DNA of 64,000 nucleotides, taken from Candidatus Saccharibacteria bacterium. GTDB taxonomy: Bacteria; Patescibacteriota; Saccharimonadia; Saccharimonadales; Saccharimonadaceae. A program made the translations under genes and the position numbers. The notes beneath the pieces were generated by a model that ran no database searches, was not told the origin of the DNA, and was given only the letters and a program-made list of their open reading frames with translations. Shown here piece after piece: positions 1 through 64,000 of this stretch. Location of the stretch: the NCBI GenBank assembly GCA_016789455.1, contig JAEUQU010000002.1:682001-746000 (forward strand), read 5' to 3'. Within the stretch, counting starts at the first letter, position 1; each line of letters opens with the position of its first letter.

Positions 1-444
1 GAGCGCAACCGCATCGTCAGCGGCCTGAGCGACGGCGTCGTCGTCGTTGAAGCGGCTGCACGCAGCGGCACGCTCTCTACGGCCAGTTGGGCGTTGCAGC
101 AGGGCAGGGTGGTCATGGCAGTGCCGGGCAATGTCACCAGTCCGATGTCGGCAGGCTGCAACCAGCTGCTAAAAAGCGGCGCCTCGGTCGTGACCCAGGC
201 CAGCGATGTACTGGAAGCGATCGGATTGCAGTCTGCCATAAGCCATACCCAATCATCCATCTTTGAAGCGGCCTCGGCCGAGGAGCAGGCACTCCTTGCG
301 GAGCTGGCAGCTGGCGAGCGTGACGGAGAGTTATTACAACAAAAAAGCGGCCTGTCGATGGTCGTATATATGCAGACGATGACGATGCTTGAGATAACAG
401 GCAAGATACGTGCCTTGGGAGCAAACCAATGGACACTCGGCTAG
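1..444 (+). CDS. dprA: DNA-processing protein DprA, C-terminal part (5' end outside window)
   Basis: The frame is open from base 1 and ends at a TAG. The visible 147 residues cover the end of the DprA Rossmann domain: an RNRIVSGLS stretch, VVVVEAAARSGTLSTA and the GRVVMAVPGNV...GCNQLL segment, all hallmarks of the family. A C-terminal winged-helix-like tail follows (about residues 95-147). DprA binds single-stranded DNA and loads RecA during natural transformation. The start lies outside the window. A hairpin at 462-493 follows the stop. Confidence 0.93.
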   Translation, partial: ERNRIVSGLSDGVVVVEAAARSGTLSTASWALQQGRVVMAVPGNVTSPMSAGCNQLLKSGASVVTQASDVLEAIGLQSAISHTQSSIFEAASAEEQALLAELAAGERDGELLQQKSGLSMVVYMQTMTMLEITGKIRALGANQWTLG

Positions 445-461
445 GCATGGGAATGGGGTCC

Positions 462-493
462 GGCCCGATGCGCCACTGGGTGCGCATCGGGCC
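462..493 (-). terminator. 12-bp perfect hairpin between convergent genes
   Basis: GGCCCGATGCGC at 462-473 pairs perfectly with 482-493 across an 8-nt loop. It lies between dprA (plus) and the gene ending at 508 (minus). No clear T run follows on either strand, so it may be an mRNA 3'-end stabiliser as much as an intrinsic terminator. Similar long stems follow most of the orphan genes here. Confidence 0.5.
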
Positions 494-507
494 GGGAACC
501 CACGGAA

Positions 508-969
508 TCAGGCGGCCTTGTCTTCGACCGCCGCGCGGCGAGCAGCGACCACCGCCCTGAGCGTGTTCACGCTGGCGCGCATCGGCACCACTGTGTAGCC
601 GTTGCCGCGGGTTGACAGGACGAAGCCGAAGATCGGTCGCACGCTGCCGCCGATGCGCAGTCGATGCTGCGCCGCCAGCTGTTCAGCCAGGTGGAGATGG
701 GTATCGACCGGCCCGATGGGCAGGCACTGCGACATCTCCCCGAACAGCCGCTGGTAGGCGGCCGCCCAGGCGGCGGTGTCGTTGCGCTTGTCAGCGCCAA
801 GGAAGCGGAAGCTCGCCATTGAGCTCCCCTCTGCGCGTTCGGCCGCTGCCAGCTCGATGCCCAGCAGGGCGGCCAGTGCCGTGACGAACTCGCAGAAGGA
901 GTCCCACTCCTGTTGCCAGAGCTCCGCGGACGTCAGCCCCTTGCGAGATCGGTCGTCAGTAATCGACAT
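508..969 (-). CDS. Orphan protein, 153 aa, unknown function
   Basis: I do not recognise this protein. I chose the ATG at 969 because GGAAGG lies 8 nt upstream; a longer reading from 1014 lacks such a site. The product looks soluble: an acidic, alanine-rich helical N-terminal half, then a region containing SVRPIFGFVLSTRGNGYTVV and an Arg/Ala-rich end. It has its own promoter (1041-1069) and a perfect 12-bp hairpin after the stop, and very GC-rich third positions. It therefore resembles the other single orphan units in the window. Confidence 0.6.
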   Translation of the reverse strand: MSITDDRSRKGLTSAELWQQEWDSFCEFVTALAALLGIELAAAERAEGSSMASFRFLGADKRNDTAAWAAAYQRLFGEMSQCLPIGPVDTHLHLAEQLAAQHRLRIGGSVRPIFGFVLSTRGNGYTVVPMRASVNTLRAVVAARRAAVEDKAA

Positions 970-1040
970 GTCCAGCACCTTCCGTGAGTGTGCGATCAAA
1001 CAGACTGGCACCAACGCCGGCCTGTTCGGTGTACGCCTCC

Positions 1041-1069
1041 AGAGTACGCCCGTGCAAGGCTATTGTCAA
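1041..1069 (-). promoter_or_regulatory. Promoter for the orphan gene at 508-969
   Basis: Read on the minus strand: TTGACA (1064-1069), 17-nt spacer, TACTCT (1041-1046). The predicted start is about 65 nt before the ATG at 969. Confidence 0.55.
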
Positions 1070-1105
1070 CCGTCAAAAACATTGTTAAGTATAGTTTAAG
1101 GAGCC

Positions 1106-1134
1106 TTGACATACCGGCTTATACGCGTCAATAT
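1106..1134 (+). promoter_or_regulatory. Possible promoter of the GH6 gene
   Basis: TTGACA at 1106-1111 is followed after 17 nt by CAATAT (1129-1134), or after 20 nt by TATATA. The -35 is perfect and the -10 is ambiguous. Confidence 0.35.
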
Positions 1135-1175
1135 ATAAGCATAAACCTCTCAGGTGGGCTGAAAGAAACACAGCA

Positions 1176-2264
1176 ATGAAAATCGAAAAAAGACGTAAAC
1201 CTAACTTTGTGATTGCCTCGGCCGTAGGCTTGTGCGTGATGGGAATCGGGCTGTACACCTTGAGCACCCTGGCCGCCGGGCCTGTCGTCAACTACGAGGC
1301 GGAAGCGAGCAATGAAGTGCCAGAAGCCAATGTGATTGACGACCCGACCGCCAGCGGCAGCAAAGCCGTCCGGTTTGGCACCGACCCGACCACCATTCCC
1401 GACAATTCCTCCCCATACCGCGGCAAAGGTATCTATAACGATGGCCGCCTGGCCGCAGAGGGACGGGCTGAGGCCATCAGTAGCACGCCGATTGCCATCT
1501 GGGTCGGCGACTGGTCAAACGACCCGGGCGGCTCAGTCAACGGTGACGTGACCGCAGCAGAAAGCCGCGGCGAAATCGCTGCTTTCGTCCTCTATAACAT
1601 TCCCGGGCGCGATTGCGGCCAGTATTCTGCAGGCGGTGCCGGCGACTCGGGGGCATACCGCTCCTGGATCGACCAGATCGTCAACGGTATCGGCCAGCGC
1701 GAGGCCATCATCGTCCTGGAGCCGGATGCCCTACCGCAACTCGAGTGTCTGAATGAGGGCGCCAAAGCAACGCGCATCGGCGACATGGCCTATGCCGTCG
1801 ACGCCTTCACCACCAAGACCAAGGCGTACGTCTATATCGATGCGGGCAATGCCAGCTGGAAGACGCCTGCCGAAGCCGCCGGTCTGCTGCAGCAGGTCGG
1901 CATCAATAAGGTTCGAGGATTCTCGCTGAACGTCTCGAACTTCGACTTTACCGCTGATGTCGCTGAGTATGGCGATGCCGTCGCCGCGCTGGTCGGCGAC
2001 AAGCACTACCTGATCGACACTAGCCGCAACGGCAAAGGGCCGACCGCCGATCGGCAGTGGTGCAACCCGCCCGGCCGTGGCCTTGGGGTCAAACCGACCA
2101 CTACGCCGTCGCTGGGTAAATACGTCGATGCGTACCTATGGATCAAGACTCCTGGCCAGTCCGATGGCACCTGCAACGGCGGCCCGGCTGCCGGCCAGTG
2201 GTTCGAAAGTTATGCCCAGGGGCTGATTGCCAATGCCGTCTACGACCTGCCCGAGCAGCAGTAA
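1176..2264 (+). CDS. Secreted/anchored glycoside hydrolase family 6 (endoglucanase/cellobiohydrolase type)
   Basis: The 362-aa product has a basic N-terminus, a single hydrophobic segment (about residues 10-34, signal peptide or anchor) and a short beta-rich linker with YEAEA...DDPTASGSKAVRFG. A complete GH6 catalytic domain follows. Both family signatures are present: YNIPGRDC...SAGG with the candidate general acid Asp146, and IIVLEPDALP with Asp184. Later come YIDAGNASW, GFSLNVSNF and LWIKTPGQSDGTC. GH6 enzymes cleave beta-1,4-glucan by inversion outside the cell. The catalytic core seems intact. The short EAE...ASG motif recurs in the metalloprotease at 22142-22918. The Shine-Dalgarno sequence is weak. 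Confidence 0.88.
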   Translation: MKIEKRRKPNFVIASAVGLCVMGIGLYTLSTLAAGPVVNYEAEASNEVPEANVIDDPTASGSKAVRFGTDPTTIPDNSSPYRGKGIYNDGRLAAEGRAEAISSTPIAIWVGDWSNDPGGSVNGDVTAAESRGEIAAFVLYNIPGRDCGQYSAGGAGDSGAYRSWIDQIVNGIGQREAIIVLEPDALPQLECLNEGAKATRIGDMAYAVDAFTTKTKAYVYIDAGNASWKTPAEAAGLLQQVGINKVRGFSLNVSNFDFTADVAEYGDAVAALVGDKHYLIDTSRNGKGPTADRQWCNPPGRGLGVKPTTTPSLGKYVDAYLWIKTPGQSDGTCNGGPAAGQWFESYAQGLIANAVYDLPEQQ

Positions 2265-2266
2265 GC

Positions 2267-3520
2267 CTAGAAAAACTTCAGACCGCGAATTTCGTCCGGC
2301 AAGAAGCCTTCGTCGGGCGTAAAGCCGGCTTGCCACTCATACCCCTTATTGTAGCCCAGGTCCTTCATCAATGACGTCGGTGCGTTGCGTAGTTGCAACG
2401 GCACCGGCAGGTCGGGGTATTGCTTGGCAGCCGCCAGGGCCGCTTGCATAGCATCGGTCGTCTCGCGCGATTTTGCCGCTCTGGCAAGCACCGTCGCACA
2501 GTGGAACAAAATGTAATTCGACTCCGGCATACCGATCCGCTCTACGGCCTGGAAGGTTGCGACGGCGAGGTTGAGCGCGCCGGGCGTCGCCAGGCCGATA
2601 TCCTCGGAAGCAAAAATGACCATGCGGCGGGCGATGAACTTGGGGTCTTCGCCGGCCTGGATCATGCGCGCCAGATAATAGAGCGCCGCGTTAGCATCGC
2701 CGCCCCGCATACTTTTGATGAATGCAGAGATGATATTGTAGTGCTGCTCGCCCTGCTTGTCATACCCGGGCAACCGGCTTTGGGCGGCCGTCTCCACTAC
2801 TTCGGTTGTGATCTGCTTTGTGCCGGCCAGCTGCACAGCCAGCTCCAGATTGCCCAGAGCCACCCGGGCATCGCCGCCGGACAGCTCCGCCATCAGATCC
2901 AGGCTTTTGTCTGGAAGCCGCTTACTGTCCAGGTGTTCGCGCTTTGCGGCGTGCCGCAGAATTGCCAGGATATTCTCCTTGTTCAGCGGCTCCAGCACCA
3001 GCACCCTCGAGCGGCTCAAGAGGGGAGTGATCACTTCAAAACTTGGATTCTCGGTGGTTGCGCCTATCAATATGATGGTGCCGTCTTCGACATGCGGCAA
3101 AAAGGCATCCTGTTGCGCCTTGTTAAAACGATGGATTTCATCAACGAACAGTACCGTCTTGCGGGCACTGGCCTGTGCGTCGGTCTTTTCTGTCGGCACG
3201 TCGAATAAACTTGGTGTGCCGCCGGGCGCAAACGCCTTGCCGTACAACCGTTCCTTTGCCTCATCAATGATTTTCTTGACGTCAGCCTTGCCGGCAACGA
3301 CCGCACTCAGCTCCACAAAGGCCGCGCCGGTCTCCCGGGCGATGATGCGCGCCAGTGTCGTCTTGCCGCTGCCCGGCGGCCCCCACAATATCAGGCTGGT
3401 CGGCTGCTTGGCGGTAATGATTTCACGGATGATCTTACCGGCACCGACCAGGTGTTGCTGGCCGATGATGTCATCGAGGGTTTCCGGGCGCATCCGTTCG
3501 GCGAGTGGGGCATGGTTCAT
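2267..3520 (-). CDS. rarA: Replication-associated recombination AAA+ ATPase RarA (MgsA)
   Basis: The 417-aa length is typical. N-terminal LAERMRPETLDDIIGQQH is the RarA/clamp-loader-like start, followed by Walker A GPPGSGKTT (about residues 47-55), Walker B LFVDEIHRF, sensor-1 GATTENPSF, and the C-terminal MgsA tetramerisation region with KSMRGGDANAALYYLARM and ASEDIGLA. RarA acts at stalled replication forks. The stop lies 3 bp from the convergent GH6 stop. A TATAAT (3527-3532 on the minus strand) puts the predicted transcription start exactly on the ATG, so the mRNA may be leaderless, although no good -35 is visible. Confidence 0.95.
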   Translation of the reverse strand: MNHAPLAERMRPETLDDIIGQQHLVGAGKIIREIITAKQPTSLILWGPPGSGKTTLARIIARETGAAFVELSAVVAGKADVKKIIDEAKERLYGKAFAPGGTPSLFDVPTEKTDAQASARKTVLFVDEIHRFNKAQQDAFLPHVEDGTIILIGATTENPSFEVITPLLSRSRVLVLEPLNKENILAILRHAAKREHLDSKRLPDKSLDLMAELSGGDARVALGNLELAVQLAGTKQITTEVVETAAQSRLPGYDKQGEQHYNIISAFIKSMRGGDANAALYYLARMIQAGEDPKFIARRMVIFASEDIGLATPGALNLAVATFQAVERIGMPESNYILFHCATVLARAAKSRETTDAMQAALAAAKQYPDLPVPLQLRNAPTSLMKDLGYNKGYEWQAGFTPDEGFLPDEIRGLKFF

Positions 3521-3548
3521 ATTCCTATTATACCCATGTATGAAAACG

Positions 3549-3607
3549 CCCCGCCTCGCACGGGTGAATCACGGTCCAGCCGTGAATACGTTCCCACGCG
3601 GGCGGGG
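3549..3607 (-). terminator. Probable terminator of the membrane protein gene at 3650-4156
   Basis: On the minus strand a 7-bp GC stem (3549-3555 with 3601-3607) encloses a smaller 6-bp hairpin and is followed by CGTTTTC. Confidence 0.45.
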
Positions 3608-3649
3608 AAGACGGGCCCGGAGCCCGGGCAGCCGCTATCCTACCCGGGC

Positions 3650-4156
3650 CTACAGCCCAAATCCGGTCAGCTGCCAGTAGCCCAGAATGAGGCCGAAGCC
3701 GAGCGGCACGATGACGCACGCCCACTGCACCGCGAATCCCCAGAGCGTGCGTGCCGGCGAAAGCCGGCGGATTCCCTGGGCCACCGAAGCGACGCCGAGC
3801 AGTCCGATGACCAGCATCATGTCGAAGGCCTCGCCGCCCGGCGGCCTGCCCAGCAGCAGTGGTTGGACGATGACGTTCATCACCCATGCAGCAAGCAGGA
3901 CCATGCCGACAAGCAGCCAGATCCCATCACGGTTGGTGTCGCGCCGGATCAGTTCAGACCGCAGAATGTCCAACTCGGTCTCGGCCCGCTTCAGCTCATA
4001 CTCATGCCTGAGCCGCTCGCTGTCCAGGGCCTTCTGCAGATCACGCTGTTCACTGAGTGCCGTGTCGTGCTTGCGCAGCAGTCGCACGGCCAACAGCCGC
4101 GCACAGCCAAGCATGACGATGCCGGCAGCAACGATACGCCAGTTGGTTCGGTTCAT
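3650..4156 (-). CDS. Small coiled-coil membrane protein, 168 aa, unknown function
   Basis: The start at 4156 has AAGGAG 6 nt upstream. The protein begins with one hydrophobic helix (about residues 5-23), then a charged coiled coil (about 28-72, rich in Glu, Arg, Leu heptads), then three hydrophobic segments (about 78-97, 112-125 and 136-160). No family is recognised. The fold suggests a multi-pass inner-membrane protein with a cytoplasmic coiled coil. It stands alone between rarA and the divergent metK. Confidence 0.65.
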   Translation of the reverse strand: MNRTNWRIVAAGIVMLGCARLLAVRLLRKHDTALSEQRDLQKALDSERLRHEYELKRAETELDILRSELIRRDTNRDGIWLLVGMVLLAAWVMNVIVQPLLLGRPPGGEAFDMMLVIGLLGVASVAQGIRRLSPARTLWGFAVQWACVIVPLGFGLILGYWQLTGFGL

Positions 4157-4238
4157 GCCGCTCTCCTTGTCGTAGGGTACAGGGCGCAGAGCAGCGCTAT
4201 AATATAATAATTTTGCAAGATAGTCCATCGTTTTGCCC

Positions 4239-4267
4239 TTGCCAAACCCCGCCATACCGCTTACACT
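4239..4267 (+). promoter_or_regulatory. Possible metK promoter
   Basis: TTGCCA (4239-4244), 17 nt, TACACT (4262-4267). It would give a leader of about 240 nt, long for this genome. Confidence 0.35.
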
Positions 4268-4510
4268 AATCCCGTACCTTACAAACCAAACCCGTATCAC
4301 GAGTGCAGCGAGAGACCTAGCTCTATGACCTGCCAGCAACCAGCCCTTCCGTCGGTACAACGGATGGCCAGGTGCTTCATCTAGCCCGCGTCGGCGCCAG
4401 TAACACGCTTACTGTCAAGGACGGCAGGGGAGATATGACACATCCACCGATTGTTCAGCTCCTTCCTGCCTGCCGGCGCGCACACGGCAGATACGAAAGG
4501 AGTTATTTTT
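4268..4510 (+). promoter_or_regulatory. Structured metK 5' leader region
   Basis: The stretch upstream of metK holds no convincing gene. It contains a strong long-range pairing, GGCAGGGGAG (4423-4432) with CTCCTTCCTGCC (4459-4470), and a smaller TCCGT/ACGGA hairpin near 4350. The last stem ends about 40 nt before the start codon. I do not see the conserved core of a SAM-I riboswitch. A 19-codon ATG frame (4325-4384) lies inside it without a clear ribosome-binding site. Confidence 0.35.
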
Positions 4511-5638
4511 ATGCCCCGAACCAACAACAATACGACGCTGTTTGCCAGCGAATCCGTCGCCGCCGGCCATCCCGACAAGATCGCCGACCAGATAAGCGAC
4601 GCCATCCTCGACGCCCTGCTGGCCCAGGATCCGCACAGCCGCACGGCCATCGAGGTTCTGGTCGGTGCCGGGCAGGTGACGCTGGCCGGCGAAATCACCA
4701 GCACCGCCGCCGTCAAATTCGCAGACATCGCCCGCTCCCAGATCCGGCGCCTTGGCTACACCAACCCGCAATGGGGTTTTCACGATGGCGCGGAAGTGCG
4801 TGATTACATCCACCAGCAATCGCCGGAAATCTCTATCGGCGTCGAAGAATACGGCGCCGGCGACCAAGGTATGATGTTCGGCTACGCCTGCAGCGAGACG
4901 GAGCAACTGCTGCCGCTGCCGATCGTCCTGGCCCATGCGCTGACGCGCCGGCTCGACCAGGTCAGGGAAGAAGGGGTCATCGGCTATCTGCGCCCTGACG
5001 GCAAGGCGCAGGTCGTCGTCGAATACCAGGATGGCCGCCCCAGCGGCATCCGCCACGTCACCATCGCCACCGCCCACGATGAAAGCGTGTCGCACGATGA
5101 AGTGAAGCAGGATGTACACGAGCATATCGTCTCACCCGTCCTCAAGGAGTACGGCTACGCCATCAGTCCGAAGCAGCTTATTGTCAACGGCACCGGCATC
5201 TGGTACATTCCCGGTCCCTATACCGATGCCGGCCTGACCGGCCGCAAGATCGTCGTCGATGGGTACGGCGGCTTCGCCCGTGTCGGCGGCGGCGCGTTCA
5301 GCGGCAAGGACCCCAGCAAGGTTGACCGCTCTGGCGCCTACGCAGCGCGCTATCTTGCCAAGAACATCGTGGCAGCCGGCCTGGCCGAGCGGGCCGAGGT
5401 GGCGGTGGCCTATTACATCGGTGCCAAAGAGCCGGTGATGACCACCATCGAGATGTTCGGCACCGGCACCAAGCCTCAGGCCGACATAGAGGCGTACGCC
5501 CGCGAACTGCTCGTGCCATCCGTCAAGAATATTATTGAAACCCTTGGTCTGAAGCAGCCCATCTACCTGCCGACCGCCGCTTATGGCCACTTCGGCCGTA
5601 AAGACGTGCCCTGGGAACGTGTCGTGGGTGCAGCGTAA
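4511..5638 (+). CDS. metK: S-adenosylmethionine synthetase
   Basis: The ATG at 4511 follows a good AAAGGAG. The 375-aa product has FASESVAAGHPDKIADQISDA at the N-terminus (ATP-binding His in GHPDK), GAGDQGMMFGYA, and the C-terminal DAGLTGRKIVVDGYGG...GGGAFSGKDPSKVDRSGAY block that binds phosphates. It makes S-adenosylmethionine from methionine and ATP, presumably for methyltransferases such as RsmH here. No other methionine gene is nearby, so methionine is probably imported. All catalytic motifs appear intact. Confidence 0.97.
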   Translation: MPRTNNNTTLFASESVAAGHPDKIADQISDAILDALLAQDPHSRTAIEVLVGAGQVTLAGEITSTAAVKFADIARSQIRRLGYTNPQWGFHDGAEVRDYIHQQSPEISIGVEEYGAGDQGMMFGYACSETEQLLPLPIVLAHALTRRLDQVREEGVIGYLRPDGKAQVVVEYQDGRPSGIRHVTIATAHDESVSHDEVKQDVHEHIVSPVLKEYGYAISPKQLIVNGTGIWYIPGPYTDAGLTGRKIVVDGYGGFARVGGGAFSGKDPSKVDRSGAYAARYLAKNIVAAGLAERAEVAVAYYIGAKEPVMTTIEMFGTGTKPQADIEAYARELLVPSVKNIIETLGLKQPIYLPTAAYGHFGRKDVPWERVVGAA

Positions 5639-5647
5639 GCTTTTGAA

Positions 5648-5705
5648 TTGCATTTTATAGTTAAATGTAGTATAATATAAAGAACCCGTCCACTTTCCGG
5701 ACGGG
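5648..5705 (+). promoter_or_regulatory. Promoter plus 5'-end hairpin of the orphan pair
   Basis: TTGCAT (5648-5653), 17 nt, TATAAT (5671-5676). The transcript would begin almost directly with a hairpin: CCCGTCC (5685-5691) pairs with GGACGGG (5699-5705). Confidence 0.6.
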
Positions 5706-5732
5706 CCCGTTCCCACGACCGATTGAGGAGTC

Positions 5733-6470
5733 ATGACCGCTTTGACCATGAGCCCCGGACTGCGCACGGCCCTGGAAAACCTGCTGCACGATGAAAGCTG
5801 GAAGGCAGCCTTCCATGGCTGCCTGATGGTCAACCCGGACATCAGCCGACTGCATCTCTCCAGGGCTGACCACTTTCTGATCCGCTGCCTGAGCCCGCTC
5901 GAGCGGCCGGGCCTGAACTGGATGGTCAAGCTGCTGCTCAAGCAGACCCGGCGCCGCCGGGACGAGCAGCTGGCACGGCTGGCCGTGCACTGCGAGACCC
6001 TCGTCCGCGTCCTGGCCCACCTGACGCGACCCAGGGACACCGTAGCCGACATCCGCCAGCTGAATTGCCTGGCGCGTCTATCCGACCACACCCTGTGGGT
6101 GATGCTCGCGACGCTGTCCCTCGTGCCATCAAGTGAACGCTTCGAGGCGGCATGCATGCAGCGCGTGACGGTCGACGAGCTCGCCGACTACTGGCAGGGC
6201 GCCATCGCCGACCTCGTCCTCAGGAACAGGTTGCGGCGCCCGGAATACCAGGGCATTATCGACCTGCACCAGCTCCTGAGCGCCGTGCAGGGCCACACGT
6301 ACAACCCTGACCCGGCCATCGTCGATGCCTGGGCCGAGCTGGCCGTGGCACACAACGTCGACCCGGTGTCCGTCCGGGAGATGCTGCGGCTGACCCTGCC
6401 GTACGGCACCTTCGAGGTGCTGGACGAGGCGCATCGCCGGCACACCGCCAACCAGAACGGAGCAGCATGA
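5733..6470 (+). CDS. Orphan protein A1, 245 aa, paralogue of the next gene
   Basis: The ATG follows GAGGAG at good spacing. The product looks soluble and all-helical. It aligns along its length with the next protein: W(K/R)A...LM.NP near residues 20-37, RLA/LEALA..C near 80-90, LS..LW...ATLS near 115-130, V(T/S)VDEL.D.W near 145-155, and IVDAWA near 200. It shares a 4-nt ATGA overlap with the downstream gene, so the two are probably translated together. Third positions are almost all G or C. I recognise no family. Confidence 0.65.
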   Translation: MTALTMSPGLRTALENLLHDESWKAAFHGCLMVNPDISRLHLSRADHFLIRCLSPLERPGLNWMVKLLLKQTRRRRDEQLARLAVHCETLVRVLAHLTRPRDTVADIRQLNCLARLSDHTLWVMLATLSLVPSSERFEAACMQRVTVDELADYWQGAIADLVLRNRLRRPEYQGIIDLHQLLSAVQGHTYNPDPAIVDAWAELAVAHNVDPVSVREMLRLTLPYGTFEVLDEAHRRHTANQNGAA

Positions 6471-7204
6471 CCAGTCACACGACCGACCAGAGGCGGGCTG
6501 TCATCAGCTGCCTCCTGACCGAACCCGGCTGGCGCGCAACGATGCGGGCCCACCTCATGACCAATCCGGCCGTCATCCGCGACTATCTGCCACGGTGGCA
6601 GCGCTCCGTCGCGACCCGGCTGGTGCGGACGGGCGGCCGCTGGCCACGCTGGCTGACCGACATCCTGTCGGTCCGGACCCAGCAGTGGCAGACCGCCCGG
6701 CTGGAGGCACTGGCGACCCGGTGCGACAGCATCATCGACAGCCTCCACGCCATCATGAGCAACCGGTCCAGGCGGACCATCGCCGGGGCTATGGAGCATC
6801 TGCGGGGCCTGTCCCAGGATGATCTCTGGCGCATCGGCGCGGCGATGTCTGTCGCGCCGCATCGCAGCCATTTCGAACGGTCGGCTATCCGGAGCGTCAG
6901 CGTCGATGAGGCGTATGACATCTGGGAGGACGCCGTCCGGCAGCTCATCGAGCTGACCGCCGCACAGGCAGGGCGGCCAGACCAGCGGCAGGACCGCGGC
7001 CTGTTCCGGCGCACCACGCTGGATGCGCCGTACGACACCGACCGGCCCATCGTGGACGCCTGGGCACGCATCACGCAGGCCCGGGATGGCATCCCCGACG
7101 AACTCAGGGAGGAGCTCCGGCAGGCATTCCCGCCCGCCGCCTCCGCGGCGCTCTGTTCCGCACTCGACCGGCACGTCCCTGGGCGGCCGGCGAGAAAGTC
7201 CTGA
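6467..7204 (+). CDS. Orphan protein A2, 245 aa, paralogue of the previous gene
   Basis: It begins within the stop of the previous gene (ATGA at 6467-6470) and is also 245 residues. Shared landmarks are PGWRATMRAHLMTNPAVI, RLEALATRC, LSQDDLWRIGAAMSV, FERSAIRSVSVDEAYDIW and RPIVDAWARI. No enzyme motif, membrane segment or metal site stands out. A tandem duplication kept as a translationally coupled pair suggests two subunits of one complex. A long hairpin ends the unit. Confidence 0.65.
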   Translation: MTSHTTDQRRAVISCLLTEPGWRATMRAHLMTNPAVIRDYLPRWQRSVATRLVRTGGRWPRWLTDILSVRTQQWQTARLEALATRCDSIIDSLHAIMSNRSRRTIAGAMEHLRGLSQDDLWRIGAAMSVAPHRSHFERSAIRSVSVDEAYDIWEDAVRQLIELTAAQAGRPDQRQDRGLFRRTTLDAPYDTDRPIVDAWARITQARDGIPDELREELRQAFPPAASAALCSALDRHVPGRPARKS

Positions 7205-7217
7205 GGACGGGACATGT

Positions 7218-7259
7218 GGCCACTCCGGCACGGGCGATTAGCCCGCTGCCGGGGTGGCC
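7218..7259 (+). terminator. Strong terminator of the A1-A2 orphan operon
   Basis: An 18-nt arm (7218-7235) pairs with 7241-7259 over a 5-nt loop with one bulge and one G.T pair, followed by GTCTTCTTTTC. Confidence 0.75.
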
Positions 7260-7272
7260 GTCTTCTTTTCTA

Positions 7273-7300
7273 TTGCATTATTATATTTTTATTCTATAAT
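7273..7300 (+). promoter_or_regulatory. Promoter of orphan gene A3
   Basis: TTGCAT (7273-7278), 16 nt, TATAAT (7295-7300). A TGAC.CGCCG / CGGCG.TCA hairpin follows within about 30 nt. Confidence 0.6.
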
Positions 7301-7360
7301 TGACTCGCCGTATCTGTAACAGCGGCGTCATCACATCCGTCCCTCGACGATTGGAAGACC

Positions 7361-8098
7361 ATGCCCCCTAGCTGCACACTGGACGAGTCCGAGCGCGAGC
7401 GCCTGGAATTCACCAGAAGTGTCCTGGACGACCCCGGCTTCCAGCTGGGCCTGATCAGCTGTGTCGCCAGCGATCCTGGCGTCATCGGCAAGATCCTGAA
7501 GCACTCCGGCCGCATCGAACGCGCCGGAGCCGACAGCGACGCCATCATCGGCGCCCTGGCCGGCCACTGCACCGCGGTGGTGGGCGGCGTCCGGGCGGTC
7601 ATGCTGGGCACGCTGCAGGAGCCGCCCGCACGTCCGGCGGCCGGCGTCCAGCGCCACGACGAGACCGGCGTCTCCGCCTGGGAGAAGTGGCGGGTCGCCG
7701 CAGCGGTCGCGACCGCGGTGTACTGCCGCCTCGGAGCCGTCAACGCCGGCCCCCTGACCGACGACCAGCACGCCGAGTGGATGGAGCGCATCGGACACCT
7801 CATGCGGGTGTACGGCGCGGCCCACTACAGCGGGCGCACCTTCACCGTCCTGGACGAGATCGGCCAGCACCTCCTGGCCGCCATGCTCGGCCTGACCGAC
7901 GACGGTGAACTGGACGAGGAGAGCCGCTACCACGTGGACAGCACCGTCTGCCAGGTCTACGGCGGCCTGGCCCGGCGCTACATCGGCCGCGGCGTCATCA
8001 CTGCCCCGCAGGTACTGGAGGCGCTGCAGCAGACCCTGTTGCCGGCCGACGCGCTGCAGCCGCTGCGCCTGGCCGTCCAGGAGGCCGCAGCCGGCTGA
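7361..8098 (+). CDS. Orphan protein A3, 245 aa, possibly a distant relative of A1/A2
   Basis: GGAAG lies 5 nt before the ATG. It has the same length as A1 and A2 and a comparable early segment, VLDDPGFQLGLISCVASDPGVI against LLTEPGWRATM...NPAVI, with a weak C-terminal match. The rest is too divergent to call by eye. It looks soluble and helical and has very GC-rich codons. It has its own promoter and two hairpins after the stop, so it is a separate unit. I recognise no function. Confidence 0.6.
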   Translation: MPPSCTLDESERERLEFTRSVLDDPGFQLGLISCVASDPGVIGKILKHSGRIERAGADSDAIIGALAGHCTAVVGGVRAVMLGTLQEPPARPAAGVQRHDETGVSAWEKWRVAAAVATAVYCRLGAVNAGPLTDDQHAEWMERIGHLMRVYGAAHYSGRTFTVLDEIGQHLLAAMLGLTDDGELDEESRYHVDSTVCQVYGGLARRYIGRGVITAPQVLEALQQTLLPADALQPLRLAVQEAAAG

Positions 8099-8109
8099 CC
8101 TCTTCCGGG

Positions 8110-8175
8110 CCACCCCGGCGCGACATCGCTTCGCGCCGGGGTGGCCCACCCACAGCCCACCACCGGTGGGCTTTT
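8110..8175 (+). terminator. Double hairpin after orphan gene A3
   Basis: A perfect 14-bp stem (8110-8123 with 8131-8144) is followed by a second stem, GCCCACC (8155-8161) with GGTGGGC (8165-8171), then TTTTG. The second looks like a classic intrinsic terminator. Confidence 0.75.
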
Positions 8176-8226
8176 GTATTGTTTAACACTACAGCCGATT
8201 GCCATCATGGCCGCTATACTGGAATC

Positions 8227-9522
8227 ATGACTACCGTTATCTGTACCGGCTGCGGCATTGAGATCGCTATCGATAAGGCCATGGAAGGCCAGATTGAGGC
8301 CCGCGTGCTGGCCGCCGAACGCCACAAGCACGAACAGGAATTGGCAAAGATCAAGGCCGAGCAGGACAGCGCCATCAAGAAGGAGCGGGAAGAGGCAGAA
8401 GCCCTGGCCCGGCGCACCCTCGCCCGTGAAAAAGAAATGATGCACAAACAGGCCGAAGCCGACCTGGCATTTGAGAAGCAGAAACTGGCCATGGAAGCCG
8501 CCAGCGCCCAGAAAAAATCAGCCATCGAGCAGGAAAGCCTCATCAAGACGCTGCGCGACGACGCCGAGAGTGCCAAAGCCGACAGCAAAGCCCTCCGCGA
8601 GCAGCTGACCGAACTGACCCGCGAACTGCGCGAAGAGCGCAAGGCCAAGGAGAACGCCGAATTCGAGGCCCAGAAAAAGATTGCCGAGGAAGAGGCAAAG
8701 ATCCGGCAGGAAGTGCAGAAATCGGCCGACGAGAAAGCCCGGCTTAACCTTGCCGCCAAGGAAAAGACCATCACCGACCTGCAGAAGGCCCTGGACGAAG
8801 CCCAGCGCAAGGCCGCCCAGGGCAGCCAGCAGCTCCAAGGCGAAATCATGGAGCTCGACCTGGAGGAGGCCTTGGCCGCGAATTTCCGCGACGACGAGAT
8901 AGCGCCGGTGGCCAAAGGCGTGCGTGGCGGCGATATCATGCAGACCGTCAAGAGTCCGCGCGGCACCGGCTGCGGCAGTATCATCTGGGAAATCAAGCGG
9001 ACCAAGAACTGGGTGGACGGCTGGATTCCTAAATTGAAAGAGGATGCGCGCAACGCCCGGGCATCCATCGCCATCATCGTCACCGAGGTCATGCCCAAGC
9101 ACATTACTGAGGATATCGGCCAGCACAGCGGCGTCTGGATCTGCAAACCGCAACTGGCCATCGTACTAGGGGCACTGCTGCGCAAGAGCCTGCTTGACGC
9201 CGGCATGCAGAAAGCCATCGCCGAGAACCGCGGCGACAAGGCCGAAGCACTATACAACTTCGTCACCAGCCACGAGTTCATCCAGCAGATTGAGAGCATG
9301 GTCGAGACGTACCAGGAAATGACCACGCAGGTCACCAAAGAGCGCATCGCCTATGAAAAACTCTGGGCCCAGCGAGAAAAGCAAGCCCAGAAGCTGCTGA
9401 TGGGCACCGCCAACATCATCGGCAGCATGCAAGGGCATGTCGGACAGGCGGCCATGCTGCGCATCAAGGGCTTGGAGCTGGGTGATGGGGTGGAGGAGCT
9501 GGAGCAGGCGGCTCTGGTGTAA
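8227..9522 (+). CDS. DUF2130 domain protein, 431 aa
   Basis: The N-terminus has a mini zinc-ribbon-like CTGCG. A long charged coiled coil (about residues 20-215) follows, then a DUF2130 domain with ELDLEEALAANF, DIMQTVKSP, GSIIWEIKRTKNW and a KEDARNARASIAIIVTEVMP segment. DUF2130 resembles restriction-endonuclease-like folds: the IIWE(I)K motif fits a PD-(D/E)xK core. The biological role is not established. I chose the ATG at 8227; a longer frame from 8179 lies in the upstream terminator area. It appears monocistronic. Confidence 0.8.
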   Translation: MTTVICTGCGIEIAIDKAMEGQIEARVLAAERHKHEQELAKIKAEQDSAIKKEREEAEALARRTLAREKEMMHKQAEADLAFEKQKLAMEAASAQKKSAIEQESLIKTLRDDAESAKADSKALREQLTELTRELREERKAKENAEFEAQKKIAEEEAKIRQEVQKSADEKARLNLAAKEKTITDLQKALDEAQRKAAQGSQQLQGEIMELDLEEALAANFRDDEIAPVAKGVRGGDIMQTVKSPRGTGCGSIIWEIKRTKNWVDGWIPKLKEDARNARASIAIIVTEVMPKHITEDIGQHSGVWICKPQLAIVLGALLRKSLLDAGMQKAIAENRGDKAEALYNFVTSHEFIQQIESMVETYQEMTTQVTKERIAYEKLWAQREKQAQKLLMGTANIIGSMQGHVGQAAMLRIKGLELGDGVEELEQAALV

Positions 9523-9530
9523 TCATCGGC

Positions 9531-10181
9531 CTACAGCCGCGCAGGGTCGGGCGTGGCAATCCAGCAGCTGCTATCCATACTGCCGTGACCCTCAGTCGGA
9601 CCACTTGCGGGTGGCGTGGAGCTGAAATTCGGCCAGCTCGGCAACGACACTACGGGGCCGGTAAGACATTTCTGGTTCTGCCCCCCAAGCAGATAGGTAA
9701 TCCACCAGGGATGCGGCTGGCCATCCAGGTTCACGCCGCCGATGTACTCGAAGGTGGCCCCGATCATCGCACCGCCATCACTCCGGGGCGCATATTTAGA
9801 AGTCGGCGCCTTGGCAAGTCCGGTGTATTGCTTCAGCGGATCCAGGATGAGCGGATTCTCGACAATCGACTCATCGCCGTTCCACGTCACGCAATCGCCG
9901 GGAATACTGTCGTTTGAATAATCGCCATAACCAAAGCCCAGACAGCTTGATTCATCAGCAGGGTAGCGCCCGTTGACGGTCACGTACGCCACCAGGGCCT
10001 TCTTGTACACTTTTACCAGTTCGGATGTTTCAAGATTGCGTGCCCGGCGCTGGGAATCCCCAAAAACAGAGAGGGCGATTGCGGCCAGGATACCGATCAC
10101 CACAATCACAATCAGCAACTCGACAATTGTAAAGCCACGTGCCTTGTCGCGCTGCCAGCAATACTTCCTTAGAATGTTCAT
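9531..10181 (-). CDS. Type IV pilin-like prepilin, 216 aa
   Basis: Starting at 10181, a short basic leader is followed by the prepilin signature RGFTIVELLIVIVVIGILAA (G/F cleavage site, Glu at +5) at about residues 15-35, then a globular domain with one predicted disulphide-type Cys pair (SSCLGFGYGDYS...PGDCVTWNG) and a second near the end. Prepilin peptidase would cleave it and the pilus machinery would assemble it. An earlier start at 10268 would put 29 residues ahead of the leader, against family practice. Two more pilins lie at 52779-53869. Confidence 0.88.
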   Translation of the reverse strand: MNILRKYCWQRDKARGFTIVELLIVIVVIGILAAIALSVFGDSQRRARNLETSELVKVYKKALVAYVTVNGRYPADESSCLGFGYGDYSNDSIPGDCVTWNGDESIVENPLILDPLKQYTGLAKAPTSKYAPRSDGGAMIGATFEYIGGVNLDGQPHPWWITYLLGGQNQKCLTGPVVSLPSWPNFSSTPPASGPTEGHGSMDSSCWIATPDPARL

Positions 10182-10253
10182 GTGTGTCTTTATTACTTCT
10201 GGCCTGATTCTACCAGTTTTTTTAGCCACACACCACGCCCGTTCGGTCGCTTC

Positions 10254-10278
10254 TGGCACTCTTGACACGAGAGTGCCA
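10254..10278. promoter_or_regulatory. CIRCE operator (HrcA site) upstream of hsp20
   Basis: TGGCACTC, 9-nt spacer, GAGTGCCA: one arm-end base away from the canonical TTAGCACTC-N9-GAGTGCTAA. The spacer contains the -35 box TTGACA, so bound HrcA would block RNA polymerase directly. Confidence 0.85.
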
Positions 10279-10290
10279 ATTTTTTACACT
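10262..10290 (+). promoter_or_regulatory. hsp20 promoter embedded in CIRCE
   Basis: TTGACA (10262-10267), exactly 17 nt, TACACT (10285-10290). The -35 lies in the CIRCE spacer and the right CIRCE arm fills the promoter spacer. Confidence 0.8.
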
Positions 10291-10353
10291 AGAATCGTAA
10301 GCGGTATCTACTAACGGTGCCGCGGTGAATGGTAAGAAAGGAGGATTATTGTT

Positions 10354-10836
10354 ATGGCAATCGTAAAATGGGACCCTTTCGCAGAACTCAACACACTGCA
10401 CGAACAAGTCAATTCCTTGTTCAATGACACGTTTGGCAACCTGGGCAACAACAACCACATGCTGCCCGCGACCGACATCTACCACGACGAAAAAGGTCTG
10501 ACCATCGAGACCAACCTCGCCAACTTCCGCGAGGAAGAAATCACCATCAACCAGCATGAGGACGCCCTGGAGATCCGTGCCGAGCATCAGGAGCGCCAGG
10601 AAGATGGCGGCAAGGGCAAGAATTACTTGATGCGTCAGAGCGTCAACCAGTACTTCCGCCGCTTCGCGCTACCCAAGAACGCCGACGTCGACGCCATCGA
10701 TGCCAAGCTGGAAAACGGCATACTGAAAGTTCACGTGCCCTACAAGGAACTGCCGCAACCGAAGCACATCGCCATCAAACGCAGCACCAACGCCGTAGAA
10801 GCCGGCCCAACAGACAAGAAGTCTGCCAAGAAATAG
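10354..10836 (+). CDS. Small heat-shock protein, Hsp20/alpha-crystallin family
   Basis: AAAGGAGG precedes the ATG. The 160-aa product has the alpha-crystallin domain (about residues 38-140): ATDIYHDEKGLTIETNLANF, RAEHQERQED, the RRFALPKNAD segment and LENGILKVHVPY, where the GILKVHV strand is the family hallmark. It is an ATP-independent holdase that keeps unfolding proteins soluble. Control by HrcA is strongly suggested by the overlapping CIRCE/promoter. A clear terminator follows, so it is transcribed alone. Confidence 0.93.
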   Translation: MAIVKWDPFAELNTLHEQVNSLFNDTFGNLGNNNHMLPATDIYHDEKGLTIETNLANFREEEITINQHEDALEIRAEHQERQEDGGKGKNYLMRQSVNQYFRRFALPKNADVDAIDAKLENGILKVHVPYKELPQPKHIAIKRSTNAVEAGPTDKKSAKK

Positions 10837-10861
10837 CAGCGCCAAGCTTGAAGCGCTTGCA

Positions 10862-10889
10862 AACCCCGCCTGCAACATGGCGGGGTTTT
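10862..10889 (+). terminator. Intrinsic terminator of hsp20
   Basis: AACCCCGCC (10862-10870) pairs with GGCGGGGTT (10879-10887), loop of 8, followed by TT. Confidence 0.85.
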
Positions 10890-10935
10890 AATGAAATCTT
10901 GACTGCTCCGAGCGAGTCAGGCTAAGGTGAAGGGG

Positions 10936-11679
10936 ATGCAGACACCACTTATCGAAATCCAAAATTTTACTATGCGCTTCGGAGACACTACCGTCATCGA
11001 CAGCCTTTCATTCGAGGTCAGGCGCGGGGAGACCTTCGGCCTGCTTGGCAGCAACGGGTCGGGCAAGACCACTACCATACGGGCGCTGCTGGGCATTTAC
11101 CAGCCGGCCGGCGGGCGGCTGCTTATCGATGGCAAGCCATACCGCGTCGATGGCGGCGTACGCCTGGGCTACCTGCCTGAAGAACGCGGCCTTTACAAGA
11201 AAGAGAAAGTACTCGATATCATGTCGTACTTCGGACAGCTCAAAGGCCTGTCTCCCCAGGAGGCAAAACGATGGTCGCTTGCATATCTGGAGCGGGTCGA
11301 GCTGGCCGACAAGGCCAATCTGCGCCTCGATAAGCTTTCCGGCGGCCAACAGCAGAAGGTGCAGCTTGGCATCACCATCATGAACGACCCTGAGCTTCTC
11401 ATCCTGGACGAACCGACCAAGGGCTTCGATCCGGTCAACCGGCGGCTGCTGATGTCAATCATCGAGGAGCACCAACGGGCCGGGGCTACCGTCGTCTTCG
11501 TGACGCACCAGATGGAAGAGGTTGAGCGCCTCTGCGACCGCATCATCCTGCTCAAAGACGGTGCCGCCCGGGCGTACGGTCCGGTCAAGACTGTCCGCAA
11601 AGAATTCGGCGGCCTGTCGCTTGATGACATCTTCATCAAAGTCTATGGCCAGCACGATAGTCGCCAGGAGGAGGCGTAA
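10936..11679 (+). CDS. ABC transporter ATP-binding protein (ABC-2 exporter type)
   Basis: 247 aa. Walker A GSNGSGKTTT (about residues 37-46), Q-loop region LPEERGLYKKEK (typical of NatA/YhaQ-like ATPases), signature LSGGQQQKV (about 135), Walker B LLILDEPTKGFDPVN and the switch His in FVTHQMEEV. It powers the membrane protein encoded 2 nt downstream. I took the ATG at 10936; a GTG 9 nt earlier is possible. A C-terminal tail of about 40 residues after the H-loop is usual for this subfamily. Confidence 0.93.
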   Translation: MQTPLIEIQNFTMRFGDTTVIDSLSFEVRRGETFGLLGSNGSGKTTTIRALLGIYQPAGGRLLIDGKPYRVDGGVRLGYLPEERGLYKKEKVLDIMSYFGQLKGLSPQEAKRWSLAYLERVELADKANLRLDKLSGGQQQKVQLGITIMNDPELLILDEPTKGFDPVNRRLLMSIIEEHQRAGATVVFVTHQMEEVERLCDRIILLKDGAARAYGPVKTVRKEFGGLSLDDIFIKVYGQHDSRQEEA

Positions 11680-11681
11680 CC

Positions 11682-12890
11682 ATGCATAACCTGAGTACCG
11701 TCTTCCGTTTTGAAGTCATCCGCTCACTCAAAAAGAAGAGCTTTTGGATATCAGCCCTGTCGTTCCCATTGATATTCGCCGCCATCGCTGCCATCATCTA
11801 CTTCTCCAACAAGACGACAGAAGAAGCCGCCACGCAGAACAATAACGATAAGTTCTCGCTCGCCGTCACCGACAGGTCCGGCCTGGTACAATCGGCCATT
11901 CTGCGCCAGCTTGATGCCAAGGTGCTCAGGGACAAGGAGGAAGGCATCCAAGCCGTCACCAGCGGCTCGCTTGACGCGTACTTCTACTATCCTCAGGACC
12001 TTAGCAGGCAGCCGGTCGAAATCTACAGCCGCGACGTCGGACTGTTCGACAATGGCCGCTACCAAGGGGTCAGCGAGCTTATTCTGAAGCAATCAGTGGC
12101 CGGCGCCATCAATCCGCAGGTCAAAGCCATCCTGCAGAACGACGTTACCTACAGCGCCACCACCTACCGCGACGGCGACGCCTACGACGGCTTCAAGCAG
12201 CTCGTCGCCCCCGGCATGTTCCTGGTACTGTTCTATATCCTGATGGCGCTGTTTGGCAACCAGATGCTGACCAGCACCACCGAAGAGAAGGAGAACCGGG
12301 TCATCGAGATGCTCCTGACGACGGTGGATGCGCGCACGTTGATTGTCGGTAAGGTGCTGTCGTTGATCGTCCTGGCCCTGGCCCAGATACTCATCATCCT
12401 GATACCAGTCGTCGCCGGCTACTTCCTGCTTGGCTCGCAGTTCAATCTGCCCAACTTTGACATCACCAACATTCCGCTGGATGCCGGCCGCATCGCCGTC
12501 GGGGCGGCCATCTTCTTCGCCAGCTTCATGCTGTATACCGGGCTGCTGATCGCTATCGGCGCAGCTACTCCCACCGCCAAAGAGGCCAACAGTTTCTTCG
12601 GCGTCGTCATGACGCTGTTGTTCGCACCGCTCTATGCCGTCACACTGTTCATCTCGGCGCCAGAGAGCCCGCTGGTGCGCTTTTTGACGCTTTTCCCGCC
12701 CACCGCACCAATTCCGCTGATGCTCCGCAATGCCGTGGGCAACCTGCAGCCGTGGGAGACGGCCCTTGGCGTAGCACTGCTTGTCCTGGCGGCGGCCATC
12801 GCACTGAGCGTCGCCGTGCGGTTGTTCCGCTTCGGGGCGCTGGAGTACAGTCGCCGCTTGAGCCTGAAGGAAATTTTCGCCCGCAAGTAA
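11682..12890 (+). CDS. ABC-2 type permease (NatB-like)
   Basis: 402 aa. One N-terminal membrane helix (about residues 22-41), a large extracytoplasmic domain (about 42-175), then five or six membrane helices. The central TSTTEEKENRVIEMLLTTV motif is typical of ABC-2 permeases of the NatB/YhaP group. It forms an exporter with the upstream ATPase (gap 2 nt, same operon). The substrate cannot be told from sequence; relatives export sodium, drugs or peptides. Confidence 0.9.
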   Translation: MHNLSTVFRFEVIRSLKKKSFWISALSFPLIFAAIAAIIYFSNKTTEEAATQNNNDKFSLAVTDRSGLVQSAILRQLDAKVLRDKEEGIQAVTSGSLDAYFYYPQDLSRQPVEIYSRDVGLFDNGRYQGVSELILKQSVAGAINPQVKAILQNDVTYSATTYRDGDAYDGFKQLVAPGMFLVLFYILMALFGNQMLTSTTEEKENRVIEMLLTTVDARTLIVGKVLSLIVLALAQILIILIPVVAGYFLLGSQFNLPNFDITNIPLDAGRIAVGAAIFFASFMLYTGLLIAIGAATPTAKEANSFFGVVMTLLFAPLYAVTLFISAPESPLVRFLTLFPPTAPIPLMLRNAVGNLQPWETALGVALLVLAAAIALSVAVRLFRFGALEYSRRLSLKEIFARK

Positions 12891-12905
12891 AGCCGCAGCA
12901 TACAA

Positions 12906-12939
12906 AAAACACCCGGACCGCAATGCATCCGGGTGTTTT
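12906..12939. terminator. Bidirectional terminator between ABC operon and FKBP gene
   Basis: AAAACACCCGGA (12906-12917) pairs with TCCGGGTGTTTT (12928-12939). A and T runs on the two sides let it serve both convergent units. Confidence 0.88.
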
Positions 12940-12955
12940 TATGCGAACGTAACCG

Positions 12956-13339
12956 CTAATTATCGATTGACACCAGCTCGATATCAAACACCAGATCCGA
13001 ATTAGCCGGAATGTTCGGAGCAGGGGACTGTGAGCCGTACGCCAGCGGCGCCGGAATCACCAGCCGGCGCGTACCGCCAACCTTCATGCCGGGCACACCT
13101 TGCTGCCAGCCGCCGATGACACCGCTCAGCGGGAAGGTGATGGGCCGCCCCATGTCGTGTGAGCTCTGAAAAATAGTGCCGTCCTTAGCCAGAGCGCCTG
13201 TGTAGTGCGCCGTGATGACCGCGCCACTTGGCACGACCTGGCCGTTGCCTTCGGCAACATCGATGATGTGCAGTTCCGTTACGGTTTCGACCGGGTCAAA
13301 CCCCGCCATCTTGGTGCCTTCAAGCCTATCTTGATTCAT
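12956..13339 (-). CDS. FKBP-type peptidyl-prolyl cis-trans isomerase
   Basis: 127 aa with AAAGGA before the ATG. A single FKBP domain: VVPSGAVITAHYTGALAKDGTIFQSS, then IGGWQQGVPGMKVGGTRRLVIPAPLAYG and NSDLVFDIELVSI. The core hydrophobic pocket residues (VIGGW, Y, F) are present. No signal peptide, so it acts in the cytoplasm on prolyl bonds of folding proteins. Confidence 0.95.
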   Translation of the reverse strand: MNQDRLEGTKMAGFDPVETVTELHIIDVAEGNGQVVPSGAVITAHYTGALAKDGTIFQSSHDMGRPITFPLSGVIGGWQQGVPGMKVGGTRRLVIPAPLAYGSQSPAPNIPANSDLVFDIELVSIDN

Positions 13340-13368
13340 AAAGAGTCCTTTCCGTGGTGGCCAGTTAG

Positions 13369-14040
13369 TTAATTCTTGATCTCCACCCCGGCCATAATAA
13401 CATCACCGACGACATGCAGCACCGGTGCGTTCTTGGCGCCTGCACTGTACGTCTTGTCCTCGACGCCGCCTAAAATGGGGGTCAGCGCCGGCCGCACCAC
13501 CCAAGTCTCCGGCACGATAATCTCGACGCCGCCCATGATAGCCACCACCTCGAGCGTCGCCTCCTTGTGGATGGCCGCCTTGCGCAGATCGATTTTGACG
13601 CCGCCCATGATGGCCGTCGCCTTGCCGCCCTTGTAGTCGCCCGATTTGTTCTTATTCTCGGCGCCGCCCAGCAGCGCAACGACGTCATCGCGTTCTTCCT
13701 GGCTCAGATGCTTGGTAGCCCGGCCGGCGCGGTTGGTCAGCACTGAGACACCGATGATGATCAGGATGGTCGGCCAGAACAGGCTCCACAGGTTAAAGTC
13801 GGGTAGCACATCAAGCTCGCGCAGCTGCAGGGCCACGCCGACGGCGATGATGACCACCGCCCAGATATAGTTGCGCGCGCTGTTGATAAGCATGACCAGC
13901 CCGACGATGACCAGCAGCGTCGGCCAGTACTGCTCAACCAGGTCGCCAAAATTAAAGATCTCCAGTCCATCGAGCAGGGTGCCGATGCCCAGGAGAATGA
14001 TTGCTATGCCAATGATTGTTCGTGCGGTAGTGTTTCTCAT
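13369..14040 (-). CDS. LiaF-like membrane protein, 223 aa
   Basis: Four short hydrophobic segments fill about residues 8-100 in pairs (TIIGIAIILLGIGTLL, YWPTLLVIVGLVMLI, YIWAVVIIAVGVAL, LFWPTILIIIGVSVL). A soluble beta-helical domain with repeated IMGGVxI(D/I) units follows, as in the C-terminal domain of LiaF/VraT envelope-stress proteins. Family members sense cell-envelope stress; no partner kinase is adjacent. A TATACT (14048-14053, minus strand) puts the predicted transcription start 1 nt before the ATG, so the mRNA is probably leaderless. Confidence 0.8.
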   Translation of the reverse strand: MRNTTARTIIGIAIILLGIGTLLDGLEIFNFGDLVEQYWPTLLVIVGLVMLINSARNYIWAVVIIAVGVALQLRELDVLPDFNLWSLFWPTILIIIGVSVLTNRAGRATKHLSQEERDDVVALLGGAENKNKSGDYKGGKATAIMGGVKIDLRKAAIHKEATLEVVAIMGGVEIIVPETWVVRPALTPILGGVEDKTYSAGAKNAPVLHVVGDVIMAGVEIKN

Positions 14041-14102
14041 ACCCTACAGTATACAACTCCGTCAAGCCGGTTGGTTATGCTTTACAATATTATTCACGTG
14101 AA

Positions 14103-14136
14103 AACAATAGCCGCCCCAGAACGAGGCGGCTATTGT
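14103..14136 (-). terminator. Terminator of the glycosyltransferase gene at 14155
   Basis: A 12-bp stem, with arms ending at 14115 and starting at 14125, is followed on the minus strand by TTTTCACG. Confidence 0.8.
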
Positions 14137-14154
14137 CATGAGGACAGCGATCGG

Positions 14155-15801
14155 TTACTTCTCTGACTTCGGGGTGGACGATGCGTCCTTCTTGGGCGTG
14201 TGCACCGTGCCGCTCTTGTCGACCTTCAGCACCAGGATACGTTGATTATCCTGGCCGAAGTCGGCGACAAGCTTGGCGTGGTCTTTGGCTTCAAAGACGG
14301 TCGGGAATTCCTTGCGGTTGCGTTCGTCCAGCGTCGGGCCGTTGAGCACGATGTAGTCGATGCTCTGCCAGCCGCTGATCTCAGCAGCTACTTCGGGGTC
14401 GGTCTCGGTCTTGTACAGCCAGACCGGGTCCGGCTTGTTAAAGCCCTTGTCCTGCAGGTCGGTCCACAGGGCAGACTCGACGACCATGCGCTTGTCACGG
14501 GTGACATGCTTATTGATCCAGTCAACCGCTTGGCGGCTCGACTTGTCAACGTCCTCAGTCATACTGGCCTGCAGACGCGGCTGCCAGGCGGGCACTACAT
14601 ACGTGGCGAAGCCGGCAACCAGGGCCAGTGCTGCGATGCCAGCCGTTACCTTGCCGGCCAGCACCAACTTGGTCTTGCGGGCATCCAGCAGCGGCACCAC
14701 GACAAAGCGGTGTACAGCGGCGCCGATGACGATGGCCGCCAGCGGCAACAGGGCGATGATGTACGGGTAGGGCAGGTATCCGCCGCGCAGCATCATGATC
14801 AGGCCGATAGCCAGCGCCACCACGAACGGGCGGGCGCTGCGGACGAACCAGGCGAACGGCATGGCGGCCACACCGGCCCAGAAGAGCCAGGCATCGATGT
14901 CCATCCAGAAGTTAAAGAGGTTGCGGGCGTCACTGTCGGCGCCGAGGATGCTGCCGCTACCCTCGCGGCCGAAGAGCTGCCAGAGGAGCGTGCCCAGCAG
15001 CGAGACATGGCCCTCACCGGGGAACAGCTCGTTCTTAAGCAGGGCGTAGAGGGCATAGAAGCTGACGATGGCGATGAAGACCACCGAGAACGAGGCTAGC
15101 ATGAAGCGGCGGTTGCGCTTATCGCTGTTCTGCCACAGCAGGTAGGCCAGGGCCGGCAGGAAGATCAGGAACGTCTCCTTGCTGAGGATGGCCACAGCCA
15201 TACAGATGGCACTGCCGACGATAGGCAACAGGTGGCGCCGCGGCGTCAGGGCCAGGAAGAAGGCGCCGAGCAACCAGGGCAGGGCGATGTTGTCGAGCAG
15301 GACGTAGCGGCTGAACTCGACTGCCAACGGGCTCAGGGCGAACAGCCCCGCCGCCAGCGCGCTGACGCTGCGGCCGATACCCAGGCGCCGGCCGATCATG
15401 AAGACCAGCAGTACGCTGACAAGGTGGACTACCACCATGAATTCGCGGCCGGCGGTGATGGATGAGGCGTGGCGGTCAAAGGCGCCGGTCAGGGCCGTAT
15501 AACCGGCCAGCTGGATCCAGGCGACCGGTGGGTGGTCGTACCAGTAAGTGTAGTGGGCCAGGTCGCCCTTGTACTGGACGGCCCAGGCCTGGGAGACGTA
15601 GGTGCCTTCGTCCTCGAAGCGCTGCGGTGAGTTCGGCATGTTCAGCGCACCGACGACGCCGGCGATCAGCAGCAGCACGCTGGCTACCAGGACATCAAGC
15701 CGGTAGGTCTTGAGCCAGGCGGCCAGGCGCTGGCCGAGAGTCTGTGGTGTTTCAATCTTCTTTTTTGCTGGTTTCTTGCTGGCCATAGTGGCAGTACCCA
15801 T
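14155..15801 (-). CDS. Membrane glycosyltransferase, PMT/ArnT-like (GT39/GT83 superfamily)
   Basis: 548 aa with about ten membrane helices. The first loop carries the acidic motif FEDEGTYVSQAW (DE pair typical of polyprenyl-phosphate-sugar-dependent GT-C enzymes) and DHPPVAWIQLAGYTALTG. SKETFLIFLPALAYL marks a later conserved helix. A lysine-rich N-terminus and a polar C-terminal tail flank the core. GT-C enzymes transfer a sugar from a lipid carrier to protein or lipid on the outer face of the membrane. The GT2-GtrA-GT2 gene lies 9 nt upstream; its first domain could supply the lipid-linked donor. The alternative start is 15786. Confidence 0.82.
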   Translation of the reverse strand: MGTATMASKKPAKKKIETPQTLGQRLAAWLKTYRLDVLVASVLLLIAGVVGALNMPNSPQRFEDEGTYVSQAWAVQYKGDLAHYTYWYDHPPVAWIQLAGYTALTGAFDRHASSITAGREFMVVVHLVSVLLVFMIGRRLGIGRSVSALAAGLFALSPLAVEFSRYVLLDNIALPWLLGAFFLALTPRRHLLPIVGSAICMAVAILSKETFLIFLPALAYLLWQNSDKRNRRFMLASFSVVFIAIVSFYALYALLKNELFPGEGHVSLLGTLLWQLFGREGSGSILGADSDARNLFNFWMDIDAWLFWAGVAAMPFAWFVRSARPFVVALAIGLIMMLRGGYLPYPYIIALLPLAAIVIGAAVHRFVVVPLLDARKTKLVLAGKVTAGIAALALVAGFATYVVPAWQPRLQASMTEDVDKSSRQAVDWINKHVTRDKRMVVESALWTDLQDKGFNKPDPVWLYKTETDPEVAAEISGWQSIDYIVLNGPTLDERNRKEFPTVFEAKDHAKLVADFGQDNQRILVLKVDKSGTVHTPKKDASSTPKSEK

Positions 15802-15810
15802 CCTTATTAC

Positions 15811-18429
15811 CTAGGCTTTCTCACCCATTATAGCTGCCGTAGCGGTATTCTGTGCAACGGAAGCCTGGGTTTCGGCGCCACGGTGGCGGCCGCTGTGAGC
15901 AGTCTTGTGCCAGGTAGTGTCGCCGCGCAGTTCGCGGATCATCGACCACAGGCCGGCGATGTTCAACACCATCTGGTAGAGGGCGAAAGTGGCAAAGAGG
16001 GTGGCATACTGACGCACGGTGACCTTGCGCTGGAAAGCCTTGCCAAAATCACTCAGGAAGACGGCGTTCAGCACCAGCAGCAGTGCCAACGGGATCAGCG
16101 GGATGAACATCAGCAGTACCAGGGCGACCGGCGCCTTGAGCTGAGCCATGGCGATCAGGGTGACCAGCAGCATGACGGTCGAGAAGGCGAGCATGGCCGG
16201 ACCAGCCAGCACATAGCCAGCCAGCAGGCGCTGACGCAGGGAAGGCAGCTGGCGCCACAGGCCTTTGCGCCACTCGTGATAGAAGCCCTGGCACCAGCGG
16301 ACGCGCTGTTTGAAGAGTCCGGCCAACGTGTCAGGTGTTTCTTCCTGGGTAGCCAGGCGTGGGTCGTAGTAGACGGCCGTCTTGGTCTTGAACTTGACAC
16401 TTAACAACACGCCCAAGCTACAATCTTCGGTCAGCGTAACTGGCCAGCCGCCGGCACGGCGGAGAAGACTAGAGCGGATGAAGATGGTGTTGCCACCTAA
16501 AGGCATGAAGCGGTTGTCGGACTGGAAGGCCATGGCACTGTTGAACCACTTGTAGTACTCAAGGACGTTGTGCAGGGAGTACCAGCTGGAATGGTGGTTC
16601 ATCAGCTGGACGCCGCCCTGGACGACCCCGACCTTGCGGTCGTTGAAAGCCGTGTCCACGTGGGCCAGCAGCTCGGGGTGGACGCCATCCTCGGCATCGA
16701 CGATACCGATGACGGTGTAATCTTTCTGAGCGACCGTCTCAAGCACGTAGTTCAGCTGCAGCGGCTTGTTCGGCTTGACGCCGGGGCGCAGCGGGTATTC
16801 GACGACAGTGATGCGGTCGCTGATGGCAGCGGCAGAGCGGGCGACAGCCAGCGTCTCATGATCGTCGTCACAGATGACGGAGATGATATCGACATTCGGG
16901 TGCGTCTGCTTAGCCAGCTGCAACAGGGTAGTGTCCAGCACTTCCTGCTCATGGCGGGCCGGGACGATCATCAGGAATTTCTCTTTGGGGGTCTTCGGGT
17001 CGGGGAAGCGCAGGCGGCTGACAGCTTCGGGGCTGCGGTAGGCGTAGGTCATGCGCCAGACTTCCATGCTGGCCTGGACGAACATGCCGACGCCGATGAC
17101 GGCCATCAGGATGGCCAGCGTCAGCTGCAGCTGGACAAAGACGCCAGCAGCCAGGATGCCCACCAGGGCACCCAGGGCCAGCTTGCCCATCGGGAAGACG
17201 CGGTGGCGGCCGGCTGCTTTCTCGGCAGCACTGGCAAAGGCCCAGCGGTCGCTGATGATGTAGTTGAGCACCATGATTACCGCCAGGGCCACGACGCTGG
17301 CCGCCAGGTAGTGCAGCTCGAAGTTGAAGCTGCGGCCGGCCAGCGTGAAGCTGAACGACTGAGCGATAAGCCAGGCAAACAGGTAGTAGTTGACCGCCGA
17401 AGTGGCAGCCCGCGAGGCGATGAACTTGGCCAGGGCGCCGTTAGTAACGGTGCGGTCACGCCAGGTGATGTTCTTATTAAGCAGGTAGTTCAGCAGGAAG
17501 GTAACCACCAGGACGATGCCGTTGGCGTAGACCGGCGACATGCCCAGGCGCTCTACCAGCAGCGCCAGCAGGGCAAGCCCGGCCGCGAAAACGCCGCCAC
17601 CGATAAGGCCGAACTGGACGAAGCGGGGGATGCGGGCGACAGAATCAATACTGTTGACATGCTTCAGTACGGCCAGCTGGCCCATGAACAGCATGCCTTG
17701 CTTGAATGAGCCTTTGCTTTCACCGGCAGTGCGCTCGGCAAACTCAAACGGCACTTCGGTGACGTTGAGGCTGGAGTGACGCGCCAGCATCTCAAGCAGA
17801 ATCTTGAAGCCTTTCGGACGCAGCAGCCCCAGGTCGATGGCCTCGCGGCGGAACAGGAAGAAGCCGGTCATCGGGTCGGTGACGCCGCGCAGGCGCTTGG
17901 GAAAGAAAGCCTTGGCCAGGAACGTGGAGCCGCGGGAGACGAAGTGGCGGATGCCGCCGTCAAGCCCGCCGGCATCACCGCCGGCACAGTACCGGCTGGC
18001 AATGACCACGTCGGGGCTGACGCCGGCGGCATTCTGAGCCTCGGCAGCCTCGATCATGCGGGGCAGTACTTCCGGCGGGTGCTGCAGGTCGCCGTCCATG
18101 ACGATGATCTGCTCCGAGCGGGCCCGGAGGATACCGTCGGTCACAGCGCCGGACAGGCCGCCGTGACGGGCATCACCTTCGCGGTGATACATCCGGACAT
18201 GGAAAGTCGGCGTACGGTACAGCACGCGGGCAGCCGTCACAGCCTTGATGGTATCAAGGTTCGGGCTGTCATCAACAAACAGTACTTCGACCGGCCGGCC
18301 ACTGAGAGCCAGGCGAATCCGACCAACGAGCAACAGCACGTTATCCGCTTCATTAAAGGTTGGTACGATGATGGTGGTCAGCGGTTTGACAGAACGCCAC
18401 GCCTGCTTGACGGAATTATTAGCTCCCAC
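15811..18429 (-). CDS. Triple-domain protein: DPM1-like GT2 + GtrA + processive GT2
   Basis: 872 aa. Residues about 15-235: dolichol-phosphate-mannose-synthase-like GT2 (TTIIVPTFNEADNV, VEVLFVDDSP, VMDGDLQHPPE, SRYCAGGD). About 265-405: four-helix GtrA domain with NYLLNKNITW. About 455-830: a second, membrane-bound GT2 with DDDHET, VDAEDGVHPE, TEDCSLG and the QRVRW motif of processive synthases such as BcsA/HAS, followed by several helices. The start is a GTG with AAGGAAG upstream. Domain one should make a polyprenyl-phosphate sugar, GtrA could flip it, and the last domain polymerise or transfer. The full fusion is unusual. Confidence 0.88.
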   Translation of the reverse strand: MGANNSVKQAWRSVKPLTTIIVPTFNEADNVLLLVGRIRLALSGRPVEVLFVDDSPNLDTIKAVTAARVLYRTPTFHVRMYHREGDARHGGLSGAVTDGILRARSEQIIVMDGDLQHPPEVLPRMIEAAEAQNAAGVSPDVVIASRYCAGGDAGGLDGGIRHFVSRGSTFLAKAFFPKRLRGVTDPMTGFFLFRREAIDLGLLRPKGFKILLEMLARHSSLNVTEVPFEFAERTAGESKGSFKQGMLFMGQLAVLKHVNSIDSVARIPRFVQFGLIGGGVFAAGLALLALLVERLGMSPVYANGIVLVVTFLLNYLLNKNITWRDRTVTNGALAKFIASRAATSAVNYYLFAWLIAQSFSFTLAGRSFNFELHYLAASVVALAVIMVLNYIISDRWAFASAAEKAAGRHRVFPMGKLALGALVGILAAGVFVQLQLTLAILMAVIGVGMFVQASMEVWRMTYAYRSPEAVSRLRFPDPKTPKEKFLMIVPARHEQEVLDTTLLQLAKQTHPNVDIISVICDDDHETLAVARSAAAISDRITVVEYPLRPGVKPNKPLQLNYVLETVAQKDYTVIGIVDAEDGVHPELLAHVDTAFNDRKVGVVQGGVQLMNHHSSWYSLHNVLEYYKWFNSAMAFQSDNRFMPLGGNTIFIRSSLLRRAGGWPVTLTEDCSLGVLLSVKFKTKTAVYYDPRLATQEETPDTLAGLFKQRVRWCQGFYHEWRKGLWRQLPSLRQRLLAGYVLAGPAMLAFSTVMLLVTLIAMAQLKAPVALVLLMFIPLIPLALLLVLNAVFLSDFGKAFQRKVTVRQYATLFATFALYQMVLNIAGLWSMIRELRGDTTWHKTAHSGRHRGAETQASVAQNTATAAIMGEKA

Positions 18430-18473
18430 GACTCTTCCTTCCCATTTCCCTGGTGTTTAGTAGTCTTATTTAT

Positions 18474-18502
18474 ATATTAGCACATTTTTCAGTTTTTTGC
18501 AA
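18474..18502 (-). promoter_or_regulatory. Promoter of the glycosyltransferase operon
   Basis: Minus strand: TTGCAA (18497-18502), 17 nt, TAATAT (18474-18479). About 38 nt of leader precede the GTG start. Confidence 0.6.
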
Positions 18503-18565
18503 GTATATTTATTAAAAACAAGCGTTTTAGGAGGTAACGCGACAGTTTTACGATGTATTTTCTTT

Positions 18566-18595
18566 AATAGCCAATATATTGCCTATTGACAATAG
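18566..18595. promoter_or_regulatory. Overlapping dyads in the promoter region of the orphan at 18663
   Basis: AATAGcCAATATATTGcCTATT (18566-18587) is a 22-bp dyad with one mismatched pair. It overlaps a second dyad, CTATT-GAC-AATAG (18583-18595). Both lie just before a TATACT (18598-18603), where a repressor or activator would bind. Confidence 0.4.
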
Positions 18596-18662
18596 TGTAT
18601 ACTGACAGTCGCCTTATTGTCACCAGCAATGTGCGAACATTGCCTGCACCAAGGAGAAAACG

Positions 18663-19136
18663 TTGATTCTTAGACGACGTGGAGCGCTGATCCTGCTGAC
18701 CATCGTCGCGGCTGCGGTGACCCTGGTGGTCATCAGCAACCGTGGGGGCGTCGACTGCGACGAGGTCCGTCCAACGACCGGGCAGACGCGGGCGGCGATC
18801 TTCCTGGTCGACACCCAGCGCCTGAGCAGCCAGCACCTGGCGGTCGACGTGCAGATCTGCCCGGCACCCGGACAGACACTGAGCAACGTCCCGGTCTTCG
18901 CCGAGGCCTACAACAGCCCCGACCCGGCAATCCAGAAGAAGCACGGCAATGAATCCCGGGTGATCGAGCAGATCCCCGGGGAGGGCGACGAGATCCGCCT
19001 GGTCATCGACGGGCTGGACGGGGACACCAAACCGGCATTCGTCGGCATCGGCGTCTTCGAGCCCAACCCGCCCGGCAGCCCCGAGTGGGGACCGGTGATC
19101 GACTTCAGGGTGGTGCCCGTCGACCCGGAGGACTGA
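18663..19136 (+). CDS. Orphan membrane-anchored protein, 157 aa
   Basis: It starts with TTG, preceded by AAGGAG at 6 nt. One hydrophobic helix (about residues 7-24) follows three arginines, so the rest is probably outside the cell. The outer domain has two cysteines (CDE at about 32 and ICP at about 67) that could form a disulphide, and an acidic C-terminus. Codons are very GC-rich. A promoter dyad lies upstream and a long hairpin downstream. No family recognised. Confidence 0.6.
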   Translation: MILRRRGALILLTIVAAAVTLVVISNRGGVDCDEVRPTTGQTRAAIFLVDTQRLSSQHLAVDVQICPAPGQTLSNVPVFAEAYNSPDPAIQKKHGNESRVIEQIPGEGDEIRLVIDGLDGDTKPAFVGIGVFEPNPPGSPEWGPVIDFRVVPVDPED

Positions 19137-19162
19137 CCTCCGGCGCTGCACGACAATAGGCT

Positions 19163-19197
19163 GCGCCCCTCCCGGCAACTGGTCCGGGAGGGTGCGC
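19163..19197 (+). terminator. Long hairpin after the orphan at 18663
   Basis: GCGC.CCTCCCGG (19163-19175) pairs with CCGGGAGG.GTGCGC (19184-19197) over an 8-nt loop. No T run follows. Confidence 0.6.
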
Positions 19198-19301
19198 ACC
19201 CTCAATAAGACACTTGCATCAACCAAGCCAAGTACATTAGAGTAAGCGAAGCATTATGATAAACGAATACATATATACAACAAACGTAAAGGGCGACCAC
19301 G

Positions 19302-21617
19302 ATGTCTAAGAACTTGGTCATCGTCGAGAGCCCCGCCAAGGCCAAGACCATAGAGAAATACCTGGGCAAGGACTTCCAGGTACTCTCCAGCATCGGCCAT
19401 ATCCGCAGTATCGCCAAGAAGACCAAGGACGGCAGCCCGCCGATCGACACCGCCAAGGGTTTCGTCACCGTCTACGAGGTCGACCCCGAGAAACGTAAGG
19501 TCATTACCGAACTGAAAAAGGCTGTCAAGTCCGCTGAAACCGTCTGGCTGGCGACGGATGAGGACCGCGAGGGAGAGGCGATCGCCTGGCACCTGTGCGA
19601 AGTATTGGGCCTCGACCCGGCCAGGACCAACCGCATCGTTTTTCACGAGATTACCAAGAGCGCCATCGAAGATGCGGTCAAAAACCCGCGCACCGTCGAC
19701 ATGAGCCTGGTGCAGGCCCAGCAGGCGCGCCAGATTCTTGACCGGCTGGTGGGCTTTGAACTGTCTCCGGTCGTCTGGCAGAAGGTGCCGGGCGGCAAAT
19801 CGGCGGGCCGTGTCCAGTCGCCGGCGGTACGGCTGCTGGTGGAGCGTGAGCGTGAAATCAATGGTTTTGAAGGCTCATTCACTTTTAAGGTGACTGCTGA
19901 ATTCACCGCCGCCGGCCAGCCGTTCAAGGCCGAGCTGCCGCACCGCTTTGCCACAGAAGCCGAGGCGCAGGCCTTTTTAGAGAGCTTACTCGGAGCCACC
20001 TTCACCGTGGCCGATGTCACCAAAAGCCCCAGCACCCGTAATCCGGCGCCGCCGTTCACTACCAGTACGCTGCAGCAGGATGCCAACAGCCGTTTGGGCT
20101 TCGGCTCCAAGGCCACCATGTCCAGCGCCCAGAAACTGTACCAGGACGGTAAGATCACCTACATGCGTACCGACTCGGTCAACCTGAGCGGACAGGCCAT
20201 CGCCGCAGCCGCCGATTATATTAAGAAGGCCTTCGGCGAAGAGTACCACCAGGTGCGCACCTTCAAGACCAAGAGCGCCAGTGCCCAGGAGGCCCATGAG
20301 GCCATCCGCCCCACCAACATGGCACTCGAGAAGGGCAGTAGCAACGAATACGACCAGAAACTCTACAACCTGATCCGCAGCCGCACCCTGGCCAGCCAGA
20401 TGGCACCGGCCAAGCTTGAGAAGACCGTCGTCACCATCACCATCTCCACCGGCAAGCACCAGTTCGAGGCCAAGGGGGAAGTCATCGTCTTTGACGGGTT
20501 CCTGCGCGTGTACGGCGGCAGTAAGAAAGATCCGGACCTGCTGCCATCGGTTACCGCAGGAGATGCACTCGACATGCTCAGCGCCAGTGCACGCCAGACC
20601 TTCGCCCGGCCGCCAAGCCGCTACACCGAAGGCAGCCTGGTCAAGAAGCTGGAAGACCTTGGCATCGGCCGGCCATCGACCTACGCCACCATCATCAATA
20701 CCGTCCAGGAGCGCGGCTACGCCGTGAAGGGCGAAGGCGAGGGGACGCCGCGCGACGTCGTCGTACTGAATCTTGGCAAAGACGCCGTTGAGCGTGAACT
20801 GGTCCAGGAAAAGACCGGCGCCGACCGCGGCAAGCTGGTGCCGACCGCCGCCGGACAGGTGGTCAGCGACTTCCTGACCGGCCATTTCGATCAGGTTGTC
20901 GACTATGGCTTCACTGCCAAGGTAGAGGAGGACTTCGACCAGATCGCCCGCGGCCAACTGGCCCGCAACAAGATGCTGGAAGAATTTTATAAGCCGTTTC
21001 ACAAGCTCATCGAAGATTCGGGCGGCATCGACCGCAGCACCGTCGCCCAGGCCCGCGAGATCGGCACCGATCCAAAGACCGGCAAGCCCGTCCTGGCCCG
21101 CTTCGGCCGCTACGGCCCGATGCTGCAGCTCGGCTCTGCCGAAGACAAGGAAGACAAGCCCAAGTTCGCACCGCTGCCAGCCGGGGCCCGCCTGGAGACC
21201 GTCACCCTGGAGCAGGCACTCGAGATGTTCAAGCTGCCGCGCACCGTAGGCCAGACGAAGGACGGCCGCGACATCAAGGCTAACGTCGGCCGCTTTGGCC
21301 CCTACATCCAGGTAGATAAGCTGTTCGTCAGCATCAAGCCGCTTGACCCGATGTCCATCACGCTTGATGAAGCTCTGGAGCTATATGACGCCAAGCTCAA
21401 GGCGGAGGCCGAAAAGAACATTGCCGACCTGGGTGATGGCATCAAGGTCCTCAACGGCCGCTACGGTCCATACATCACTGATGGCAAGAAGAACGCCAAG
21501 ATTCCCAAGGGAACCGAGCCGAAGGCTGTCACGCTTGAGCAGGCCAAGGAATTACTGGCCGCAGCACCAGCCAAGGGTGAGGGCGGACGCTTCCGTCGCA
21601 AGGCCGCTGCCAAGTAA
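19302..21617 (+). CDS. topA: DNA topoisomerase I
   Basis: 771 aa. The N-terminal TOPRIM domain starts LVIVESPAKAKTIEKYLG and contains TDEDREGEAIAWH (metal-binding Asp/Glu). The catalytic tyrosine is Tyr287 in TYMRTDSVNLS. GKSAGRVQSPAVRLLVERE and SRYTEGSLVKKLEDLGIGRPSTYA are standard type IA blocks. The C-terminus carries repeated FGPYIQV / YGPYITD units (toprim C-terminal repeats) instead of zinc fingers. It relaxes negative supercoils. A 17-codon frame (19256-19309) overlaps the start codon and could couple translation. Confidence 0.97.
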   Translation: MSKNLVIVESPAKAKTIEKYLGKDFQVLSSIGHIRSIAKKTKDGSPPIDTAKGFVTVYEVDPEKRKVITELKKAVKSAETVWLATDEDREGEAIAWHLCEVLGLDPARTNRIVFHEITKSAIEDAVKNPRTVDMSLVQAQQARQILDRLVGFELSPVVWQKVPGGKSAGRVQSPAVRLLVEREREINGFEGSFTFKVTAEFTAAGQPFKAELPHRFATEAEAQAFLESLLGATFTVADVTKSPSTRNPAPPFTTSTLQQDANSRLGFGSKATMSSAQKLYQDGKITYMRTDSVNLSGQAIAAAADYIKKAFGEEYHQVRTFKTKSASAQEAHEAIRPTNMALEKGSSNEYDQKLYNLIRSRTLASQMAPAKLEKTVVTITISTGKHQFEAKGEVIVFDGFLRVYGGSKKDPDLLPSVTAGDALDMLSASARQTFARPPSRYTEGSLVKKLEDLGIGRPSTYATIINTVQERGYAVKGEGEGTPRDVVVLNLGKDAVERELVQEKTGADRGKLVPTAAGQVVSDFLTGHFDQVVDYGFTAKVEEDFDQIARGQLARNKMLEEFYKPFHKLIEDSGGIDRSTVAQAREIGTDPKTGKPVLARFGRYGPMLQLGSAEDKEDKPKFAPLPAGARLETVTLEQALEMFKLPRTVGQTKDGRDIKANVGRFGPYIQVDKLFVSIKPLDPMSITLDEALELYDAKLKAEAEKNIADLGDGIKVLNGRYGPYITDGKKNAKIPKGTEPKAVTLEQAKELLAAAPAKGEGGRFRRKAAAK

Positions 21618-21629
21618 AGCGATTAATGA

Positions 21630-22112
21630 AGACTGTCATCGACGCTCGCACCCTCAGAGTGGGTTGCCGGGTTACTTGAGCTGCTTGATACCCATCAGTC
21701 CCTGGATGGACGACGCCCCGTGTCGCTCTGGGGCTTCTCGCTCGGCGCCATGATCAGCCTGTTGGCCAGCGCTGAGCGGCCGCTGGATACACTGACGCTA
21801 TGCAGTCCGAGCGGCTACTTCAAGGAATATATGCCGCTCATCGCACCTGAGTTCACCGGGTGGTGTACACTGCAGCAACTGGCCGAGTTCCAGACCAACA
21901 GCCTGATGTCACTGCTAGAACGGACACATGTACGCAGGGCAGCCGTTCTGGCGGGAGATCAGGAGTTGGCGGCGTGGCCGACGTTCCGTGAAGCCGTGAG
22001 CGATATCCATCAGTCCACTGGCTGGCCATTGCGCATCATCGCTAACACCCATCACGACATCGACCAGCCTGGATACAGACAGGAACTTCAGAGCGTCATT
22101 ACCAGCCTTTAG
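21630..22112 (+). pseudogene. N-terminally truncated alpha/beta-hydrolase remnant
   Basis: The frame is open from just after a TGA (21627-21629) to a TAG at 22112. It encodes the middle and end of an alpha/beta-hydrolase: the nucleophile elbow GFSLG (GxSxG, in LWGFSLGAMISLLASAE), and a late acidic and histidine region (ANTHHDIDQPG). The first strands and the oxyanion-hole region are missing, because the topA stop is only 12 nt upstream. No ATG precedes the elbow; GTG at 21720 starts inside it. I read it as a decayed gene cut by rearrangement next to topA. Confidence 0.65.
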
Positions 22113-22141
22113 GAGCACTCGATTGATTGTTTAGCGGCCAT

Positions 22142-22918
22142 CTACTGCTGGTTCGCATACAGCACCAACAGGTTCTGCAGCTCTATATCATCCGGCTCAA
22201 GCAGCCCCGGATCGACAAAGTGGTTCATCAGCACATGCTCGGTGGTGCGGTGTCCATGGCCGATAGCATGACCCATCTCATGGCTCAGGACCGCCTGGTC
22301 GATCGTGACATACAGATCCATATGGACCGTGGTCAGGTAGCCATTAGCATACTGAAAACCAGTCCAGCCCATATTGCCCTGGGCGTCCGTATCCTGGGGG
22401 TGGGCCGTCATGGTGACGCAGATAGCCTGGGTGCTGCAGCCCGTTTCGGCCACGCGCATCTCTACGCAAGGACTGACGGACCAAGCTGCGGCCGCATTGC
22501 TCACCCAGGCGTCATAGGGAGCTCCGACCGTACTGGTGTCAAAGTAGACAATGGCCTCAGCGCCAGTCTTTTTCCAGGGATAATTCGTCGCTTCAGGGAC
22601 ATCCTGCATCGCCAGGCCGCTTGGAGCCGTACAGGCGCCGTCACTGCCATCATCGCCGCCGCTGACAGGACCACCGGTGACCGTGCCAAACAGCAGGGCG
22701 CCCGTGCCGGAAGCAGCCGTGTCTTCAATCAGCTGGACGCCGCCCGGCTGGTCGTTGGCCAGCGCATCCTCCACCTCTACCGACACCGTGGAGCCCGCCG
22801 CCAACCCTACCTGCAACAGCACGATGCCCACCGTTGCGACCACGCTAAAAGTGGTGACGCCGGCAGCCAGCGATCGCCGCCGCGCCCTTGTTCCAATAGC
22901 TGTGCGTATCTGTTTCAT
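22142..22918 (-). CDS. Secreted/anchored zinc metalloprotease (matrixin/snapalysin-like)
   Basis: 258 aa. A basic start and one hydrophobic segment (about residues 19-42) suggest export. A VEVEDA...DTAASGTGALLFG motif follows, matching the one in the GH6 enzyme. A Gly/Asp linker leads to a catalytic domain with HEMGHAIGHGH (zinc ligands) and HVLMN as the Met-turn. Paired cysteines (PCVEMRVAETGCSTQAIC) may form disulphides. It probably degrades peptides or surface proteins outside the cell. The gene stands alone, convergent with the hydrolase remnant. Confidence 0.85.
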   Translation of the reverse strand: MKQIRTAIGTRARRRSLAAGVTTFSVVATVGIVLLQVGLAAGSTVSVEVEDALANDQPGGVQLIEDTAASGTGALLFGTVTGGPVSGGDDGSDGACTAPSGLAMQDVPEATNYPWKKTGAEAIVYFDTSTVGAPYDAWVSNAAAAWSVSPCVEMRVAETGCSTQAICVTMTAHPQDTDAQGNMGWTGFQYANGYLTTVHMDLYVTIDQAVLSHEMGHAIGHGHRTTEHVLMNHFVDPGLLEPDDIELQNLLVLYANQQ

Positions 22919-23036
22919 GACAAAATCTTTTCTTCAGTATATAGCAAAACTATAAAATCATAAGCATCAACAGGGAAGGAACCGGGCGGCCTTCGGCTTA
23001 CTAGCAACTAATTTGTTTTCATCGTCTATTTCATGC

Positions 23037-23126
23037 TATAATTAAGCACATGCGAAACATCTCCCGGAGGGCATCAAAAAACACACGAAAAATATAATTG
23101 ACACTCATATGCTTTTGTTATATAGT
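23037..23126 (+). promoter_or_regulatory. Two promoters upstream of the sigma4/HARE-HTH gene
   Basis: Proximal: TTGACA (23098-23103), 17 nt, TATAGT (23121-23126). Distal: ATGC-TATAAT extended -10 (23037-23042), 18 nt after TTGTTT. AAGGAG precedes the ATG. Confidence 0.6.
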
Positions 23127-23173
23127 ACTTTATATATTAGCCAATACATTACATTACTAAATAAGGAGAATAC

Positions 23174-24265
23174 ATGAGCGATTCCTCATCCTCACCAGAG
23201 GCCGTAATGCCCGACGTCCACTCAGCCGTTCAAGATATCCTCGCTACAGTCGAGCGGGAACGTGAGCGCGAAATCGTGGCGCGCCGGTTTGGTCTGTACG
23301 ATCGTAAAGAGACCCTGGAGCAGATCGGTGAATTGCTGGGTATTACCCGCGAGCGTGTCCGTCAGCTTGAAAAAGCTATCATGATCCGCCTGAAGATCGC
23401 TGCCGAGGACGAGGAGAAGCTGCCGCATGTCACCGCCCTCGAGAAGCACTTCGTCCGCCACCTGCACGAAATGGGCGGCGTCGCCCGCGTCGGAGACCTG
23501 GCACACCGTCTTGGCAAAGGCGAACACGCCGAGCGTGACAAGGCACATGTCGCCTTTGTCGCCGAGCTGGCTCCCAACCTGGCTGTCGTTGAAGAGAACG
23601 ACCACTACCACCACGCCGTCGGTATCCGCGAGAAGCACGACGCAAAGGCCATCCGCGGCCACGTCGACGAAATCGTCACTACCATCAAGAAGCACGGTGA
23701 GCCGCTGTCCACCGAAGAGCTGCACGACAAGCTGAACCACGGCCACCCCAGCCATGTCCGCGCCCTGGCCCGCACCAGCAAGCATCTTGCCGAACTCAAG
23801 GACCGCTGGGGCCTTGCCAAGTGGCCAAGTGTCAATCCCAAGAACATCCGTGACAAGATCTATGTCATCCTGGAAGAGAACCACAAGCCGATGCACTTTT
23901 CCGAAATCGCCGATTCCATCAAGGACTCAGATTTCAAGCGCAAGGACGTGACCACCCAGGCCATCCACAACGAGCTCATCAAGGACAAGCGCTTTGTTCT
24001 GATCGGCCGCGGCATCTACGCCTTGGCAGACTGGGGCTACAACAAGGGCACCGTCGCTGACATCATCACCGACATCCTCCGCAAGGAAGGCGGCCCGCTG
24101 CACCGCGACGATATCGTCCGCCGCGTCCTAAAGCACCGCCAGGTCAAAGAGACCACCATCCTGCTCAACCTCCAGGGCAAATCGCAGTTCAAGCGCGTCG
24201 CCAAGGCCACCTACGGCCTGGCCGAACAGCCCCAACCGGTCAAAGAGACCGCGGCAAAGGCTTAG
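23174..24265 (+). CDS. Sigma region-4-like + HARE-HTH transcription protein, 363 aa
   Basis: Residues about 20-80 form a sigma-70 region 4: EREIVARRFGLYDRKETLEQIGELLGITRERVRQLEKA, a -35-recognition helix-turn-helix. There is no region 2 or 3, so it cannot be a complete sigma factor. Residues about 230-290 match the HARE-HTH domain of the RNA polymerase delta subunit (RDKIYVILEENHKPMHFSEIA...FVLIGRGIYALADWG). A helical middle part (about 85-220) and a second winged-helix-like segment near the end complete it. It probably binds polymerase and promoter DNA as an accessory factor. Two promoters precede it. Confidence 0.85.
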   Translation: MSDSSSSPEAVMPDVHSAVQDILATVEREREREIVARRFGLYDRKETLEQIGELLGITRERVRQLEKAIMIRLKIAAEDEEKLPHVTALEKHFVRHLHEMGGVARVGDLAHRLGKGEHAERDKAHVAFVAELAPNLAVVEENDHYHHAVGIREKHDAKAIRGHVDEIVTTIKKHGEPLSTEELHDKLNHGHPSHVRALARTSKHLAELKDRWGLAKWPSVNPKNIRDKIYVILEENHKPMHFSEIADSIKDSDFKRKDVTTQAIHNELIKDKRFVLIGRGIYALADWGYNKGTVADIITDILRKEGGPLHRDDIVRRVLKHRQVKETTILLNLQGKSQFKRVAKATYGLAEQPQPVKETAAKA

Positions 24266-24308
24266 ACTGCCATCACCAAAACACTAGCGTATAGTAGTTG
24301 CACCTTGT

Positions 24309-24331
24309 TTCCTATTGCGAGACAATAGGAA
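24309..24331 (+). promoter_or_regulatory. 9-bp hairpin at the ribosome-binding site of the DNA-transfer ATPase
   Basis: TTCCTATTG (24309-24317) pairs perfectly with CAATAGGAA (24323-24331), 12 nt before the ATG. The right arm adjoins the AAGGCAGGA ribosome-binding site, so the stem could limit translation. Confidence 0.55.
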
Positions 24332-24343
24332 GGCAGGATTATT

Positions 24344-27262
24344 ATGGATGTAGTCTTCTCAATATTGCTTGGTATCCTAGGCAAATGGTACATATGGTTG
24401 CCAATCGTCGCCGTGTTGGCTTATTTCACATGGCAGAACAACCGCAAGGCTACCACAGTCCAGAATATGGAACACACGCTGCTGGTCCTGGAGATTCCGC
24501 GCGCCAACGACAAACAGGAACTGGCAGCCGAGCAGATGTTCGCCTCATTGCACGGCATCCTGCGTTCACCGCGTGAACTGCGACTGGAAGGGGCGCTCCA
24601 GGAGCACATCTCTTTCGAGATCGCCTCCATCGAAAAACACATCCGCTTCTACGTCTGGGTGCCCAAGCACCTGCAGAACTTCGTCGAAGGCCAGATTTAC
24701 GCCCAGTACCCGACCGTCCAGATCCACGAGGCCGACGAGGACTACGCCGACCGCGACATCCGGCAATCCGTCATCTACAGCGCCGAGCTGGGGCTGATTG
24801 ACAACGAGGTATTGCCCATCAAGTCCTTCCAGACCTTCGACGTCGACCCGTTGGCCGCCATCACCGCCACCCTCGCCAAGCTCGACGACCCGGGTGAGGA
24901 AATGTGGATCCAGGTCATGGCCCGGCCAATCGCCGACACCTGGCACAAGCGCTCCGCCGCCTATATCTCCCGCGTCAAGAGCGGCGGGGGAGACGGCTTC
25001 ATGACCGGCGCCGGCTGGGTGAAGGGCTTCTTTGAGGCGCTCTGGAAACCACCGGAGCCAGGAGCCGGCACCGCCAAGGAACTGTCCGAGCGCGAAAAGA
25101 CCCGCCTGGCCGAAGCCGAGAAGAAGAGTACCAAGCTGGGCTACCAGGTGAAGATCCGCTTAGTGTATGTGGGCAACGACAAGCAGACCGCCCGCTTGCG
25201 CATGCAGGCCATCGTCGGCACCTTCAAACAGTACAACAGTACCAACCTCAACGGCTTTACCATGAAGAACCCGGCCTACGACCGTGAGGCGCTGGCTCAG
25301 GCCAAAGCCCGTTTCTTCATCGACAAGGGCATCATTTTGAATATTGAAGAGCTGGCTTCGCTCTACCACCTGCCTCACACCAACGTCGAGACGCCCAACA
25401 TCGTCTGGGCCAGTTCCAAGACCGCCGAGCCGCCCGCCAAGCTGCCGGTACTGGCCGGCACCCCGGACGACAACAACATCAGCGCCTTCGGCCTGACCAA
25501 CTTCCGCGGCTACCAGCAGCAGTTCGGCATGTACCGCTCTGACCGCGGCCGTCACATCTACATCATCGGGCAGACCGGTGCGGGCAAGTCGGGCCTGTTG
25601 GAGCTGTTCGCGCTGAGCGATATCTTCCACAACCAGGGCTACGCCATCATCGACCCGCACGGCGATTTCGCCGTCAACAACATGAAGTTCATCCCGGCCC
25701 ACCGCATCAAGGACGTGGTCTACTTCAACCCGGCCGACACGGCCTTCCCGGTCGGCTTCAACCCGATGGAAGTCATCAACCCCAACATGAAGAACAACAT
25801 CAGCTCCGAAATCATCGGCGTGCTGAAGCGCATGTTCGGTGACTCCTGGGGTCCGCGCCTGGAGTATATCCTGCGCTACACCATCCTGGCCCTGCTTGAT
25901 TACCCGGATTCGACCATGCTCGACATCACCCGCATGCTGACTGATAAAAAATTCCGCAAGGACGTCCTTGGCCACGTCACCGACAGCGTGGTACTCAACT
26001 TCTGGAACATCGAGTTCGCCAGCTGGCAGGACAAGTTCGCCTCCGAAGCTGTGGCGCCGGTGCTGAACAAGGTGGGTGCCTTCACGGCCAACCCGATCAT
26101 CCGCAACATCATCGGCCAGCCCAAGAGCACCTTCAACATCCGCCAGATCATGGACGAAGGCAAGATCCTCATCGTCAACCTGAGCAAGGGTCTGATCGGC
26201 GAGGACAATGCCTCCATCCTCGGTTCGTTCCTGGTTACCAAGATCCAGCTGGCCGCCATGAGCCGCAGTGACATCCCCAACGTCGAGGACCGCCGTCCGT
26301 TCTACCTCTACGTGGATGAGTTCCAGAACTTCGCCACCGACTCGTTCGCCACCATCCTGTCAGAGGCCCGTAAGTACGGCCTGAACCTGACCGTCGCCAA
26401 CCAGTACACCGCCCAGATGTCGGATGTAGTACGTTCGGCCGTCTTTGGTAACGTCGGTACGATGATTTCTTTCCGCGTCAGTGCCGATGACGCACCGGTC
26501 CTTTCCAAGCCTTTCGAGCCGCAGTTCCTGCCGGAAGACCTGCTGCAGATGAACAACCGTCACTTCATCGTCAGCATGGTCATCAAGGGCGAGAAGACCC
26601 CGGCCTTCTCGGCTACCACGCTGGCACTGCCGGCCAACCAGACAGATCTCAGCGCCTACATCATCGAGAACACCCGCCGCACCTTCGGCCGTCCGCATGA
26701 CGAGGTCAAGGCCGAGATTCAAGCCCTGATGAACCCGACCAGCCAACAGCTGCCAGCCCAGGCTGGCGGTGGCAATAACGGCGGGGGAGGCGGCAACCAG
26801 GCCCCCAAATCGTCAGCACAGCAGAAGAAGTGGCCGGTTGATGATGGCGCCAAGAAGGTTGCTCCAGCCGCCAAGACGACCAAGGAACCGATTGCCGCCA
26901 TTCCCGCAGCCACACGGGCTGCTACGGCCCCACAAGCACCTTCTGCCCAGCAGCCCGAAACGCCGCGCCAAGAACGCAGTGAACGCTCCGCCCGTCCGGC
27001 TCCGGCAGGCGGGCAGTCGGCTTCCGGCGATGAAGGCGGCGACCGTCCCAAGCGCAAACGTAGCCGCTCACGCTCACGCGGCAAGAACAAGGGCGGCGAA
27101 GGCGGCGGGGACGCTCCACGCGCCGCCTCGGGCAGCCACGCCCGTCCTGAAGGCGCCCCACAGGCACCACCCCGTACCGCTCCGGCTCCAGCCTCAGCGC
27201 CAGCCCGGCCGGCACCTCAGTCTGGCGGCATGCACGACGGCCACGAACTGATTTTGCGCTAA
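24344..27262 (+). CDS. Membrane-anchored DNA-transfer ATPase, TraG/VirD4-HerA-like (972 aa)
   Basis: One N-terminal membrane helix (about residues 8-27) is followed by a conserved alpha/beta region (about 40-390) and a RecA-like ATPase: Walker A GQTGAGKSGLLE (about 409-416), PHGDFAVNN, Walker B YLYVDEFQNF (about 655-660) and ANQYTAQM in the TraM-recognition/HerA style. The last 170 residues are low-complexity Pro/Ala/Gly, then an Arg/Ser/Lys-rich patch likely to bind nucleic acid. Such proteins couple DNA or protein to a type IV secretion channel. No other secretion-channel genes lie in this window. Confidence 0.85.
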   Translation: MDVVFSILLGILGKWYIWLPIVAVLAYFTWQNNRKATTVQNMEHTLLVLEIPRANDKQELAAEQMFASLHGILRSPRELRLEGALQEHISFEIASIEKHIRFYVWVPKHLQNFVEGQIYAQYPTVQIHEADEDYADRDIRQSVIYSAELGLIDNEVLPIKSFQTFDVDPLAAITATLAKLDDPGEEMWIQVMARPIADTWHKRSAAYISRVKSGGGDGFMTGAGWVKGFFEALWKPPEPGAGTAKELSEREKTRLAEAEKKSTKLGYQVKIRLVYVGNDKQTARLRMQAIVGTFKQYNSTNLNGFTMKNPAYDREALAQAKARFFIDKGIILNIEELASLYHLPHTNVETPNIVWASSKTAEPPAKLPVLAGTPDDNNISAFGLTNFRGYQQQFGMYRSDRGRHIYIIGQTGAGKSGLLELFALSDIFHNQGYAIIDPHGDFAVNNMKFIPAHRIKDVVYFNPADTAFPVGFNPMEVINPNMKNNISSEIIGVLKRMFGDSWGPRLEYILRYTILALLDYPDSTMLDITRMLTDKKFRKDVLGHVTDSVVLNFWNIEFASWQDKFASEAVAPVLNKVGAFTANPIIRNIIGQPKSTFNIRQIMDEGKILIVNLSKGLIGEDNASILGSFLVTKIQLAAMSRSDIPNVEDRRPFYLYVDEFQNFATDSFATILSEARKYGLNLTVANQYTAQMSDVVRSAVFGNVGTMISFRVSADDAPVLSKPFEPQFLPEDLLQMNNRHFIVSMVIKGEKTPAFSATTLALPANQTDLSAYIIENTRRTFGRPHDEVKAEIQALMNPTSQQLPAQAGGGNNGGGGGNQAPKSSAQQKKWPVDDGAKKVAPAAKTTKEPIAAIPAATRAATAPQAPSAQQPETPRQERSERSARPAPAGGQSASGDEGGDRPKRKRSRSRSRGKNKGGEGGGDAPRAASGSHARPEGAPQAPPRTAPAPASAPARPAPQSGGMHDGHELILR

Positions 27263-27266
27263 ATAT

Positions 27267-27295
27267 TTTACTTTTTTAGATTTTTGTGATATAAT
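27267..27295 (+). promoter_or_regulatory. Promoter of the orphan at 27341
   Basis: TTTACT (27267-27272), 17 nt, TATAAT (27290-27295). A short GGGA/TCCC hairpin follows in the leader. Confidence 0.65.
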
Positions 27296-27340
27296 AGTCA
27301 TAAGGGAACTCTCCCGACTACACTGAGAGGAAAAGAGAGC

Positions 27341-28135
27341 ATGACGATGACGCCTCAGCTCATCAGCGCTCTGAACACCATCGCCCAGGGTATCTGCGAC
27401 GAAAGGGGACTCATCACCGATGTCGCCCCAGCCCTGTTCAACCTGGGCGAGCCGCTGCGGACCCACTTCCACCTGGTGCAAGCCGGCGTGGCAGAGAAGG
27501 GGTCGCCGCTGGTGCTGCGACGCCACCAGTCGATCCGCGTGGAGCAGATGTTCCCGGGTCACCTGGAGCGCTTCGCCGTCTGCCCGGCCGGCTCACCCAG
27601 TGAACCGTTCGCGGAGCTGGAGCGGGACATGATCCTCTACCAGTTCGACCCGCACCACGGCGGCCTCAACACCAATGCCACACTGCGCCGCTACAGCACC
27701 ACGCTGGACCCGGCAGAGCCGGATGTGGCTCACGCCCTCGATCTGCTGGCCGCCCAGCTGATCGACATCAACAGCGTGGAGGACTGGCTGATCAACCCGG
27801 AGGTCTGGCCGGCCACTTGGGGCAAGGGACGCATCCGCCTCAACTGGCAGATCGAGCACCCGCACGACGGCCCGCTCTGGTCGGCGCTCAACGAACGGGC
27901 GCTGCGGATGAGTAGGGGGCTGATGTGCCTGCGCGCCGTCAGCGACCCGGCCATCCTCGAGGCGGCCCGCTTCGCCAGCATGGAGACGGCGGTCGCCGTC
28001 TGCCACGCAGCCACGCCGCTCGAGCCGATCGCCACGGTCGACTTGACCAAGATGGCGATCTTCGGCCTCGACTACGTCGGCGCCATGCGCTACCTTCCCG
28101 AGTCGGGCTTCGCCCGCACCGGACCCAGGACGTAG
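27341..28135 (+). CDS. Orphan protein, 264 aa, unknown function
   Basis: GAGAGG precedes two possible ATGs (27341, 27347). The protein is soluble, with helical N- and C-terminal parts and a central stretch rich in Trp and Pro (SVEDWLINPEVWPATWGKG). No catalytic or metal motif stands out. It has its own promoter and a GC-rich hairpin after the stop, and very GC-rich codons, like the other single orphan units. The next 1.1 kb contain no convincing gene. Confidence 0.6.
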   Translation: MTMTPQLISALNTIAQGICDERGLITDVAPALFNLGEPLRTHFHLVQAGVAEKGSPLVLRRHQSIRVEQMFPGHLERFAVCPAGSPSEPFAELERDMILYQFDPHHGGLNTNATLRRYSTTLDPAEPDVAHALDLLAAQLIDINSVEDWLINPEVWPATWGKGRIRLNWQIEHPHDGPLWSALNERALRMSRGLMCLRAVSDPAILEAARFASMETAVAVCHAATPLEPIATVDLTKMAIFGLDYVGAMRYLPESGFARTGPRT

Positions 28136-28142
28136 CACCAAG

Positions 28143-28163
28143 CCCCCGGCAGCCAGCCGGGGG
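28143..28163 (+). terminator. Hairpin after the orphan at 27341
   Basis: CCCCCGGC (28143-28150) pairs perfectly with GCCGGGGG (28156-28163) over 5 nt. A weak T-rich stretch follows 8 nt later. Confidence 0.6.
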
Positions 28164-28614
28164 CGTACAATTTTGGCAGGAGTGAAGCAGGGGAGGGGCG
28201 CGTAGAACAAAAATAGAACTGTTCTCTGTGGAGCGCGCCTTAGTACATGTGCACATACGCAAAAAACAACCAGAACGCATCATAGAACAAATATAGAACA
28301 GAGCTGATGCGGCCGCGCTCGTACCAACGCAGCGCCGCCTCACTGCGGGCACTGGTTTTTTGAACGACGCCCTACGGCCAGTTATCGCTCGCGGCAAATA
28401 CTCACAGAACGCCCATGGAACAAATTTAGAACTTCATCCGTGATCAGTACGCCGACAGCAGCAAGCCGCAGCCAAGCATAGGCAAAGCCCATATCCGGGG
28501 CCCGCAGAGACGATAGAGCAAAAAAGAGGGCACATAGTGGGCGCATACTTAAGCCAGCACGTCCGGACAGCAAAAATCAATATACATAAGCCGCATGCAT
28601 ACACGTCTTTTTGC

Positions 28615-28699
28615 TATATACGTTATGTCGTACAATATATCTTTTACGACACATAAGTATATACGCAAAGCTGTATGAGTAATCGTCTACGTATATACG
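28615..28699. repeat. AT-rich block with three TATATACG words
   Basis: TATATACG occurs at 28615-28622, 28658-28665 and 28692-28699. Between the first two lies an imperfect inverted repeat, TTATGTCGTA ... TACGACacATAA. It resembles an origin, partition or recombination site more than a gene. I could not match it to a dif consensus. Confidence 0.35.
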
Positions 28700-29052
28700 T
28701 TTTTTATTGGCATTTCGTTTATTAATCCGTTTGCACGCCATGTATCCGCAAACACTGCCTACGGTACCCGCGACATTAAAATTTAATAACTTTAGCGAGC
28801 TTCGATACCACTTTCAAACAAGCGCAGCACCGGGGCAGTCTGATGTGTGATGCGCCCACAGTACGCGCACTGCGTGATACATATACCTATGCGCACATCC
28901 GGTTATGTGCATGCCAATCGCATCGACATATCCGCCCTGAGCCCGCCATACGGGCACGCACAGCCTCAACCTTAAAGCGAGAAGCCCACCAAACCTTAAA
29001 AACCCACCTGAATTTGACTTTTCCACAGTACCATGGCCATAGTTTGCTTTTT

Positions 29053-29085
29053 CGTGAAAAATATAGTTTTTATACACTTTTCACG
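29053..29085. repeat. Perfect 8-bp inverted repeat
   Basis: CGTGAAAA (29053-29060) and TTTTCACG (29078-29085), 17-nt AT-rich loop, in the gene-poor region. A TTTTCCACA word near 29010 resembles a DnaA box, but it is alone. Confidence 0.35.
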
Positions 29086-29253
29086 CTTCTCTCCCCTTGT
29101 CCTCCGCTGTATTTGCTTTTTGTGACATTTTGTATGTTAGTATAGTTTTTTAGTGCACCGCTGACCGCGGGCGCCCTATCATGCTGTAGAACAAAATTAG
29201 AACAAAGAGAGTGGTGGCGGGGAGCTGCCCGCCTTGTGACACCTCCTACCCGG

Positions 29254-30189
29254 CTACTTGTAATACGCCTTCCCCTCGACCCGCACATCAACGTACTGCG
29301 GCTTCGTCCCCTGCTTGTCGAGGTATTGCAAGGCACTGGCGATATCGGCCGCCTGCCCTTCCGGATGCCGGTCGATGTGCGTTTTTACCGGGTAGTCCCT
29401 GCCCTCAAAATATACGTTCAGTTCCCTGGTGGAAGCGGGAATCACCACACGGCTGACCGAGCCGATCGCCTTGTGCTCGATCGCACCCAACAGCTTGCCA
29501 AGGTATCGGATAAACCGCTTGGAGGCAACGGAAGTGCGACTGTCATTAGGCAGCACGCCCGAGGCGTCCTCGACGGTCAAGGTGGGTGCATTGCCGTGCA
29601 GCCGCTTAAACATAGTGCCGTCTGAATCGATATAGAACTGCTGTCCGCCGACATTCCAAGCCACCAGCGGCGTCCTGAAGCGCACCACCACCGTGTTGGC
29701 CGGCAGGAACGGCGAGTGAGTCAGGTAGGCGGTGTCGATGTCGGGGCGGTCCTGTTGCAAGTAAGCAGTCAGGCGGGGTTGGTCCAATAGCATAGTCAAA
29801 GCCTGCCCGGGGTACGCCGAGCTGAATGAACGGATGCGGCCCTGCAACTCGGCCTCTTCGTCGCTCGTCAGCACCACGTTGCCCTCGGCACGCACATTGA
29901 CCAGCGCCAGCGAGGTGCCGATGGCGTACAGGCAGCCGAGCGTCAGTACCGACAGGGCACCGAGCCCGATTAGCAGCCGCCGCCGGTGACCATGCAGCTC
30001 ATGCAGCTTCAACCGCGGCGATTTCAGGTCACGCTGCCGGGACTCGATAGTCGATACTTTAGACGAGGCGCTCCCCGTCAGCGTGCGGCTGCGACGGAAA
30101 ACATACTCATTCTGACCTTCCATCAGCCGGACGCGGCGCACCGGCTCTTCTGCCTGCTTGCGGCTCCCCCACCCTTTCAGAAACTTCAT
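29254..30189 (-). CDS. ftsQ: Cell-division protein FtsQ/DivIB-like
   Basis: 311 aa. A basic cytoplasmic tail of about 70 residues, one membrane helix (about 72-94), a POTRA-like domain starting VNVRAEGNVVLTSDEEAELQGRI, and a beta domain ending in YVDVRVEGKAYYK, the conserved FtsQ end. It bridges the divisome in the periplasm or outer space. It is the last gene of the dcw run and overlaps murG by 4 nt. Confidence 0.85.
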   Translation of the reverse strand: MKFLKGWGSRKQAEEPVRRVRLMEGQNEYVFRRSRTLTGSASSKVSTIESRQRDLKSPRLKLHELHGHRRRLLIGLGALSVLTLGCLYAIGTSLALVNVRAEGNVVLTSDEEAELQGRIRSFSSAYPGQALTMLLDQPRLTAYLQQDRPDIDTAYLTHSPFLPANTVVVRFRTPLVAWNVGGQQFYIDSDGTMFKRLHGNAPTLTVEDASGVLPNDSRTSVASKRFIRYLGKLLGAIEHKAIGSVSRVVIPASTRELNVYFEGRDYPVKTHIDRHPEGQAADIASALQYLDKQGTKPQYVDVRVEGKAYYK

Positions 30190-31352
30190 GCCGGCCGCCT
30201 CCGGGCGGCTGCCGAGATGAGGCGGGCCAGTTCGCGGGCGGCATCCAGCCGGGCAAGGCCCAGAATGTTAGCACTCAGCTCTTTGCGGCGCGGCGCGTCA
30301 TGCAACAGCGCCACGATGGTCGCGGCCAGCACTTCCGGCTCCTGCTTGAGACGGGCTTCGTCAACGACCAGGGCGGCATCAGCCTTGGTATAGACAGCGG
30401 CATTCTTAGTCTGATGCCCGCCGGTCAACAAAGGATTAGGCACGATGATGACGGCCGCACCGGCCGCCGCCACCTCCAGCAGCGCCGTAGCACCGGCCCG
30501 GGTAACGATAACATCGGCCGCACGGATAAGGTCTGGCATGGTGCGGTCGACGAAATCAAGCACATGGTAGTGCGGCAGGCTGCGGGCCGCCTTTTCGGCC
30601 TCGCCGGTCTTGCCGACGCCCGTCAGATGCACCAGCTGGGCACGTTCGGTCACCCGGGCGGCACCTTCGGTGACCACGGTATTCAGGAAGGCCGAACCGA
30701 GCCCGCCGCCCGTCACCAGCACCAGTGGCAAGTCAGGATCATAGCCCAATGCCTGCTTCAGCCCGCGCCGCTCCTTGGCATCCGCCGGACGGTAGGCGGC
30801 TCTGATGGGCGTGCCGGTGTAGTGGCTCTTGGCGGCCGGGTATTTATAGTTGTCGAGCGGCGCACCGGTGGCGATGGTGGTGGCGTGCCGCGCCAAAATG
30901 CGGTTTGTCAGCCCGGGAATCGTGTCGGAGTCATGAATGACCAGCGGGATACGCAGCAGCCGCGCCGCCAGGCCGATAGGCACACAGACGAAGCCGCCCT
31001 TGGTAAAGACCGCATCCGGCCGTACCTTGGCCAGCAGCCAGAGACTTTGCATAAAACCTATGACGATGAAGATAAGATCGTGCAGATTCTTTACCAGCGT
31101 CTCCAGGTCGAGCAGCCGCTCGGCCCAGGTACGGCCGTGGTAGCGGCGGAACTTGCCTGCCGATATCGTAGTGACTTTTACATCTACATCGGCCTCTTGC
31201 ATCAGGGCTTTTGCCTGCTTGGCAAACCCTTTGTCACAGACAAACCAGGCTTGGAGCGCCGGGTCGGTCTTCTTAAGCTCGTTGAAGACGCTGAGAACGG
31301 GCGTTACGTGACCGCCCGACCCGCCGCCGGCTGCTACTATCTTCACCGCCAC
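30186..31352 (-). CDS. murG: UDP-GlcNAc:lipid I N-acetylglucosaminyltransferase
   Basis: 388 aa from a GTG start. N-terminal GGGSGGHVTPVLSVF is the GGTGGH loop of MurG; later come VIHDSDTIPGLTNRI, TGTPIRAAY, VTGGGLGSAFLN and the donor-site VTRAGATALLEVAAAGAAVIIVP. It makes lipid II on the inner membrane face. The first 80 nt overlap the end of ftsW in another frame, and it shares ATGA with ftsQ, so translation is probably coupled. Confidence 0.95.
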   Translation of the reverse strand: MAVKIVAAGGGSGGHVTPVLSVFNELKKTDPALQAWFVCDKGFAKQAKALMQEADVDVKVTTISAGKFRRYHGRTWAERLLDLETLVKNLHDLIFIVIGFMQSLWLLAKVRPDAVFTKGGFVCVPIGLAARLLRIPLVIHDSDTIPGLTNRILARHATTIATGAPLDNYKYPAAKSHYTGTPIRAAYRPADAKERRGLKQALGYDPDLPLVLVTGGGLGSAFLNTVVTEGAARVTERAQLVHLTGVGKTGEAEKAARSLPHYHVLDFVDRTMPDLIRAADVIVTRAGATALLEVAAAGAAVIIVPNPLLTGGHQTKNAAVYTKADAALVVDEARLKQEPEVLAATIVALLHDAPRRKELSANILGLARLDAARELARLISAAARRRPA

Positions 31353-32547
31353 TGGCTCCCGGATTAGAGTTTGATCGATATGAGGTGTAATGCGAAATAT
31401 TGAAAGCGATGCCCATCAGCAGCATGGTGAAGATCAGGCTGGTGCCGCCGAAGCTCAAAAACGGCAGGGTGATGCCCGTCAGCGGAATCAGCCCGATCAT
31501 CGAGCTGATGTTGATCATCGCCTGCACGCCGAACCAGGCCACCATGCCCGCCATGATCAGCCGCAGCTCCGGCCGCTGGGATTGCTGCAGGATAAGCAGC
31601 AGACGATATATCAGCAAGGAGAAGGCCACCAGGATGATGAAGGTGCCGATAAAGCCGAACGTCTCGCCCATGATGGCAAAGATGGAATCGTTGGCCGCCT
31701 CCGGCAGATACCCGAAGGCCTGCTTGCTCTGCCCCAGCCCGTTGCCAAAGAACCCGCCGCTGCCAATGGCCAGCAGCGCCTGCTCGATGTGGTAATCGGC
31801 TGCCTCCGAAGACGTCTCGTGATTGATGAAGGTCAGCACCCGCGCCATCCGGTGCGGCGCCGTCACGATGAACAGCAGGCCGGCTGCAGCCATCAACCCC
31901 AGAATACCCAGCATGTAGCGCGCCTTGACGCCCGCCATCAGCAACATGCTCAGGGCGATGGCGATGACCACCAGACCCGTGCCCATATCTTTCTGCAGCA
32001 CCACTACCAGGACCGTCAGCACGCCGACGACGAAACCGGCCGGTGCCAGTGTCTCACGGATATTATTGAGCTGCCCCATCCTGGCCTTGGCCGACAGGAA
32101 GACCGCCAGGTAGAGCAAGAGGCCGAACTTCAGCAGTTCTGCCGGCTGGAACGACGTGAATCCGAAATTATACCAGCGGCAGGCGCCACCGCTACAGAGC
32201 GCCAGGGAGCTGCCTACCAACGCCAACCCGGCCAGCACCACCGAGGCAACCACCCCGGCAAGCAGCACCTTGGTGGCATATTTCTCCAGCAGGCGCAGCG
32301 GCAGGCGCGAGGCAGCTACAAAGACAGCCACACCCAGCCCGAGAAAAATCACCTGCTTGAGCGCGAAATTATCATTCTCATAGCGCTGCGACAGCGCGAC
32401 ATTGATGCCATACAGCACCACCAGTCCCAGCATCATCAGAAAGACCATGGCCACTATCAGCAGGTAGTCCGGACGGTGGCGGCGTATCAGGTCTGGTTCG
32501 CCGGTGGCTTTGGTGGCGCCGCGGCGGCGGAAGGCTAGTTCACGCAT
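31273..32547 (-). CDS. ftsW: SEDS peptidoglycan polymerase FtsW
   Basis: 424 aa with about ten membrane helices and a cytoplasmic tail rich in Ser/Arg. Landmarks are WYNFGFTSFQPAELLKFG, QKDMGTGLV, GNGLGQSKQAFGYLPEAANDSIFAIMGE and GLIPLTGITLPFLSFGGTSL, all diagnostic of FtsW/RodA. Position next to ftsI and mraY points to FtsW. The 80-nt overlap with murG is unusually long: the tail of FtsW and the GGGSGGH loop of MurG are read from the same DNA. Confidence 0.93.
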   Translation of the reverse strand: MRELAFRRRGATKATGEPDLIRRHRPDYLLIVAMVFLMMLGLVVLYGINVALSQRYENDNFALKQVIFLGLGVAVFVAASRLPLRLLEKYATKVLLAGVVASVVLAGLALVGSSLALCSGGACRWYNFGFTSFQPAELLKFGLLLYLAVFLSAKARMGQLNNIRETLAPAGFVVGVLTVLVVVLQKDMGTGLVVIAIALSMLLMAGVKARYMLGILGLMAAAGLLFIVTAPHRMARVLTFINHETSSEAADYHIEQALLAIGSGGFFGNGLGQSKQAFGYLPEAANDSIFAIMGETFGFIGTFIILVAFSLLIYRLLLILQQSQRPELRLIMAGMVAWFGVQAMINISSMIGLIPLTGITLPFLSFGGTSLIFTMLLMGIAFNISHYTSYRSNSNPGASGGEDSSSRRRVGRSRNARSQRLQRA

Positions 32548-32569
32548 CAGATGATATAGCCTCCAGTTC

Positions 32570-33625
32570 TCATATAATATAGCCTCCGGCTAAAGCTATC
32601 AGCAGCCCGACCATGGCACAGACCTGCGCAATCACCCAAAAGCGCATCGTCACCTTGGTCTCCGGCCAGCCCTGGGCTTCCAGGTGGTGGTGCAACGGTG
32701 CGGAGATAAAGACTTTCTTGCCCAGATATTTCTTGCTCAGGATCTGAATCAGGCTCGAGCCCGCTTCCAGCACGAACAGCAGGCCGATGATCGGCAACAG
32801 AAAGACCGTATTGGTCAGCATCGCCACCACGCCCAGCGCCGTTCCCAAGGCGAACGAACCGACATCCCCCATGAAGAACCGGGCCGGATAGATATTGAAC
32901 CAGAGGTACGCCAGCAGCGCGCCAACCACCGTGAAACAGAAGCCGGCAATCAGCGGGAAGCCCTGCAGCAGCGCGATGACCCCGAAGGCCCCGTACGAGA
33001 TCGCCAGCAACCCGCCAGCCAGCCCGTCCAGGCCGTCACTGATGTTGACGGCGTTACCCGTCGAGACCACCACCGCCACAAACAGCGGAATCAGCAACCA
33101 GCCGATATCGATGTTGCCAATGAACGGCAGGAAGACGTTGCTCGCGCCCAGCTTGGTAAAGAAGAACAGGCCCAGCACAGCCGCCAGCGCCGCAATCATA
33201 CTGAACTTGATGGAGCTGCGCAGCCCGCTGACGCCGCCGCCCAGACCCCGGATGTTGATGATGTCATCAATCAGGCCGACGATACCGCCGCCGATCAGCG
33301 CCGCCAGCGGCAGCCAGGTCTCCTGGCGGTCAAGGTTGAAGATAACTGTCACCAGCGCGATGGCGATGACCATGACCGCCCCGGCCATGGTGGGGATGTT
33401 GCGGCGGAACTTATCGGCGTGCAGCTTAGAAAAGACCTGCAGCAGCTCGCCTGTGGTACTGGTGGTACGCTGCACCTTCCAGAAGCGGTATTTATAGGCG
33501 GTGAAGGTATAGAACGGCGTCAGCAGCATGGTGGCCGCAAAGCCGACGAAGCCAAGCGCAAACAGTTTGATAAGTGCGTTAGTGAACGCCAGGACAGCTT
33601 CTTGGGTAAAAATGGAATCGTGCAC
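32570..33625 (-). CDS. mraY: Phospho-MurNAc-pentapeptide transferase
   Basis: 351 aa, about ten helices. FRRNIPTMAGAVMV corresponds to the family K.GTPTMGG segment. The active-site region NAVNISDGLDGLAGGL and FFMGDVGSFALG are intact, as is the HHHLEAQGWPETKVTMRFW end. It transfers the peptide sugar to undecaprenyl phosphate to give lipid I. It lies between ftsI and ftsW on the same strand. Confidence 0.95.
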   Translation of the reverse strand: MHDSIFTQEAVLAFTNALIKLFALGFVGFAATMLLTPFYTFTAYKYRFWKVQRTTSTTGELLQVFSKLHADKFRRNIPTMAGAVMVIAIALVTVIFNLDRQETWLPLAALIGGGIVGLIDDIINIRGLGGGVSGLRSSIKFSMIAALAAVLGLFFFTKLGASNVFLPFIGNIDIGWLLIPLFVAVVVSTGNAVNISDGLDGLAGGLLAISYGAFGVIALLQGFPLIAGFCFTVVGALLAYLWFNIYPARFFMGDVGSFALGTALGVVAMLTNTVFLLPIIGLLFVLEAGSSLIQILSKKYLGKKVFISAPLHHHLEAQGWPETKVTMRFWVIAQVCAMVGLLIALAGGYII

Positions 33626-33670
33626 GATGGATGACCTAGATCCAACCTGGATGTCACTCAGGAGGAGTCT

Positions 33671-35434
33671 TTATTTTATTGTTGGAACTCTCATATATTC
33701 TAGCAGCCAATTCGACATATCGGCAAAAATCGGCTGGGCGGCGACCGTGCCGCCAAAGCCCGGCAGCTGGCTGTCGACGATGCGCACCATCACCACGTAG
33801 CGCGGCGTCTCGTTGCCGCCGAAGCCGGTGTAGGTCGCGATGGTCTGATCCTCGCGGTATTTGCCCGTCTTGGGATCGATGGTCTGCGAGGTGCCGGTCT
33901 TGCCACCGATGAGATAGCCCGGCTTATCAACAGTCCCAAAGCCGCGCGTCCGGGCCTGATGGATCATCTCGCGGATGGTACCCGATGTCTCCGGCGACAC
34001 CACATCACCCCGTTCCAGCTCGGGCTGCTGCTCTATCAGCGCGCCCTTTGCGTCGCGCACACCCTCTACCAGCGTCGGCTTATAGAGCTTGCCGCCATTG
34101 ATGATCGAACCGAAGGCCGAGGCCGCCCGCAGCATAGTCACGCTGAACCCCTGGCCGAAGGCCATGGTGGCATACTGCACGTTATTGCCCAGCTCTTCGT
34201 CCGGGCGGTACATCGAGCCTTTCTGCTCATTGGTCTGCTCGATACCGGTCGGCTCATTCAACCGGTACCGGTCGTGCAGGTAGGAATACAGCGTGGAGCG
34301 CGCCTTGTCGTTCACCCGGCCGCCGCCCATCTGCTTCAACACGAACATCACCCCGCTGTTCAGCGAGAACTGCAGCACCTGCGTCATATCATTGGTGCCG
34401 ATGTTCTGAGTAGACAGCGCGTTCTTGATCTTAATGCCGTCGATAGTGTCGTAGCCAAGGTTATTGAAGGTCGTCTCCGGTTTCACCACGCCCTCATTCA
34501 GGCCGGCCGCCATCGTCAGCGTCTTAATACCGGAGCCGGCCTCATACGGGTCGCTGACAATCGGATTCTGGAAGACCGCGTAATCCTCGTTCTCATAATA
34601 TTTGGCCGGGTCAAAGCTCGGCAGGTTGGCCATGGCCAGCACCCGCCCGTTGTTCGGGTCCATGACCAGCAGCGAGCCGCGGGTGGCTTTTGCGTTCTTC
34701 AGCCCGCGGTCCAGCGCCCCTTCGGCATAGGCCTGGATATTGCGGTCGATGCTCAACACCACATTGTCTCCGTCCCTGGGCTGCCGAATGACGTCGGTGC
34801 TGCTGCGCACCGTCAGGGGCACGCCGTTCACGTCGACATCCGCCGTCCGCAGGCCATCCTCACCACGCAGCCGCTCCTCCATTGAGCCTTCCACGCCGTA
34901 CTGCCCTTTGCCCTCGCGGTCGACGAAGCCCAGGATGCTCGCCGCCAACGCGCCTTCGGGATATACCCGCTTCTGGCTTTCCTGCGCGCCGACCCCCGGC
35001 AATTTTTCCGCTTTGATCATATCAGCCTGCTTCTTGCTGACCTGCCGCGCCATGACAGCGTACATACTCTGCTTGTTGTCCAGCCGCTTCTCAAACCCCT
35101 CAACCAGCTCTCCGCCGGCGACGCGCTTCATGACATCGACAATCTGTTGCTTGTCCTTCTCGTCCTTGATGATGTGCGGATCGGCATAAACGGTATAGAC
35201 CGGCTCGTTCATGACCAGCGGCACCACCTGGTCACCGCTCTTGGCATAGATAGTCCCCCGCGTGGCCGGCAGGTCGAACTTACTTTCGTGGGCCGCCGCG
35301 GCACGCCCGGCGTAATAATCGTGGCGGATCACCTGCAAATAAAACAGGCGCATCACAAAGATGGCGCCTATTATCAGAAAGAGGACGGCGATGACGCGAG
35401 TGCGGCCGGTCAGGGCGTGCGGGATGGGATTCAT
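33671..35434 (-). CDS. ftsI: Class B penicillin-binding protein (FtsI/PBP3)
   Basis: 587 aa. A membrane anchor (about residues 13-33), a dimerisation domain with RGTIYAKSGD, and a transpeptidase domain with all three motifs: SGIK (SxxK, about residue 300), SLN (SxN) and KTGTSQ (KTG). No PASTA domain. It cross-links septal peptidoglycan together with FtsW. It is 15 nt from ftsL and 46 nt from mraY. Confidence 0.95.
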   Translation of the reverse strand: MNPIPHALTGRTRVIAVLFLIIGAIFVMRLFYLQVIRHDYYAGRAAAAHESKFDLPATRGTIYAKSGDQVVPLVMNEPVYTVYADPHIIKDEKDKQQIVDVMKRVAGGELVEGFEKRLDNKQSMYAVMARQVSKKQADMIKAEKLPGVGAQESQKRVYPEGALAASILGFVDREGKGQYGVEGSMEERLRGEDGLRTADVDVNGVPLTVRSSTDVIRQPRDGDNVVLSIDRNIQAYAEGALDRGLKNAKATRGSLLVMDPNNGRVLAMANLPSFDPAKYYENEDYAVFQNPIVSDPYEAGSGIKTLTMAAGLNEGVVKPETTFNNLGYDTIDGIKIKNALSTQNIGTNDMTQVLQFSLNSGVMFVLKQMGGGRVNDKARSTLYSYLHDRYRLNEPTGIEQTNEQKGSMYRPDEELGNNVQYATMAFGQGFSVTMLRAASAFGSIINGGKLYKPTLVEGVRDAKGALIEQQPELERGDVVSPETSGTIREMIHQARTRGFGTVDKPGYLIGGKTGTSQTIDPKTGKYREDQTIATYTGFGGNETPRYVVMVRIVDSQLPGFGGTVAAQPIFADMSNWLLEYMRVPTIK

Positions 35435-35448
35435 ACAAAAAAGACCGG

Positions 35449-35793
35449 TTAGTTGCGGGCATCAGCCTGTGACGGCGTCGTCATGGCATCGGCCACAGAA
35501 CTGCTCTTGACGCGTTCCAGCGCCTGCAGACGGGCACTTTCGACCTCAAGATCAGCACGCTGGCTTTCCAGCTCGCGGCGCTTAGTTTCAAGCTCGTTGA
35601 TCTTATAGCCGTAGGTACTCGTCTTTGTCAGCTGTGTCAGGTAGATGAGACCCAACACGCTTAGGAGCAGAATCACCATCACTGTACTGGCAACCGGACC
35701 GAGGCCCCGTTGGACCCGGTAGGCTACAGTGTTCTGATTCCGCCGCCAAGCTGCATCGCGACGGTTCGCGTTGGCTGCATAGTACTGCGTCAT
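35449..35793 (-). CDS. ftsL: FtsL-like septum protein, 114 aa
   Basis: A basic cytoplasmic start, one membrane helix (about residues 33-52) and an extracytoplasmic coiled coil with clear heptads (INELETKRRELESQRADLE). This topology, size and position before ftsI match FtsL/DivIC. The sequence itself is too simple for certainty. The ribosome-binding site is weak, and the 300 bp upstream hold the 19-codon gene and hairpins. Confidence 0.75.
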   Translation of the reverse strand: MTQYYAANANRRDAAWRRNQNTVAYRVQRGLGPVASTVMVILLLSVLGLIYLTQLTKTSTYGYKINELETKRRELESQRADLEVESARLQALERVKSSSVADAMTTPSQADARN

Positions 35794-35889
35794 TAATATT
35801 GTACGTTTTCTTTACTGTTTTTAGTATTTGTTTTTATGCTTTTTGAACAGAACCGCGACCGGCCCTGAAACTGCTGAGACAGCGAGCAG

Positions 35890-35917
35890 GGGCTGCCTTT
35901 TATTTTGGAGGCAGCCC
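35890..35917. promoter_or_regulatory. Hairpin in the rsmH-ftsL interval
   Basis: GGGCTGCC (35890-35897) pairs perfectly with GGCAGCCC (35910-35917) over a 12-nt AT-rich loop. A second dyad, CAGACC/GGTCTG (35956-35969), lies just after the 19-codon gene. Together they could attenuate expression of ftsL and genes below. No T run follows the stems. Confidence 0.4.
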
Positions 35918-35970
35918 AGCCCGCTTATATGCAAGCGCTAAGGCTTGTTATAGTACAGACCGTGGTCTGG

Positions 35971-36030
35971 TTAGAGGAAGTGAACCTCAACCTTTTGTAC
36001 TTCTGATGCGTCGACAACTTTGATTGGCAT
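35971..36030 (-). CDS. 19-residue ORF with strong ribosome-binding site inside the dcw cluster
   Basis: MPIKVVDASEVQKVEVHFL, then TAA. AAAGGA sits 8 nt before the ATG, a better site than that of ftsL. It lies between rsmH (63 nt away) and ftsL. A short dyad starts 2 nt after the stop, which suits a leader peptide, but the codons show no single amino-acid bias. It could also be a small protein in its own right. I do not recognise it. Confidence 0.5.
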   Translation of the reverse strand: MPIKVVDASEVQKVEVHFL

Positions 36031-36093
36031 GTCTTGCGTCCTTTCGTTTCGTCTTCCCTTTTTGATGATTGCTCATTTTTTGGGGCGGGTCGA

Positions 36094-36978
36094 CTAGTTT
36101 TTGGTTTTTACTGCGGCCCGGAGCTTGGCGCTCCGTGCGCGCGGATTGGTAACGTCGTGGGTGTCGCCTCCGATCGGCCGCTTGGTCAGTACGCGCAGCC
36201 GGGCTTCGTAGCCCGAGCGCTCTTCTTCGGCAAAGAAGCGTTTGACGAGCCGGTCTTCGAGACTGTGGAAACTGATGATGGCCACCCTGCCGCCAGGCGT
36301 CAGGAGATCCGGTATCAGACCCAGCAATCCTTCGATCAGCGTCAGTTCTTCATTGACGGCGATTCGGATAGCTTGGAAGGTGCGCATCGTAGCGTCTATC
36401 GCCTTGCGGCGGGGCACTACTGCCTGGATGACGTCCGCCAGCTCGGTGGTGGCATGCAACGGACGCGCGGCGACGATAGCCTCGGCAATCCGCCGGGACT
36501 TCTGTTCTTCGCCGTAGCGCCAGATGGCCGTGGCCAAGGCTTCCTGCGACCAGTCGTTGACGACTGTGGCCGCGCTCAGCTCTGCCCGCTGGTCCATGCG
36601 CATATCCAGAGCGGCTTCGCGCCGGAAGGAGAATCCCCTTTCGGTCACATCGAGCTGGGGCGATGATACCCCAAGATCGGCCAGGATCAGGTCGAACCGC
36701 TTGCCTTCAAGTACTAAGCCTTTGGCGGCGGTCAGGAAATCGCTATGCAATAGCGTCGCGCCCTGCTGCTGCAGCGGCCCGAGTGCCGTGATGGCGTTTT
36801 CATCCCGGTCGACCAGCGTCATGGCTGACGCTGCCCTTGTGCGTTCCAGTACGGCACGGGCGTGCCCGCCGTAGCCGGCCGTCAGATCAAGGTAGCTGTT
36901 ACCCTGCTGCGGATCCAGATACTGGAGCGTCGCGTCAAGCAATACTGGGATGTGGTGGGAGGATACTTCTGGTGGCAT
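36094..36978 (-). CDS. rsmH: 16S rRNA (cytosine-N4)-methyltransferase RsmH (MraW)
   Basis: 294 aa from ATG 36978. HIPVLLDATLQYLDPQQG, the SAM site DLTAGYGGHARAVLE, DLILADLGVSSPQLD, RGFSFRREAALDMRMD and RVAIISFHSLEDRLVKRFF are all family blocks. It methylates C1402 of 16S rRNA. A GTG at 37002 is less likely, because the best promoter (-10 at 36988-36993) lies between the two starts and would give a leader of only 3 nt before 36978. Confidence 0.95.
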   Translation of the reverse strand: MPPEVSSHHIPVLLDATLQYLDPQQGNSYLDLTAGYGGHARAVLERTRAASAMTLVDRDENAITALGPLQQQGATLLHSDFLTAAKGLVLEGKRFDLILADLGVSSPQLDVTERGFSFRREAALDMRMDQRAELSAATVVNDWSQEALATAIWRYGEEQKSRRIAEAIVAARPLHATTELADVIQAVVPRRKAIDATMRTFQAIRIAVNEELTLIEGLLGLIPDLLTPGGRVAIISFHSLEDRLVKRFFAEEERSGYEARLRVLTKRPIGGDTHDVTNPRARSAKLRAAVKTKN

Positions 36979-36987
36979 ACTATTGTT

Positions 36988-37017
36988 ATAGTATGAGGCC
37001 ACCTATCTGACAGTCAA
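36988..37017 (-). promoter_or_regulatory. rsmH/dcw promoter
   Basis: Minus strand: TTGACT (37012-37017), 18 nt, TACTAT (36988-36993). The -35 and spacer coincide with the left arm of the 26-bp inverted repeat. Confidence 0.55.
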
Positions 37018-37273
37018 TGTATTTGTTTTTGCGGCTGGCCGCCGTGGCATGATTTTTGTTTTTGTGGTTGATAGAGAGTGAATGCGGATAGCGAAAGAGA
37101 GTCATCGCTGTCTGCGCCCTCTATCGGTGAGAGTGAGAGACTTGTGTGAGGTGGAGTTTTTGGGAGGTGTAAATTGCCCCATATTGTAATGAAACAATAT
37201 AGGGATAGGTGCTAAGACGAGATTGTGGTGTCCGTCTTCTGCCCACCCATTGACTGTCAGGTAGCTGGCCTCA
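36994..37273 (+). ncRNA. Candidate structured RNA or inverted-repeat element upstream of rsmH
   Basis: Arms at 36994-37019 and 37248-37273 match as inverted repeats at 24 of 26 positions; one of the two differences becomes a G.U pair on the plus strand. Inside are three more pairings: GATAGAG (37070-37076)/CTCTATC (37119-37125) enclosing GCGGATAGCG (37084-37093)/CGCTGTCTGC (37106-37115), which needs two G.U pairs on the plus strand; ATATTGT/ACAATAT (37181-37200); and AAGACG/CGTCTT (37214-37238). The wobble pairs all favour a plus-strand RNA. A 280-bp MITE-like element is the alternative. No known RNA family is recognised. Confidence 0.4.
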
Positions 37274-37602
37274 GATATCGCGCTTCATGATACCTTTTTG
37301 TTTTTTGAGGTTACCTACCCTGTTTGTATTTGTTTTGAAATACAAGTAAGACGTATTGTTAAAGTTCGTCTAACTACATCGATATGTAGCTGCTACATTC
37401 TTCCGTGTTTTTTGCTGATTGTGGTTTTTGTGTTTTGGGGTAAGGCAATTATTTTCTTTTGCGTTTTTTACCTTTACCGCTTTCCACTGACATCATCATA
37501 CTACCCGGCCAGCCGCCCTGCAATACCTTTTTATGTAAGAATTCCCATAACGCTGCCGTTTATCCCCATTTTTGTGGAAAATATGCAAATTAACAGGGAT
37601 AC
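37274..37602. other. T-rich intergenic stretch without a gene
   Basis: I see no convincing ORF. It contains two small perfect hairpins (TTGTATTT/AAATACAA near 37325-37346 and CTACAT/ATGTAG near 37374-37389) and a lone TTTTCCACA word (minus strand, near 37570). A long plus-strand frame crosses the terminator at 37603 and is not believable. Confidence 0.4.
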
Positions 37603-37636
37603 AAAAAACAGCCCCTTATGTGGAGGGCTGTTTTTT
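37603..37636. terminator. Bidirectional terminator
   Basis: AAAAAACAGCCC (37603-37614) pairs perfectly with GGGCTGTTTTTT (37625-37636), loop of 10. It ends the small gene at 37662-37871 (minus). Confidence 0.88.
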
Positions 37637-37661
37637 GGAAAGGGTGTTTCCCTTTTTGAGC

Positions 37662-37871
37662 CTAGCGGCTCATCAGGGCGGTGATGATCTCGGCGTCGTA
37701 GCTGCTAGTGGTCTGGAGGACCAGCCAGGCAGTCAGGACGAACAGGTTGGCCATCAGGGAGACGACCAGGACCGAGGTCTTCATGTCGCTTTTGAAGGTT
37801 TCGCTCAGTAGGGCTACTTCTTCGGCGACGGCGCTTTCGATGTTTTGGGTGTTTGTGTTGTTTGTTTTCAT
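37662..37871 (-). CDS. Small single-pass membrane protein, 69 aa, leaderless
   Basis: A polar acidic N-terminal part (about residues 1-30), one membrane helix (about 32-53, SVLVVSLMANLFVLTAWLVL) and a short tail. It has a near-perfect promoter whose predicted start is the A of the ATG, and a strong terminator 25 nt after the stop. This complete unit supports a real gene despite its size. No family recognised. Confidence 0.7.
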   Translation of the reverse strand: MKTNNTNTQNIESAVAEEVALLSETFKSDMKTSVLVVSLMANLFVLTAWLVLQTTSSYDAEIITALMSR

Positions 37872-37877
37872 GATTTG

Positions 37878-37906
37878 ATACTAGCATAAGCAAGATGGAA
37901 TGTCAA
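37878..37906 (-). promoter_or_regulatory. Promoter giving a leaderless mRNA
   Basis: Minus strand: TTGACA (37901-37906), 17 nt, TAGTAT (37878-37883). Position +1 falls on 37871, the A of the start codon. Confidence 0.75.
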
Positions 37907-38051
37907 GTCTTATGTCATTTCTTTGACGTATGTACGAAATTGCATTGCATGAAAAAGCGTATGCCCCGCCCCCACTGGTGGCGGGAGGTCATATTCCACA
38001 TAAAAAGACAGCCGCATACAGCGGCTGCCCTTCTGGTTTGCCTGAGAATTT

Positions 38052-38897
38052 CTAGTACTCGATACCCTGCTCTTTAGCCAGGTAGATGTTGGCGCGGAGC
38101 CAGCCTTCGGTGGTACCGGCATCAAGGAAGACACCGGCAGGCGTAGCGACTTTCATCTTGCCGCCACTAGCAAGGAAGCGCTCGAGCGGTTCGATGTTGA
38201 CGTAGCGCTCCTTGCCTTCCGGGTACTCTTCGTTGTGGAACTTGACGACCTCGTCCAGCATGTCGCTGGTAAAGATGTACTCGGCGGAGTTGATCAGGTT
38301 ACTCGGGGCCTCTTCGACGCTTGGCTTCTCGACCATGCAGCGGAGGTAGCCGTTCTCGTCGACGTCGAGGACGCCGTAGCGGGTAACTTCTTCGCGCGGG
38401 ATTTCGATAGCCAGAACGGCTGCCTCATCCTCAGTGGTCGTCTCGACCATTTCGCGGATGGTGTTGCGGCCAGTGCTATAGAGGAAGGCGTCGCCCATCA
38501 GGACCAGGGCGCGCTCGCCGGCTGGAATCAGGTTGCGGGCGATGGCGACGGCGGTGTTGGTGCCGTACATATTGAAGAGCTGGTGGTTGGTCTGCTCGAC
38601 GAAGTCAAAGGAGACTGCCGGCGGAGCGATCTGGCCCAGCTGCTTGTCCTTGCCGCGGTCGGCGAGATACTTCTCGAGTACGGCGTGGGTGCTGTAGTAG
38701 TTCTTGATCTGTTCTGAGCCTTCGCCAACGACAAAGACGATGTGTTCGACACCGGCGTCGATACAGTCCTGGACGATATAGTCGACGACAGGACGGTTCA
38801 GCAGCGGCATCATTTCTTTTTCAACAGCCTTCGTGACCGGCAGACGGCGGGAGCCGAAACCGGCAGCGACGATAATGGCATGCTTAACTGATGACAT
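38052..38897 (-). CDS. galU: UTP-glucose-1-phosphate uridylyltransferase
   Basis: 281 aa. Nucleotide-binding IIVAAGFGSRRLPVTKAVEKEMMPL (G.G.R motif and catalytic lysine), then FVEQTNHQL, LVLMGDAFLYS (metal-binding Asp), EIPREEVTRYGVLDV and MVEKPSVEEAPSN are GalU landmarks. It makes UDP-glucose for cell-surface polysaccharide or glycan, a likely donor for GT2 enzymes such as that at 15811. It has its own promoter. Confidence 0.92.
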   Translation of the reverse strand: MSSVKHAIIVAAGFGSRRLPVTKAVEKEMMPLLNRPVVDYIVQDCIDAGVEHIVFVVGEGSEQIKNYYSTHAVLEKYLADRGKDKQLGQIAPPAVSFDFVEQTNHQLFNMYGTNTAVAIARNLIPAGERALVLMGDAFLYSTGRNTIREMVETTTEDEAAVLAIEIPREEVTRYGVLDVDENGYLRCMVEKPSVEEAPSNLINSAEYIFTSDMLDEVVKFHNEEYPEGKERYVNIEPLERFLASGGKMKVATPAGVFLDAGTTEGWLRANIYLAKEQGIEY

Positions 38898-38996
38898 AAT
38901 AGAATATTCCTCGTTACACCTGATGGTGAATTATGGTACCCACACAGCCTACCATAGATTGGCGGTCGGGATACATCCTTATGTTAGTACCGATGT

Positions 38997-39025
38997 ATTA
39001 TAGCACAAATGATTAAATAAGTCAA
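38997..39025 (-). promoter_or_regulatory. galU promoter
   Basis: Minus strand: TTGACT (39020-39025), 17 nt, TATAAT (38997-39002) with a TGC extension. About 95 nt of leader follow. Confidence 0.8.
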
Positions 39026-39070
39026 TATTATGTCCGGACAAGTGTCTGACCCTCCCTGTAAACGTGCGAA

Positions 39071-39103
39071 GGGGCCGCACCGTCGGTGTGACGGTGCGGC
39101 CCC
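39071..39103 (-). terminator. 14-bp hairpin after the orphan at 39112
   Basis: GGGGCCGCACCGTC (39071-39084) pairs perfectly with 39090-39103 over a 5-nt loop. No T run. Confidence 0.65.
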
Positions 39104-39111
39104 GTGGGGGG

Positions 39112-39666
39112 TCAGCCCCCCTGGGCGCCCAGCGTGCTCATGAGCAGGTTCAGGCCCGTCAGGGAGGTCAGGAAGTAGTTCACGGCCCGGTGGGCCGGAT
39201 CACCCTGACCCACCTGGGGCCGCAGCCTGCCGATCGCCGCCAGCAGGACCTCCGGCTCCTGCGAGGTGTTGACCGCCTGCTTGAGCTGCGGGAAGATCCC
39301 GCTGGTCCAGTCGGTCGTCTCGGTCTGGCCGAGCGCTTCGGCCACGGTGACGTAGTGCACCAGCGCCGCGACGAAGTCGGTGCGCATCTGCATGACGTCG
39401 ACCAGGTACTCCCCCGACGTCTTGGGGGCGACGGGTTCACCGGACATGCCGGGCAGGCTGTTCAGCAGACCGCCGAGCATGCCGCCGGCCGCACCCAGCG
39501 CTGCGCCGAACAGCGGCCCCATGGAGCCGAGTCCGGCGGCCTGGCCCGTCATGCCCTGGATCGAGTAGGGCAACAGGGCCATGGTCAGCTGGGAGTGCGG
39601 GGCGGTCAGCGCCTTGAACTTCTCGTAGGGGTCGCCGCCGTTGGTAGCGGTGGGATCCTGCGACAT
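39112..39666 (-). CDS. Orphan protein with glycine-rich amphipathic segment, 184 aa
   Basis: The ATG at 39666 has AAAGGTG 6 nt upstream; a GTG at 39675 would lie within that site. The central part (about residues 30-70) is rich in Gly, Ala, Met and Leu (LFGAALGAAGGMLGGLL), like membrane-active or self-assembling segments. The remainder is helical and soluble. It has its own promoter, a GTCAC/GTGAC leader hairpin and a 14-bp stem after the stop. No family recognised. Confidence 0.6.
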   Translation of the reverse strand: MSQDPTATNGGDPYEKFKALTAPHSQLTMALLPYSIQGMTGQAAGLGSMGPLFGAALGAAGGMLGGLLNSLPGMSGEPVAPKTSGEYLVDVMQMRTDFVAALVHYVTVAEALGQTETTDWTSGIFPQLKQAVNTSQEPEVLLAAIGRLRPQVGQGDPAHRAVNYFLTSLTGLNLLMSTLGAQGG

Positions 39667-39703
39667 GGGTGTCACCTTTCGTCTCGGGAATGTGACAATA
39701 GCT

Positions 39704-39732
39704 ATTATACACTATTTTATAAAAATAATCAA
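39704..39732 (-). promoter_or_regulatory. Promoter of the orphan at 39112
   Basis: Minus strand: TTGATT (39727-39732), 17 nt, TATAAT (39704-39709). Confidence 0.7.
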
Positions 39733-39752
39733 TAGCAATATGAGCGGTTGCA

Positions 39753-41024
39753 TCAGGGGTGGCGGTGGCGGAAGTAAGCAATCGCGGCAGCATACCACTT
39801 GGCACTCGGCCGTATCGTCCGCTTGAGCGTGGCATAGTTGACCGCCACCAGGCCAAAGCAGGGCCAGCGGCCATGGGCCCACTCAAAATTATCCAGCAGT
39901 GCCCAGTGCATATAGCCGATAAGCTTGACGCCCTGCTTCCGGGCGGCAGAGAGGGCCTTGAGGTTCTCGGTAATCCACCATTTGCGGTATTTGTCATCGA
40001 CATCAGCGACACCGGTCTCGGTGACCAGGATGGGCTTTTTGCAGCGGCGATAGAGGCGCACCAGCACCGGCGCCAGATATTGCGGCTGCATCCCCCACCC
40101 CATGTCGCTCAGCGGTTCGTTCGGCGGATTGTTGACGCGGAAGCCGCGCAGGCGGACGGCGAAGTAATAGTTGACGGCCACGTAATCGTACTGGCGGCGC
40201 AGCAGGGCCATGACCAGGTCATCGGCCAGCAGGTAGGCGCCCCAAGCGGCCAGGCGGCTATTCCAGGCACCATCGGCAGTGTAATAGTAGGCGTAGCCTT
40301 TATTGAAGCCCACTTGATAGTGCTGGCCGCGCTGCTGTTTGAGCAGCCGGTAGACCTGGCGGTGGGCTGCCAGCAGGTTCCAGTACACCTTGAGCCCGTT
40401 GAGGCGCGTCGGGTGTGGCGCCGGCCACTCGACGCGGGCGTAGCTTTCCAGGGCGTAGGTGTCGGGCTCGTTGATGGGCACGACGTATTCGATATCCTCG
40501 CCCAGCTCCTGCATCAGCCGCTGCACATAGCGCACGAAGTAACGGATGTTGCGCCGCTGTTCAAAGGCGCCCTTGGCCTCGAACCAGACCGGGTGCGTGA
40601 AATGCCAGAGCGTGACGACCGGCGTGATGCCGCGCTTTTTCAAGGACTGCAGATACCGGCGGTAATGATCAACAGCCTCGTCTTCCCAGTCGTGCTCGCT
40701 GGCGGGCTGGATGCGGGACCATTCGATGCTGAAGCGGAAGGCGTTGAGGCCGAGTTGCTCCAGGATATCAAAATCGGCTTCGTAGCGGTTGTAGTGGTCG
40801 GCCAGCCGGCCGGAAATGTAGTTCTCGGGCTTAGTGATATAGGGGCGGAGGCGCTTGAAATCGGGGTACTGGCGGCCGAGGTATTTGGCCTGCTCGGCCA
40901 GGACGGCCGCGTTGTTCTTCTCCCAGACGGTCCACTGGTTGAAAGTGCCGCCTTCAATCTGGTGCGCCGAACTGCTGGCGCCCCAGAGGAATGGTGCGGA
41001 GGGGGATTTTTTTGTTTTGGACAT
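39753..41024 (-). CDS. Glycoside hydrolase family 1 (beta-glucosidase-like)
   Basis: 423 aa, a full (beta/alpha)8 GH1 fold without signal peptide. FLWGASSSAHQIEGG opens the barrel, FRFSIEWSRIQP follows, the acid/base Glu is in PINEPD and the nucleophile Glu in VTETGVAD; HWALLDNFEWAHG is the conserved end. Both catalytic glutamates are present. It probably hydrolyses short beta-glucosides in the cytoplasm, downstream of secreted enzymes such as the GH6. It is divergent from the LssY_C gene, with overlapping -10 regions near 41055. Confidence 0.93.
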   Translation of the reverse strand: MSKTKKSPSAPFLWGASSSAHQIEGGTFNQWTVWEKNNAAVLAEQAKYLGRQYPDFKRLRPYITKPENYISGRLADHYNRYEADFDILEQLGLNAFRFSIEWSRIQPASEHDWEDEAVDHYRRYLQSLKKRGITPVVTLWHFTHPVWFEAKGAFEQRRNIRYFVRYVQRLMQELGEDIEYVVPINEPDTYALESYARVEWPAPHPTRLNGLKVYWNLLAAHRQVYRLLKQQRGQHYQVGFNKGYAYYYTADGAWNSRLAAWGAYLLADDLVMALLRRQYDYVAVNYYFAVRLRGFRVNNPPNEPLSDMGWGMQPQYLAPVLVRLYRRCKKPILVTETGVADVDDKYRKWWITENLKALSAARKQGVKLIGYMHWALLDNFEWAHGRWPCFGLVAVNYATLKRTIRPSAKWYAAAIAYFRHRHP

Positions 41025-41075
41025 CGCTAACGCTTCAATTACCTGCTTCTATTGTATACTAGTGGCACAAGACTT

Positions 41076-41975
41076 ATGCTGTTTACGATTTTTCGGGCAT
41101 TATGGCGGATAGCGATCTTCGTGATCGGTGCTTACATCATTTACTTTGCCGTCTTCACTGCCCTTCCTTATTTTGACGAACGACTGCCACTCGCGGTCTC
41201 TTTGTTTTTGTTGTACTGTCTACTGGCGTACGGTGCGATTCCAGCTTTGGTGCGGCTGTTCAGGGTATTCATCAAGCCCAACCATATTCCGATGTACTCG
41301 ACAACGAGTGACGGCTGGCCGTCGGACCCGGTCAACATCGCCGTTGTGGCACATAGCCGCAAGCATTTTGTCGAGGCCATGACCCGGGCCGGCTGGTACG
41401 TGGCCGACAAGGCGACCCTGCGCAACATGCTGCGCGAGGGGCTGGCCATCACCTTCCGTCTATCCTATCCGACGGCGCCGTTTTCCAAGCTGTATCTGTT
41501 CGGGCGGCCGCATGATATCGGTTTTCAGATTCCCAGCAACGACGAGCTCAGCCCCTACTCGCGGCACCATGTGCGCTTCTGGCGGCTGGAACTGCCCGAA
41601 AGCAAGGCCCACCACACGCATCATACGCATTACCACTACTGGGTCGAGAAGCTGAAGCACCTGTTCGGACGGGAGCGTGAAGTCTGGATCGGCGCGGCCA
41701 TAGAGGATCTGCATGCCTATGGTATCCGCTGGCGCAACGGCCAGATCACCCACCGCAACAATAAGGACACCGACAGTGAACGCGACCTGATCATCAAGAC
41801 ACTGGAAGACGCCGGACTGCTGCGCGACCTGACCATCGTCCAGGCCGGCGAGCCGTTCCAGGTGCGCGGGCAGCAGTTTGACAACAAGTTCATCAGCGAC
41901 GGCACCATCCGGGTACTGGAACTGCGCGGACCGGTCGCGACAAAGCTGACACCGGGCAGGCGCAGCCCGCGATAA
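41076..41975 (+). CDS. LssY C-terminal domain membrane protein, 299 aa
   Basis: Two membrane helices (about residues 8-30 and 36-58) precede an LssY_C domain: TTSDGWPSDPVNIAVV, AMTRAGWYVADKATL, APFSKLYLFGRPHDIGFQ, SRHHVRFWRLEL and WIGAAIEDL. A His-rich stretch (HHTHHTHYHYW) may bind metal. The domain is common in Saccharibacteria but its function is unknown. I start at the ATG 41076, 15 nt after a TATACT (41055-41060), because the upstream TTG would precede the transcription start. Confidence 0.82.
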   Translation: MLFTIFRALWRIAIFVIGAYIIYFAVFTALPYFDERLPLAVSLFLLYCLLAYGAIPALVRLFRVFIKPNHIPMYSTTSDGWPSDPVNIAVVAHSRKHFVEAMTRAGWYVADKATLRNMLREGLAITFRLSYPTAPFSKLYLFGRPHDIGFQIPSNDELSPYSRHHVRFWRLELPESKAHHTHHTHYHYWVEKLKHLFGREREVWIGAAIEDLHAYGIRWRNGQITHRNNKDTDSERDLIIKTLEDAGLLRDLTIVQAGEPFQVRGQQFDNKFISDGTIRVLELRGPVATKLTPGRRSPR

Positions 41976-42052
41976 GCGCATTTTTCATAATTCCACACCT
42001 GTACATTAACTGGGTCTTGGCCTTGCCGGCCTGCGGCAGTACCATACCCAGA

Positions 42053-42718
42053 ATGAAACAACGCCGCCTCAGTGACCTGGCCCTGTGTGACCGGCCCCGC
42101 GAAAAGCTGGTCCGGAAAGGTGCGGCGCACCTGTCTGACTTCGAATTGCTGGAAACGGTCATCGGCAACGGCAATGGCGGCAGCGACGTCAGCTACATCG
42201 CCCGGCAGATCCAGAAGCTGCTCGACGGCGGCATTGATGTCCTGACGGTCGAACAGCTAACCGCCGTCAAAGGCGTCAGCGTGGCCACCGCCAGCCGCCT
42301 GCTGGCTGCCATGGAGCTGACCCGGCGGCACGTGCTGCGCCGCGAGGAGCCGCTGCGGACCCAGCGCGATATCCTGGCGCGGTTGGATGATATCCGCCAT
42401 AAGCAACAGGAGTACTGTGTCTGCCTGTCGCTCGACGGCGGGCAGCGGCTCCTGGCGCAGCGCACCATCACCATCGGCACGCTGGATGCGGTATTGGCCC
42501 ACCCGCGTGAGGTCTTTGCCGATCCTATCGTCGACCGGGCGGCCAGCATCATCGTGGCTCACAACCATCCGTCGGGCCACGCCGCGCCCAGCCCCAAGGA
42601 CATCACGCTGACCCAGCAGCTGGCGGCAGCCGGGCAGATGTTGGGCATTCCGCTGCGCGACCATGTCATCGTGACCAGAAGCGGCCACTACAGCTTCCGG
42701 CAGCATCACCTTCTCTAG
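42053..42718 (+). CDS. radC: RadC-like JAB/MPN-domain protein
   Basis: 221 aa from ATG 42053. An N-terminal helix-hairpin-helix part (LSDFELLETVIGNGNGGSD, VKGVSVATASRLLAAMEL) precedes an MPN domain with the JAMM metal site: VAHNHPSGHAAPSPKDITLT (HxHPSG, S, D) and a conserved upstream Glu (AHPREVF). RadC members are annotated as DNA-repair proteins, but the true activity is uncertain. Confidence 0.92.
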   Translation: MKQRRLSDLALCDRPREKLVRKGAAHLSDFELLETVIGNGNGGSDVSYIARQIQKLLDGGIDVLTVEQLTAVKGVSVATASRLLAAMELTRRHVLRREEPLRTQRDILARLDDIRHKQQEYCVCLSLDGGQRLLAQRTITIGTLDAVLAHPREVFADPIVDRAASIIVAHNHPSGHAAPSPKDITLTQQLAAAGQMLGIPLRDHVIVTRSGHYSFRQHHLL

Positions 42719-42855
42719 CAGGTGCCGACGGCCGCCATCCTTGCCGGGCAACACCAGCCAGGCATTAACCTTTTATGAAACGCAGTGCGGAAAAATTAGG
42801 AATAACGTTGCGATGATGCGTATGCTTGAGAAGTAAAACATGAGGGGGACAGACG

Positions 42856-43839
42856 ATGACGACACACAGCGCCGCCTCGCGGCACTATTTTGAGGACCGC
42901 CAGCGGCATATGGCGACAGCCACTGCGGATATGATGCGCCATTTTGCCTACCGCTACCTGAACGGCAAGGCACTGGTATTGACCGGACAGCCGGAGGCCG
43001 TCCAGCGGCAGGCCGAACGGCAGTGGTTGCGGCAGTCGGCAACGCTCCAACAGCTGCGCAGCGCCACCACCGACGCCAATGACATACTGGAGCTGACGGT
43101 GCGCATCACCCGGATGCAGCGGACGGGCATCGTGGCCGGACGGCCGCCCGGACCGGCGTCGGCCGGCATGTGGATTACCGATATTCTGCCGGACCGGCTG
43201 CCAACGACCTGCCGCAGCCTCTATCTGCTGGACATACCCGCCAGCGAGCGCCGGCGGCTTAAGCCGTTCGTCATCCGCGCACCCCGCCATGCGCTCCTGG
43301 TGGATTACACTGGTGCCATCGCGCCGCGCCTGGCCAACTGGCCGCTGTCGCCCAAAAGCGACCTGGAGGCCATCGTATTGAATGCCTGGCATGAGCTGGA
43401 GGCATACCTCCACCGGCATGAGATTGATTTACCCTCCCTGCTCCCCCACAACCCCGACCATTTCGAACTGTTTGACGATGCGCTCGACACCCTGCTCGAC
43501 ACCGGCAGCCAGTTCCTCAAGCACGCCTACCAGTTTCAGGACGCCCTGCAGCTGGCCGAGCCGTTCCCCTACCAGAACAACCGGCAACGGGAGACCTTCG
43601 ACATCGCCGGCCTGCTCACCAAACGCGTCAGCGCGCTGACCCCCTCCATTTTCAACCGCTACTTTAGCAATCTTGAGGAGAGTGACGAGTTCTTCCTGCA
43701 GGACGGAGCCCGCGCCGAAGCTGGCATGTCACGGCAGATTGCCCGGCACTACGCCCGTGGCCGGAAGCGGCTGGCGGCCGCACTTGAGCTGTACGTTAGT
43801 CTCCGTCAGGGCGGCCCGCTGGCGGCACTGAGCGTATAA
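42856..43839 (+). CDS. Orphan protein, 327 aa, unknown function
   Basis: GAGGGGG lies upstream of the ATG. The product is soluble, Arg/Gln-rich and largely helical, with one beta-rich middle part (about residues 95-155). No conserved motif is recognised. It is followed within 3 nt by the convergent MBL gene, with no long hairpin between, so it lacks part of the layout seen in the other orphan units. GC-rich codon use is similar. Confidence 0.6.
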   Translation: MTTHSAASRHYFEDRQRHMATATADMMRHFAYRYLNGKALVLTGQPEAVQRQAERQWLRQSATLQQLRSATTDANDILELTVRITRMQRTGIVAGRPPGPASAGMWITDILPDRLPTTCRSLYLLDIPASERRRLKPFVIRAPRHALLVDYTGAIAPRLANWPLSPKSDLEAIVLNAWHELEAYLHRHEIDLPSLLPHNPDHFELFDDALDTLLDTGSQFLKHAYQFQDALQLAEPFPYQNNRQRETFDIAGLLTKRVSALTPSIFNRYFSNLEESDEFFLQDGARAEAGMSRQIARHYARGRKRLAAALELYVSLRQGGPLAALSV

Positions 43840-43841
43840 GC

Positions 43842-44471
43842 TTACAGTTCGAGGCTTTCGCCGTCGGCGAGGACATGCAGGGTGAAAGGCATCTCAAATC
43901 GCTTGGCAAATGCGGCAAACACTGCTGGGTCGGCACCCATCTTGTCGTAGTGGATAGGAATCGCCTGCTTGACCTTCAGGCTTTTGGCAAATCGGAAGGC
44001 ATCCTTCATGCTAATATCCGGCCCCTGAATAGGAAGCGCCATTGACTCTACCTCAAGACCGGCCAGTTCGATGCCGTCTCCCGGATGAAAGAATGTGCCA
44101 TTGATGATATAGCCTGTGTTCTGCGGACCTGCACTGCCGTCCGGCAAGAGACAGTGTGGCAGTTCACGTGCCACGACGGCAAAGCCGGCAACCTCGAACG
44201 ATTCGCCATCTTCGACGATGCGGAGCTCACGATCGCCCAGCATCTCGGCAGTTTCACGGTTGCCGATGAGCTGCGCCCCTTTGCTCCCCAGGTAGTCGGC
44301 GATCTCCGGGTCGACATGATCTGAATGCTTGTGGGTATAGAGTACGGCTTCAACCATGTCGAGCTCGGTATGCTGGCGCGTAGCCAAGAAATCCGAACCC
44401 GGATCGATGACTATCTGCCTGCCCTCGTGGGATAACAGCAAACAACTTTGCGGATAACGGGTAATCTTCAT
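43842..44471 (-). CDS. MBL-fold metallo-hydrolase (UlaG-like)
   Basis: 209 aa. THKHSDHVD is the HxHxDH zinc site; HPGD and PIHYDKMG supply the later ligands. CLLLSHEGRQIVIDPG is the usual first strand region. Members of this group act as lactonases or nucleases; here the substrate is unknown. GGGAGG precedes the ATG. Confidence 0.85.
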   Translation of the reverse strand: MKITRYPQSCLLLSHEGRQIVIDPGSDFLATRQHTELDMVEAVLYTHKHSDHVDPEIADYLGSKGAQLIGNRETAEMLGDRELRIVEDGESFEVAGFAVVARELPHCLLPDGSAGPQNTGYIINGTFFHPGDGIELAGLEVESMALPIQGPDISMKDAFRFAKSLKVKQAIPIHYDKMGADPAVFAAFAKRFEMPFTLHVLADGESLEL

Positions 44472-44525
44472 GGACAGCCTCCCTTCAAGTGGTATCTACT
44501 ATTCCCTAGTATAGCGCTATGGCGC

Positions 44526-46136
44526 TTACCCCTTCGTCAAAAACGGCTCGACAATCTTTAAGATGTCCGCCCCATAGAGCTCGATCTTCTTCGGCCCCAT
44601 GCCATTAACCTTCATCAGCTCATTGTCGTCGGCTGGCTTCCTGAGCGCTATCAGCTGGAGCGTCTTGTTGTTGGCGATGATATAGGACGGCTTCGAAGCT
44701 TCGCTGGCCTTGGTGTTGCGCCATGTCTTCAGCGCCTCCAGCAAGGCGGGGTCAGCCTCTCCCAAATCATCATCATCGTCGCCAGGATGGCCACTCCAGC
44801 CTTGGGCTCGGCGTTTTTCCAGCTCCTCGGCGCGGCGGGCTTCATCCTGGGCGCGCTGTTCAGCTTTGGCTATAAGATGTTCGAACCGCTTACGGTCCTG
44901 ACTGGCCCGGCTCCGGAACTGGTCGTCAATCTCAAGGGCGTCCTGGCTGACCCGCAGTGCCATGTTGTTAATGCCGACCAGACTCAGGTTCTGCAGCGTG
45001 CGCACGCGTGACAGCGCCACGTAGCCCATGCCTTCCACGAATGCCCGCCGCAGATCGATCTTGGCGGCATCAAGCGTCATGCCCTGGCTTTTATGGACGG
45101 TGATAGCCCAGGCCAGACGCAGCGGTATCTGGCTGAGGCTGGCGCGCTTCTTATCGCCGTCACGCAGCTCCCACGTATCAAGCCCGACACTGACTTTCTT
45201 GCCGTTCAGCAGCCGCACGATAGGAAAATGCGTCAGCTCTTCAAAATCAAGCACCGTGCCGATGGTGCCGTTGGAATAACGCCGGTCAGGACTGTTCTTG
45301 ATAAACATGACCAGCGCCCCCTTCTTGATGTACAGTTCTTCGGGCGCCAGACAGGAGCGTTTCAGCGTCTCCACATAGCTTTCCTTGCCGGTGGTGGTCA
45401 TGGTGTACTTGTAGCCTTCGGTCTCCAGTGCGTCGAGCCGGCTCTGGTTGATGCGGTCAACGTCGGCGTTGACGGTGTAGAGCTCGGTAACATCGGCAGC
45501 TGCGTCGGCCGGCGGCTTGCCGACCCGCTCCAGCAGTGCTTCGGCGTGCCGGCGCCTGATGTCACCACTGCGCAAGGCGTTGAGGATCTCCAGGAAGATG
45601 TCATCATCCTGACGGTGCTGCTCCTCCAGATAACAGATGACCGGATCCAGCTTCTCCCAGGCTTCTGAGTGCACCACGAACCCGCCCTCCCGGCTATCGG
45701 TGCGGTTGACCGGCGGCAGCTGGAAGAAATCCCCGCACAGGATGACCTGGATGCCGCCAAAGGGCTTGTCGTTCTTGCGGACGCGCCGGGCGACCTCCTC
45801 GACCATATCCAGCCGGTAATCATGCAGCATGGAAATCTCATCGATGATCAGCACATCGGTCGTCTCAATGATATCCCGCCGGCCTTTGAGCAGGTGCTCA
45901 TCAAACTTGGGATGCAGCACATCACTGACGCCGATACCGCTCCAGGCATGGATGGTGCTACCGCCCAGATGTGACGCCGCCAGGCCGGTGGTAGCGGTCA
46001 CGGCGACATGCTTGCCCTGTTTCTTGGCACGCGTAATATACTGGTTGAGCACGTAGGTCTTGCCGGACCCGGCCGGACCGGTCAGCATGACGCTCTCACC
46101 AGACAGCATGATTTCCAAGGCCAGCGCCTGATTCAT
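44526..46136 (-). CDS. Pif1/RecD2-like superfamily 1B helicase with HRDC domain
   Basis: 536 aa. Walker A GPAGSGKTYVL (about residues 19-27), motif Ia ATTGLAASHLGGSTIHAWSGIG, Walker B VLIIDEISML, motif III LCGDFFQLPPV, and C-terminal TVHKSQGMTLD...YVALSRV. These are Pif1 blocks. A charged linker with a DDDDD run leads to a C-terminal HRDC domain (about 455-536, WRNTKASE...KPADDNELMKVNGMGPKKIELYG). It would unwind DNA, perhaps G-quadruplexes or forks. It lies just downstream of the KwaB-like gene on the same strand. Confidence 0.92.
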   Translation of the reverse strand: MNQALALEIMLSGESVMLTGPAGSGKTYVLNQYITRAKKQGKHVAVTATTGLAASHLGGSTIHAWSGIGVSDVLHPKFDEHLLKGRRDIIETTDVLIIDEISMLHDYRLDMVEEVARRVRKNDKPFGGIQVILCGDFFQLPPVNRTDSREGGFVVHSEAWEKLDPVICYLEEQHRQDDDIFLEILNALRSGDIRRRHAEALLERVGKPPADAAADVTELYTVNADVDRINQSRLDALETEGYKYTMTTTGKESYVETLKRSCLAPEELYIKKGALVMFIKNSPDRRYSNGTIGTVLDFEELTHFPIVRLLNGKKVSVGLDTWELRDGDKKRASLSQIPLRLAWAITVHKSQGMTLDAAKIDLRRAFVEGMGYVALSRVRTLQNLSLVGINNMALRVSQDALEIDDQFRSRASQDRKRFEHLIAKAEQRAQDEARRAEELEKRRAQGWSGHPGDDDDDLGEADPALLEALKTWRNTKASEASKPSYIIANNKTLQLIALRKPADDNELMKVNGMGPKKIELYGADILKIVEPFLTKG

Positions 46137-46232
46137 CCGCCTATCACTCCCCTCTTACTTATACTATCCAGCCTAGCCCAGTTGCCGGCTGACTGCAATC
46201 TTGAGCGCTTCAAGTGTGACCAACCGCCCGCC

Positions 46233-47393
46233 CTACTCCTTCGGTGCCGGCAGTTTCTGTGGCTTTTCCTCGTTCAGCGGCTTCTTGCTCTTGGCTTCGT
46301 ACACCTTGCCGGTCAGCTTGGAGGAAACATAGTCATCATTGAGCAGGTTGACGAACTTATCCAGGTCTTTGGCATCCATGATAATGATGGCACCGAGGTC
46401 ATCAAGCATCAGCTCCAGGCCCAGCTCATCGGAGTGATCCACCAGGGCGTCCTGCTTTATCTCCGTCAGGTCGATCTTCTGCAGCTTCTTGACCAGGCTT
46501 TTCTTCTTTTTCAACAGCGTCTGCAGGTCGAGGCCGTCAGCAAAACTCAGGTTGTAGTTGGCCTCGATCTCAGCCACTTTCTGATGGGCGATGCTGGCCC
46601 ACTTGGCGTTGTAGTTGAATATCTTCTCAAACTTGGCCTGGTTAAAGATAAAGACGTCGTCGCCAGCGATCAGCACCTGGCTGTCGGGCGTCACTTTCAG
46701 GCCGGCGTCAGCCGAGAACGGCTCAAAACCACGGCCACTGAACATCCAGGCCGAATCGCCCTTGAGCACCTGCGACTGCGGCACCAGCTTGACGATATAA
46801 AACGGCTTCTTAAGGTTCTTGTGATTGAAGCGCGCTATCATGCACTTGATGTTCTTGAACTCGTGGTTGGTGGCCGAGAACGGCTCGATATCCGCTCCGG
46901 CCTCCTCAATATTGGCGATGACATCGGCCGCATGCTCGACGCGCGGCAGCCGGGTGTGCTGCAGCACGCCTTCTTCGTCTTCGGCCAGCTCGAAGTCCCG
47001 GACGCTCATGCCGCGGGCGGCGCCGGCGTTGACGTCCTTGAGGATGCCCTTGAGAAAGTAGGCGGCCATGTCACGCTTCAGGCCGGCATCGTACATGGCG
47101 GTGTAGACGCCGTAGTGTTTGTCGACGAGATAGAGCTCGACTTCGAGCAGGTCGCGCACGGCCTCGACGTTGTTGGCCCACTGGAAGATATCGGTCAGAT
47201 TGTTATCTGCAGCAGTGGACGGCACGGCCGACTGCGGCACTGGCGCTTCCGTCGGCACGACGGGATTAGTCAGCACTGGCGCTTCAGGCTCCGCCGCCGC
47301 TGCGAGGAGTTCGGCGTCTACTGGCGCCTCCGCCGTATCACTTGCTTCAACTTCTTCGACGACTGACTTCGCCTCTGCTTCTTCTGCTGCCAT
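46233..47393 (-). CDS. KwaB-like DUF4868 protein
   Basis: 386 aa. An acidic Ala/Glu/Pro-rich N-terminus (about residues 1-62) is probably disordered. The rest carries DUF4868 features: FNHKNLKKPFYIVKL, VFIFNQAKFEKIFNYN, LQTLLKKKKSLVKKLQKID and LLNDDYVSSKLTGKVYEAKSK near the end. DUF4868 is the domain of KwaB, effector of the Kiwa anti-phage system. No KwaA-like membrane partner is adjacent; the Pif1-HRDC helicase gene lies 96 bp downstream. A defence role is inference only. Confidence 0.72.
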   Translation of the reverse strand: MAAEEAEAKSVVEEVEASDTAEAPVDAELLAAAAEPEAPVLTNPVVPTEAPVPQSAVPSTAADNNLTDIFQWANNVEAVRDLLEVELYLVDKHYGVYTAMYDAGLKRDMAAYFLKGILKDVNAGAARGMSVRDFELAEDEEGVLQHTRLPRVEHAADVIANIEEAGADIEPFSATNHEFKNIKCMIARFNHKNLKKPFYIVKLVPQSQVLKGDSAWMFSGRGFEPFSADAGLKVTPDSQVLIAGDDVFIFNQAKFEKIFNYNAKWASIAHQKVAEIEANYNLSFADGLDLQTLLKKKKSLVKKLQKIDLTEIKQDALVDHSDELGLELMLDDLGAIIIMDAKDLDKFVNLLNDDYVSSKLTGKVYEAKSKKPLNEEKPQKLPAPKE

Positions 47394-47617
47394 AGGTAAG
47401 GATTCCTATCCTGCCGGAACACTAGCAAACGTGACCCTCCGGCGTTTAGTCTGTTGATAACTGCCAACGATTATACCGTAAGCCTCTTATAGTAGGAACT
47501 GGTAAAAAGTTGTATTTTATTTTATTATCGTCGGAAGCGAGCTCCGGCTTGCCCCCTGTACGTCGCGCACTTGCACGGCACCCCACTAGCAGTTTCGACA
47601 CCAGTGATCGGAGCACT

Positions 47618-47926
47618 ATGCACGGCGTCCTCATCAAGATGCTCATCCGCTACCTGCACCGCCTCGACCGCACCTACCAGGCCCGCGTCACAGCGGTGCC
47701 CGACGGTGATCCGCGACTCAGCGCAGCCGAGCGGCAGCACCGCGACCTCATCAACCGGCAGGCCGCGGCCGCCACCAGTGCCAGCAAGCTGCTCTCGGAC
47801 CACGGGTCGTCGCAGGCGCCCTTCAGCGCGGTGTTCATGCTCACGGCCGTCGCCGTCGCCATGCAGCAGGTACAGTCGGCCTACATCCGTCTGTACTGCC
47901 GGCCCACCGACCGGAAGGAAGACTGA
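47618..47926 (+). CDS. Orphan protein, 102 aa, first of a coupled pair
   Basis: GGAG lies just before the ATG at 47618. A helical protein with an Arg-rich start and a hydrophobic stretch (about residues 68-85, FSAVFMLTAVAVAMQQV) that could be a membrane helix. TGATG couples it to the next gene. GC-rich codons. No family recognised. Confidence 0.55.
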   Translation: MHGVLIKMLIRYLHRLDRTYQARVTAVPDGDPRLSAAERQHRDLINRQAAAATSASKLLSDHGSSQAPFSAVFMLTAVAVAMQQVQSAYIRLYCRPTDRKED

Positions 47927-48264
47927 TGCCCCTCGGCCGCATCCTCCACCGCATGGAGGACGACTACCTGCACGACTACCGTCTGTACGAGGCGGAGACG
48001 GACCGGCGGCCCGACGTAACCCCGGGTTCGATCACGGAGGCTGAGCGGTCATTCCGCCTCGCCCTCGCCGGCATCGAGCAGGTCCGTCAAGGCCTGCGGA
48101 ACATCCTGCTTCCGAACGATGCGCCGTCATGGCGCCAGCTGGACGTCCGGCTGGCCGCCGTGCTGTACCTGGGCCGCAAGCTCGTCAGCCTCTACATGGA
48201 CACCTACGGCCCCAAGCCACGGCGTCCACGTTTTGGCCGCACATGGCCTTGGCATGTCGGATAG
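47926..48264 (+). CDS. Orphan protein, 112 aa, second of a coupled pair
   Basis: Its ATG overlaps the stop of the previous gene. Helical, with acidic and aromatic N-terminal residues (MEDDYLHDYRLYEAE) and a basic end. Both proteins have a similar helix pair containing a (Y/S)(I/L)Y-type end, so they might be remote relatives or partners. A very long stem follows the stop. Confidence 0.55.
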   Translation: MPLGRILHRMEDDYLHDYRLYEAETDRRPDVTPGSITEAERSFRLALAGIEQVRQGLRNILLPNDAPSWRQLDVRLAAVLYLGRKLVSLYMDTYGPKPRRPRFGRTWPWHVG

Positions 48265-48279
48265 GCATGCCGGCACTGC

Positions 48280-48326
48280 CCCGCCCGCCGGGTTCTGCGC
48301 CAAGGCGCCAGAATCCGGCGGGCGGG
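48280..48326 (+). terminator. Extended hairpin after the orphan pair
   Basis: A 12-bp outer stem (48280-48291 with 48315-48326) continues into TTCTG.CGCC / GGCG.CAGAA, then CGTTCAATTTTA. Confidence 0.75.
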
Positions 48327-48344
48327 CGTTCAATTTTATGCGGT

Positions 48345-48761
48345 TTATCTGGATTGGCTCTTCAGCCATGCACCCGCTTCGTGCAGCATGTGGCGCAGTT
48401 CAGTCATGTTGAGGTCATCCGCGCTGCGGAACCGGATGCAACTCTTACCGTTATTCACCTTGCCCAGCCGCTCGCCATAGCGCTCGGGCAGGTACTGGCC
48501 ATCCTTGACGGCGCATATATAGAGGCTGATGTAGTTCTTTTGGTTGGCGAGGCCGATCAGCGGCCATTCCACCTCGCGGCCGCTGGCGTAGCGCTGGTGG
48601 AACATGCCCCAGCTGACCATCTCAATCGAACCGCTATCAAACAAAAACGGCTCCAGGCGCGGCACGGCAGCGCAGACGGCATGGTACACCCGGCGCAGGT
48701 CCGCCTCTCTATCGCCGGTACCGCTGAAGTACTCATCGATGATTGTGGTGTCGGCTTTCAC
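48345..48761 (-). CDS. DUF1801 domain protein (YdhG-like), 138 aa
   Basis: TTIIDEYFSGTGDREADLRRVYHAV, then a domain with SWGMFHQRYASGREVEWPLIGLANQKNYISLYICAV and GKSCIRFRSADDLNM. This fits DUF1801 proteins, small iron-chaperone-like or unknown-function proteins. Monocistronic, next to a NUDIX gene on the same strand. Confidence 0.8.
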   Translation of the reverse strand: MKADTTIIDEYFSGTGDREADLRRVYHAVCAAVPRLEPFLFDSGSIEMVSWGMFHQRYASGREVEWPLIGLANQKNYISLYICAVKDGQYLPERYGERLGKVNNGKSCIRFRSADDLNMTELRHMLHEAGAWLKSQSR

Positions 48762-48791
48762 GTCCGCTCCTCACTCTAAGCAATACCCTTA

Positions 48792-49331
48792 CTATAGCAT
48801 CTTTTGTACGGCGACGGGCTGGCGCGACAGCCAGTGCTGCAGATCCTGTTGCGCCGCATATTGCCACGGCCAGGCCAGTTCGTCGCGCCCCGGCAGGGCA
48901 TCGGCGCCGATCCAGCGGGCCTCGCCGCCAGACAGGTCATCGCCGGGCATTGGAATCCCAGAGGTGATACGGGCCACGAAGACGACGTTGAGCACCCACT
49001 GGTTGCCGCGGCCGCTGGTATAGGTGCCCAGGATGTCCAGCAGCTCTATTTCGACCCCCATCTCCTCACGGGCCTCACGGTAGGCAGCCTGCTCGGCCGT
49101 CTCGCCCATATCGACGTAGCCGCTTGGCACGTTCAGCTTGCCGGCATTCTCGCCGATGCTGCGCACGCCGTACAACACGGCGTCACCCTCGGGATTAAGG
49201 ATGTATAGCGTCGTGCCCGGTACCGGATCCACCCAGTTCTCATGTCCATCGTGGCAGACGTATTTATGTGCCGACTGCGCCTCGGCCGTCTGGCCGCAGG
49301 TAGCGCAGTACCGCGTAATAGTCGTATGCAT
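48792..49331 (-). CDS. NUDIX hydrolase with N-terminal zinc ribbon
   Basis: 179 aa. N-terminal CATCG...HKYVCHDGHENW forms a zinc-ribbon-like site, as in NADH pyrophosphatase relatives. The Nudix box GYVDMGETAEQAAYREAREEMG matches GX5EX7REUXEEXGU. It would hydrolyse a nucleoside diphosphate linked to another group; the substrate is not predictable. Confidence 0.9.
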   Translation of the reverse strand: MHTTITRYCATCGQTAEAQSAHKYVCHDGHENWVDPVPGTTLYILNPEGDAVLYGVRSIGENAGKLNVPSGYVDMGETAEQAAYREAREEMGVEIELLDILGTYTSGRGNQWVLNVVFVARITSGIPMPGDDLSGGEARWIGADALPGRDELAWPWQYAAQQDLQHWLSRQPVAVQKML

Positions 49332-49455
49332 GCTCGCCTCTCATCTGTATTTTTAGCACTTCTCTTATTTTATATTCTATACTATAGCCAGCCATTGCAG
49401 CACACCCGTGCCCGATTCGGATGCGGGTGCCGTTATGTGTCGAAGGAGCAAGCGT

Positions 49456-49938
49456 GTGACTAACCCTTTTTCCGCCCTGCTGTCCCAGCCGTGGCTGGTG
49501 ATGGCCGGTGAGGTCGTCGTCGTGGTGCTTGTCATCGTGGCGGTGGTGGCGTTGTCCCTTGCGCTGACGGTGGCCGCGCTCTACGTGACCATGCAGCTGA
49601 CATCGAACCGCTGCCAGCACTGCGGTGTCCGTACCACCAACACCGGCTCTGCCGCGTACGGCGATGCCTGCCGCGAGGAGCTGGCCTGCTGTGACGAGCA
49701 CCTGGTGATGCACCGCCTGCAAAGCGAGCCGATCATGAAATGCAACAACGGCTGCGGCGAAATGGACCGGCTGCGCATCATGGATCAAGTCGTGGCCAAC
49801 ATCTGCTGCACCTGCGGCACGACCATCCTGCGCCAGGGCGACGTGCAGCGCATGCACCGCCTCAGCCAGTTCTGGCGGCGCAATGGCTGGCGCCTGCTCG
49901 AGCAGCTGGCCCGGCTCTCGCAGCCACCCGCTCCCTGA
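49456..49938 (+). CDS. Orphan membrane protein with several CxxC motifs, 160 aa
   Basis: I chose the GTG at 49456 because GAAGGAG lies 7 nt upstream. One membrane helix (about residues 16-44) is followed by a Cys-rich domain with CQHCG, CREELACCDEH, CNNGCG and CCTCG: at least four candidate zinc or iron sites. The leader can form a CACCCG/CGGGTG hairpin. A 14-bp stem follows the stop. No family recognised. Confidence 0.6.
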   Translation: MTNPFSALLSQPWLVMAGEVVVVVLVIVAVVALSLALTVAALYVTMQLTSNRCQHCGVRTTNTGSAAYGDACREELACCDEHLVMHRLQSEPIMKCNNGCGEMDRLRIMDQVVANICCTCGTTILRQGDVQRMHRLSQFWRRNGWRLLEQLARLSQPPAP

Positions 49939-49966
49939 TCCCCCACGGAGACCGGCTGCGTTCCCC

Positions 49967-50004
49967 GGCGGTACCGGCACTACTTCCCTGGTGCCGGTAC
50001 CGCC
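49967..50004 (+). terminator. 14-bp hairpin after the Cys-rich orphan
   Basis: GGCGGTACCGGCAC (49967-49980) pairs perfectly with 49991-50004; TATTTTTT follows about 16 nt later. Confidence 0.7.
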
Positions 50005-50017
50005 GCTTCAATTCTGT

Positions 50018-51073
50018 CTATTTTTTACCCAGATGCTGTTTGCGCGCCTCGTTGGCCCAATGGTCGGCCAGTTCGTTGCCGGGGTCGTTATTGTGGCCGC
50101 GCACCCAGATAAGGGTGGCGCGACTCCTGCGGAACAGCGGGCAGACCTCCTGGACGATGTCGAGGTTCTTGATTTCGCCGCCCTTCTTCTTCCAGCCGTT
50201 CTTCTCCCAGCCCAGCGACCATTTGGTGATGACGTTGATCCAGAACTCACTGTCGGTATAGATTTCGCAGGGCTGGCCGTCGGCGTCCTTAAGGGCAGCC
50301 ATGATGGCAAAGCCTTCCATGCGGATGTTGGTGGTGGCCGTGCCGCCCGGCTCGGAACCAAGCGCTACTGGTTTCATATCGCGTATGACGGCATAGCCGC
50401 CGGGGCCGGGGTTGGGGCTGGCGGAGCCATCGGTGTAGTAGGTAATCATAGTATCTGATTGTACCGCCTTGGGTGCTTTTGGTATAAGCAATTCCGGGAG
50501 CGGATCGTCAAATCTTACGCTGGCGATATGCCCGACCGTATCTTTTTCGGTGAGATGAGGATATTCCGCCCGGTATGCCGCCATAACATCCCCAAAGACC
50601 GCTTTCTCCCAGGCAAATCCCAGTTTTTCGGCTGCGCGGCGTACCGCAGCCTCATACTTCCCTTCAATCTCGATATACGGCTTCAGCCATGGCCATTCGT
50701 CAATCATCACCTCTACTTCAGTGTCATCTATCGCCAAACGCCAGTTCTCGCGCCGGGATTCCTGAAAGGACCGTTGCGGCAGCCCGACGGCAGCGAACAG
50801 CTCGATGGCCCGCTCGTAATTATCGACGACCAGCTCTATCTCTTTGACACCGTGCAATGTCAGAGAGTCAAACTGCTTGTATGTCACCGCTGTCCGATAT
50901 CCTTCGTCACGGATACGCACAAAAGCATCGGGATGGATATGTTTTGGCACCTCGATGCTGACCCGGCGCATCAATCGCAGGGGTTGCTCACAGACGGCAT
51001 CAGCCGCCTGCAGGCGGGCGCGTACATCATCGATGGAAATACTAAGGAATTTGGCTTCAATTTCGGGCTGCAT
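50018..51073 (-). CDS. CYTH domain-RNase HI fusion, 351 aa
   Basis: Residues about 1-175 are a CYTH-type domain: the N-terminal ExExK motif EIEAKF, Arg/Lys pairs (RIRDEG, TYKQF, KEIELVV) and EVMIDEWPWLKPYIEIEG. Residues about 210-350 are RNase HI: YTDGSASPNPGPGGYA, RMEGFAIMAAL, YTDSEFWINVITKWSLGWEKNGW and VRGHNNDPGNELADHWANEA, with the D-E-D-D catalytic set intact. CYTH enzymes act on triphosphates or long phosphate chains. I start at 51073, where the ExExK motif begins; a longer reading to 51238 is unlikely. A Met at the domain junction might allow separate RNase H synthesis. Confidence 0.88.
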   Translation of the reverse strand: MQPEIEAKFLSISIDDVRARLQAADAVCEQPLRLMRRVSIEVPKHIHPDAFVRIRDEGYRTAVTYKQFDSLTLHGVKEIELVVDNYERAIELFAAVGLPQRSFQESRRENWRLAIDDTEVEVMIDEWPWLKPYIEIEGKYEAAVRRAAEKLGFAWEKAVFGDVMAAYRAEYPHLTEKDTVGHIASVRFDDPLPELLIPKAPKAVQSDTMITYYTDGSASPNPGPGGYAVIRDMKPVALGSEPGGTATTNIRMEGFAIMAALKDADGQPCEIYTDSEFWINVITKWSLGWEKNGWKKKGGEIKNLDIVQEVCPLFRRSRATLIWVRGHNNDPGNELADHWANEARKQHLGKK

Positions 51074-51133
51074 GACTCTTCTCTTTCTGCCTCCACTATA
51101 CCTTACCTGCAGCGTAGCGGCTGCTATATTTAA

Positions 51134-51162
51134 TTGACTTTTAATTAAATTTATGCTATAAT
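51134..51162 (+). promoter_or_regulatory. Promoter of the internally duplicated orphan
   Basis: TTGACT (51134-51139), 17 nt, TATAAT (51157-51162), with TGC before the -10. It is nearly identical in layout to the promoter at 51964. Confidence 0.85.
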
Positions 51163-51197
51163 TGATACATTGCCTTACCCCTACGTGAGAGGAAGAC

Positions 51198-51854
51198 ATG
51201 AACACCGTCAGGCTCGTCCTGCGCATCATCAGCACCATCTACCGGGAGCGTCCCTACCGCCAGCAACTCATCGCCTGGTGGGCACTGGACGGCCTCTGCG
51301 TCTTGGTCATCCTGGGTGGCCTCTGGCTGTTCGTCGATGTCCTGCCGGGGCTGCACGCCCTCTGGGGGCTGCTGGTGATGGCGATCTTCGTCGTCGCTGG
51401 CGTCTCGCTCTACGGGGCCTTCCCGTACCGGCGCCACTCCAGCAGTGAACCGCTGCCGCCGCGCTCCATCCGCCGCGTCATCCGCAGTGAATGGGACGGT
51501 CGACAGCGGCACTACCGGCCGGGCTGGATCCGGACCGGGCTGCGCATCATCGGCGCGATCTACAACGAACGGCCGCTGCGCTACCGACGGATCAGCTGGG
51601 GCTTCGGCCTCTGCCTGGGCATCGGTGTTATGGTGACCGGGATCGTCATCGGCATCACGGACAAGGGAGTGCTGGGGCCGATCATGGGTCTCATCGTCTG
51701 CTTCTGCGGTGCGCTGGTCGTCAAGCTGTTCGTCAGTGGCCCGCCCAGGGAGCTGTTCGCCGACCGGGCACCGGCTGTGCCCCGCCCGATCCGTACCATC
51801 ATCGCGGACGAGCTGGCCCGGCGCCAGCGCGTCGTGCGTGCGACACGGGTCTGA
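51198..51854 (+). CDS. Orphan membrane protein with tandem internal duplication, 218 aa
   Basis: GAGAGG precedes the ATG. The protein contains the same unit twice (about residues 5-103 and 112-210): LRII..IY.ERP.R, an aromatic turn, two membrane helices, then a P-x-IR..I..E..xRQR end. Each half thus has two helices and a basic cytoplasmic tail. No family recognised. Own promoter and a nested terminator, with GC-rich codons, so it belongs to the orphan group. Confidence 0.68.
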   Translation: MNTVRLVLRIISTIYRERPYRQQLIAWWALDGLCVLVILGGLWLFVDVLPGLHALWGLLVMAIFVVAGVSLYGAFPYRRHSSSEPLPPRSIRRVIRSEWDGRQRHYRPGWIRTGLRIIGAIYNERPLRYRRISWGFGLCLGIGVMVTGIVIGITDKGVLGPIMGLIVCFCGALVVKLFVSGPPRELFADRAPAVPRPIRTIIADELARRQRVVRATRV

Positions 51855-51867
51855 TACGCCCGTCGAG

Positions 51868-51917
51868 AAGAGCCTACCGGGGAGTTCCCTGGCAGCGGCT
51901 CCTCGGCGGGCTCTTTT
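51868..51917 (+). terminator. Nested hairpin terminator
   Basis: AAGAGCC (51868-51874) pairs with GGCTCTT (51909-51915); inner CCG.GGAG / CTCC.CGG pairs extend it; TTTTCG overlaps the end. Confidence 0.75.
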
Positions 51918-51963
51918 CGTATGAAAACTCCGTCGCAACAGGGGTAATATTTGCTAAAATATA

Positions 51964-51992
51964 TTGACTTTTTATTGTGATTATGCTATAAT
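51964..51992 (+). promoter_or_regulatory. Promoter of the orphan at 52045
   Basis: TTGACT (51964-51969), 17 nt, TATAAT (51987-51992), with TGC before the -10. A CCGTG/CACGG hairpin follows at about 52003-52017. Confidence 0.85.
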
Positions 51993-52044
51993 TAAAGATA
52001 AGCCGTGAGAGACACGGAGCCCTTCGAGATGTTGGAGATACACT

Positions 52045-52659
52045 ATGGGCACTCAGCAATGGGACCCTGCCGCCCACGAACACCAGTACGGGTACGCGGG
52101 CGGCCGCCCGGCCGCCTACGACACCGGCGCACCGCCCATGCAGGTGCCCTTCACCCAGGCACCTCCGCCGGCCCCGGCCAAGCCGCACCAGCCGGTGCGG
52201 CAGACCCTCTGGGAGCTGTGGGACATCCTGGTCTGGTTGTGGATCGGCACGCCGATGCACCTGCAGTCCCAGCCCAAGCACACGCTGGAGACGCTGATTC
52301 CGGCCGTCCTGCGACCGGGCGGCATCGTCCACCTGCAGGAGACCCCGCACACCAGTGAACAGTTCGCCCGCAAGGCGTTCGCCACACTGATCGGTCCGGA
52401 CGGCCGCCCGGCGAACGACCCGGCCACGGAGTGCATGACGGCCACCGCCTCGCTCCTGGCGTACCAGCAGGCCTACCGCAAGCTGGTGTGGGCCGCGTAC
52501 AAGTACCAGCTCGTCGCCAACAGCGGCGGCATCTGGAACTTCGTGCGGAGGCAGTACCGCGGGCCGGCGTACGAGCTGCGACTCGCCGCCGCCCGCCGCC
52601 GCCAGCGGCAGTGCGTCTACGACACCGCCATCGCGGTGACGTCCCTCCCCCACATCTGA
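52045..52659 (+). CDS. Orphan protein with Pro/Ala-rich N-terminus, 204 aa
   Basis: TTGGAG lies 7 nt before the ATG. Residues about 1-55 are low-complexity Pro/Gly/Ala/His, then a Trp-rich helix (LWELWDILVWLWIG) and a helical domain with a basic C-terminal part. No motif recognised. Strong promoter, 5' hairpin and GC-rich stem after the stop mark it as one of the orphan units. Nearly every third position is G or C. Confidence 0.62.
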   Translation: MGTQQWDPAAHEHQYGYAGGRPAAYDTGAPPMQVPFTQAPPPAPAKPHQPVRQTLWELWDILVWLWIGTPMHLQSQPKHTLETLIPAVLRPGGIVHLQETPHTSEQFARKAFATLIGPDGRPANDPATECMTATASLLAYQQAYRKLVWAAYKYQLVANSGGIWNFVRRQYRGPAYELRLAAARRRQRQCVYDTAIAVTSLPHI

Positions 52660-52680
52660 GAGGAGCCCCCTCACGGCCTT

Positions 52681-52711
52681 CCCGTCGCTCGGACATGTTC
52701 CGGGCGGCGGG
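52681..52711 (+). terminator. Hairpin after the orphan at 52045
   Basis: CCCGTCGCTCGG (52681-52692) pairs with CCGGGCGGCGGG (52700-52711) including two G.U pairs; TTTCGCCGTTT follows. Confidence 0.65.
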
Positions 52712-52764
52712 TTTCGCCGTTTAGAGGGGTATACTGTACGGCAGCGTCAGCTTTCTGCTTATGC

Positions 52765-52770
52765 TACAAT
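52765..52770 (+). promoter_or_regulatory. Extended -10 for the first tandem pilin
   Basis: ATGC-TACAAT (extended -10). Predicted +1 at about 52777, only 2 nt before the ATG. No clear -35. Confidence 0.5.
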
Positions 52771-52778
52771 TGAGGCAT

Positions 52779-53312
52779 ATGAATACCAGGGTGCGGCGCG
52801 CAGGCTTTACGATAGTTGAATTACTGATTGTTATTGTGGTGATCGGTATTTTGGCCGCTATCGCCCTCGCCACCTATACCGGCGTACAGGAACGGGCGGC
52901 GGCATCTTCACTCGTGGACACACTCAAGAAAACCGAAAAAGCGTTCAAAGCCATGGCCGTCGATACCGGTACGACTACCTGGTGGAACGACAATTCATTC
53001 ACTGGTGCCGAGACGCCCGAGTTATATACTCTTACCGCCTTGCGGAAATACATCAATACCGATGAGCTACCCTCGCCGTCAATCGCCGGCGTCGGAGTCG
53101 GCTGGGCCTATGACAACGACGGCAACACCTACAATGGCTGTGCGGCAAACACGAACGGGGTTAACCTCTATATCAATAATGTTTCCAATACTAGAGTTAT
53201 TACCCAGATAGAAAGCATGATGGACGATGGCAATACAAGCTGCGGACGCGTGCGGCATGTAAACGGCGCGATCGTATACAGCGTAGCAACCAGCCAGAGT
53301 ACAGGGTTATGA
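52779..53312 (+). CDS. Type IV pilin-like protein, first of a tandem pair
   Basis: 177 aa. MNTRVRRAGFTIVELLIVIVV is a short class-IVa leader, cleavage after the Gly, Glu at +5. The globular part has TGTTTWWNDNSFTG, AYDNDGNTYNGC and a late Cys (NTSCGRVRH), a likely disulphide. The leader of the mRNA is 0-2 nt. It is a paralogue of the next gene and probably co-assembles in one pilus. Confidence 0.9.
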   Translation: MNTRVRRAGFTIVELLIVIVVIGILAAIALATYTGVQERAAASSLVDTLKKTEKAFKAMAVDTGTTTWWNDNSFTGAETPELYTLTALRKYINTDELPSPSIAGVGVGWAYDNDGNTYNGCAANTNGVNLYINNVSNTRVITQIESMMDDGNTSCGRVRHVNGAIVYSVATSQSTGL

Positions 53313-53326
53313 AAAGGAAGCACATA

Positions 53327-53869
53327 ATGAACATACTCAAAAAGCCGCGACAAGGCGGGTTTACAATCGTTGAACTTTTAATCGTCATCGTGGTGATCGG
53401 TATTCTGGCCGCCATCGTCCTGAACACCTTCGTCGGCGCCCAGGAGCGGGCTGCTGCGACCACCATTGCCGACGGTATCAAGAAAGCCGAGAAGTCCCTT
53501 AAGACCATGGCTATCGATACCGGTGCCGCCACCTGGTGGGAAGATACCACGTTGACTGGCAGCGGCAATCCGCGCCTGAGTAATATCCCCGGCTTCAACC
53601 GTTATATGAACGATTTCCCCGCCCCGGCCATCGCTGGCAGTAGCGGCATTATCTGGCGGTACGATAACGATGTAGATACTTATAACGGATGCTCCACCGA
53701 CTCTGACGGGGTCAATGTGTACATCACCAACTTCACCAACGCGTCGGTGGCCGCCCATGTCGACAGGATCATCGACGACAACAACACCGCCTGTGGACGC
53801 TTGCGCTACCATCCGGTGGCCCAGCAGATTCTTTATCTCTTGGATACTGACCAGAACACCGATCTTTAG
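53327..53869 (+). CDS. Type IV pilin-like protein, second of a tandem pair
   Basis: 180 aa from ATG 53327, with AAGGAAG 6 nt upstream. GGFTIVELLIVIVVIGILAA follows a short basic leader. TGAATWWEDTTLTG, RYDNDVDTYNGC and NTACGRLRY match the first pilin, including both cysteines. The gap is only 14 nt. The last 4 nt overlap the convergent yaaA stop. Confidence 0.9.
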   Translation: MNILKKPRQGGFTIVELLIVIVVIGILAAIVLNTFVGAQERAAATTIADGIKKAEKSLKTMAIDTGAATWWEDTTLTGSGNPRLSNIPGFNRYMNDFPAPAIAGSSGIIWRYDNDVDTYNGCSTDSDGVNVYITNFTNASVAAHVDRIIDDNNTACGRLRYHPVAQQILYLLDTDQNTDL

Positions 53870-54654
53870 AAGCGGTCAAACACCAGCGGCCTCATAACCG
53901 GGCGGAAATAGGCCGGGCGGTCCGGGGTGCTGCGCGAGGGGTCGTAGGCATAGCCGTGGCCAGTGAAGTCTTGTAAGCCTTCCGGCGTATCAACCCGATG
54001 GTCGACGAGCCAACGGGTGACGACGCCGCGCATCATCTTGTTGTAGATGGGGGCGGTGCCGATGGTGCCGTTTGGGCGGTTGTCGTAGAAGACGGGGGTG
54101 ATGACGCGGATGTGCTTTGGGAGGTGTCTTAGTACTGCCTTGGCGTATTCGTCGGAGCTCAGGCAGACGACGGTGTTATCCGTGGCGCGTTCAGTAACGT
54201 ACTTGGCGAGCGTATCGCCCCAGAATTCGTAGAGGTTCCTGTGCATCCCTATTGCCAGCGGCGCTTTCATCTCCAGGCGGTAGCGCTGGATGGCGTCGTG
54301 CGGGCGCAGCAGGCCGTAGAGGCCGCTGAGGATGAGGAGATGTTCTTCGGCCCACTCTGCATCGGCAGGGCTGAGATGGTCGGCGTACAGGCCTTTGTAG
54401 ACGTCGCCGCGGTAGGTCCAGAGGGCGGGCTTGCCTTGGCCGTCAGGTCGCCAGTTCGCGTACATGGTGTGGACGTTGTTCACGATGGCGGGGCTGGCGT
54501 TCATTACTTGTGTAAGCTGTGTAGGGCTCAACATAGCAAGGGTGCTGGCGATTTGGGTGGCTTCGTCAAGAAATACCGGCGTAGTAGTGGCGTGGGAGGG
54601 CGAGCCGGTTGTAGCAAGCTCCATGGTTTTAGATGGGGCAATTATTATTAACAT
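53866..54654 (-). CDS. yaaA: YaaA family peroxide-stress protein (DUF328)
   Basis: 262 aa. The family opening PSKTMEL, TYRGDVYKGL, HLLILSGLYGLLRPHDAIQRYRLEMK, LSSDEYAKAV and PVFYDNRPNG are all present. YaaA binds DNA through a helix-hairpin-helix and limits oxidative DNA damage in E. coli. No neighbouring stress gene is seen. Confidence 0.92.
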   Translation of the reverse strand: MLIIIAPSKTMELATTGSPSHATTTPVFLDEATQIASTLAMLSPTQLTQVMNASPAIVNNVHTMYANWRPDGQGKPALWTYRGDVYKGLYADHLSPADAEWAEEHLLILSGLYGLLRPHDAIQRYRLEMKAPLAIGMHRNLYEFWGDTLAKYVTERATDNTVVCLSSDEYAKAVLRHLPKHIRVITPVFYDNRPNGTIGTAPIYNKMMRGVVTRWLVDHRVDTPEGLQDFTGHGYAYDPSRSTPDRPAYFRPVMRPLVFDRF

Positions 54655-54697
54655 TTCATTTACTTGTGTAGTGGACTAAACACTATTTAAAAATATA

Positions 54698-54800
54698 TTG
54701 ACAGCATTGGCAACGGTGCCGTATACTAAATTGTGTAGATGGAATGCGTGGATTGATCCCTGGTGATCGTTGGATCCAAAGCGCCATCTATTTTTATTTA
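54698..54800 (+). ncRNA. Candidate small RNA (about 67 nt) with own promoter
   Basis: TTGACA (54698-54703), 18 nt, TATACT (54722-54727) predicts a start near 54734. The transcript would fold with GATGG (54738-54742)/CCATC (54784-54788) enclosing TGGAT/ATCCA (54749-54778), followed by TATTTTTATTTA, like an intrinsic terminator. No fitting ORF follows. Its end overlaps the 3' end of the DUF3800 gene on the other strand. Confidence 0.42.
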
Positions 54801-55525
54801 TGCTCGCTTACCTCAAACACTTCCCCTCTCTGCAGCTTAATGGCCTGCGTATTAGCAAGCTCTTCGACACCCAGACGACGCTGCAGATGCTTCAATAGTT
54901 TCAACTTGGCACCTGAGCCGCGGACAATCTCAAACTTTATCTTGTAGGCGTATGCCACCAGTCCAAGCAGCACATCGGTTACCTGAATCTCGGATACGGC
55001 ATGCGATTCGAGCCGGCAGATACCAAACAGCGCATTTCGGCGATGGTCTTTCTTTACCCTGTCCCTGACAATCTTTTCAAACTTGTCGTCCTTACTCGTC
55101 GACACATCGTCGGCCAGCACGGTCAGATACTCGCTCGCCTTGCCTATTTTGTAGTCAATCGAACTGGCAATCAGTTTGGCTGCAAGTTTATTGTATTCCC
55201 AGTGCGACTTTTTGTTGGCAGTGGCGGCGTATGCATGTTTGTCTACCAGCAGGGCATGAAATCGGTTGTTCGTACATTCCAGGAACAGATCGATGAGTTC
55301 CTTGTAAATCGGCAGGTTTTGGTCTGAAACCTCACTGAACTTAAACTCTTTATGATAGCGGCGCTTATTCTTGAGAATGACGACCGCCCGGTGCAGCTCC
55401 CGAGGATTCTGGCTGATTATGAGGCCAAGTGCAAAGACACGGTCCGTGCGAGGCGTGTGCAACAAGCCAGTCTCGTCCATGAAACCATAGACGTGCGAAC
55501 GGGGCTTTGGTCCTGAGTTTTCCAT
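54794..55525 (-). CDS. DUF3800 protein (RNase H-like fold)
   Basis: 243 aa. YGFMDETG is the first acidic strand motif, EFKFSE and a central VLADDVSTSKDD supply further acidic residues, and ESHAVSEIQVTDVLLGLVAYAY is the conserved late block. DUF3800 proteins have an RNase H-like fold and often sit in defence or mobile regions; the activity is unproven. Codons are visibly more AT-rich than neighbours, which suggests transfer. The predicted mRNA is leaderless and starts inside an inverted repeat. Confidence 0.82.
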   Translation of the reverse strand: MENSGPKPRSHVYGFMDETGLLHTPRTDRVFALGLIISQNPRELHRAVVILKNKRRYHKEFKFSEVSDQNLPIYKELIDLFLECTNNRFHALLVDKHAYAATANKKSHWEYNKLAAKLIASSIDYKIGKASEYLTVLADDVSTSKDDKFEKIVRDRVKKDHRRNALFGICRLESHAVSEIQVTDVLLGLVAYAYKIKFEIVRGSGAKLKLLKHLQRRLGVEELANTQAIKLQRGEVFEVSEHK

Positions 55526-55527
55526 AC

Positions 55528-55556
55528 AATAATTGTAGCACTATGGTGCAATTATT
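55528..55556 (-). promoter_or_regulatory. Operator-like inverted repeat over the DUF3800 promoter
   Basis: AATAATTG (55528-55535) and CAATTATT (55549-55556) flank GCAC-TATG-GTGC. The -10 TACAAT (55532-55537, minus) lies in the left arm and puts +1 on the ATG at 55525. A repressor here would shut the gene off. Confidence 0.55.
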
Positions 55557-55579
55557 GCGGAGTACCTCTGTTAAAAGTA

Positions 55580-56110
55580 CTACACGTCACGCACAGGCTT
55601 CATAAACGTCACCCGATAAATATAGTAGGTGCCGTCATGCTCCTTCTGAAAATCAATATAATGCTCCGTCATGAAGTAATCACCCGTCTTATCCTTGTAG
55701 TAAATCTGGCACTTGTTGGCATAGTTGTTATCCGGCCGCTCGCCAGAGAACACCAGGCACTCGTGCTCTTCCCCGGGCTGCAGCGGGCGGTCCAGGTGCT
55801 CGGTGGTGCCTAGGATGGTAATCTTGTCCAGCTCCACCTCTACCGGTGAGTTGTTCTGGACGTTGAAGTAGCAGTCCATGCGGTTGCCACTGAGGTTGCA
55901 GTCGATGCGTTCGACGATGACCTGCGGCAGGATCTTAGTGCCGTCGCGGTTGACGTTAGCTTTTACGGAATCAGGCTTGTAGGGGTCGTAGCCGCTGGGG
56001 TTGACGATATCGTTGCCGCCGGAATCTTTCCAGCCGTCGTCGGCACCGTCCTCGACGGTGAAGACGGGCTTGCCTTGAATCATGCGCTTTAGTCCTTCAA
56101 ATAGTCCCAT
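55580..56110 (-). CDS. Conserved-looking hypothetical protein, 176 aa
   Basis: AAGGAG lies 5 nt before the ATG. No signal or membrane helix. A short amphipathic start (MGLFEGLKRMI) precedes a beta-rich domain: VIVERIDCNLSGNRMDCYFNVQNNSPVEVELDKITILG, and a Cys-containing later part (HECLVFSG, NKCQIYYK). The fold could be an immunoglobulin-like sandwich. Function unknown. Confidence 0.65.
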   Translation of the reverse strand: MGLFEGLKRMIQGKPVFTVEDGADDGWKDSGGNDIVNPSGYDPYKPDSVKANVNRDGTKILPQVIVERIDCNLSGNRMDCYFNVQNNSPVEVELDKITILGTTEHLDRPLQPGEEHECLVFSGERPDNNYANKCQIYYKDKTGDYFMTEHYIDFQKEHDGTYYIYRVTFMKPVRDV

Positions 56111-56148
56111 GGCTGCTCCTTCTCGCGGTTAGCTGTCCTTTTATTATA

Positions 56149-56175
56149 ACGGAGGCACCGCCCGGGCGCCTCCGT
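56149..56175. terminator. Bidirectional terminator
   Basis: ACGGAGGC (56149-56156) pairs with GCCTCCGT (56168-56175); T-rich on the plus side, and TATAATAAAA on the minus side, which may also supply a -10 for the next gene. It ends glyQS (minus). Confidence 0.75.
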
Positions 56176-56192
56176 TTTTGTACTCCCTATGG

Positions 56193-57890
56193 CTACTTGG
56201 TCAGCTCGTCGGCGTTAACGCGCTTCTGCTCGGTCGTATCGCGGTCACGGACAGTCACCGTGCCGTCTTCCAACGTCTGGAAGTCAATCACCACACAGTG
56301 CGGCGTCCCGATCTCATCCTGCCGGCGATAGCGCTTACCGATGTTGCCGTTGTCGTCCCACATGACGTTGCCGTACCGCTTCTTGAGCTTACGGTAAACC
56401 TCACGGGCGCGCTCGACCAGCTCCGGCTTGTTCTTCAGCAGGGGCGACACACAGTAGCGCACCGGCGCCAGGTGCTCCGGCAGGCGCAGGAAGATACGCT
56501 TTTCGCCCTTGTGCTCGTCCACGGAGTAGGCCTCGGCAATGGTTGCCAATACCAGCCGGGTCAGACCGAAGGTCGGCTCGATGACGTGCGGGATGAAGCG
56601 GTCGTGCGTGCTCTTGACCAGGTATTCCATGTTGACGCCGCTGTGCTCCTGGTGGTTGCGCAGGTCGAAGTCGGTGCGGTAAGCGACGGCGCCGATCTCC
56701 TTGATGCCAAACGGGAATTCGTACTCAAAGTCGATGGTCTTCTTGCTGTAGTGGGCGCGGTCTTCGTCCGGCACATCAAGCTCGTGCAGTTTCTCGGCCT
56801 TGAGACCCAGCTCCTTGATATAGGCGTAGAACTGCTGGCGCCAGTGTTCGAAGTGCTTTTCCCAGTCGCGTTCCTCGATGAAGTATTCCAGCTCCATGAT
56901 TTCCAGCTCGCGGACGCGGAAGATGAACTCGCGCGGGCTGATCTCGTTGCGGAAGTTGCGGCCGGCCTGGGCGATACCGAACGGCAGGTCAGGATAAAAG
57001 CTGTCCATGATGTTGCGGAAGTTGACGAACATACCCTGGGCCGTCTCCGGGCGCAGGTAAGATTTGGCCTTTTCGTCGTGGACCGGGCCCACGTAGGTCT
57101 CGAACATCATGTTGAAGACGCGAACCTCACTTAAGCGGTTGCCATCAGGGCTGGTGATGCCGCGCTCGGCGATGACCTGGTTCATCTGTTCGTAGGTCAT
57201 GGCCTCGGGGTTCTCTACCCCGTTGTCTTCCAGCAGGTGGTCGGCGCGGTAGCGCTTGCCGGTCTTGAGGTCTTCGACCAGCGGGTCGGCAAAGCCGGCA
57301 CCGGTGTGGCCGCTGGCCTGCCAGACCTTAGGGTTCATCAGGATGGCGGTGTCGAGGCCGTACATGTCCTCGCGGTCGTCGACGAACATCTTCCACCACA
57401 GCTGCTCGATGTTGCGCTTGAGGGTGACACCCAGCGGGCCGTAGTCCCAGGTGCCGGCCAGGCCGCCGTAAATTTCGGAACCTTGATAAATGAAGCCGCG
57501 GCGCTTGGCCAGGCTGACCAGGTCATCGAGGGTGACTTTGTGGTCGACGGGGGTCGGGCGCGAGAAGGCGGCCGGGGCTGGCGCGGGTTTGGCCTGGTGC
57601 GCCGCCTTGGCGACAGGCTCTTCGGTGACTGGCTTGGCTTTTTGCAGCACCGGTGGCTCCGGCAGTGGCACGGACTTTGGCTTCGGTTCGACATGGGCCG
57701 GTTCCTTGATCTGCTCAGGACGGGGCGCAGCCAGCTCGACCTCTCCGTCATTGTTCAATGGCAGGTCAGCCTCGGCGCCGTGCGACCCGGCGTGGGCTGC
57801 GGCCTGGAAGGCTGGCGGAAGGTTTGATTGGATGCCGAACTTAGGCGGCTGTTTGGCATGGTTATCGTTGGAAGCAGGAGTATCACTCAT
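56193..57890 (-). CDS. glyQS: Glycyl-tRNA synthetase, single-chain class II type
   Basis: 565 aa. Residues about 1-115 are a low-complexity Pro/Ala/Lys/Glu extension not seen in most homologues. The class II core starts VTLDDLVSLAKRRGFIYQGSEIYGG; motif 2 is FRNEISPREFIFRVRELEIMELEYF and motif 3 LTRLVLATIAEAY; a C-terminal anticodon-binding domain (about 460-565) follows. It charges tRNA-Gly. Upstream lies a 19-codon ORF with Gly codons that could regulate it. Confidence 0.95.
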   Translation of the reverse strand: MSDTPASNDNHAKQPPKFGIQSNLPPAFQAAAHAGSHGAEADLPLNNDGEVELAAPRPEQIKEPAHVEPKPKSVPLPEPPVLQKAKPVTEEPVAKAAHQAKPAPAPAAFSRPTPVDHKVTLDDLVSLAKRRGFIYQGSEIYGGLAGTWDYGPLGVTLKRNIEQLWWKMFVDDREDMYGLDTAILMNPKVWQASGHTGAGFADPLVEDLKTGKRYRADHLLEDNGVENPEAMTYEQMNQVIAERGITSPDGNRLSEVRVFNMMFETYVGPVHDEKAKSYLRPETAQGMFVNFRNIMDSFYPDLPFGIAQAGRNFRNEISPREFIFRVRELEIMELEYFIEERDWEKHFEHWRQQFYAYIKELGLKAEKLHELDVPDEDRAHYSKKTIDFEYEFPFGIKEIGAVAYRTDFDLRNHQEHSGVNMEYLVKSTHDRFIPHVIEPTFGLTRLVLATIAEAYSVDEHKGEKRIFLRLPEHLAPVRYCVSPLLKNKPELVERAREVYRKLKKRYGNVMWDDNGNIGKRYRRQDEIGTPHCVVIDFQTLEDGTVTVRDRDTTEQKRVNADELTK

Positions 57891-57944
57891 GATATGACTC
57901 TTTTCTGGTTATGGTTGGTGGTGGGCTGGTATTGAGAAAAGGCG

Positions 57945-58004
57945 TTACAGGCCGAAGCCACCACGCGTGAACCGGAATTCGTCATTGACTATCATGATGC
58001 TCAT
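57945..58004 (-). CDS. Candidate glycine leader peptide of glyQS, 19 aa
   Basis: MSIMIVNDEFRFTRGGFGL, then TAA, 55 nt before the glyQS start. It begins about 4 nt after the predicted transcription start. Three of its last five residues are glycine. The GTGGTGG that codes for this part can pair with CCACCAC downstream, near the glyQS ribosome-binding region. Ribosome stalling on scarce Gly-tRNA would break that pairing, the logic of an attenuation leader. No T-run terminator is seen, so control may be at translation. Confidence 0.45.
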   Translation of the reverse strand: MSIMIVNDEFRFTRGGFGL

Positions 58005-58014
58005 ATCGGTGCCT

Positions 58015-58020
58015 ATTATA
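58015..58020 (-). promoter_or_regulatory. Extended -10 promoter of the glyQS leader
   Basis: TGG-TATAAT on the minus strand, just downstream of the recO stop; the -35 is poor. +1 falls near 58008. Confidence 0.5.
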
Positions 58021-58034
58021 CCACGAAAAACACT

Positions 58035-58712
58035 CTATCCGGCCTCATTCAGTATGCGCAGCAGGGCGGCGCATTCACCCAGCACTTCCCCCACCCCGCT
58101 GACCCTGCCGGCCGTCCGGGCCGTCTGTGTCTCCATGAGACGCAGCAGCTTCAGATGATCGACACCGAACTCACCGGACGGATGTTCCACAAACACCATG
58201 TCGCTCAGCGAAAAGTTGTAGCGCTTTTCGGCCGCGAGCTTCTGCCCGTTGCTATCTCGCTGGGTGTTCAAGGCATGCCCGGTCACCCGCAGATACTGCA
58301 GGTGGAACCAGGTCTCGGCCAGATGCGGCGACACCTTGTCGTCGTTGATGGCCTCCAGCGACAGCTTTAACAGTTCAAAGACCGACGGCTCATTCAGCGT
58401 CTCCGCCAGCTGGTTGACCCGCTTGAGCACCAGCGAGGCCAGCGTCAGCCGGGTGTAGTCAAGCGTGATAGCGTCATAGTGCCGCACCATCTGGCTGGAC
58501 ACCAGCGTATACAGCTCACTGCGGCCGCGCAGCAGGCTGACATTCAATAATGAAAAGGGCTCGATGCCGCCCGCCAGCTTACTCTTGGGCTTGCGCACCC
58601 CTTTGGCCATGGCACTGACCTTGCCAAGATCCGGCGTCAACAGGTTGATGATGCGGTCGCCTTCGCCGTAATCGGTGCGGCGCAGCACGATGGCTTCGTG
58701 GGTACTACGCAT
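58035..58712 (-). CDS. recO: DNA repair protein RecO
   Basis: 225 aa. An OB fold (STHEAIVLRRTDYGEGDRIINLLTPDLGKVSAMAKGVRKPKSKL) followed by the helical RecO C-terminal region. The zinc-finger cysteines of many RecO proteins are absent. It loads RecA with RecR in gap repair. It overlaps the response-regulator gene by 8 nt. Confidence 0.92.
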   Translation of the reverse strand: MRSTHEAIVLRRTDYGEGDRIINLLTPDLGKVSAMAKGVRKPKSKLAGGIEPFSLLNVSLLRGRSELYTLVSSQMVRHYDAITLDYTRLTLASLVLKRVNQLAETLNEPSVFELLKLSLEAINDDKVSPHLAETWFHLQYLRVTGHALNTQRDSNGQKLAAEKRYNFSLSDMVFVEHPSGEFGVDHLKLLRLMETQTARTAGRVSGVGEVLGECAALLRILNEAG

Positions 58713-59091
58713 GGGCGGCCACCCTCAGGCTGTCCGCCACGGCCCGCTCCAGCTCGGCCAGGGTAATGGTCGCTTTGTTGAAAATATGGCGGATGCCCAG
58801 CTGCGCCAGCGCCCCGGCCTGCCGCTCCAGCCGCAGGCTGCTGCACAGAATCACCGGCAGCCGGGCCGTATCGGCGTACGACCGCAGCTCCTGCAAAAAG
58901 GCCAGGCCGTTGCCGTCCGGCATCAGCATATCCAGGATGATGACATCAGGCCGCCTGGCAGAGTCATCCAGCAGCTCGGCGGCAGGCTGGGCGGCTGCGA
59001 CCCACTCCGCCGTATACCGCGCCCGCAGACTGGCCATCAGCGCCTCTGCGAACCAACGGTCATCATCAATCACAAGCAGGCGCGGCTTCAT
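58705..59091 (-). CDS. Stand-alone response-regulator receiver domain
   Basis: 128 aa, receiver only. DDD (residues 9-11) and ILDMLMPDGNG with the phospho-acceptor Asp (about 51), switch Ser (LCSS) and a Lys in FNKATIT. There is no output domain, so it would act by protein contact, like CheY or Spo0F. It overlaps the kinase gene by ATGA and recO by 8 nt. Confidence 0.9.
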   Translation of the reverse strand: MKPRLLVIDDDRWFAEALMASLRARYTAEWVAAAQPAAELLDDSARRPDVIILDMLMPDGNGLAFLQELRSYADTARLPVILCSSLRLERQAGALAQLGIRHIFNKATITLAELERAVADSLRVAAHA

Positions 59092-59831
59092 GACAGCAGG
59101 CTCAGCTGCTGCGACGACGGCAGCGAGACGGCCACCTGCCCGCCCCTCGACGACGCCACCACTCTTAGCTCGCCGTACATGGCGCGCACCAGCTCCTGGG
59201 CCACCAACAGGCCGATACCACCGCTGCGCGAACCAAGCGGCTGGTGGCGGTCTTCGGCCTGGCGCAGCTGCTGCAGCACCTGACGGGAGAAACCGGGGCC
59301 GGTATCGCGCACCGTCACCTCCAGCCGTCCTGCCGTCCGGGCGGGCCGCAGGCTGACGCGTGAGCCGGCCGGCGTGTGCTTGATAGCGTTACACAGCAGG
59401 TTGTATAAGACATTTTTCAAAAAGGCCCGGTGCGCCACCGCCACCAAAGCACCCGGCCGGCTGCCGGCGGGCCGGTACTCCAGCGTATGGCCATGTTCGC
59501 GGGCGTACTCAAAGACATCATGCGCCACTTCCTGGCAGACCACGTGCGTATTGACAGGCTCCAGCGGCAGCGTCTGCTGCTGCCAGCGATACCCTTCTAC
59601 CAGACCGCTTGTCAGCTCCAGCAGCTGTTCGGCGGCCAGGCCGATGCGGCGTTCAAAACGGCGGCGCTCGGCATCGTCCAGCACGCTATCGGACAACAGA
59701 TTGGCGTAGAGGCGGATCAAGGCCAGCGGCTCTTTTAGCTCATGCGCCGCCGCTACCAGTGTCGGCTGGCTGAGCATACCTCCGGGCAGAAGGCTGGTCA
59801 TGGGTGGTGGCGCGGTATCTGACTCCTGCAT
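59088..59831 (-). CDS. Cytoplasmic sensor histidine kinase without sensor domain
   Basis: 247 aa. H-box AAHELKEPLALIRLYANLL with the phospho-His at about 30, N-box NVLYNLLCNAIKHTP, G1 DTGPGFS, and G2 SGGIGLLVAQELV. No membrane segment or separate sensor domain is visible, so the signal must come through a partner or a small ligand. It is paired with the receiver gene and read in one operon with recO. Confidence 0.92.
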   Translation of the reverse strand: MQESDTAPPPMTSLLPGGMLSQPTLVAAAHELKEPLALIRLYANLLSDSVLDDAERRRFERRIGLAAEQLLELTSGLVEGYRWQQQTLPLEPVNTHVVCQEVAHDVFEYAREHGHTLEYRPAGSRPGALVAVAHRAFLKNVLYNLLCNAIKHTPAGSRVSLRPARTAGRLEVTVRDTGPGFSRQVLQQLRQAEDRHQPLGSRSGGIGLLVAQELVRAMYGELRVVASSRGGQVAVSLPSSQQLSLLS

Positions 59832-59860
59832 TCATCCCCATTGTATACCACCAGAAGCAA

Positions 59861-59887
59861 AAGACGCGCCAGGAGTTGACGCGTCTT
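59861..59887. terminator. Bidirectional hairpin
   Basis: AAGACGCG (59861-59868) pairs with CGCGTCTT (59880-59887); on the minus strand TTTTGC follows, ending the gene at 59910. Confidence 0.72.
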
Positions 59888-59909
59888 TGCCGCCGGGCGT
59901 CCGTGCGCC

Positions 59910-60575
59910 CTACTCGTTGTACTTGAGGTTCTTGAGGATAATGTCGTTAAAGTCGCGGAAGAACTCCGGCGATTCGCTGGAGATCATCATGGTCTTGTCA
60001 CGGATCTTAAAGATGATCATTGTCGCTTCGGGCACCTCTTTGCTGAAGGAGCCTTCGAGCTTCAGGCCGTTGAAGCCTTCGATGGTCACCGGCGAGGAGC
60101 GCAGGTCACCCGACTTCACCTTGCTCTCATAACCCTTGACCACTTCGTCGTAGCCGCGCGGCGTGATGCTCAGGCGCAGGGCGCGGGGCTTCTTCTCGGA
60201 CAGCGGCGTGACAGTCAGCGGCTGGAAATAGGCCTCGTAGGTACCGTTCGCACCGCCCTTGTCCACATAGACGCTCCAGGTCTTGGGGTATTTGAACTTG
60301 ACGGCGCCCAGGTCCTTGGGGCCGGTGAAATCGCGGTATGGCTCTTTCTCGCGCTCCGCAAAGTCCTTATTGTCTTCTTTGATCTGCTCGCGGCGGGCCT
60401 CGTCCTGGGCTGCCTTGATCTTGGCGTTGAGGTTGGATTGCGCCTCAGTCTTCTGCATGAACGCCCAGACCGCAAAGCCCGAGACGGCCAACAGCAGGAA
60501 GACCGCTACTATAAGCAGGATGGCGAGGCCGTTGACTTCGCCCTGCTGGTTGCTGAATTCTTTATTTTTACTCAT
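59910..60575 (-). CDS. Membrane-anchored hypothetical protein, PsbP/Mog1-like outer domain
   Basis: 221 aa from ATG 60575. A short polar start, one membrane helix (about residues 18-40), a charged coiled coil (about 42-80), then a beta domain with VKFKYPKTWSVYVDKG and a late GFNGLKLEGSFSKEVPEATMIIFKIRDK. YPKTWSV suggests the PsbP/Mog1 superfamily. Such proteins are common in CPR genomes, with unknown function. Confidence 0.7.
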   Translation of the reverse strand: MSKNKEFSNQQGEVNGLAILLIVAVFLLLAVSGFAVWAFMQKTEAQSNLNAKIKAAQDEARREQIKEDNKDFAEREKEPYRDFTGPKDLGAVKFKYPKTWSVYVDKGGANGTYEAYFQPLTVTPLSEKKPRALRLSITPRGYDEVVKGYESKVKSGDLRSSPVTIEGFNGLKLEGSFSKEVPEATMIIFKIRDKTMMISSESPEFFRDFNDIILKNLKYNE

Positions 60576-60660
60576 ATCAACCCCAACTATACCGAGTGGC
60601 ACGGGGCTTGTAAAGCTAATGCTTCCGTGATATCTGTACCTGTCATCCGAACGTTGAAAG

Positions 60661-60707
60661 CCCCGGCCCGGTTCCGTAGCGCAATGCTACACGGAACCGG
60701 TCCGGGG
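60661..60707 (-). terminator. Large hairpin after the MFS gene
   Basis: CCCCGG.CCGGTTCCG.TAGC (60661-60680) pairs with 60686-60707, one of the longest stems in the window. On the minus strand CTTTCAA follows. Confidence 0.7.
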
Positions 60708-60716
60708 CAGATTCAC

Positions 60717-61886
60717 TCACCCGCCGTTCAGGCGCTTCAGCCGGACGGCGATCAGGACGACCAACGGCGCGAAGATGGCGGCGTTGGCAGCCATGGTCCA
60801 CTGCGGGCCGTGGTTGCCGGCCAGGTTGACCAGGCTCACCACCGGCATGTACAGCAACTGGCTGACGCTGCCGGCCACGGAGCTGACCGTGGACTGCATG
60901 GTGCCGGGCGTGCGGCTCTGGACCATCGGCGGCATCACCGCCTCGTACCAGCCCCGGCTGAGGCCGAAGATGGCGTAGAGGCCGATGGTGAGGGCCGAGA
61001 CATGCACGGACAACACCACTAGCGCCACCAGGCATAGCAGGGCCGGCAGCACGAACAGCTGCCAGGCGGGCATGGCCAGCACGCGCCGCCGGCCGGCCAA
61101 AAAGCCGCCAAGGCTTCCGGCCGCCAGGTTCAACGCCCAGCCGGCTCCCACCAGTGCCAGCGGCACCCCGGCCAGTAGCAACAAAGGCGTCAGCACCCAG
61201 ATGATGGCGTGCGTAATCTCCTTTGCCACGGCCGAGGCCGCGATGGCCCAGCCCAGGCGCGGGTGGCCGTGCAGGGCGTACCTGACGATCAGGCCCATAT
61301 CCTTGAGCGGATGGTGTTCCGTCCGCCGCCGTTCACCGCTCTCCATCAGCAGCATGCTCAGCAGACTGCCCAACAGGAACGGGATGGCACTGACCACCAG
61401 GGCCAGCCGCGGCTCCTCCGCCCCGATGATACCGCCGGCCAGTACGGCCGCGGCCTGCATCCAGGGTTTGAAGGTAGCGATCCTGCTGGCCTCCACCTGG
61501 TGCGAGCGGCCCAGGCGCAGGCTGTAGCTGCGCAGCAGGGCCGTATCGGCACCTTGGCTGAAGGCCAGGCCGGCACCCATCAGGACTTCGGCGATCACAA
61601 CCCCGACGAACCCGTCTACACCAGCGTAGTAGAGTACCGCCAGACCGGCGATCAGATCACCGATGGCGTTGCACCACTTCCGGCTGAAGCGGTCGGCCAG
61701 CCAGCCCGTGGGAACATTGAGCACGAAGAGGCCGAGCGTAAAGGCCGCCTGGCTCAGGCCGATCTCTGCCTGGCTCATGCCGATTTCCGCGAAGAAACCG
61801 TTGAGCACCGGCATGGCAAACAGGGCCGAGGTCAGTATCGCCTCGGCGCGCAGCAGCCGCAGACTGCCGAGCAGACTGACGTGCAT
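60717..61886 (-). CDS. MFS transporter
   Basis: 389 aa, about 11-12 membrane helices. LNVPTGWLADRFSRKW (the G-x-LaDrxGrkx loop) lies after helix 2, and GAGLAFSQGADTALLRS marks helix 4. The second half is less conserved. Family members move small molecules with a proton gradient, often drugs or metabolites; the substrate is unknown. It ends at a long hairpin. Confidence 0.9.
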   Translation of the reverse strand: MHVSLLGSLRLLRAEAILTSALFAMPVLNGFFAEIGMSQAEIGLSQAAFTLGLFVLNVPTGWLADRFSRKWCNAIGDLIAGLAVLYYAGVDGFVGVVIAEVLMGAGLAFSQGADTALLRSYSLRLGRSHQVEASRIATFKPWMQAAAVLAGGIIGAEEPRLALVVSAIPFLLGSLLSMLLMESGERRRTEHHPLKDMGLIVRYALHGHPRLGWAIAASAVAKEITHAIIWVLTPLLLLAGVPLALVGAGWALNLAAGSLGGFLAGRRRVLAMPAWQLFVLPALLCLVALVVLSVHVSALTIGLYAIFGLSRGWYEAVMPPMVQSRTPGTMQSTVSSVAGSVSQLLYMPVVSLVNLAGNHGPQWTMAANAAIFAPLVVLIAVRLKRLNGG

Positions 61887-61982
61887 GGGGTCTTGCCTTT
61901 CTGTTTAGGGTTGATGTGAATGACAGGCTCTTTTGGAGCCAGACAAACCTCCGGTCATGCGTAGTGTTTCCTTATAGAAAAA

Positions 61983-61999
61983 CCTCCGTGGTCCGGAGG
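61983..61999 (-). terminator. Intrinsic terminator of the 55-residue ORF
   Basis: Minus strand: CCTCCG (61994-61999) pairs with CGGAGG (61983-61988) over 5 nt, followed by TTTTTC. Confidence 0.8.
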
Positions 62000-62029
62000 C
62001 TTATCTCGTTACAAAAAAGATGGGTATTT

Positions 62030-62197
62030 TTAGTGTGAAGTCGGATAAGCCATAGTGCTGGTGCCGGTGATACCGTCGGTGCCGGCCTGGATACGCGCGA
62101 GGGCGCCCACGGCTACGGCTGACGGCATTGCAAAGATGACGCTCTGGTGAGCGCCCCACTGGGTGGCAATGCTGGCATATGGCTTACAGTAGTCCAT
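62030..62197 (-). CDS. Leaderless 55-residue protein, unknown function
   Basis: The ORF starts MDYCKPYASIATQWGAHQ, has a mildly hydrophobic middle (VIFAMPSAVAVGALARI) and ends in a polar Thr/Ser-rich tail. It has a near-perfect promoter, +1 exactly on the ATG at 62197, and an intrinsic terminator 30 nt after the stop. An in-frame ATG at 62200 would precede +1. This layout is unlikely by chance. No family recognised. Confidence 0.62.
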   Translation of the reverse strand: MDYCKPYASIATQWGAHQSVIFAMPSAVAVGALARIQAGTDGITGTSTMAYPTSH

Positions 62198-62203
62198 CAT
62201 TCT

Positions 62204-62232
62204 ATTATATCACATGTATAAAAATTAGTCAA
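62204..62232 (-). promoter_or_regulatory. Promoter of the 55-residue ORF
   Basis: Minus strand: TTGACT (62227-62232), 17 nt, TATAAT (62204-62209) with a TGA extension. The -35 lies in the end of the methyltransferase gene. Confidence 0.8.
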
Positions 62233-62719
62233 ATATGTAGAGGCTGCACCCCTGTCCTTCCGCCTGTGAGGTGCGGCCAGGCAGCTGCGCCCCGTATGTC
62301 ACCACCTTGAGCGGATGACCGAGACGCTCGTGCTCGGCCTGGAGCCAAGCGGCCAGGCGCTCGGTGAATACTTCCGCACTGAAGATGAAGACACCCCGGG
62401 TCTCCGCCGGCAGTTGCCAGCGCCAAAGGTTGCCCAGCTCTACCTGCACGTTCTGGCCATGACGCAGGCTCAGCAGCCGGCTACACCACCACAGCACCGG
62501 GTTCAGTTCGATACCGACCGCGCGATAACCGTGCTCGGCGGCAAAGCGCAGCACCCTTCCGTCGCCGCTGCCGATATCGACGATGGTACTGCCCTTGGGC
62601 AGATCAAGCAGTTTCAGGGCCTGCGCCATGCCCTGGCGCTTGGTGGGCACGTACGGCGCCCCCTGCTTCAGGCTGTAGAGCAAGGCGATGCCCAGGAGGA
62701 ATACGGCTACTTCGGGCAT
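62225..62719 (-). CDS. SAM-dependent methyltransferase with N-terminal membrane helix
   Basis: 164 aa. One hydrophobic helix (about residues 4-18), then a class I methyltransferase: IVDIGSGDGRVLRFA (motif I, SAM binding) and AVGIELNPVLW (motif II acidic residue). The domain is short, ending soon after strand 5 to 6. The substrate may be a membrane lipid or protein. The gene is 1 nt from xseB. Confidence 0.82.
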   Translation of the reverse strand: MPEVAVFLLGIALLYSLKQGAPYVPTKRQGMAQALKLLDLPKGSTIVDIGSGDGRVLRFAAEHGYRAVGIELNPVLWWCSRLLSLRHGQNVQVELGNLWRWQLPAETRGVFIFSAEVFTERLAAWLQAEHERLGHPLKVVTYGAQLPGRTSQAEGQGCSLYIFD

Positions 62720-62720
62720 A

Positions 62721-62939
62721 TCACGAGGACACGGAGTTATTCAGCTGCTGCTCGGCCTGGTCGAGGCGCTTGTGGAGTTCGGTGAGCAGCTCGGCACCGC
62801 GTTTGTGCAGGCTGACGGCAGTCTCGATGTCGAGCTCGGGATCGTCGAACTGGCTGGTGATGTCTTCGAACTCGGTCATCAGGTCGCGGAAAGAAACCGC
62901 TTCATGGGCGTTGTTACCGGGATCGGTTGGCTTTGACAT
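62721..62939 (-). CDS. xseB: Exodeoxyribonuclease VII small subunit
   Basis: 72 aa, helical hairpin: VSFRDLMTEFEDITSQFDDPELDIETAVSLHKRGAELLTELHKRL, as in XseB (FEEALAELE..V..LE.G.L.LE..L..Y..G..L). It caps XseA as an oligomer. It overlaps xseA by 26 nt. Confidence 0.9.
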   Translation of the reverse strand: MSKPTDPGNNAHEAVSFRDLMTEFEDITSQFDDPELDIETAVSLHKRGAELLTELHKRLDQAEQQLNNSVSS

Positions 62940-64000
62940 GGCGTACCTCGCTTTCTATCAGGTGGTCTTTGAGTTGGGTCTGGATGATGGTGCCGGGTTG
63001 CAGCGTCGTGGCGTCGCGCAGTGCCCTGCCCTCGGCCCGGACGATGGCGTAGCCGCGGGCCAGCACGGTGGCGGGATCCAGCTGGCGCAGCAGCAGCCGG
63101 GCCCGTTCCAATACATCGTGGTGATGGCGGAGCAGGCGCCGGATGGCTTCATCAAGCGCTTCCCCTTCGCGCTTCAGATCGGTGCGGTGCCCGCGCAGCA
63201 GGCCGCCGGCAGCATCCTGCATGGCCTTGCCGCCACTACGCAGATACTGGCGGACCTGCGCCTGGTCGGGCAGCAGCAGTTCGGCGGCGTTACTGGGCGT
63301 ACTGGCCGTCCTGTCGGCAGCCAGGCTGGCCAGCGTCTCGTCGACCTCATGGCCGATACCGGCAATGACCGGCACGCGGCTGGCGGCGATGGCCCGCACT
63401 AATGGCTCGTCGTTAAAGCAGGCCAGATCGTCGGCGCTGCCGCCGCCGCGGACCAGGGCGATGGCTTCGGGCGGATGGGCGGCACTGTTGATGGTCTCGA
63501 GCGCGGCGATGATATCATCAGCCGCTCCCACGCCCTGGACGCGCACATGCTCCACGGTGATGTCGGCCAGCGGCCAGCGTGCGGCTGCAATCTTCATGAA
63601 ATCGGCGAAGCCGGCCGCCTGCCGCGAGGAGATGACGGCGATACGCTCCGGATACTCCGGCAGCGGCCGCTTGCGCTCGGCGGCGAACAGCCCTTCTTTT
63701 TCCAGCCGCTGCTTCAAAAGCTGATACGCCCGGGCCAGACTGCCGGCGCCCACCGGCACCACCACCTTGACCGTCAGGCTGAACTTGCCCCACGGCGTGA
63801 TGCGCGGCACGGCTACCACCCGTACCCGCATGCCGTCCTCGAGGGGTACGCGCAGCTGGTGGGCCATCATGAAACAGCCTAAGGTACCCTCGCTATCCTT
63901 CAGGTCGAAAAAGACGTACTTATACTGGTTGATTTTGAAACTGGCTACTTCACCCTCGACCATCAGGGCCGGCGCCGCAGCTTCGAGCACTTCATTCAGC
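62914..64000 (-). CDS. xseA: Exodeoxyribonuclease VII large subunit (5' part outside window)
   Basis: The frame continues past the window end, so the first residues are missing. Visible: the end of the OB fold (GEVASFKINQYKYVFFDLKDSEGTLGCFM), then the catalytic region PEYPERIAVISSRQAAGFADFMKI, ALVRGGGSADDLACFNDEPLVRAIAASRVPVIAGIGHEVDETLASLAADRTASTPSNAAEL and a C-terminal coiled coil. GIGHE(V)D and DRTASTP are family signatures. It degrades single-stranded DNA with XseB. Confidence 0.96.
   Translation of the reverse strand, partial: LNEVLEAAAPALMVEGEVASFKINQYKYVFFDLKDSEGTLGCFMMAHQLRVPLEDGMRVRVVAVPRITPWGKFSLTVKVVVPVGAGSLARAYQLLKQRLEKEGLFAAERKRPLPEYPERIAVISSRQAAGFADFMKIAAARWPLADITVEHVRVQGVGAADDIIAALETINSAAHPPEAIALVRGGGSADDLACFNDEPLVRAIAASRVPVIAGIGHEVDETLASLAADRTASTPSNAAELLLPDQAQVRQYLRSGGKAMQDAAGGLLRGHRTDLKREGEALDEAIRRLLRHHHDVLERARLLLRQLDPATVLARGYAIVRAEGRALRDATTLQPGTIIQTQLKDHLIESEVRHVKANRSR

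Follow-up and report, generated by a model that had tools for sequence, protein, structure and literature searches.

What is the inverted repeat that lies directly ahead of rsmH, at the head of the dcw cluster of a Candidatus Saccharibacteria bacterium: a structured RNA, and if so on which strand, or an inserted sequence that brought a promoter with it? The repeat is located in a stretch of 64,000 nucleotides (the window), and an earlier note had proposed either an undescribed plus-strand RNA or a MITE-like insertion. An inverted-repeat search of the window confirmed the positions and the match count given there: the structured element occupies 36994–37273 (280 bases), and its arms of 26 nt each (36994–37019 and 37248–37273), which are 228 nt apart, are complementary at 24 of 26 positions. 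The further internal hairpins noted earlier are present as well, and the interior folds far better than its shuffles. Compared with 200 dinucleotide shuffles, the folding energy of the element gives z scores of − 6.4 on the plus strand and − 8.9 on the minus strand, with no shuffle as good on either strand. The element is single-copy in its own 1.44 Mb genome, where the remaining hits of the arm search are that copy's own two arms.

Helix P1 and the strand of the RNA

The structure statistics rest on 119 distinct copies of the element, whose arms align gap-free into one helix, P1. Over 23 pairs, 96.4% of the cells are standard pairs, and 22 of the 23 pairs show double compensatory changes, with 457 doubly changed cells versus a shuffle maximum of 179; when the partner strand is slid as a control, pairing falls to 20–40%. 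P1 thus covaries in relatives, which is where the earlier note had proposed to look for an RNA. Two positions are conserved non-pairs or weak pairs, G.G/A.G at one and mostly U.U at the other; the first of them falls where the 3′ strand has a GGUG that hardly varies. In a clade of mostly gut and rumen bins (L051, L052, L072, L087, L094, L131, L148 and L245), the P1 sequence is wholly different (GTTCGAATCC...) and still self-complementary.

Read on the minus (rsmH-sense) strand, the 23 pairs contain 312 G.U and 39 A.C cells, and the RNA is therefore placed on the minus strand, where the nearly invariant unpaired stretches are also G-poor. It runs from 37273 to 36994, with UGAGGCCAGCUACCUGACAGUCAAUG (37248–37273) as the 5′ strand of P1 and CAUUGACUGUCAGAUAGGUGGCCUCA (36994–37019), which includes the GGUG, as its 3′ strand. 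The earlier preference for the plus strand was based on G.U pairs. The two arm mismatches of the window are G.G and C.A on the minus strand, and the C.A is indeed a G.U on the plus strand; however, the position is a conserved non-pair in the 119 relatives. The plus-strand inference rested on a single sequence, in which the second mismatch happens to be a minus-strand C.A.

Pseudoknot, C-rich core and hairpins

The P1 5′ strand is followed by an H-type pseudoknot, in which the loop of a GUGG/CCAC-type stem pairs with a segment past an A-rich stretch. On the minus strand of the window, stem S1 is formed by GGUG (37244–37247) and CACC (37227–37230), and stem S2 by AAGACGG (37232–37238), which lies within the S1 loop, and UCGUCUU (37214–37220). 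The S2 pairing has a within-genome mean of 11.3 versus a mean of 8.6 and a maximum of 9.2 in 300 cross-genome permutations. The pseudoknot is succeeded by a boxA-like GYWCHUU motif and a C-rich strand, and then by a long hairpin that varies between copies, a pair of A-rich linkers and the P1 3′ strand. The GYWCHUU search pattern was found in 115 of 119 elements; the window copy, AGCACCUAUC at 37204–37213, is weak, and its last transcribed base is shared with an extra hairpin (37177–37204) that is seen in this genus.

The C-rich single-stranded core, ACACCUCCC-A5-CUCCACCUCACAC-AAGUCUCUC (37135–37170), is nearly invariant, an invariance that is partly ascertained and overstated by the scan described below because the copies were collected by an exact-core pattern. 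Members with an altered first or second core module were recovered by covariance-model search (L239–L242, L244 and L245), and the core is partly lost or interrupted in a few lineages (L240, L241, L242 and L244). Five loci (L064, L104, L106, L109 and L115) carry extra hairpins inserted mid-core, between CUCCACCUCACA and AUAAGUCUCUC. Mimicry of 16S rRNA by the core, as the RsmH target region or the anti-Shine–Dalgarno sequence, was rejected (P = 0.85 for similarity to the organisms' own 16S, P = 0.17 for complementarity).

The long hairpin P3 (37070–37125) varies in sequence and length, and the A-rich linkers are CACAAAAACAAAAA (37053–37066) and CAAAAACAAAUA (37020–37031). Stretches of 11 nt or longer from the element recur within the first 60 nt of rsmH in 13% of cases, versus 1.5% for shuffles; the repeated motifs are CACCACAACAACTCCAT and CAAAAACAAAAAC. 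This sharing hints, at the level of sequence, at a partner common to the element and the start of rsmH. In L008, L009, L011, L019 and L091, the P3 region and the first rsmH codons both contain an A/C-rich string of 12–18 nt, which is all or part of CACCACAACAACTCCAT.

Distribution

A congener carries the full element, 74% identical and located between mraZ and rsmH, and a nucleotide search of 101 genomes from the family recovered the element core in 74. An exact-core pattern scan of GTDB species genomes returned at least 120 stretches; among the matches listed, most titles were Saccharibacteria or uncharacterised bins, and a few matches without the downstream AAGTCTCT motif were set aside as chance. 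A covariance model of the pseudoknot-core part, searched without the exact-core filter, matched 23 of 24 genomes within the family, 8 of 8 genomes from other families of the order and 3 of 5 genomes from other families of the class, with none credible among 343 genomes elsewhere in the phylum. One match outside the class (G327) was rejected, as it looks coding and neither rsmH nor mraZ was matched in the surrounding 4.5 kb. Among the genomes sampled, the element was found only in the class to which the window belongs, in nearly all sampled Saccharibacteria (TM7) and in 11 sampled families. A search of phage records gave no match.

Surrounding genes and signals

On the same strand and directly downstream of the element is rsmH (mraW) in 117 of 117 assessable loci; in the window it spans 36094–36978 on the minus strand and is followed by ftsL, ftsI, mraY and ftsW. 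Upstream is mraZ in 110 of 116 loci. Where mraZ is gone, as in the window, L008, L050, L071 and L073, the element and rsmH remain together, and a -10-like box with a short remnant resembling the mraZ promoter, identified by eye, leads directly into the element. In the window this box is TAGTATGAT (37495–37503, minus strand), followed by the remnant, and it may serve as the promoter of the element; the remnant reads TAGTATGATGATGTCAGTGG in the window (37354–37503 region) versus TAGTATGATGTTGTCAGTGG in the congener L005. Farther upstream, a stem-loop at 37600–37640 has T runs on either strand and is apparently a terminator for both directions; it separates the element from a small upstream gene (promoter TTGACA-17-TAGTAT, 37906–37878).

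Between mraZ, or its remaining promoter, and P1 sits a motif of the form G-Y-W-C-H-TTAACAAT, which matches the rRNA boxA consensus in sequence. The strict motif A/C-G-Y-W-C-H-T-T-A-A-C-A-A-T occurs upstream of 80 of 118 elements versus 0.8 expected. Of 30 relatives, 27 also have the motif ahead of 16S (4.7 expected), so that the boxA of the element has the same form as that in the rRNA leaders of these organisms. Its distance to P1 varies, with a median of 24 nt in relatives and 80 nt in the window (GAACTTTAACAATA, 37354–37367, minus strand). A reading of the TTAACAAT motif as part of a -35/-10 promoter was rejected, since no consistently spaced -10 accompanies it and it also precedes 16S.

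All of 21 genomes encode NusB. In none of 21 genomes did a search detect the Rho RNA-binding domain (PF07497, the one Rho domain searched), which it did find in 9 of 14 controls. With Rho undetected in these 21 genomes, it is unlikely that boxA has an anti-Rho role or that the C-rich strand has a rut role, and Rho-dependent attenuation at a rut-like core was rejected for the same reason. A T-run terminator (T5 within 40 nt) follows the element in only 1 of 119 copies and is absent in the other 118, although intrinsic terminators do occur in these genomes; with Rho undetected, read-through into rsmH is therefore expected.

A TATAxT-like box lies 6–11 nt before the rsmH ATG in 51 of the 98 genomes with a usable ATG versus 4 of 98 in the control, and rsmH genes that lack it have an A-rich leader instead. 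The box implies that rsmH has its own promoter beyond the element, from which it would be transcribed without a leader, and the rsmH mRNA of these genomes therefore need not include the element. The likely counterpart in the window is TACTAT/TATAAC (36985–36993, minus strand), 6–9 nt before the ATG and directly after P1. The earlier note had instead assigned the left arm the rsmH -35 box, with a mirror copy in the right arm. The combination TTGACT, 18 nt, TACTAT (9 of 12 positions) does exist, but the TTGACT is merely arm sequence, and the mirror copy is present because the arms are an inverted repeat. Since the relatives' own rsmH promoters lie downstream of the element, the arm does not supply the promoter.

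Proposed function and alternative explanations

We consider it slightly more probable than an even chance that the element is a structured RNA which lies within the head of the dcw transcript, forms with the help of Nus factors and controls rsmH/dcw expression in cis. This cis-leader reading, made by analogy, is favoured because the layout of boxA and helix is like that of pre-rRNA, because suhB is regulated at a boxA and because UpsM is a precedent. Transcription, probably from the mraZ promoter, would make the boxA first, and NusB/S10 would bind it and keep the nascent 5′ strand near RNA polymerase, as proposed for rRNA leaders. The tethered strand could then pair with the 3′ strand made about 230 nt later to form P1 (23–26 bp), and the closed RNA would expose the pseudoknot, the second boxA-like motif and the C-rich strand, which would have to be read by a constant partner, either a protein or an RNA. 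With no terminator after the element, transcription would continue into rsmH. The element may thus act mainly in cis, tuning rsmH/dcw expression to the ribosome-synthesis (Nus/boxA) machinery. Counted against this reading are the -10-like box between the element and rsmH, present in about half of those genomes in which the ATG is usable, the variable distance from boxA to P1, the core losses in a few lineages and the lack of likeness or complementarity between core and 16S.

The main rival is a stable trans-acting sRNA, which processing at P1 would free from the dcw leader or which would be made from its own promoter; it is a real possibility, although not a probable one, and would resemble UpsM, which provides a precedent (PMC5089854). 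Such an sRNA would pair with the ribosome-binding sites of other mRNAs, or bind a protein, via the C-rich strand, whose CACCUCC and CCACCUC are anti-Shine–Dalgarno-like. The exposed strand is long and nearly invariant, the fold is compact and closed as in stable RNAs, and both the frequent rsmH promoter downstream of the element and the -10-like box that leads into it in mraZ-less genomes also count in its favour. In addition, Shine–Dalgarno-like sequences occur at about 25% of gene starts versus 8–9% in the control (464 kb of genome). However, no terminator follows the element and Rho was undetected, the association with rsmH is strict in all genomes examined, and the sampled genome contains few complements of the core.

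P1 could also be mainly an RNase III site that divides mraZ from the rsmH mRNA, with an interior of little importance. A long helix after a boxA does resemble the leader–trailer helices of pre-rRNA (PMC10250234), but the core inside it hardly varies, the pseudoknot shows covariation, the conserved mismatches of P1 and its nearly invariant GGUG exceed what processing needs, and the element is kept where mraZ is absent; we regard this explanation as quite improbable. A structured RNA on the plus strand, which would be antisense to the dcw head, is contradicted by the covariation and more improbable still, since the G.U over A.C excess, the better z score, the boxA and the synteny all favour the minus strand, against a plus strand that also folds well and turns one arm mismatch of the window into a G.U. 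The MITE-like insertion supplying the dcw promoter has next to no probability, because, despite 26-nt terminal inverted repeats, a search for the same arms elsewhere in the genome found the single copy only, the position is orthologous throughout the class with no sign of movement, the arms evolve in a compensatory manner and the relatives' rsmH promoters lie outside the arm.

The element is unlikely to be dispensable because it has been kept in the sampled families at the gateway to the division operon. A further reading, which we offer tentatively and consider rather doubtful as a whole, is that of a class-specific non-ribosomal RNA made in the manner of rRNA, i.e., with boxA recruitment and a leader–trailer-like helix, which, in the Rho-less cells of these epibiotic bacteria, would join the division operon to the machinery of ribosome synthesis and have its nearly invariant C-rich strand read by a partner. 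The element opens a way into gene regulation in a class of reduced, host-dependent bacteria with Rho undetected, and it appears to extend boxA/Nus signals to division genes; its C-rich strand, being exposed and nearly invariant, could readily serve as bait for the partner.

Relation to known RNA families

The whole window had no match in Rfam 15 at the gathering score, and the element region together with 12 relatives gave only sub-threshold chance matches. The mraW RNA motif of Actinobacteria, an Rfam family, is an RNA motif upstream of mraW/rsmH; the element was unmatched by it in the Rfam searches. RNase P and tmRNA of the element's own genome (G000) are at other loci, with the element in neither match list. 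The only 6S RNA (RF00013) match in this genome is also at another locus (C2:918320–918473) and below the cut-off, and the small bacterial SRP RNA (RF00169) had no match in 21 genomes, the element included, so a known Rfam RNA or a divergent housekeeping RNA was rejected as an identity for the element. A divergent SRP RNA is probably yet to be found in Saccharibacteria. The sub-threshold 6S RNA matches lie near the RNase P RNA gene in two genomes (G000:C2:918320–918473, L156; G102:C51:16563–16716, L155), and a divergent 6S RNA may be located there. No description of the element was found in the open full-text literature, a scope that leaves aside subscription papers, preprint servers and supplementary tables, and the main text of a large human-microbiome structured-RNA survey mentions neither these organisms nor these genes. 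The element is apparently an undescribed conserved structured RNA family, and this half of the earlier proposal stands, with its conserved structure, its covariation and no Rfam 15 match.

Comparison with known systems

EAR of the eps operons of Bacillales is a cis-acting antitermination RNA inside the head of a long operon, and the element is likened to it by description alone. To our knowledge, EAR has not been described as boxA-linked. In suhB of Enterobacteriaceae, a boxA in the 5′ region of a protein gene is a regulatory site for Nus factors, with control through translational repression and Rho (PMC5725501). The element likewise has its boxA in the 5′ region of a protein gene, whereas suhB control uses Rho, which was undetected in these genomes. 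We know of no description of suhB with a large structured RNA.

In bacterial pre-rRNA, boxA is followed by a long leader–trailer helix, which must exceed about 17 bp, and NusB-bound boxA has been proposed to tether the 5′ strand (PMC10250234). The element resembles a miniature of this layout, with a boxA and a long-range helix of more than 17 bp closing over the RNA between its strands (PMC10250234); in contrast, it encloses about 230 nt of non-ribosomal RNA, precedes protein genes and has a variable spacing between boxA and helix.

UpsM is an abundant sRNA derived from the 268-nt dcw/mraZ 5′ UTR of Rhodobacter sphaeroides, and the part of its description used here states that it precedes mraZ, has an intrinsic terminator at its end, requires both Hfq and RNase E and is restricted to Rhodobacteraceae (PMC5089854). 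In the same part of that account, which allows a comparison by description rather than by sequence, no boxA or closing P1-like helix is noted, and UpsM differs in lying before mraZ and having a terminator, whereas the element usually lies between mraZ and rsmH and has none (PMC5089854). The two are alike in RNA size, position at the head of the dcw cluster, sense strand and read-through into the operon, which for the element is expected (PMC5089854). By this analogy, UpsM is the nearest functional precedent for the element at a dcw locus.
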